From: an uncultured Verrucomicrobia subdivision 3 bacterium
Lineage (GTDB): Bacteria; Verrucomicrobiota; Verrucomicrobiae; Limisphaerales; UBA11358
Length of the DNA stretch: 23,799 bases
Direction of reading: 5' to 3'
NCBI GenBank assembly: GCA_903921455.1
Contig: CAIXPZ010000235.1
Coordinates: 1-23,799 of the forward strand
Under the pieces are notes generated by a model, which saw nothing but the letters and a program-made list of their open reading frames with translations, was not told the DNA's origin and ran no database searches. Positions 1-23,799 of this stretch are shown one piece after another; positions within the stretch are counted from its first letter, which is position 1, and every line of letters starts with the position of its first letter. The position numbers and the translations under genes are program-made.

Positions 1-583
1 AGCTGTTCGCCGGGTTAAAACGATGATCCATCTGAATCGGCGGAAAAATGAACCGACCCCATTCATATCGTAAGACCACGCGGTATGCCGCCGCCGTCCG
101 GAGGCTCATGAACTCCCTTGGTTGCGTTCCTTTTGATACCTTTTGTTCGTTTTTGGCATTTTTAAAACGGGGTATCAAATCGTATCAAATAGTATCAAAA
201 CGTAACAAATAGTCACATGGCCATCACCGGTTGCCGTCAAAAACCGTAAAACTGGTAAAGTTATTATGTCAGCTACCGGGTATCGGGTCAGTAGCGGGCG
301 GAAGATCAATATCTTAAAGGTGAAAGGTGGTTTTGTTGACTGAAAGGGGACCGCCTCCTCCCTGTTTCGGTCCAGAAGCGGTCCAATTTCGGGTTAAATT
401 CAACGAAATCCGATTGCACTAGCGATGCCGGGAATCATGCGCCGTTGTTTGCCGCATTTCTGGACAGCGCAAGACATTAGCCCCGGGTATTCATCCGCCA
501 GCCAGCCCCTTAGTCAGAAAACCAATGGAGCAGCCCTCGGAAATGCTTGATTTTAAAGGGCAAAATTAGTTTTCAGTTGTCTA
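1..583. other. Gene-poor left flank of the pilus cluster
   Basis: No convincing complete gene is visible here. On the - strand an open frame starts at an ATG at 107-109, preceded by a GGGAG-like site, and runs off the window edge (about 36 codons, MSLRTAAAYRVVLRYEWG...). It may be the start of a gene or chance. On the + strand a 25-codon ORF begins at 266 and matches nothing I know. The notable content is a short repeat tract at 131-210, annotated separately. The rest, up to the sigma-54-like promoter at 584, shows no structure I can interpret. Confidence 0.5.
131..210. repeat. Four 10-bp tandem repeats plus an inverted copy (iteron/operator-like)
   Basis: Consecutive 10-mers at 171-180, 181-190, 191-200 and 201-210 follow the pattern nGTATCAAAt (GGTATCAAAT, CGTATCAAAT, AGTATCAAAA, CGTAACAAAT). 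An inverted copy, TTTTGATACC, lies at 131-140 and can pair with GGTATCAAAA-type sequence at 171. The spacing equals about one helical turn, so a protein binding each repeat would bind the same face of the DNA. This could be an operator array or the remnant of an iteron; no adjacent regulator or replication gene is seen. Confidence 0.6.
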
Positions 584-599
584 TGGCACAAGCCGTGCT
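584..599 (+). promoter_or_regulatory. Candidate sigma-54 (-24/-12) promoter before the pseudopilin genes
   Basis: TGGCACAAGCCGTGCT matches the RpoN consensus TGGCACrNNNNTTGCw at all but one fixed position. The invariant GG (585-586) and GC (597-598) are separated by exactly ten bases. Transcription would start near 610, giving a leader of about 28 nt before the ATG at 638. A sigma-70 reading (TTGTCT...TATTAT) overlaps the same stretch and is the alternative. Sigma-54 control of pilin genes is well known in other bacteria; here it is inferred from the motif only. Confidence 0.55.
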
Positions 600-637
600 A
601 TTATGTAACACTGTAAGAGGCAAATCGCCAATCACCT

Positions 638-1252
638 ATGCAGTTGTTACTTAAACCAAACTCCGCGGGTCCTAAGCTAGGTTTTGGCCAGCACCAGGCC
701 AGGCCAGCGGCCGGTCTTCCCTGTCGGCAAACCGAAGGTGGCTTTGCCGGGTCATTCTGGGAGGTTTTGATTGCGGTGGCGATCGTGGCGGTTTTATTTG
801 GCAGCATCATCAATGGCTATCTTTCCACTGCGGTCCGGTGTCAGTGGAGTGCGTATTCTCTGGCCGCCCAGTCGCTGGGATTGCAAACACTTGAACAGGC
901 CAGATGCGCGGCTTGGGACATTGCCACGGGTAAAAATGAACTCACCAATATGACGCTCCTCAATCGCTCCGGCGATGGCGTCAGCCAGCCCATGACGGGC
1001 TATACGACCAACATTCTGGATGTGCCTTGGAAAGGTACCAATTATGTCGTGGCGACCAATTATGTGACCATCAAAACCATTTACGAAAACAACTATAGCG
1101 TGGTGCCGGTGCAGATACAGATCATCCGGGTGGACGTGGTCTGGCCTTTTACAGGTTGGAATAATCACCAGCTTCAATTCTATACCAATTCCCTGTCTAC
1201 CATTATCGCACCCGATAATCGCGACCCGATCACCTTGGGCGTCGGTGGTTGA
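638..1252 (+). CDS. Type IV pilin-like / minor pseudopilin (PulI/PilV-type) with an atypical leader
   Basis: This 204-residue protein has one N-terminal hydrophobic helix (about residues 43-63, EVLIAVAIVAVLFG) followed by a globular, Asn/Thr-rich domain, as in minor pilins of pilus and type II secretion systems. The leader is unusually long, and the processing site is not canonical. It reads GGFAGSFWEVLIA, where the usual form is GFTLIEVLIA. Cutting after Gly35 puts the Glu at +7; cutting after Ala37 puts it at +5, and Ala at -1 is the substitution prepilin peptidases tolerate best. The start at 638 fits the predicted transcription start near 610. The next pseudopilin follows after 18 nt, so the two are probably co-transcribed. 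The family is clear from the helix and context; the exact minor-pilin class is a guess. Confidence 0.8.
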   Translation: MQLLLKPNSAGPKLGFGQHQARPAAGLPCRQTEGGFAGSFWEVLIAVAIVAVLFGSIINGYLSTAVRCQWSAYSLAAQSLGLQTLEQARCAAWDIATGKNELTNMTLLNRSGDGVSQPMTGYTTNILDVPWKGTNYVVATNYVTIKTIYENNYSVVPVQIQIIRVDVVWPFTGWNNHQLQFYTNSLSTIIAPDNRDPITLGVGG

Positions 1253-1270
1253 TTTTTTAATTCAAACCCA

Positions 1271-1918
1271 ATGAGGATTATCCCCTTACAATTTGACGGT
1301 AACAGATGGCCGAAAGGCTCAAGGGGTGGGCACACCCTGATTGAGGCCATGTTGGCCGGAACTGTAATGGTACTGGTTATCGGGGCCTTGCTGACGGCGC
1401 AACTGATGGGCATGCGCGAGGACCAGCTGGTGCAAAGCAAGTGCGGCGCAAGCGACTCTTCCCGGCGGGCGCTGCAACAGCTTCCCGTGGACATCCGCTC
1501 CGCCAAGATGTGGAATATTGGCAATTTATCTGGCACCACCTTTGTCCCTATCTCCAACGGAGCATTGCAGGGCACGGCTCTGGAGCTGTGTTCCACGACC
1601 AACGGCTCCCAATACATTGTTTACTATTTTGACCTGAGCGACACCAACAACAGCAATGGGCGGCTGATGCGCACTTCCATCACCAATTGGAGCCCCGTCA
1701 TCATCGCCTCGAATTTGATCAATACGCTTTATTTTCAAGCGGAAGACTTCAACGGCGTGCTGCAAACCAACAGCTTGAACAGCAAGTCCTACAAAAACGT
1801 GATCCATGTCAACCTGCAATACTGCCAGTTTCAGTATCCCCGCACCCTGGTTGGCACCAACGGACTCTACGACTATTATAAACTGGAATTTAGAACCACG
1901 CCTCACCTGCCTGAATAG
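1271..1918 (+). CDS. Type IV pilin-like / minor pseudopilin (PulJ/PilW-type)
   Basis: A 215-residue protein with a textbook prepilin peptidase site: a basic 20-residue leader ending in RGG, then HTLIEAMLAG with Glu at mature position +5, followed by a hydrophobic helix to about residue 45. The rest is a soluble domain with residues such as SSRRALQQLPVDIRSAKMW, the early helix typical of PulJ/PilW-like minor pilins. It lies between the preceding pseudopilin and the GspK-like protein (6-nt gap), matching the I-J-K order of minor pseudopilin genes. It probably forms part of the pilus or pseudopilus tip complex in the periplasm or outside the cell. Subfamily assignment rests mainly on gene order. 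Confidence 0.82.
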   Translation: MRIIPLQFDGNRWPKGSRGGHTLIEAMLAGTVMVLVIGALLTAQLMGMREDQLVQSKCGASDSSRRALQQLPVDIRSAKMWNIGNLSGTTFVPISNGALQGTALELCSTTNGSQYIVYYFDLSDTNNSNGRLMRTSITNWSPVIIASNLINTLYFQAEDFNGVLQTNSLNSKSYKNVIHVNLQYCQFQYPRTLVGTNGLYDYYKLEFRTTPHLPE

Positions 1919-1924
1919 TCATTT

Positions 1925-3817
1925 ATGAAAATCTCCCTCTCCTCCCGCCGTGACGGCTTTGCCCTCCTCCTGGTCTTGATTCTGGCCGGCATCAGCCTGC
2001 TCCTGCTTTCCGCCGCCATGTATCGGAGCAGCAGCGTGGCGAATTTAAACCAGCGCAATAATGAATATAATACCTGCGCCAATGCCGCGGAGGCGGCGGT
2101 GGAAAAAGTTTACGCCCGCATGGCTTGGGACTTCCAGTCCTATAACGTGGCCGGGGTTAGCAATAACATGCTCGCGTCCATCTATGCCACCAACATCCCG
2201 ACGGCGGCCGAGGATGCCACCTGGTCCCGCTTCCTGTTTTCTGACGGTCAGGGTCATAATGCTAGGACCTATGCCTCTTATGCTTACAGCTACACTGGGC
2301 CGTTGCCTTCGGCCTACACCGGCCTGTTCACCGCCAACGCGCCCGTTTATCGCATCGTCTCGAATGTGCAATTGAGCAATTCGATGTATAACGTCGTGGG
2401 CACGGCGCAGGAGGATGTGTTGCTGGCGCTGGTGCCGCTGACCACTTGGGCTATTTTTTACAACGGGCTGCTGGAATTCACCCAGTGCGCCACCATGACT
2501 GTGAACGGCCGCGTCCAGGCCAATGGGGCAATTTACGTCGGCACCTCGTCTTCCCTGACTTTCAATAGCGGCGTTAGTACCACCACAACATTGACCGCCC
2601 CGCTGGTGGATGGCTTGACGAGTGGGTGGACCCCGGGAACGCCCAGCACCTGGAACACCACGTTCAACGGCAATCCGGGTTATACCACCAATGTCGCCAG
2701 TGTGACGGTTTCTTTGGCCATGACCAACTCCCACTTTCTGATTGAACTTCCGCCCGCCGGCGAATCCCCGATCTCCCAGACCGGCGTGCAGCGCCTTTGC
2801 AATCAGGCGCAGATGGTGATCATCGTCACCAACTCCGCTAGCGGATCCGGTAATCCCACCGTGCTGATGACCCTGCAATCCAGTTACAACGGCCAGGTGC
2901 CCGGCAATGATCCCAGCCCAACGATTTTGACTTACACCAACGCCTCCACGGGTTTATTGAACACCAACCTGCCGTTCTTGAGCCTCACCAACACTACTTA
3001 CGACCAGCGTGAACAGGACACCAACCTGTTCACCCAAATCGATGTGGGCCGGTTGGCGACCTGGGCCAACACCAATTCGACGGTTCAAGGCAAACTGCCG
3101 CAAGCTTCCGGGCTTTATCCCACCATTCTGTATGTGACCGACCGCCGGACCCATAACGTCAAGCAACTTCCTTCGATTCGCCTCGTAAACGGTGCCCAAT
3201 TGCCCGCCAACAATGGTTTGGGATTCACCGTCGCCACCCCCAATCCGCTTTATGTGCAGGGCAATTACAATGTCCAAATTGCCTCCAGCAGCGCCAACGC
3301 CTCCGCCAGCACAACTAACACGACCTACACGGTTCCTGCCGCATTGCTATCTGACGCACTCACCGTGCTTTCACCCAACTGGACAGACAGTGACGGCTTC
3401 ACGACCTATAATAATACGGTATCCACCTTCGATGCCGCCGATATGACCATCAACGCAGCCATCGTCACCGGCACCGTGCCTTCCACCGGCACCAGTGGCA
3501 CCACGTTCAGCGGCGGGGTTCATAACCTGCCCCGCCTGTTGGAAGACTGGAGCGGAAAGAATCTTTGGCTCAACACTTCCATCCTCCGCCTCTGGGACAG
3601 CAAGGACGCCACCAACCAATTCAGAAATCCGCAAGGCTTCAGCCCGGCGCCGGTGAATCCGTATTACAATCCCCCCACGCGGCATTATAGCTTCGATCAA
3701 AACTACCTCGATCCGGGCAAAGTGCCGCCGGGCATTCCCGTGGCCTTGGTGCCCATCCGGTTTGGCTGGGGCGTGCCGCCGCCGAACACCACCAGTTACA
3801 CGCCGACGCATAATTAA
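1925..3817 (+). CDS. GspK/PilX-like large minor pseudopilin
   Basis: A 630-residue protein beginning with a prepilin-like segment: a basic leader (RRDG, residues 8-11) and the helix FALLLVLILAGISLLLLSAAM. The position corresponding to Glu5 of the mature protein is Leu. That is the hallmark of the K-type pseudopilin, which caps the filament and does not need the Glu5 contact. The segment NNEYNTCANAAEAAVEKVYARM is like PilX N-terminal regions. The remaining ~550 residues are rich in Asn, Thr, Ser and Gly and probably beta-rich and exposed; I recognise no named domain there. It is much longer than GspK (about 330 residues), so an extra surface or adhesin-like domain is likely. It ends the first transcription group, with about 190 nt before pilM. 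Confidence 0.75.
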   Translation: MKISLSSRRDGFALLLVLILAGISLLLLSAAMYRSSSVANLNQRNNEYNTCANAAEAAVEKVYARMAWDFQSYNVAGVSNNMLASIYATNIPTAAEDATWSRFLFSDGQGHNARTYASYAYSYTGPLPSAYTGLFTANAPVYRIVSNVQLSNSMYNVVGTAQEDVLLALVPLTTWAIFYNGLLEFTQCATMTVNGRVQANGAIYVGTSSSLTFNSGVSTTTTLTAPLVDGLTSGWTPGTPSTWNTTFNGNPGYTTNVASVTVSLAMTNSHFLIELPPAGESPISQTGVQRLCNQAQMVIIVTNSASGSGNPTVLMTLQSSYNGQVPGNDPSPTILTYTNASTGLLNTNLPFLSLTNTTYDQREQDTNLFTQIDVGRLATWANTNSTVQGKLPQASGLYPTILYVTDRRTHNVKQLPSIRLVNGAQLPANNGLGFTVATPNPLYVQGNYNVQIASSSANASASTTNTTYTVPAALLSDALTVLSPNWTDSDGFTTYNNTVSTFDAADMTINAAIVTGTVPSTGTSGTTFSGGVHNLPRLLEDWSGKNLWLNTSILRLWDSKDATNQFRNPQGFSPAPVNPYYNPPTRHYSFDQNYLDPGKVPPGIPVALVPIRFGWGVPPPNTTSYTPTHN

Positions 3818-3929
3818 TTGTTAATTCATCGGATTCGGCTTGGTCCAGGGTTAACGGTTCAATGCTGACAAATCTTTTGTGACGATCAGCGTAAACGATC
3901 CCCGGACATTTTAGACAATCACCGGAACT

Positions 3930-3945
3930 TGGCCTGACAACTGCT
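3930..3945 (+). promoter_or_regulatory. Candidate second sigma-54-like promoter before pilM
   Basis: TGGCCTGACAACTGCT has the GG (3931-3932) and GC (3943-3944) elements with the required ten-base spacing. It differs from the RpoN consensus at three fixed positions. It lies in the 191-base gap between the GspK-like gene and pilM, about 65 bases ahead of the pilM ATG. It is weaker than the motif at 584 and is supported mainly by having the same architecture in the same cluster. Confidence 0.35.
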
Positions 3946-4008
3946 AAACGAACTTCGGGTTGCAAAATGTTGCTTGCTATCCAAGAACAAACAACACTAT
4001 AAAAACAC

Positions 4009-5100
4009 ATGGGCTTGTATCTGCCATTTCTGAACGGAGCCTTTAAGGGGAAACGCGCACAATTCATCGCGATTGATTTGGGCAGTCGAACCACCAAGGC
4101 GGTTTTGATCGAGCGGCGCGGGGAAACCCTGGCTCTGCTGCGTTATACCATGCTCGATGCCCCCATCTTCGAAAAAAAAATTTCGCCGGAATTGCTCGCC
4201 GACCATCTGCACGCCGTGGCCGAAGCGCTGGGCGGCACCACCAAGTTCATTGCCGTCGCGGTCGGATTGGGCGACGCCGTGGTGCGGCAGGTGGATTTGC
4301 CGCAAATCCCCTTGGACGAGATGCGCACCATCTTGAAGATCAACCACAAAAACTATCTCCAGCAGGATCTTCCCAACCATACGTTCGACTGCTACATCAT
4401 CCCTCCGCGCGTTCAGACGGCGAACGCAAAAGCCCCCGAGCCCTCCCGCACCACCACCGCCGCCGCCAAATTGAAAGTGCTCGCGGCGGCGGCCAAGCAG
4501 CAACTGATCACTGATTTTTTGCACGCGACCAAGACGGCGGGCTTGGTGGCCGACGCCTTGGTGCCCTCGCTGGTCGGCCCCATCAATGCCTTTGAACGGT
4601 CGCTGCCCGAAATTTATGCCAAGGAAACGGTGGCCTTGGTGGACATCGGCTTCAAGCACACTTCGGTGTGCGTGTTGGATCGCGGCGAGTTGGCCACCAT
4701 CCGCACGGTGAACATGGGTGGCGATCAACTCACGGCCGGGCTGGCCGAGGCGATGAATATCAGTTACGCCGAAGCCGAGGGCATTAAGGTGGGCATGGCG
4801 CCCGAAGTGGAATCCATGTTGCAATCACAGTTGCTTTCCCTGGGCCGGGAGATCCGTGCTTCCTTGGATTTCTTCGAGCACCAGCAGGACCGGCCGGTGA
4901 CGGAAGTTTATATGAGCGGCGGCTCGACGCGTTCCGAGATGATCATGCAGATGCTGCACTCCGAATTGCTGGCGGACTGCAAAACTTGGAACCCGACCTC
5001 CTTCCTGCAGCTGGCCTTGCCGGGCCAGCAGGCGGTGGAGATTGACCACATTGGCCCGCAACTGACGGTGGCCATCGGCACCGCCTTGGCGGTTTACTAG
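4009..5100 (+). CDS. pilM: Type IV pilus assembly protein PilM (actin-like ATPase)
   Basis: A 363-residue cytoplasmic protein of the actin/FtsA fold. The phosphate-1 loop is seen at about residues 20-32 (FIAIDLGSRTTKAVLIERRG). A second nucleotide-binding segment ALVDIGFKHTSVCVLDRG lies near residues 206-223, and an adenosine-site-like VYMSGGSTRS near 300. PilM binds the N-terminal INLLP-type peptide of PilN and links the cytoplasmic motor to the inner-membrane alignment complex. The next gene starts 8 nt after its stop and carries that peptide motif, which supports the call. Length agrees with PilM proteins (about 350 residues). Confidence 0.92.
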   Translation: MGLYLPFLNGAFKGKRAQFIAIDLGSRTTKAVLIERRGETLALLRYTMLDAPIFEKKISPELLADHLHAVAEALGGTTKFIAVAVGLGDAVVRQVDLPQIPLDEMRTILKINHKNYLQQDLPNHTFDCYIIPPRVQTANAKAPEPSRTTTAAAKLKVLAAAAKQQLITDFLHATKTAGLVADALVPSLVGPINAFERSLPEIYAKETVALVDIGFKHTSVCVLDRGELATIRTVNMGGDQLTAGLAEAMNISYAEAEGIKVGMAPEVESMLQSQLLSLGREIRASLDFFEHQQDRPVTEVYMSGGSTRSEMIMQMLHSELLADCKTWNPTSFLQLALPGQQAVEIDHIGPQLTVAIGTALAVY

Positions 5101-5108
5101 ATTTACCT

Positions 5109-5780
5109 ATGCCCATTCGCATCAATTTATTGAACGAAGTCTTGGCCGAAGAGGATTTGCGCCGCCGCGACCCCGTTAAACGATCCATTTTCATCGGGGT
5201 TTTTCTGGTGGTGCTTTCCCTCGTCTGGTTCAGCTCATCCTGGCTGGAATACAAACTCACGCAGCAGAAGTTCAGTCAGGTGGAGATCGAAATCCAGTCG
5301 CACACCAATGAATATGTGGTGGTGCAGGCCGATCTGAAAAAAATTTCTGAAAGCCAGCGCCGGCTGGATGCCTTGAATAAATTGAGCACGAACCGTTTTT
5401 TACAGGGCAATCTGCTGAATGCCCTGCAACAAATTTATGTGCCAAATGTGCAATTGGTCCGCCTGCGGCTGGATCAGGCTTATGAATCCAAGGCGGGCAC
5501 TCCGGATAAAACCAATTCCTTTGGAGTTGTGGCCGGCCGCCCCGGTATCAGCGTTGAGCGGATCACCTTGACATTGGACGCCAAAGACGCCGGCGCCACC
5601 CCGGGTGACCAAGTGAACCATTTCACCGAAACCTTGGCCAGGCAGGACTTTTTTAAATCCAGTTTGGATACCACCAACGGTATCAAGTTGTCCAATTTAT
5701 CCTCTGTCCAGTCAAATTTGGGCAATAAACCGTATGTTCCCTTCACTTTAGAATGTCGTTTTCCTGACAAAAACCGATGA
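5109..5780 (+). CDS. pilN: Type IV pilus inner-membrane alignment protein PilN
   Basis: A 223-residue bitopic inner-membrane protein. The N-terminus MPIRINLLNEVL is a PilN signature (consensus INLLP), the segment held by PilM. One membrane helix follows at about residues 27-46 (FIGVFLVVLSLVWFSSSWL). A coiled coil (about 50-105) and a ferredoxin-like periplasmic domain complete it. The stop overlaps the start of the next gene by 4 nt (ATGA), so PilN and PilO are translationally coupled, as expected for partners that form a heterodimer. Divergence from proteobacterial PilN is high; the call rests on motif, topology and order. Confidence 0.87.
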   Translation: MPIRINLLNEVLAEEDLRRRDPVKRSIFIGVFLVVLSLVWFSSSWLEYKLTQQKFSQVEIEIQSHTNEYVVVQADLKKISESQRRLDALNKLSTNRFLQGNLLNALQQIYVPNVQLVRLRLDQAYESKAGTPDKTNSFGVVAGRPGISVERITLTLDAKDAGATPGDQVNHFTETLARQDFFKSSLDTTNGIKLSNLSSVQSNLGNKPYVPFTLECRFPDKNR

Positions 5781-6355
5781 AAATGAAACGTTTACCCCCA
5801 GACAAGCGCAACAAACTGATCATGGTGCTTTTGGGCACGTTTGGCGTGATTGGCATGGTTTACTATTTTCTGATTGGCCCGCAAGACGAGCAAAATCTCA
5901 AGCTCAAAGCCGATACCAAGGCCGAGTCAGTCAAACTCCAACAGATTAAAACAGCCCTTAAACAAACCTCCGCTACGTCCATCGCTGCCGATGAGAAAGC
6001 CGAACAACTGCACCATGCCGAGGAAGATTCGGCTTCCGGGGATCTTTTTGCCTGGACTTACGATACGATCCGGCAATTCAAGACCAGCCAGCACGTCGAT
6101 ATCGCGACCATCGGAAGACCGCTTCAATCTGATGTGGATTTGCTGCCCGGCTTTCCCTACAAGCAGATTAAGTTTCAAATCACCGGCACCGGCTTCTATC
6201 ACGATATCGGCAAATTTGTTGCCGATTTTGAAAATAAATTCCCCCACATGCGGGTTATCAATTTAAGCCTCGACAGTTCTGGCGGTCCCGATACCGCGCC
6301 TGAGAAACTTTCGTTCCGGATGGACATTGCCGCCTTGGTGAAACCAAACGCTTAA
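5777..6355 (+). CDS. pilO: Type IV pilus inner-membrane alignment protein PilO
   Basis: A 192-residue protein with a short basic N-terminus (MKMKRLPPDKRNK), one membrane helix (about 13-33, LIMVLLGTFGVIGMVYYFLIG), a coiled coil (about 37-85), and a small alpha/beta periplasmic domain with KFQITGTGFYHDIGKFVADFE, typical of PilO. With PilN it forms the inner-membrane alignment complex that connects PilM to PilP and the secretin. It overlaps pilN by 4 nt and the next gene starts 5 nt after its stop. Confidence 0.87.
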   Translation: MKMKRLPPDKRNKLIMVLLGTFGVIGMVYYFLIGPQDEQNLKLKADTKAESVKLQQIKTALKQTSATSIAADEKAEQLHHAEEDSASGDLFAWTYDTIRQFKTSQHVDIATIGRPLQSDVDLLPGFPYKQIKFQITGTGFYHDIGKFVADFENKFPHMRVINLSLDSSGGPDTAPEKLSFRMDIAALVKPNA

Positions 6356-6360
6356 ATCCC

Positions 6361-6786
6361 ATGAAAACCATCCGTTCCTCTTACCCCGTGCTGCTGGCGC
6401 TGCTGGCGCTGGCGCTGGCGGTCAAACTTCAGGCCGATACCAAAGTGCCTACCGGCATAGGCCAAATCCGCTCCGTGTTCATCCTGCCAGCCAGTCCCAA
6501 GGAAGGGCGCGACCCGTTTTTCCCACTATCCAGCCGAACCATTGGCAATCCGGTGGTAAGCACCAACCACATAGTGGAAATAACCTCGATCAAAGTTCCC
6601 GGTATCTCCGGTGCGCCAGGACATTTGCTGGCGATCATCAACACCCATACCTTCGCCATTGGTGAAGAAGGCGATGTTAAGACTGATTCAGGCTCATTAC
6701 ATATCCGCTGCGTCGATATTCAGGCCAATCATGTCATGGTGTTGATTAACGGCCAGATTCACCGCTTAAACGTGGAATCACAATAA
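6361..6786 (+). CDS. PilP/GspC-like periplasmic linker protein
   Basis: A 141-residue exported protein: signal peptide MKTIRSSYPVLLALLALALA, then a flexible segment with GRDPFFPLSSR (about residues 49-59). A motif of this kind (RDPF) is common in PilP and GspC-like linkers that bind the secretin. The C-terminal ~65 residues alternate hydrophobic residues as in the small beta-barrel homology-region domain (VMVLINGQIHRLNV). Lying between pilO and the secretin is the classical pilP position. There is no Cys for lipidation after the signal peptide, unlike proteobacterial PilP. Functional assignment is by motif and position. Confidence 0.72.
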   Translation: MKTIRSSYPVLLALLALALAVKLQADTKVPTGIGQIRSVFILPASPKEGRDPFFPLSSRTIGNPVVSTNHIVEITSIKVPGISGAPGHLLAIINTHTFAIGEEGDVKTDSGSLHIRCVDIQANHVMVLINGQIHRLNVESQ

Positions 6787-6872
6787 AATTACGTTGCCAA
6801 AACCCATCAAAACCATATAGTTGCCATCTAGGGGTAGAATCATCCAGAACCAATCAAAATTAAGCCAACGCT

Positions 6873-8591
6873 ATGAAAACAACCTGTTACACCCTGCTCA
6901 TCGGGCTGACCTGCGTGCTGACTGCCGGAGCGCAAACCAACTCGGCAGCCCCCTCGCAACCCGTCGAGGCGGCCAGCGCGCCGGCAACCGTTCCGGCCGA
7001 AAGCATTAACGCTGCGCCGCCGGCCACAGCCGAGGCGGTGCCTGCGGCTAACACCAATGCCCCCGCCACCACGGCTGACAGTGCCACCGCTGCCCCGCCC
7101 TCCATGGCTGCCGTCGGCATTCCGCAGATCAAGTTTTCCGATGTGCCCATCACCACGGCCATTGAAAACCTGGCGCGCTTGGCCAACATCAATTACATGC
7201 TGGATCCCAAAATCGGTTATGGTCTGCCGGATGCGAACGGCCAGATGAAAATCGAACCGACCCTTTCCATTCGCTGGGAAAACATTACCGCTGAAAATGC
7301 GTTGCTGGCCCTGCTGGATAATTACAACCTTCAATTGATTCACGACAAGCGCACTGGCATCGATCGGATTACCATGAAAGATCCCACGGCCCCGCCGCCG
7401 TTGTTCACCAAGGTCATCCAGTTGAAATACGCCAGCGTTTCCAATCTCGTGGATGCCGCCCAATCCGTCCTGACGGACAAGCGCAGCAAGGTGTTGACCG
7501 ACCCGCGCACCAGCCAATTGGTGGTGGTCGGCACCGATCCCGAGCAGCAGGCTGTTGATACCTTGGTCAATCAGCTCGACAAGCCTACCCGGCAGGTGTT
7601 GATTGAAACCCGCCTGATTGAAATTTCCAGCAATCCCCGAACCCAAAAGGGCGTGGATTGGACCGGCACCCTTCAGGCCCAGCAAATCACCTTTGGCAAC
7701 GGTAACTCGTCCGGTTCCTTTGAAACAAAATTCCCCGGAACCGGCGGAACGGATCCCGCGGGTGTGCCCACCTCCGGCGGCTCCTCCAGCACGGTTGGCA
7801 CCGTTGTCAACCAGGTTGGTAACGGTGGCTTCTCCTGGAACACCAAGGGTGGCACGACTCCGGATATTGGCTTTTTGAACGCCAGTGGGTTGAGCGCCGT
7901 GCTGTCCTTCTTGAACTCTTCCGCCGATGCCCAGATTATGTCCACCCCTCGGATTGTCACCCTCGATAATGAGGAGGCTCAACTGTCAGTGACCCGTGGT
8001 TACCCGGTCTTCAACGTCTCGGCGGGCAGCCAAAATTCCTCTGGTGGTTCTTCCGTGGCCTATTCGAACGTCGGCACCATCTTGCATGTGACTCCGCGAA
8101 TTTCGGCCAACGATTACATCTGGCTCAAGGTCCGGCCCGAGGTCTCCAGCTTTTTTGGCAATTTCTCCCAAACCACGGGCGGCGGCACCACCGCCGCCGG
8201 GAACCCGACCACGCAAACCTTGACCGCGCCGATTTTCGACGTCCGCACCATGACCACTCAGGTTTTGATTCCCAACTCCAACACGCTGGTGTTGGGTGGC
8301 TTGGTCCAGGACAATCCCAAAGGCACTTATACGAAAGTTCCCCTGTTAGGCGACATCCCCGGACTAGGCTTTATGTTCCGCAGTGAAGACAAAGAGTTGA
8401 ACAAAGACAACCTCTTGATTTTCATCACCCCCACGATTGTCCGGGACAATGATTTTCAAACTTCTACGTCGGGAGATTTCTTGAAAAGCAAGCCCGGCGT
8501 CTTAAAGCAGGCTATGAACCCAAATACCGCATGGGATAGCGCGATGCCCGCCGGCAACTGGACTGACCCCGTTGATGCCAATTCCAAGTAG
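6873..8591 (+). CDS. Outer-membrane secretin, GspD/PilQ family
   Basis: A 572-residue exported protein that should form the outer-membrane channel for the pilus or pseudopilus. A signal peptide (1-20, ending TAGAQ) precedes an Ala/Pro/Thr-rich linker (about 21-80). An STN/N0 domain follows (about 82-115, IPQIKFSDVPITTAIENL), then an N1-type ring domain (about 178-252, ending DKPTRQVLIETRLIEIS). The secretin barrel domain comes next, with the signature VPLLGDIPGLGFMFR near 488-502 and LLIFITPTIV near 514-523. Only one N1-type domain is evident, so it is short compared with GspD (about 650-700) or PilQ (about 700), and no AMIN domain is seen. The start ATG at 6873 has no good Shine-Dalgarno. 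Whether it serves a pilus or a secretion system cannot be settled here. Confidence 0.93.
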   Translation: MKTTCYTLLIGLTCVLTAGAQTNSAAPSQPVEAASAPATVPAESINAAPPATAEAVPAANTNAPATTADSATAAPPSMAAVGIPQIKFSDVPITTAIENLARLANINYMLDPKIGYGLPDANGQMKIEPTLSIRWENITAENALLALLDNYNLQLIHDKRTGIDRITMKDPTAPPPLFTKVIQLKYASVSNLVDAAQSVLTDKRSKVLTDPRTSQLVVVGTDPEQQAVDTLVNQLDKPTRQVLIETRLIEISSNPRTQKGVDWTGTLQAQQITFGNGNSSGSFETKFPGTGGTDPAGVPTSGGSSSTVGTVVNQVGNGGFSWNTKGGTTPDIGFLNASGLSAVLSFLNSSADAQIMSTPRIVTLDNEEAQLSVTRGYPVFNVSAGSQNSSGGSSVAYSNVGTILHVTPRISANDYIWLKVRPEVSSFFGNFSQTTGGGTTAAGNPTTQTLTAPIFDVRTMTTQVLIPNSNTLVLGGLVQDNPKGTYTKVPLLGDIPGLGFMFRSEDKELNKDNLLIFITPTIVRDNDFQTSTSGDFLKSKPGVLKQAMNPNTAWDSAMPAGNWTDPVDANSK

Positions 8592-8619
8592 TTTGACCAT
8601 TTTAAAAACCAAAACGCCT

Positions 8620-11600
8620 ATGAATGCGTCAACTTCCACCCGGTTGTTAAAATGCTGGAAGCATTATCACGTCTCAAACTTGCGACTGGCCCTGATGTCA
8701 GCCTTTATTTTGGCTGGTATGGCTGCCTTTTCTCAAGCCACCGTCACCACGCTTACCGATTCCAATCACGGCAAACCCGGCTACAAAAACGGCAACACCT
8801 TTTCCGCCGCCCAGTTCCGTGTTCCATCAGGTATAGCCCTTGATCCCTCTGGGACCACCCTGTTTATGGCGGATAGCTCAAACAATGCTGTTCGCATGGT
8901 AAATTACCTGGGAGACAAGGCCAATAGCTTCACCTATAGCGCCTTCACCAACAAGGATGGCATCAGTCAGCCGGTTGATGTTGCCATTGATGCCAACACC
9001 AACATCTACGTTTTGAATCGGGGCACGGGGAAAGATGGCACCATCCTCAAATTCAACGGATTATACTACCTCAACTACGGAATCAAACAGTTGCTCACCA
9101 CCAACGCGTCAAAACTGACCAACGCTACCGCCTTGGCTTTGGATGGTGCCGCCAACCTTTACGTCACTATCCAGAGCAACACCGTCATCCGCATCACTGG
9201 CAGCAGCAATCAGGTTGTTGGCATAATCACCAACAAAGGCACATCCCTTCGCGGCATCGTTGCCTTGAGCAGCGGAAATCTGGCACTGACCGACGCCGGC
9301 AATAACGGCATCTGGGTCATGAATCCGGCTAACACCAATTTAATTGGTAACACCGTCAAGCTGACCGGCTTTAATGGTGCCGCTGACGTATTAGGTCCGC
9401 CCGCCTATGCCGCCTTTAACCGCCCGGAAAAAATCGCCAAAGCCGGCAACGGCTATCTGGTGGTGGCCGATTACAACAATAACAAGTTGAAAATCATTGA
9501 TTCTGGCGGCTATGTCACCCGCCTCTACGGCGTCAGTTCAACTTACTGGGGCACCTCCTACCCTGGTTGGCATGATGGCACCGTGAATCCAACTGAGTCG
9601 ATTGATCCGGTTGAAGCCCGCCAGCCCTGCGCTGTTGTTGTGGCCAACGATGGAACCGTTTATGCCACCGAAATTTACTATTCGCTGCTTCGCGTAGCCA
9701 CTGGCACGGGCTTAACTGGTCCTCCACCGCCGCCGCCGACCGCGCCCAGTATCATCTCGGTCATTACCAACTTTGGCCAGGTAACCTTGACGTGGTCCAC
9801 GGTAAATAGCGCCACCAACTACTATCTAAAGCGTTCAACCAACAGCGGCGGAGCTTATTCGACTATCTTCAGTGGCTCTTCCACCAATTACAACGACACC
9901 AATATTGTCAACGGCACGACTTATTATTATGTCGTGTCTGCAATCAACTCCAGCGGGGAAGGCCCGAACTCGGCTGAAGTTAGCGCCACGCCCCTTGCCC
10001 CCCCTGCCCCAACTTTTGTCACGGTCATCGCCAATTATGGCGTTGTTAGCTTGACGTGGTCAACCGTTCCAGGCGCCAATAGTTACAACTTAAGACGGTC
10101 CACCACTAACGGCTCATATACACTGATTACCAGCACCGGCGGCACCAGTTATAACGACACCACTGTCATTAATGGTTCTATTTACTATTATGTTGTCTCC
10201 GCCGTGAATCCAGGCGGGGAAGGCTCTAATTCGGCGTATGTCATCGTTCAACCGCCTTATCCCCCCGTTCCGGATCCGCAAATCGGCTACGTTGACTTTC
10301 CGTCCACCGCCACCCCCGAATACACTTCGGTCTTTCACCCGGTGTCAACCTATCAGTTTTATAATGACGCTAACATTGTGATAAAGGGCACCGATGGCAG
10401 TGGCACCTATTACACCTACGATGGCACCATTCCAACCACAAATTCCTCCTCCGTTTTGTCGGACTATCATGACGGCATTACTTCCAAAGGCGGACTGTCG
10501 CCCTATCTTGTCAACCATGTTGAACCCAATTTTACCATCGAGGCATTGGGGGCGCAGACCAACCATCCCAACAGCGCCGTGGTGCAGGCAACCTTCCAGT
10601 TCATCACCGGCAACCCGAACATCATTGGCAACAACGCCGCCCAGTTTAACATCAGTGACATCACGGCCAACTGCGACCTCTATTATACCATTGATGGGTC
10701 CGAACCGAACGCCACCAATGCCAGCGCTGTCCATTTGAGCCCGGTCGCCACCCCTACAAATCTTTGGACGGTAGGGTTTCCCGTTATTACGAACACGACG
10801 TTAAAAGTGAGGGCTTTCCGCGCCAACTATCAGCCCAGCGCCATTGTGACCACCACTTTTTCCGCGTCAAACTTTGTGGCTAACGTGATCAGCTTCGGCT
10901 TTGGTAACGGGGAGGCTTCCAGCGACTTTGTCGCGTCACCCGGTCAGTTTTTTTACGCACCCGTCACTTTAAGTCCGCTCTCCGATACGAAGATTTATAG
11001 TTTGCAGTTCAATCTTACCGTAACCAATGGCGGCGCCAATCCAGGTCCGGCGGTGGGCCCCGGCCTATATGGATTTGCCTCAATGCTCACCAAGCCCGTT
11101 CCGTCCGACCCCACTGTTTACGAGACGATTCCGCCGGCAATGTTTGTATCTTCGAATAGCATCGTGAATCCTTACCCGATAAGTCTGGATGGTTCAACCA
11201 ACTTTGCCAGCCTCTTATTCAATGATCCCGTCAATAACTTGCTGGGGGTTGGCTGGCTCGAACGGTTAAGTAAAACCAATCTCTATGACACCACTAAACA
11301 GGATCTTATTCTAACATCCCAAGCTCATGATACTGTCTTTTTGCAAAGCGGCGGCAAGGTGATTCTCGGCGGATATGCTGTCCAAATTCCGCCCAGCGCC
11401 ACCAATGGACAAACTTACCAAATCCAGATCGGCCGCCCGTCAGCCACCTCAGACGGCATTGGCGCGCCTGGTTCGGATGTTTTTATTTCCGCCCCGACCA
11501 ATGGTTCTCTCGGCGGCGGTAACGCCCTGAATGCCCTGAAATATATTACGATTGGTCAGCGCAAATACTTGGCGGGCAGCGTTTATCCTTTCCGGTGGTT

Positions 11601-12879
11601 TAATGCCGGGGATTTTGGTTCCACCAATTTGGTCAGCGCCGACGTTATGCAGGTTTTTCAATCAGCCATTTATTCATGGAATTATCCGGCCGAAGGTAGC
11701 GATTTCTTTGATGGCATGGACTCCTGTGGCAGCGTTGGAGTTTTGGATGCCAACCCGGCTGACGCTAATTACAACTTTTACACCAATGCTTATACGAGCC
11801 TAAATCTGGCGCAGCTGAATGCGTTGTTTGACGGCGGCGATACCAACATCAATCAAATTGCCTTTGGTGATGGTTATCTGGATGTCTGCGACGTTTATGT
11901 CACCTTCCGCCGCTCGCTGGATCCCAGCCTTACCTGGTATCGCCGATTCTGGAACAATGGTCAACGCGTGGCTGACACCGGTCTCCCCAACGTCGCGAGC
12001 CACCTTGCGGCCAAGGCTGCCTCATCCTCAGTCATAAAACCAAGGTTTGGCTCGACCGGTTCGGTTGTTTCGCCGCAGGTCAATTTCACCGCTGGCGATA
12101 TTCAGGGTTCTGCCGGTCAGGTCGTGTCGGTTCCCATTTCCGCAACCATCCTGGGCAGCTATCCGCTCCGCGTGCTGATGCTCAACCTGACGGTTGAACC
12201 GCTGGATGGTTCACCGGCCATTACGGCCCCGGTTCAATTCAACCAGACCGCCCCGCTCGGCGCCCCCTACACCACGGATGCTCAAGGCAACGGGAATTTC
12301 TCTGCTGTCTGGCTCAACAGCACCAACGCGGGTCTGACCGGAACTGTCACCCTCGGCAATCTGCTGATCACCATACCCGCCAGCGCTTCGAGCAATGCCG
12401 CTTACGCCGTCCATTTCGACCATGCCTCCGCCTCGCCCAACGGTTTGGCCTCGTTCCCTAAAAAGACCCTCACCGGTCTCATTACCTTGTCCACCCGCAC
12501 CAACTCCAGTTTCGGGGATGGCATTTCTGACTCCTGGCGGCTGCGTTGGTTTGGCTCCGTTAATAACTACCTTTCGCTGTCCAATGCCTGCCCGTCGGGT
12601 GATGGTATCAGCAACTTCAAGAAATTTGTTGCCGGGGTTGACCCCAACGTCGCGAATGATTTCCCCAGCGTAAATGCCATTACGCCGGCGCCGGCCGGAT
12701 ATTCAGCCATTCATTGGCCGACGGTTCTGGGCAAGCAATACGTCATTGAACGCACCAGCAGTCTCTTCTCCGGTCCGTGGACTGCCATCGGCACGAATAC
12801 CGGCACGGGTGGGGATATGGAATTTGACGACGCCACCGGTGGCACGGTGAAATTCTACCGCGTGCGTATTCTCCCGTAA
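8620..12879 (+). CDS. Giant exported multidomain protein (NHL-like, FN3, chitobiase-type, dockerin-like, C-terminal verrucomicrobial domain)
   Basis: A 1419-residue protein. I place the start at 8620, not at the upstream in-frame 8572, because 8620 lies after the secretin stop and gives a usable signal peptide (about 1-40, LALMSAFILAGMAAFSQA). Domains in order: NHL-type propeller repeats (about 65-362, e.g. PSGIALDPSGTTLFMADSSN); a PPPPPP linker (~368); two FN3 repeats (377-457, 463-543); two chitobiase/hexosaminidase C-terminal-type repeats (YYTYDGTIPTTNSS ~597, LYYTIDGSEPNATN ~686); beta-rich cohesin-like stretches (~750-980, ~1153-1280) flanking dockerin-like Ca-loop segments (GDFGSTNLVSADV ~997, GDGYLDVCDVYVTF ~1083). 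Near 1300-1343 is a thrombospondin-3-like DGISDSW...GDGISNF segment. The last ~60 residues, ending FYRVRILP, resemble a tail seen on many exported Verrucomicrobiota proteins. The gene follows the secretin by 28 nt and is likely a substrate or surface partner of the apparatus. Confidence 0.85.
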   Translation: MNASTSTRLLKCWKHYHVSNLRLALMSAFILAGMAAFSQATVTTLTDSNHGKPGYKNGNTFSAAQFRVPSGIALDPSGTTLFMADSSNNAVRMVNYLGDKANSFTYSAFTNKDGISQPVDVAIDANTNIYVLNRGTGKDGTILKFNGLYYLNYGIKQLLTTNASKLTNATALALDGAANLYVTIQSNTVIRITGSSNQVVGIITNKGTSLRGIVALSSGNLALTDAGNNGIWVMNPANTNLIGNTVKLTGFNGAADVLGPPAYAAFNRPEKIAKAGNGYLVVADYNNNKLKIIDSGGYVTRLYGVSSTYWGTSYPGWHDGTVNPTESIDPVEARQPCAVVVANDGTVYATEIYYSLLRVATGTGLTGPPPPPPTAPSIISVITNFGQVTLTWSTVNSATNYYLKRSTNSGGAYSTIFSGSSTNYNDTNIVNGTTYYYVVSAINSSGEGPNSAEVSATPLAPPAPTFVTVIANYGVVSLTWSTVPGANSYNLRRSTTNGSYTLITSTGGTSYNDTTVINGSIYYYVVSAVNPGGEGSNSAYVIVQPPYPPVPDPQIGYVDFPSTATPEYTSVFHPVSTYQFYNDANIVIKGTDGSGTYYTYDGTIPTTNSSSVLSDYHDGITSKGGLSPYLVNHVEPNFTIEALGAQTNHPNSAVVQATFQFITGNPNIIGNNAAQFNISDITANCDLYYTIDGSEPNATNASAVHLSPVATPTNLWTVGFPVITNTTLKVRAFRANYQPSAIVTTTFSASNFVANVISFGFGNGEASSDFVASPGQFFYAPVTLSPLSDTKIYSLQFNLTVTNGGANPGPAVGPGLYGFASMLTKPVPSDPTVYETIPPAMFVSSNSIVNPYPISLDGSTNFASLLFNDPVNNLLGVGWLERLSKTNLYDTTKQDLILTSQAHDTVFLQSGGKVILGGYAVQIPPSATNGQTYQIQIGRPSATSDGIGAPGSDVFISAPTNGSLGGGNALNALKYITIGQRKYLAGSVYPFRWFNAGDFGSTNLVSADVMQVFQSAIYSWNYPAEGSDFFDGMDSCGSVGVLDANPADANYNFYTNAYTSLNLAQLNALFDGGDTNINQIAFGDGYLDVCDVYVTFRRSLDPSLTWYRRFWNNGQRVADTGLPNVASHLAAKAASSSVIKPRFGSTGSVVSPQVNFTAGDIQGSAGQVVSVPISATILGSYPLRVLMLNLTVEPLDGSPAITAPVQFNQTAPLGAPYTTDAQGNGNFSAVWLNSTNAGLTGTVTLGNLLITIPASASSNAAYAVHFDHASASPNGLASFPKKTLTGLITLSTRTNSSFGDGISDSWRLRWFGSVNNYLSLSNACPSGDGISNFKKFVAGVDPNVANDFPSVNAITPAPAGYSAIHWPTVLGKQYVIERTSSLFSGPWTAIGTNTGTGGDMEFDDATGGTVKFYRVRILP

Positions 12880-12897
12880 GCTTTGAAATAAACTCAA

Positions 12898-12930
12898 CGG
12901 CGTGCCTCTCCCGGCACGCCGTTTTTATTT
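12898..12930 (+). terminator. Rho-independent terminator of the pilus/secretion cluster
   Basis: A perfect 9-bp GC-rich stem (12898-12906 with 12913-12921, CGGCGTGCC/GGCACGCCG) encloses a 6-nt loop TCTCCC and is followed by TTTTTATTTT on the + strand. It lies 18 bases after the giant gene's stop. The stop codon of the convergent DUF971 gene (12925-12927) is inside the T tract, so the hairpin separates the two convergent genes; the - strand side has a poorer U tract. Confidence 0.93.
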
Positions 12931-13227
12931 TGCCGCTGCCACCCGGTTCAGATATTCGAACGAATATATGCCGGTGTTATGCCCATCCGCCCAGGCCGGC
13001 TGGATGGCATAGCCGCCCACGCTGGTGATTTTAACCAGTTCAAACGCATTTGCTGCGTAGGGCTTTTCTGGGTTTTTGTAGAGGTTGCCCAGAATGTCCA
13101 CCTCGCCCTTGCAGCCGGCGCAGGGACACGCTTGTCGCAGTGTTTCCAAAGTGATAAAGCTTTCCGTGCCGTCGGCCCATTTCACCGCCAGTTCGTTCCC
13201 GATCTGTTGAATATCCAGTGGTCGCAT
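12925..13227 (-). CDS. DUF971 domain protein (gamma-butyrobetaine hydroxylase-like N-terminal domain)
   Basis: A 100-residue protein made of a single DUF971 domain: WADGTESFITLETLRQACPCAGC (the conserved 'W.DG....' and 'CPCA.C' segments, about residues 18-39), then YAIQPAWADGHNTGIYSFEYL with the conserved 'W.DGH.TGIYS....L' (about 73-93). The Cys and His residues suggest a metal site, as in the zinc-binding N-terminal domain of gamma-butyrobetaine hydroxylase. Stand-alone DUF971 proteins are often near Fe-S cluster carrier genes and their role is not well defined. It is divergent from the Nramp transporter, with under 100 bases between likely starts. Confidence 0.9.
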   Translation of the reverse strand: MRPLDIQQIGNELAVKWADGTESFITLETLRQACPCAGCKGEVDILGNLYKNPEKPYAANAFELVKITSVGGYAIQPAWADGHNTGIYSFEYLNRVAAAK

Positions 13228-13313
13228 GGCGGGAGGTTATTTTCTCGGGGGCCCGCCGTCCACACATTCCGATTTCATTGACTCGCCGCCGGCAGCCGGT
13301 AATCTGCTTGTCG

Positions 13314-14660
13314 TTGAAGACTGAAGCCGACAGTTCTGCTCAGACGAATGCCCGCACGGAGGTACCCAGCCTGCCGGAATCCTACCGCACCATTCCGGTG
13401 CCAAAGTCCTTTAGCTTCTGGCGCAAGCTGCTCGCCTTTTCCGGCCCCGGCTACCTCGTCGCGGTCGGCTACATGGATCCCGGCAACTGGGCGACGGATC
13501 TCGCCGGCGGCTCGGCTTACGGCTACACCCTGCTTTCCGTCGTCGCGATTTCCAGCCTGATGGCCATCCTGCTTCAAATTCTTTCCGCGCGCCTGGGTAT
13601 CGCCACTGGCCGCGACCTTGCGCAGTCCTGTCGGTCGGAATACTCCCGCCCCGTGTCCCTGACGCTTTGGGTTTTGTGTGAAATCGCCATCTGCGCGTGC
13701 GATCTGGCCGAGGTGATCGGTTCGGCGGTTGCATTGAACTTGCTGTTCCAAATCCCGCTCATCATCGGTGTCATCGTTACCGCGTTGGACGTGTTGGTCG
13801 TGATGTTCCTGCAAAAACGCGGGTTCCGCTATCTTGAAGCTCTGGTCATAGGCCTCATCGCGCTTATTGGCATGGGTTTTCTGCTGGAACTCGTCTTTTC
13901 CCAGCCAAACGTCATTGAAGTATTCAAAGGCTTGGTGCCGACCCCGCAAATCATCACCAATCCGGGCATGCTCTTTATCGCCATCGGGATCCTTGGCGCC
14001 ACCGTTATGCCGCACAATTTATATCTGCATTCCTCCATTATTCAGACGCGCAAATATGAACAGAATGCCGAGGGCAAACGCGAGGCAATCCGCTTCGCCG
14101 CCATCGACACTACCGCTGCGCTCACCCTCGCGTTCTTCATCAACGCTGCTATTCTCATTGTCTCGGCCGCGACGTTCTATACGCGCGGCCAGCATGATGT
14201 GGCCGAGATTCAGGACGCCTACAAACTGTTAAGCCCAACCCTCGGCGTCGGCGTCGCCAGCACCGTCTTTGCGCTGGCGCTGCTCGCTTCCGGTCAGAAT
14301 TCAACCCTCACCGGCACGCTGGCCGGGCAAATTGTGATGGAAGGTTTTCTCAACCTGCGGCTTCGCCCGTGGCTGCGCCGGCTCATCACCCGCGTCATTG
14401 CCATTGTGCCCGCCATCATCGTCACGGCCCTTTACGGCAGCAGCGGCGTCGCCAAGTTGCTGATCTTCAGCCAGGTCGTCCTGAGCGTGCAACTTTCCTT
14501 CGCCGTCGTGCCGCTGGTGTTGTTCACCAGCGATCAGAAGCGCATGGGTGAATTTGTGAATCCGCCCTGGTTGAAATTGCTGGCGTGGTCCGTCGCTGTG
14601 GTCATCGCCATTCTGAATGCCACCCTGCTCTGCTACACCTTTCGTGATTGGGGCAAATAA
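13314..14660 (+). CDS. mntH: Nramp family divalent metal (Mn2+/Fe2+) transporter
   Basis: An integral inner-membrane proton-coupled metal importer. The family motifs are present: GYMDPGNWATDLAGGSAYGY in TM1, whose Asp and Asn bind the metal, and the MPHNLYLHSS motif in TM6. About 11 hydrophobic helices follow in order. The start is uncertain: the frame is open back to a GTG at 13218, which would overlap the divergent DUF971 start, and there is no ATG before TM1. I chose the TTG at 13314 (TTG 13308 and GTG near 13396 are alternatives), giving 448 residues and a ~30-residue cytoplasmic tail. A UspA-like gene follows after 13 nt, so the two are probably co-transcribed. The exact metal is inferred from the family. 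Confidence 0.9.
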   Translation: MKTEADSSAQTNARTEVPSLPESYRTIPVPKSFSFWRKLLAFSGPGYLVAVGYMDPGNWATDLAGGSAYGYTLLSVVAISSLMAILLQILSARLGIATGRDLAQSCRSEYSRPVSLTLWVLCEIAICACDLAEVIGSAVALNLLFQIPLIIGVIVTALDVLVVMFLQKRGFRYLEALVIGLIALIGMGFLLELVFSQPNVIEVFKGLVPTPQIITNPGMLFIAIGILGATVMPHNLYLHSSIIQTRKYEQNAEGKREAIRFAAIDTTAALTLAFFINAAILIVSAATFYTRGQHDVAEIQDAYKLLSPTLGVGVASTVFALALLASGQNSTLTGTLAGQIVMEGFLNLRLRPWLRRLITRVIAIVPAIIVTALYGSSGVAKLLIFSQVVLSVQLSFAVVPLVLFTSDQKRMGEFVNPPWLKLLAWSVAVVIAILNATLLCYTFRDWGK

Positions 14661-14673
14661 CCCTCCTGCCGCT

Positions 14674-15102
14674 ATGTATAAAAAAATTCTCATCACGCTC
14701 GAAAACGGGCCGGCGGACGCGACCATTATTCCCCACATCGCCGAACTGGCGGGCCACTTCGGCTCGGAGATTTTGCTGTTGCACGTCGCCGATGGTTTTG
14801 CCGCGCGCTGTTTTGACCAGTTGAAATTGACCGAGTCGGAGGAAATCAAAGAAGACCGCGTTTATTTGGAAAAAGTGGCCGGCGAAATGCGCGCCCGAAA
14901 ACTTTCCTGCACCACGATCCTCGCAATGGGCGACCCGCCCGCTGAAATTCTAAAAATTGCCGCTGAAAAAAATTGCGATCTGATTGCCATGACCAGCCAC
15001 GGTCACCGTTTCTTTGGCGATCTATTTCACGGTAGCACCATCACCAAAGTGCGGCATTACACGAACATTCCCCTGCTCGTCCTGCGCGCGAAAAAGATTT
15101 AA
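14674..15102 (+). CDS. Universal stress protein family (UspA-like)
   Basis: A 142-residue single-domain cytoplasmic protein starting MYKKILITLENGP and ending TNIPLLVLRAKKI, both typical of UspA folds; ILAMGDPPAEILKIAAEKNCDLIAMTSHG is the central strand-helix-strand region. The ATP-loop motif G-2x-G-6x-G-S/T appears as GHRFFGDLFHGST, where the second conserved Gly is Phe, so nucleotide binding may be altered. I use the ATG at 14674, inside a longer frame open from 14617, because it gives the standard N-terminus and does not overlap the transporter gene. Its stop is only 2 nt from the convergent mcsB stop. Confidence 0.88.
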   Translation: MYKKILITLENGPADATIIPHIAELAGHFGSEILLLHVADGFAARCFDQLKLTESEEIKEDRVYLEKVAGEMRARKLSCTTILAMGDPPAEILKIAAEKNCDLIAMTSHGHRFFGDLFHGSTITKVRHYTNIPLLVLRAKKI

Positions 15103-15104
15103 AG

Positions 15105-16178
15105 TTACTTCGTGACCGGGCGACTCACGTTCTTTAACCGCTCGCGCACCATGTCCGCGCGAATGATATCGCGCTCCTCGGCCGAGAGCTTGTCGGAAAC
15201 CTGCTTCTGCAAATGCGCCGGCTGGGTGGTCAGAAAAAGCTCGTCCACCAGCGCCCGCTCCGTGCCGGGAAATGAACCCAGATCGATTCCCAGCCGTAGG
15301 AACGAGAGTTGGTTCATCGTTTCCTTCGAGGAAATACAGTGGGCATTTGCCAAAATGCCGTAAGCCCGCCCCACGTGGTTGAATACGACCTTCTTCTTTT
15401 TTTCCAGCAACGTCTGCCGCGCGTTTTCCTCGTGCTCGATGATTTGGGCTAACACCTTCTCCAGTCGTTCCACGATGATTGTTTCGCTTTCCCCCAGCGT
15501 CATCTGGTTCGAAACCTGAAAGACATTCCCCAACGCCTCCGTGCCTTCGCCGTAAAGGCCCCGCACCGCCAGTCCCAGCTTGTTCACCGACTGGATGATT
15601 GGATTAATCTGCTCTGCCAAAACCAAACCCGGCAGATGCAGCATCGCACTCACGCGGATGCCCGTGCCCAGATTCGTCGGGCACGCGGTCAGATAACCGA
15701 GCTCGTCATCAAAGGCAAAATTCAATTTCTTCTCCAGCGCCGAATCCAGGCGGTCAATGGCATTCCAAGCCTCGCGGATTTGAAACCCCGGCCGCAGCGC
15801 CTGCATCCGCAGATGATCTTCCTCGTTGATCATCACGCAAAAGGATTCCTCGCGATTCAGGACAATGCCGCTGCCAACATTTTTCGCCGCGTGCTCGCGG
15901 CTGATAAGATGCCGCTCCACTAAAATTTGTTTGTCGAGCGCGGTCAAATTATCCATCGCCTCGGCAAACGAATCGGCCATCTCCGGCAGCGCACTTACTG
16001 CCGGCAGAATTGTCTCCAGAATTTTCACGCGCTCGGGTTTTTTGGCCCAGCCCGGAAACGATGCCTCGCGCAGGTTGCGCGCCAGCCGGACGCGGCTCGA
16101 CATCACAATCCGGTCATGCGGTCCGTGCTGCTGCGCCGCTTCCGACGGCGAAATCAGAAATTGATGGAGGTCTTTCAT
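15105..16178 (-). CDS. mcsB: Protein arginine kinase McsB
   Basis: A 357-residue ATP:guanido phosphotransferase-fold enzyme that phosphorylates arginine side chains of proteins, marking them for ClpCP degradation in Firmicutes. Conserved segments are present: SSRVRLARNL (about 27-36), NREESFCVMINEEDHLRMQ (about 107-125), CPTNLGTGIRVSAMLHLPGL (about 165-184), GLYGEGTEALGNVFQVSNQ (about 205-223) and AHCISSKETMNQLSFLRLG. Length matches Bacillus McsB (about 363). The gene overlaps mcsA by 4 nt, which fits the known requirement of McsA as activator. No CtsR or ClpC gene is nearby, unlike in Bacillus. Confidence 0.95.
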   Translation of the reverse strand: MKDLHQFLISPSEAAQQHGPHDRIVMSSRVRLARNLREASFPGWAKKPERVKILETILPAVSALPEMADSFAEAMDNLTALDKQILVERHLISREHAAKNVGSGIVLNREESFCVMINEEDHLRMQALRPGFQIREAWNAIDRLDSALEKKLNFAFDDELGYLTACPTNLGTGIRVSAMLHLPGLVLAEQINPIIQSVNKLGLAVRGLYGEGTEALGNVFQVSNQMTLGESETIIVERLEKVLAQIIEHEENARQTLLEKKKKVVFNHVGRAYGILANAHCISSKETMNQLSFLRLGIDLGSFPGTERALVDELFLTTQPAHLQKQVSDKLSAEERDIIRADMVRERLKNVSRPVTK

Positions 16179-16684
16179 TTTATCGTCTTCGCCGGAGCCG
16201 TGCCGCTCAGGGCTTTGATTTCATCACGGACCTTGGCCGCCGTCTCGAAATCCTCCGTCTCGATGGCCTTGTTCAGTTTTTTCTGGAGCTGCTTGAGCCG
16301 GTCCCCCGTCTCGCGTGATTTCCGCAAAGCCTCGGGCGCCTTGCCGATATGCCGGGTGCCCTTGTGCATGGTCTTGAGCAGGCCGGCCAGGCCCTCTGCA
16401 AACGTCTGATAACATTCCGGGCAGCCAAGCCGGCCGGACTTCTTGAAATCCGCCTGCGAAAACCCGCAGCGCGGACACTTGATTTCCACCGCGCCGGCCG
16501 ACGGATCAAGCTCCTGCGACGCGCCGAGGCCAAGCATCAAGTCCGCCATGGCGAAGCTGGTCGGGTCATTGATGCCCTTGGCCTTCGCGCAGTCCTCGCA
16601 CAAATCCAGCTTCTGCATCTTCTCGCCCACGATTTGGGTCAGATGCACCGTCGCCGGCTTTTCCTTGCACACGCAGCATTGCAT
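16175..16684 (-). CDS. mcsA: McsA, zinc-finger/UVR-motif activator of McsB
   Basis: A 169-residue protein with four Cys clusters, CCVC (3-6), CEDC (about 29-32), CPRC (about 70-73) and CPEC (about 89-92), forming two zinc ribbons. A C-terminal UVR motif (about 133-164, DRLKQLQKKLNKAIETEDFE) of the type found in UvrB/UvrC and Clp ATPases completes the protein. This is the standard McsA layout. It starts 1 nt after the ilvE stop and overlaps mcsB by 4 nt, so all three - strand genes are probably one operon. Its role as activator of the arginine kinase is known from Bacillus and Staphylococcus. Confidence 0.94.
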   Translation of the reverse strand: MQCCVCKEKPATVHLTQIVGEKMQKLDLCEDCAKAKGINDPTSFAMADLMLGLGASQELDPSAGAVEIKCPRCGFSQADFKKSGRLGCPECYQTFAEGLAGLLKTMHKGTRHIGKAPEALRKSRETGDRLKQLQKKLNKAIETEDFETAAKVRDEIKALSGTAPAKTIK

Positions 16685-16685
16685 A

Positions 16686-17558
<873 letters not shown>

Positions 17559-17654
17559 GTAAGGAGCAATTAGAATACGGGAAATAAACAGCGAGGCAAA
17601 CGTGAATTTCTGCGTGACAAGCTGGCCGTGGAGGATATATTGCACGCCCTTTAC

Positions 17655-17729
17655 GACCCTATGGTCTAGCGGTTAGGACACCTCCCTTTCACGGAGGTAG
17701 CCCGGGTTCGATTCCCGGTAGGGTCGCCA
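17655..17729 (+). tRNA. tRNA-Glu (anticodon UUC)
   Basis: A complete cloverleaf: acceptor stem GACCCTA (17655-17661) with TAGGGTC (17719-17725), discriminator G17726 and encoded CCA (17727-17729). The anticodon stem is CCTCC/GGAGG around the loop CTTTCAC, with anticodon TTC at 17688-17690, and the T arm is CCGGG-TTCGATT-CCCGG. All stems are perfectly paired, so the gene is intact despite being the probable integration site of the adjacent element. Confidence 0.97.
17689..17729. other. Probable attachment site within the 3' half of tRNA-Glu
   Basis: The serine recombinase frame on the - strand ends inside this stretch. Its last residues (ATLPGIEPGLPP) are the reverse complement of the T arm and acceptor end of the tRNA, and its TGA stop is the complement of 17689-17691 in the anticodon loop. 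Recombinase genes that abut or read into a tRNA 3' end are typical at the end of an integrated element. I could not find a second copy of the tRNA end elsewhere in the window, so the partner site lies outside it or has decayed. Confidence 0.45.
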
Positions 17730-19281
17730 TTATTGATTTATCGTTCCCATTTTGGGAAATCACATTGAAAAACGGGCATATTTCAGTGGTTCCATAATTT
17801 CCATTTGCAAAACTCACACCTTTCGGGAAAAAAAGCTTTTGCAATCGTTGTTTTTGTTCATCTGAAGCCTCCAACCACAGTCGTGCCGCATTTAAAATGA
17901 TGTGCTCGGCGAAATTGAGCACTGATTCCACATCGTAGCCTTCGAGTTTTGCGTCCCGTTCCTGAATTTCGGCCAAAGTGATTTGTTCATTGAGTTTGTC
18001 AAGCTGACGCTGGTAGGTGACACGTTCAATCGATTTATCGTAAATAAAAGCTTCCTCCAGCCGTTCCTTGCGTTCTTTCAAGGATTTAATGTTCTGTTGC
18101 AAACTGGCGTTCAGGAGATGATTTTGCGTTTGCTTTTCCTTCCAAACATCCAGCAGGATTTCATTAAATAACTTCAGATATTGTGGTTTTGGTTGAAGTC
18201 CTTCCAAATAAAACACAAAGCCATTTTCCAACTTGGATTTGGTGATATTGGTACCTATACATTGTTTGTTTTGGCATCGGTAATTCGCATATTTTTTGGT
18301 TCTTCCTTTGGACCAGCTTGCCGTCAGCGGTCTGCCGCAACAGCCACATTTCACGAAATGCCGTAGCGGAAAATCAGGGTGACTGCGTAGGCGAGGCATT
18401 ACGCTGACACGTTTCCCGTTGAGAATAGATTCCACTCGGTCAAACACTTCTTGACTGACCAGCGGCTCGAAATCTCCACGTTTCGTCAGACTCCAGTTTG
18501 CCGCACCCACCCATCCCGCATAAACGGGCTTTCGTAGCATTTGCTCAAAAGTTTGGATGGAGACACGCTTGCCCTTAATCGTGCGCAGCCCAGCAGCATT
18601 AATTTTTTCGAGAACATCCTGTTTTGTATAAAGCCCTGTGGCAAACAATTCAAAGGCCTGCTTTACCAAATGTGCTCGTTCGGGATCAAAAATCAGACTC
18701 CCGCCATCATTACTCGTTTTTCTATTTATGTAGCCAATTGGAGCTTTGAAAGTCCATTTGCCCGCTTGAATCGCCGCCTTCATTCCGACAATGGTGCGCT
18801 CGGTTCGCATGTCGTTGTCGAATTGAGCGAAGCATGACATTAGAGACTCCATGAGCTTACCCTGAGAACTATCGTCGAAACTCTCTGTTACACTGCGAAG
18901 CGAAATCCCCAATGAATTCAAGTACGCTCGCGTCTGAGAGTGGTCATGGACGCTGCGAGCGAAGCGACTCACTGAATAGACCACAACCCACTTGATTAGC
19001 CCTTTGTTCTCGCGGCAATACGCGAGCATTTTCTGAAACTGCGTCCTGTTAACTGTTTTGGCACTTTCCCCCTCCTCCACGTATTCTTTAATCACATTAA
19101 AGCCGTTCTTGGCGCAATAATCGCGACAGGCATTTCCTTGTGTGCTCAAACTAAAGTTCTCTACTTGATCTTTTGTAGAAACACGGCAGTAAATCACAGC
19201 TTGCCCCACAGTTTCCTGCACGGGTGCGATCCCTTTATGATTTAGGGAGAAATTGTTCGAGTTGGTTTTTAAATGATTCAT
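17689..19281 (-). CDS. Large serine recombinase (site-specific integrase)
   Basis: A 530-residue large serine recombinase. The resolvase catalytic domain has IYCRVSTKDQ with nucleophile Ser35 and the later arginine-bearing YSVSRFARSVHDH segment. A Recombinase domain follows (about 175-300, IGYINRKTS...VYAGWVG). A zinc ribbon, CGCCG...CQNKQC, lies near 326-355, then a coiled coil (about 395-450). It cuts and joins DNA through a phosphoserine link and probably moved the adjacent DNA. Without the tRNA-derived tail the protein would end near residue 516. A small ORF lies 18 nt upstream. No Shine-Dalgarno is obvious before the ATG at 19281. Confidence 0.94.
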   Translation of the reverse strand: MNHLKTNSNNFSLNHKGIAPVQETVGQAVIYCRVSTKDQVENFSLSTQGNACRDYCAKNGFNVIKEYVEEGESAKTVNRTQFQKMLAYCRENKGLIKWVVVYSVSRFARSVHDHSQTRAYLNSLGISLRSVTESFDDSSQGKLMESLMSCFAQFDNDMRTERTIVGMKAAIQAGKWTFKAPIGYINRKTSNDGGSLIFDPERAHLVKQAFELFATGLYTKQDVLEKINAAGLRTIKGKRVSIQTFEQMLRKPVYAGWVGAANWSLTKRGDFEPLVSQEVFDRVESILNGKRVSVMPRLRSHPDFPLRHFVKCGCCGRPLTASWSKGRTKKYANYRCQNKQCIGTNITKSKLENGFVFYLEGLQPKPQYLKLFNEILLDVWKEKQTQNHLLNASLQQNIKSLKERKERLEEAFIYDKSIERVTYQRQLDKLNEQITLAEIQERDAKLEGYDVESVLNFAEHIILNAARLWLEASDEQKQRLQKLFFPKGVSFANGNYGTTEICPFFNVISQNGNDKSIMATLPGIEPGLPP

Positions 19282-19299
19282 ATTAATTCACATTGCGGT

Positions 19300-19605
19300 T
19301 CAATATCGTATTTCAATTTTTGCACCGATGGCTTGCTGGCGGGCGAGTGAGACTGCCGAAAACAGCAGCCCGTATTTACCAAACACGGAAGAAGGTTTAT
19401 CCACGAGGAGGCGTAATGAAGCAATCCCAGCAAGCATAGGAGAATTCATAATTTGGCCATGCAGTCGCCGTTTTTCAGGAAGTCGCTCAACAACTACACG
19501 GGCAAAATCATAAAGGGCATCTCGTATTGCTTCCAAATCAGCATCGATTTGTGGTGCATCACCGCCCAAAATTCGCCTGCAATTTTTTATGTTTAGCATT
19601 GGCAC
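19300..19605 (-). CDS. Small hypothetical protein encoded with the serine recombinase
   Basis: A 101-residue protein, probably real because it is co-directional with, and 18 nt from, the recombinase. The N-terminal part, CRRILGGDAPQIDADLEAI and RDALYDFARVVVERL, is a charged two-helix segment of a kind I associate with small ORFs beside recombinases, but no function is known to me. The C-terminal half (SPMLAGIASLRLLVDKPSS...) has no recognisable motif. The first start is a GTG at 19605, with an ATG two codons later. It may be an accessory or directionality factor, or only a hitchhiker; this is a guess from position. Confidence 0.6.
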   Translation of the reverse strand: MPMLNIKNCRRILGGDAPQIDADLEAIRDALYDFARVVVERLPEKRRLHGQIMNSPMLAGIASLRLLVDKPSSVFGKYGLLFSAVSLARQQAIGAKIEIRY

Positions 19606-20196
19606 AAGTCTTTTATGTATTTTTTATCGCCATTGGGCGCAGCTCCGCCCGCACAATCCGAGCACGTAAATGCCTTGAATTCATATATTTCCATAATTCG
19701 TTTTCGAGGAACCCTCCTCGCGCATTTGATAGTTTATTATCAGAAGCACCTTGGCCCGCCACAACCGGCGAGCTAGGTAGCTGTGCATCCAAGACTTATC
19801 GGATACAGCTCCAAATGCTGGCGTGAGTAGATCAAGAAAAAGTGTGAAAGTCAAGGAAATACGGGGTATTCACAGCCTCAAGCGCACTGCCGGTTCAACC
19901 AGTGACATACTTTGGAAGCCACGCCTCTGACTAACGCAGTTGCATGGTGGAAGCCCGTGGCGCAGTGACAAACGATGGTGGGCTATTTCTCGTGCAATCA
20001 GCCATGGTTTAAGAAGAATGCGTGGATAAATTTTCCAGTTTTTACTTTTTGAAATCCATTTCGCCCAGTGGCTACAATGGTTTTTAGATGAATTTTCTGC
20101 GGACAACCCCCTGTAAATTATGGTCTCGCAAAGTCAGTGAAATTTGGTAACGTAAGAGAAGTTGCGGGGAGGACGGCTCCCCAATAACAATTTACA
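19606..20196. other. Gene-free leader/intergenic region between the recombinase operon and the excisionase-like gene
   Basis: I see no credible gene here. The stretch holds a perfect 6-bp hairpin at 19705-19720 (CGAGGA/TCCTCG, loop ACCC), a bulged 10-bp inverted repeat at 19779-19810 (AGCTGTgcATCC with GGATACAGCT), and a possible - strand promoter at 19826-19854. A second GC-rich hairpin, GGGGAG/CTCCCC, lies at 20166-20182. The inverted repeats sit where the 5' leader of the recombinase operon would be, and could be operators or att-arm sites. Confidence 0.45.
19826..19854 (-). promoter_or_regulatory. Possible sigma-70 promoter for the recombinase operon
   Basis: On the - strand, TTGACT (complement of 19849-19854) is followed after 17 bases by TCTACT (complement of 19826-19831). 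The -35 box is good and the -10 box is weak. The leader to the small ORF at 19605 would be about 215 bases and would include the hairpins described for this region. Confidence 0.35.
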
Positions 20197-20238
20197 AATA
20201 CACATCATTTCCTCACGGAAGTGGTGTGTATTTTTTTT
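20197..20238 (+). terminator. Terminator-like long hairpin directly before the excisionase-like gene
   Basis: A 16-bp stem, 20197-20212 with 20217-20232, contains two G-U pairs, closes on the tetraloop TCAC and runs into eight T residues (20231-20238). This is an intrinsic terminator by form. It ends only 9 bases before the ATG at 20248 and no + strand gene lies ahead of it. It may end a small RNA that includes the hairpin at 20166-20182, or act as an attenuator for the downstream gene. Confidence 0.6.
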
Positions 20239-20247
20239 GAGCCAATT

Positions 20248-20523
20248 ATGAAAGAAAACATCATTGAAAGCGGAACGCCGCAGATAGCAGACCGAGTCGC
20301 TGGTTTGCCGGTATGGGTTCGCCCACCCCGAAACTCTTTGCAAGAATTTTACACTGGGCTTTCCAAAGCCAAACTTTACGAACTTGCGACCAAGGGACAC
20401 ATCAAAAGCCGGAGCATCCGCGAGGCTGGCCAGACCAAAGGAACGCGCCTTTTTAATTTGAAATCGGTTCTAGATTACATCGATCAATGCGGGGACGGTC
20501 ATGATATTACCCCTGTTAAATAA
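20248..20523 (+). CDS. Excisionase-like winged-helix DNA-binding protein
   Basis: A 91-residue protein. Residues about 34-78 (FYTGLSKAKLYELATKGHIK, then SRSIREAGQTKGTRLFNLKSVLDYID) match the MerR-like excisionase / helix-turn-helix_17 pattern: a recognition helix 'S..KLYEL...G.I', a wing with 'G.RLF', and a closing helix 'L..YI'. Such proteins act as recombination directionality factors or small regulators on mobile elements. I use the ATG at 20248 because the earlier start at 20221 falls inside the terminator-like hairpin. It is on the strand opposite to the recombinase and 0.6 kb from the accessory ORF. Confidence 0.75.
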   Translation: MKENIIESGTPQIADRVAGLPVWVRPPRNSLQEFYTGLSKAKLYELATKGHIKSRSIREAGQTKGTRLFNLKSVLDYIDQCGDGHDITPVK

Positions 20524-21644
20524 GGTCAGATACGTTGCCAACTGGCAGCAGAACATAGGGTTGAAGTTTCTTAATGAGGGTTCATAATTTTAATCGAAGT
20601 AAAAGCTATGGAGGAAAATAATGAGTGTTTCGCTGTGCAAACTGGCGTTCCAAAAACTGTTTATGGATTCCTGCCGACTGGCGTATATCGCCCAACGCAT
20701 CCTCTGTTGGCTATGAATTTCCTGACCATCCATCGGCTTGCCGGTGCAGATGTGTTGGGTTTTTGAAATGAAGCCCGACTCTCGTGGTGAATTAAAAACG
20801 AGGGCGCGAATGGCCGCGTGAAGGCCAGTTTATTCTAAGATAGTGCGAGCTGTCCATGAATGAACCGTGTAACCCCAGAGAATCGCTTTAGGCGGCTCTG
20901 GAGGCGAAGGAATGGCGCGGGGCCGAGCAACAGCCCAACCCCGCTTAATGAAGCTGCTGATGGTTCTTTTTACCGTCAGCAGGGTGTAACTCCGGTCAAC
21001 GAAATTAGACCAGCGTAGGCAGTGGCCACCATTGCGCGAGGGAGTTCAGAGTGCGAAGCGACCGACCGACGGAGGTTCCGCCAAGCAAATCACCGCTCAG
21101 ATTTTACTCTGGGGGTGGTTTGTGGCTCTCTCCCTCCCTCTAGAGTTACCACCAAGAATCCAACCAGAATCCAGTAACCAGCAACCGGATTAACTAGCTG
21201 AGGATATATGGCTTTGGCTCCGCTTGGCAGGATGCGGGGAAAAATCTGGTTTCGGTGGAGGGGATTCGACAATTGACGAAGGTTTTGATAACCCAGAAAT
21301 AAAACACCATGCCCGTGCGGCGGCGTTCTGTGAAGCCGCATTACCATGCGACCGACTTTTACCCGCGATATTCAGCGGCTGAACAGGTTGCCAAGAGCAC
21401 ATGGAAACTGGCGCTGGAAAACTAGAACCCAGCACCCAGCCTCTGGGTGAGCTTTGGATGAGATTTCATCCCAACCCAGAACTCGTCTGCTGGCGTGGCT
21501 CTGATCACCCCCACCAGTCAGGCTGGCCTGCTGGCCGCTGGCTGGCCTCTGGCTGGGCGCATTGGTGGAAACGGTACCTTGAGGCTCTGGGCGAGCTCTG
21601 AGGGGCCGCTGGAGGGCTTGGTGGGGCTGTTGTAGGAAATCCCC
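20524..21644. other. 1.1-kb stretch without a protein gene
   Basis: No ORF here looks coding on either strand. The first half (20691-21035) is a dense chain of hairpins annotated as a candidate structured RNA. The second half holds a small hairpin at 21434-21448 (ACCCAG/CTGGGT), a CCAGTAACCAGCAACC-type simple sequence near 21170-21187 and a CTGGC-rich low-complexity tract near 21518-21556. A short fragment near 21195-21384 translates without stops for about 60 codons in one + frame and could be gene debris; I recognise no family in it. Confidence 0.5.
20625..21060 (+). ncRNA. Candidate large structured RNA, HEARO/omega-RNA-like
   Basis: At least eight helices follow one another with no coding frame. 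They are: 20691-20701 with 20749-20759 (11 bp, one G-U), enclosing CATCGG/CCGGTG (20731-20746); 20773-20785 with 20798-20805; TGGCC/GGCCA (20811-20827); CCAGAG/CTCTGG (20875-20901) with an inner CGC/GCG; GCGGGG/CCCCGC (20917-20944); 20954-20964 with 20972-20982 (11 bp, one G-U); GGTC/GACC (20994-21011); GCAGTGG/CCATTGC (21019-21035, one G-U). The order, and segments such as AAGCCCGACT and GGCCGCGTGAAGGCC, remind me of HEARO RNAs, which guide IscB nucleases. That resemblance is from memory and unverified. No IscB ORF is present, so it would be an orphan. Both ends are approximate. Confidence 0.45.
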
Positions 21645-21923
21645 TCAATTCATCCGCCCACGAAGCGAACGGCAATCCGCGAGACGCCGCTTGGTTTCTT
21701 GAATGAGGTTGCGAAGCTCGATGCAAAAAGGCATTAATTTGTAATCATCATCAGCGCGGTCCAACAGGGCTGCCAAATCGCGTTTCTGGCGTGCTATCCG
21801 ACGATTCAGTATTTTGATCCAAGCTTCGTTGGTCATGGGAACGGGCTCGGTATCCTCCAAAAAGTCCTGATACGCTTCATTGGAGATTTGGTTGAATTTT
21901 TCGATGGTCATTTGGTTTTTCAT
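21645..21923 (-). CDS. Small hypothetical protein with coiled-coil character
   Basis: A 92-residue protein starting MKNQMTIEKFNQISNEAYQD. I prefer the ATG at 21923 to the in-frame start at 21950 because a GGGAGGA Shine-Dalgarno lies 12-13 bases upstream of it, overlapping the longer version. The middle and end (NRRIARQKRDLAALLDRADD, then ELRNLIQETKRRLADC) are charged, helical and probably coiled-coil. No signal peptide or membrane segment is visible, and I do not recognise the family. It lies alone between the structured-RNA region and a gene-free repeat region. Confidence 0.5.
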   Translation of the reverse strand: MKNQMTIEKFNQISNEAYQDFLEDTEPVPMTNEAWIKILNRRIARQKRDLAALLDRADDDYKLMPFCIELRNLIQETKRRLADCRSLRGRMN

Positions 21924-21950
21924 GTTTGTTTTTGTTCCTCCCGCGTCCAT

Positions 21951-22456
21951 GCCGTTGCTGGCTGTGGCTACAAAATGTCAAAGCTAGCATTGGTTGATAA
22001 ACACGGGAAAATTGAAGAAATACTCCGAAAACTATATCGAGGGATTTGCTGACGCGATTATTGCTCTTGGCGGCCATCTATAGGCCCACCGCGACACAGA
22101 AACCGCTACATACAGCCATTGCCGACACAGAAACCGCCACATAGAGCCGCCGCTGAGACAGCTCTATACCTTTAAGGGATTTGGCAGCCAACGAATCTCG
22201 CTTGGCGCAATCAGGTGCCGCTCTTTCATAGAATCGTGCGGTTTCGTGACCATGGCAGTGGCGATAGCGCTCCAGATGTCCACTTTTTAAACACTTCCGC
22301 CCCTTCAAGGCATAAACCTCCCGTTGCCGCACAATCCCTCGGCACCGTTATTGGTTTGTATATTCCTTAGGCAGCGTAGATGCATTTCACTCGTCTGATG
22401 ATTTTTTCTCTATTGAGGATTATGACAGGATAGGCGGATTTGTTGGTAAAGACAAT
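21951..22456. other. Gene-free region with a short tandem repeat
   Basis: No persuasive gene. An 84-codon - strand frame (22078-22332) exists, but a 31-base repeat that is not a multiple of three runs through its end, and its composition is unlike a real protein. The repeat at 22093-22148 is annotated separately. The last ~100 bases become AT-rich and probably hold the promoter of the gene at 22457, without a clear -35/-10 pair. Confidence 0.45.
22093..22148. repeat. Two copies of a 25-bp direct repeat, period 31
   Basis: GACACAGAAACCGCyACATA and a following sAGCC occur at 22093-22117 and again at 22124-22148, with two mismatches and a 6-base spacer. With only two units it is not a CRISPR array. 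It could be a protein-binding pair or a local duplication. Confidence 0.7.
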
Positions 22457-22852
22457 ATGACTACGAATGATGCCATAGAATTCGCACGAAAATCATTTGA
22501 GAAACTTGGATACAAAATTGAAGAATGTCACCTTAACGAAAACCCCGCAAGGGTTGAGGGTCCATTCGATCTTAAAACACTTGGACATATTCCTTTTTGC
22601 CGAGTTATTTGGCAAAGTCCAGAGGCAAATACCACTTCGGAACGTATGCGCGGCTACACTGTTCAATTCAATATTGATTTACAGAAGAAACTAATTTCGG
22701 GCATGTCATTATCTGGCACAAATTTTTTTCGCCCCAATCTTCAAGTTGATGTTAAGCCTGAATTTGAATCGGAATACCGAAAAAAGATTCAAAAACAAAT
22801 GACTATAAATACCAATTTTCCAGCACACTTAAAAAAACATTTGGATAATTAA
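22457..22852 (+). CDS. Hypothetical protein, soluble, 131 residues
   Basis: I do not recognise this protein. It starts MTTNDAIEFARKSFEKLGYK, an amphipathic helix. It continues with an alternating hydrophobic/polar central part (PFCRVIWQSPE, RGYTVQFNIDLQKKLISGMS) that suggests a small alpha/beta fold, and ends in a Lys-rich helix (YRKKIQKQM...LKKHLDN). No signal peptide, membrane helix or Cys motif is present. Base composition is clearly more AT-rich than the core genes, which suggests transfer. It converges on the coiled-coil membrane protein gene, with about 90 bases between stops and no terminator hairpin seen. Confidence 0.65.
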   Translation: MTTNDAIEFARKSFEKLGYKIEECHLNENPARVEGPFDLKTLGHIPFCRVIWQSPEANTTSERMRGYTVQFNIDLQKKLISGMSLSGTNFFRPNLQVDVKPEFESEYRKKIQKQMTINTNFPAHLKKHLDN

Positions 22853-22941
22853 TCCTAGATATTCCCTAATTGGTGTTGTCTGAAATACCTTTTCTGGATT
22901 ATCAGTTAATTCTTTTAGCTCTGATTTCAAGGTAATGTCTT

Positions 22942-23736
22942 TTATTTAATAAATTCCGGTAAAGTTAATCTTTGGGTGTCGCCCGAATCATTCATAATTA
23001 ATTCACTATTTAATTTAGGCACTCTTGTATACATATTCGTTTTTCTTTCATCTATGACATAATGATATGACACACTAAAATGATTTATATCGTAATAAGT
23101 AGCAGCCCCAAAAACTAAATTATAAAATGATGTGTGTCCCCAACTTCTTAATTCGAGTCTGGTAGTGGTATCTGTGAGAATTCTTTCTATGCTGCCTTCA
23201 ATCGGATAATGACTTAATCTCACAACAAAACCAAATGACTTGTTCGTTGTGTAAGTAATCATAAAATTATTGGTATCTGCGATAGAAAATGTTTCCGTAA
23301 CCGTCTTGCTATACAGGTTCTTTACCCAATAAGAAACGTCTGCTAATTCGACTTGCTGGGCGGTTAAATTTGTTTGTGCCGTATTCAAACCAGATTGCAT
23401 TAAAGAAATCTTCTCAAATTGGTTTGTGATGTCGGCTTGCTGGCTCGTAATGCTCAATTCCGCGCCTTGGATTCTTTTTTGAATATCCGCTAATTCTTTT
23501 TGATAGCTATCAATTTTGCTTTGGTGGCTTTCTAGCTGGCTGTGCATTTCTTTTGTAGTTTTTTCAACCATGTTTACTTGTTCGCCAAGTGCCGACAATT
23601 TAGAACTGATATTTGAGGCAATGAAAGATTTCGCCCACCCCTGAAACCAAGGAAAGGAACAGAGCAAAATTAAAGCCGACACCTGTGCGTCCAAGTTAAT
23701 TGTGAGACCATATTTTCTGATAATTGGTTGACACAT
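22942..23736 (-). CDS. Hypothetical membrane-anchored coiled-coil protein
   Basis: A 264-residue protein of unknown function. An N-terminal hydrophobic segment (about 16-36, AQVSALILLCSFPWFQGWA) may be a membrane anchor or uncleaved signal. It is followed by a long coiled coil with heptad-like Gln/Ile/Leu spacing (about 40-137, including EKTTKEMHSQLESHQSKIDS), then a beta-rich C-terminal domain (about 145-264) with repeated aromatic/polar strands (FMITYTTNKSFGFVVRL, HFSVSYHYVIDERKTNMY). It is AT-rich, like its neighbour. The start at 23736 has no clear Shine-Dalgarno, so a later start is possible. No homologous family comes to mind. Confidence 0.7.
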   Translation of the reverse strand: MCQPIIRKYGLTINLDAQVSALILLCSFPWFQGWAKSFIASNISSKLSALGEQVNMVEKTTKEMHSQLESHQSKIDSYQKELADIQKRIQGAELSITSQQADITNQFEKISLMQSGLNTAQTNLTAQQVELADVSYWVKNLYSKTVTETFSIADTNNFMITYTTNKSFGFVVRLSHYPIEGSIERILTDTTTRLELRSWGHTSFYNLVFGAATYYDINHFSVSYHYVIDERKTNMYTRVPKLNSELIMNDSGDTQRLTLPEFIK

Positions 23737-23799
23737 TTGTTTTTTGGTTTTGGCGGACGGCGATCAAGTTCTGGCAGCGGAGCCAGGCTTCCACAGTGA

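Follow-up and report, generated by a model that had tools for sequence, protein, structure and literature searches.

The question raised by this locus is what to make of a long, hairpin-rich stretch lying between small genes, within the 23,799 nucleotides from an uncultured Verrucomicrobia subdivision 3 bacterium that were analysed here (the window). A first-pass annotation had described it as a chain of stems resembling HEARO, the omega-RNA of IscB nucleases, and failing that as a large RNA that might be new. The signal from folding and the genomic setting are plain to see, and the feature is probably a structured RNA, if not a proven one. On balance, we think that the region is a real RNA under selection and, with appreciably less confidence, we tentatively favour a stand-alone, regulatory structured non-coding RNA borne by a mobile element. 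Both estimates were kept down because the region comes only second on a regular grid of folding windows and because three terminator-like sites lie inside it. If it is real, a mobile element of a little-studied phylum carries a large orphan RNA, for which possible pairing with the integrase mRNA is one concrete lead that can be tested; the resemblance to HEARO failed the covariance model test.

The genes around it run in the order tRNA-Glu, large serine recombinase, 101-aa frame, helix-turn-helix (HTH) gene, candidate RNA and three frames without clear family (Table 1). The recombinase matches the Pfam families Resolvase (E 9.2e-37), Recombinase (E 1.7e-11) and zinc ribbon (E 6.5e-9) as well as a PHROG integrase (E 1.5e-87). 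Since its gene reads into the tRNA-Glu gene from the opposite strand, the locus appears to be a putative integrative element for which the tRNA gene would be the integration site. A search for a second attachment site, as repeats of at least 14 bases from position 17400 to the end of the window, found none. The HTH protein scores E 3.6e-4 with Pfam HTH_17, which is below the cut-off of that family, and E 0.037 with a PHROG excisionase.

Table 1. Features of the candidate RNA and of the putative element that carries it (window coordinates; p, pair probability)
Feature	Position	Strand	Basis or remark
tRNA-Glu (TTC), probable integration site	17655..17729	+	ARAGORN; Rfam tRNA 68.1 bits
Large serine recombinase, 530 aa	17689..19281	-	3' end within tRNA gene
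Partner of 20636-20650	18098..18112		15 bases identical on + strand
91-aa helix-turn-helix protein, perhaps excisionase-like	20248..20523	+	Pfam HTH_17, PHROG excisionase
Promoter-like hexamer pair, 9/12	20561..20588	+	consensus scan only
Possible 31-codon frame in 5' tail of the RNA	20621..20716	+	GGAGG six bases before ATG
15-base antisense match to recombinase mRNA	20636..20650	+	shuffle test, found after the fact
Structured RNA candidate	20690..21137, ends uncertain, perhaps 20596-21140	+	folds, window scan, boundary choices
Stable helices, first five	20731-20746, 20754-20779, 20828-20865, 20839-20854, 20875-20901	+	
Stable helices, other five	20883-20895, 20917-20944, 20954-20982, 21085-21123, 21096-21113	+	
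10-bp hairpin	20754..20779	+	p 0.96-0.99 in four spanning folds
Branched domain	20804..20870	+	contains GGCC hairpin 20811-20827 and hairpin 20828-20865
Hairpin of 6+5 bp	20875..20901	+	p 1.00 and 0.90 in five folds
GCGGGG/CCCCGC hairpin	20917..20944	+	p 0.90-0.98 in five folds
11-bp hairpin	20954..20982	+	p 0.99 in four spanning folds
3' domain, mostly beyond the coordinates first annotated	21038..21136	+	inner hairpin 21085-21123 (10+6 bp)

The span originally annotated, 20625-21060, folds at -168 kcal/mol on the plus strand (z -3.88, equalled by none of 100 shuffles), its minus strand reaching z -2.30 (2/100 shuffles equally good). A 400-base grid covering both strands supplied 118 windows of 436 nt, to which six placed on the region were added. 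Among these 124, the two top scores belonged to 20738-21173 (+, z -5.91) and 20690-21125 (+, z -5.48), followed by the unrelated 12825-13260 (+, z -4.93) and by 20625-21060 (+, z -4.27). When the 118 grid windows are taken alone, the best one in the region (20825-21260, +, z -3.78) ranks second behind the unrelated place, which spans the end of a 1435-aa frame (8572-12879) and an opposite-strand gene (12925-13227). The plus strand was better than the minus in all four long windows tested, the minus-strand scores being -2.96 for 20738-21173, -1.83 for 20690-21125, -2.60 for 20625-21060 and -2.23 for 20825-21260. With 25 more choices of start and end, z was always negative (-2.49 to -5.76).

These figures bear on the most serious rival, according to which the region is not a functional RNA and folds well by chance, being either non-coding DNA rich in hairpins and in G and C or what is left of a decayed gene or element. 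That an unrelated place scores so well and pushes the region into second position on the grid is what this explanation would expect, but it sits less easily with the two top z-scores of the 124 windows, with the preference for the plus strand in long windows and with helices that are robust to the choice of ends. We regard it as less likely than a stand-alone RNA, though not by much.

At a smaller scale the region is not outstanding, its signal being spread and weak in short windows. Eleven 120-nt windows starting between 20680 and 21080 gave modest plus-strand scores (z -0.1 to -2.6), and the minus strand beat the plus in three of them; z -3 was passed on either strand by 8/100 windows of 120 nt, only one of which lies in the candidate region, by virtue of its minus strand. 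A function at the DNA level, as single-stranded hairpins at an origin of transfer or replication, would be consistent with these three short windows and with the folding of the minus strand of 20738-21173, but the long windows favour the plus strand and no relaxase or replication family was found in the six element frames, which makes this explanation very improbable.

Ten helices are present in each spanning fold whatever the ends, with a mean pair probability of at least 0.90, and the formation of two others (20780-20803 and 20804-20870) varies with the ends chosen. The latter is the outer helix of the branched domain, in which hairpin 20828-20865 is robust (p 0.99-1.00), while the GGCC hairpin, one of the sequence blocks singled out by the first-pass annotation, has p 0.43-0.96 and is absent from the best fold of 20625-21060. 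Likewise, in the 3' domain the inner hairpin is stable (p 0.95-0.98), whereas the closing helix (21038-21044/21130-21136) ranges from p 0.09 to 0.81 depending on the ends. The chain of stems reported earlier is present, and structured as judged by folding energy, but several of its details have to be amended. The structure extends past 21060, where it had been ended, to about 21137. Of two stems described as 11 bp long, there is one simple 11-bp stem (20954-20982), the others being of 10 bp (20754-20779) and of 6+5 bp (20875-20901). The G-U pairs, which had been viewed as a mark of selected RNA structure, do not clearly discriminate between the strands: they make up 21/154 pairs on the plus strand and 18/132 on the minus for 20690-21140, and 17/128 against 10/118 for 20752-21137, where the share is higher on the plus strand. 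Their similar share on the two strands of 20690-21140 is why G-U pairs were left out as evidence of RNA selection.

The proposed identity was that of a stranded HEARO or omega-RNA lacking an IscB or IsrB gene and served in trans. Its size and its multi-stem, non-coding form are indeed shared with HEARO (RF02033). However, an Rfam scan of 20000-21700 at E up to 10 did not match that model, three other matches (E 0.7-2.7) being to eukaryotic families and taken as chance. Over genomes of the order, the HEARO model found a full-length candidate in 1/146 (E 8.8e-12, below the gathering score), and none in 14 control genomes. This candidate (locus L130, 1501-1715, minus strand; 62.3 bits and E 1.7e-11 with Rfam, against a gathering score of 83) indicates that the model is able to detect members in this order, with the proviso that it is the sole positive and itself falls below the gathering score. 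In its alignment, in which 32/211 positions are elided, the printed HEARO consensus has no counterpart of two of the three blocks on which the resemblance was based, GCCCGACT and GGCCGCGTGAAGGCC, and displays others, including UGACCAG, GGGCUACGUU and CACCCUGGGAUG; the third, GCGGGG/CCCCGC, is not distinctive since the consensus has a similar G/C-rich helix. The claim that no RuvC/HNH protein follows was borne out, neither the six element frames of 17.7-23.7 kb nor nine shorter frames around the RNA containing one, and this absence of a nuclease gene is a further difference from HEARO. According to one report, RF02033 matches just 65% of the 5' UTRs of HEARO nucleases (PMC9755519), so that the lack of a match is by itself not proof and a small opening is left. 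HEARO identity was nevertheless rejected, on the grounds that the region is unmatched at E up to 10 by a model that is positive elsewhere in the order, and we give a stranded HEARO hardly any credence. The fallback reading of a possibly new large RNA still holds, on purely thermodynamic evidence.

Large ornate RNAs such as GOLLD and ROOL offer another comparison, for which the context was drawn from PMC12286853. Like these, the candidate is structured, with many stems, and borne by a mobile element that is bordered by a tRNA gene. It is, however, shorter and unmatched by the GOLLD and ROOL models of Rfam, its element is classed here as a putative integrative element and not as a phage, and the tRNA gene, some 3 kb away, is probably a mere insertion site. 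Membership of this group is thus improbable. When the whole stretch was compared with Rfam, the tRNA alone reached its gathering score, and there was no group I or II intron, RNase P or tmRNA.

Relatives of the candidate were sought in several ways. By blastn, the candidate RNA was found in 0/13 near genomes, and 11/320 genomes of the order gave matches at E up to 0.01, each 20-45 nt long and falling in various parts of the query; the five of these eleven that were inspected lie, by eye, in ordinary genes and none is credible. Two single-sequence covariance models were used, R1 (20752-20946) and R2 (20948-21137), over genome sets that overlap and with strict filters in both genome runs. R1 matched one of the 320 genomes of the order (locus L132, 21.5 bits, E 0.0024 per genome) and none of a phylum sample of 387. 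Apart from one difference, a 22-base block close to the GCGGGG hairpin is common to L132 and the candidate; L132 was taken as chance, by judgement, since about 0.75 such matches are expected over 320 genomes and it overlaps two open frames, of 108 and 100 codons. R2 matched 0/166 genomes. Over fetched loci and sources, R1 (37 of them) recovered the window itself and only one other locus (L129, 9.1 bits, E 0.49), and R2 (38) nothing besides the window. Single-sequence models are of low sensitivity, and as they were run without a divergent positive control a diverged family might be missed. Phage and plasmid records gave no blastn match at E up to 1. In viral contigs, six DNA patterns gave one match (L131), rejected as chance, and two protein scans gave no relative. 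Of two translated frames used as probes, 20860-21015 had no match and 20608-20763 recovered the locus alone.

The neighbours of the candidate RNA led no further. Relatives of the HTH protein at E up to 1e-5 are present in 51/320 genomes of the order, and 26 of 30 fetched loci were matched by blastn, solely in the HTH gene and never in the RNA. Relatives of the recombinase at a strict E up to 1e-60 occur in 3/320 genomes of the order, on contigs without similarity to the candidate RNA, and 672/50,697 phage records contain a match to it, each below 60% identity. That no credible relative emerged from any search made, and that the 30 HTH-relative loci share the HTH gene only, both speak for the chance folding discussed above; a tblastx comparison with two relatives' contigs, in which there was no similarity outside the HTH gene, was counted against it. 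That no homologue, and hence no covariation, could be adduced also counts against the stand-alone RNA.

Whether the stretch is coding has a qualified answer. The statement that it holds no coding frame is upheld in so far as no convincing family was found in the scanned frames: nine frames around the candidate RNA gave a single weak Pfam match (E 0.066), two compared with PHROGs gave none, and the 52-codon frame 20608-20766 had no family match in either library. It has to be tempered by the 31-codon frame preceded by GGAGG at 20621, which fits a dual-function RNA encoding a short peptide ahead of a long, structured regulatory 3' part. This idea is weakened by the finding that an equally good frame arises in 59/1000 shuffles, and by the fact that the overlapping 52-codon frame matches only the locus itself in a large protein collection; we deem it a shade less probable than a GOLLD- or ROOL-like RNA. 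The 52-codon frame occurs there on six contigs, which means that faulty assembly of one contig does not account for the leader, at any rate. As frame 21645-21950 is on five contigs, with a single entry that is a 92-aa version of itself, and neither frame has other relatives, this suggests a locus that is real and rare.

A point in favour of the stand-alone RNA is the promoter-like pair ahead of it, one of five sites found by a consensus scan of 19600-22000, where 1.8 are expected, and the same interval has six terminator-like sites for 3.4 expected. Three of these, on the plus strand, lie inside the candidate (20741-20758, 20811-20827 and 21096-21113) and would, if functional, count against one continuous transcript, nor does any of them point clearly to a 3' end.

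As to mechanism, there is a single lead, a perfect 15-base complement. Positions 20636-20650 are identical to the plus strand of the recombinase gene, which is encoded on the minus strand, and so are complementary to the recombinase mRNA. Shuffles of 20596-21180 reached 15 bases in 14/2000 cases against the element (17655-23799), in 6/2000 against the recombinase gene and in 50/2000 against the whole window, the corresponding counts for the tail alone (20596-20737) being 4, 3 and 9 of 2000. A parallel exists in satellites P4, phiR73 and PLEs, in which RNAs, including an inverted-repeat transcript in PLEs, are reported to have antisense matches to gene leaders (PMC7567579). Like these, the candidate would be a non-coding RNA that an integrative element carries and that is complementary, over part of its length, to one of the element's genes; it differs in that its single 15-base stretch falls within the coding sequence of the recombinase mRNA and away from the start, whereas the published ones match leaders. 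The match was found after the fact, and antisense control of the recombinase by the candidate RNA is unlikely.

The preferred reading, a stand-alone non-coding RNA, may be spelled out as follows. Its plus-strand transcript would start near 20596 and end near 21140; it would belong to an integrative element that sits at tRNA-Glu, and it would regulate this element. More loosely, its less structured 5' tail may pair with element transcripts, that of the recombinase first, and its folded 3' part may stabilize the RNA or bind a protein. The boldest version, in which a new class of large structured RNA, carried by a Verrucomicrobia tRNA-Glu integrative element, has its first member here, with a 5' tail that controls the serine recombinase and a folded body acting separately, is unlikely, if marginally less so than we would grant antisense control as such to be.

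A few other observations were made along the window. Ahead of the HTH gene, 20049-20247 contains a promoter-like site (10/12) followed by a 17-bp hairpin and a run of eight T; this run stops nine bases short of the start codon, taking ATG 20248 as the beginning of the HTH gene. This looks like an attenuator-like leader of about 150 nt, or a small RNA, and a terminator-like hairpin is found upstream in 2/16 placeable HTH relatives (30 tried). In several of the 16 listed HTH-relative loci, the HTH gene is followed, by eye, by primase- or helicase-like frames of integrative elements. Further downstream, a 31-nt unit is present in two tandem copies that are 84% alike (22092-22153), and a 264-aa protein (22942-23736, minus strand) has weak coiled-coil-type matches only, in three libraries. 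Finally, the assignment of the window to subdivision 3 is backed by its ATP:guanido phosphotransferase, which we take to be McsB and which shows 92-93% full-length identity to three MAGs of that group (L001, L003 and L052).
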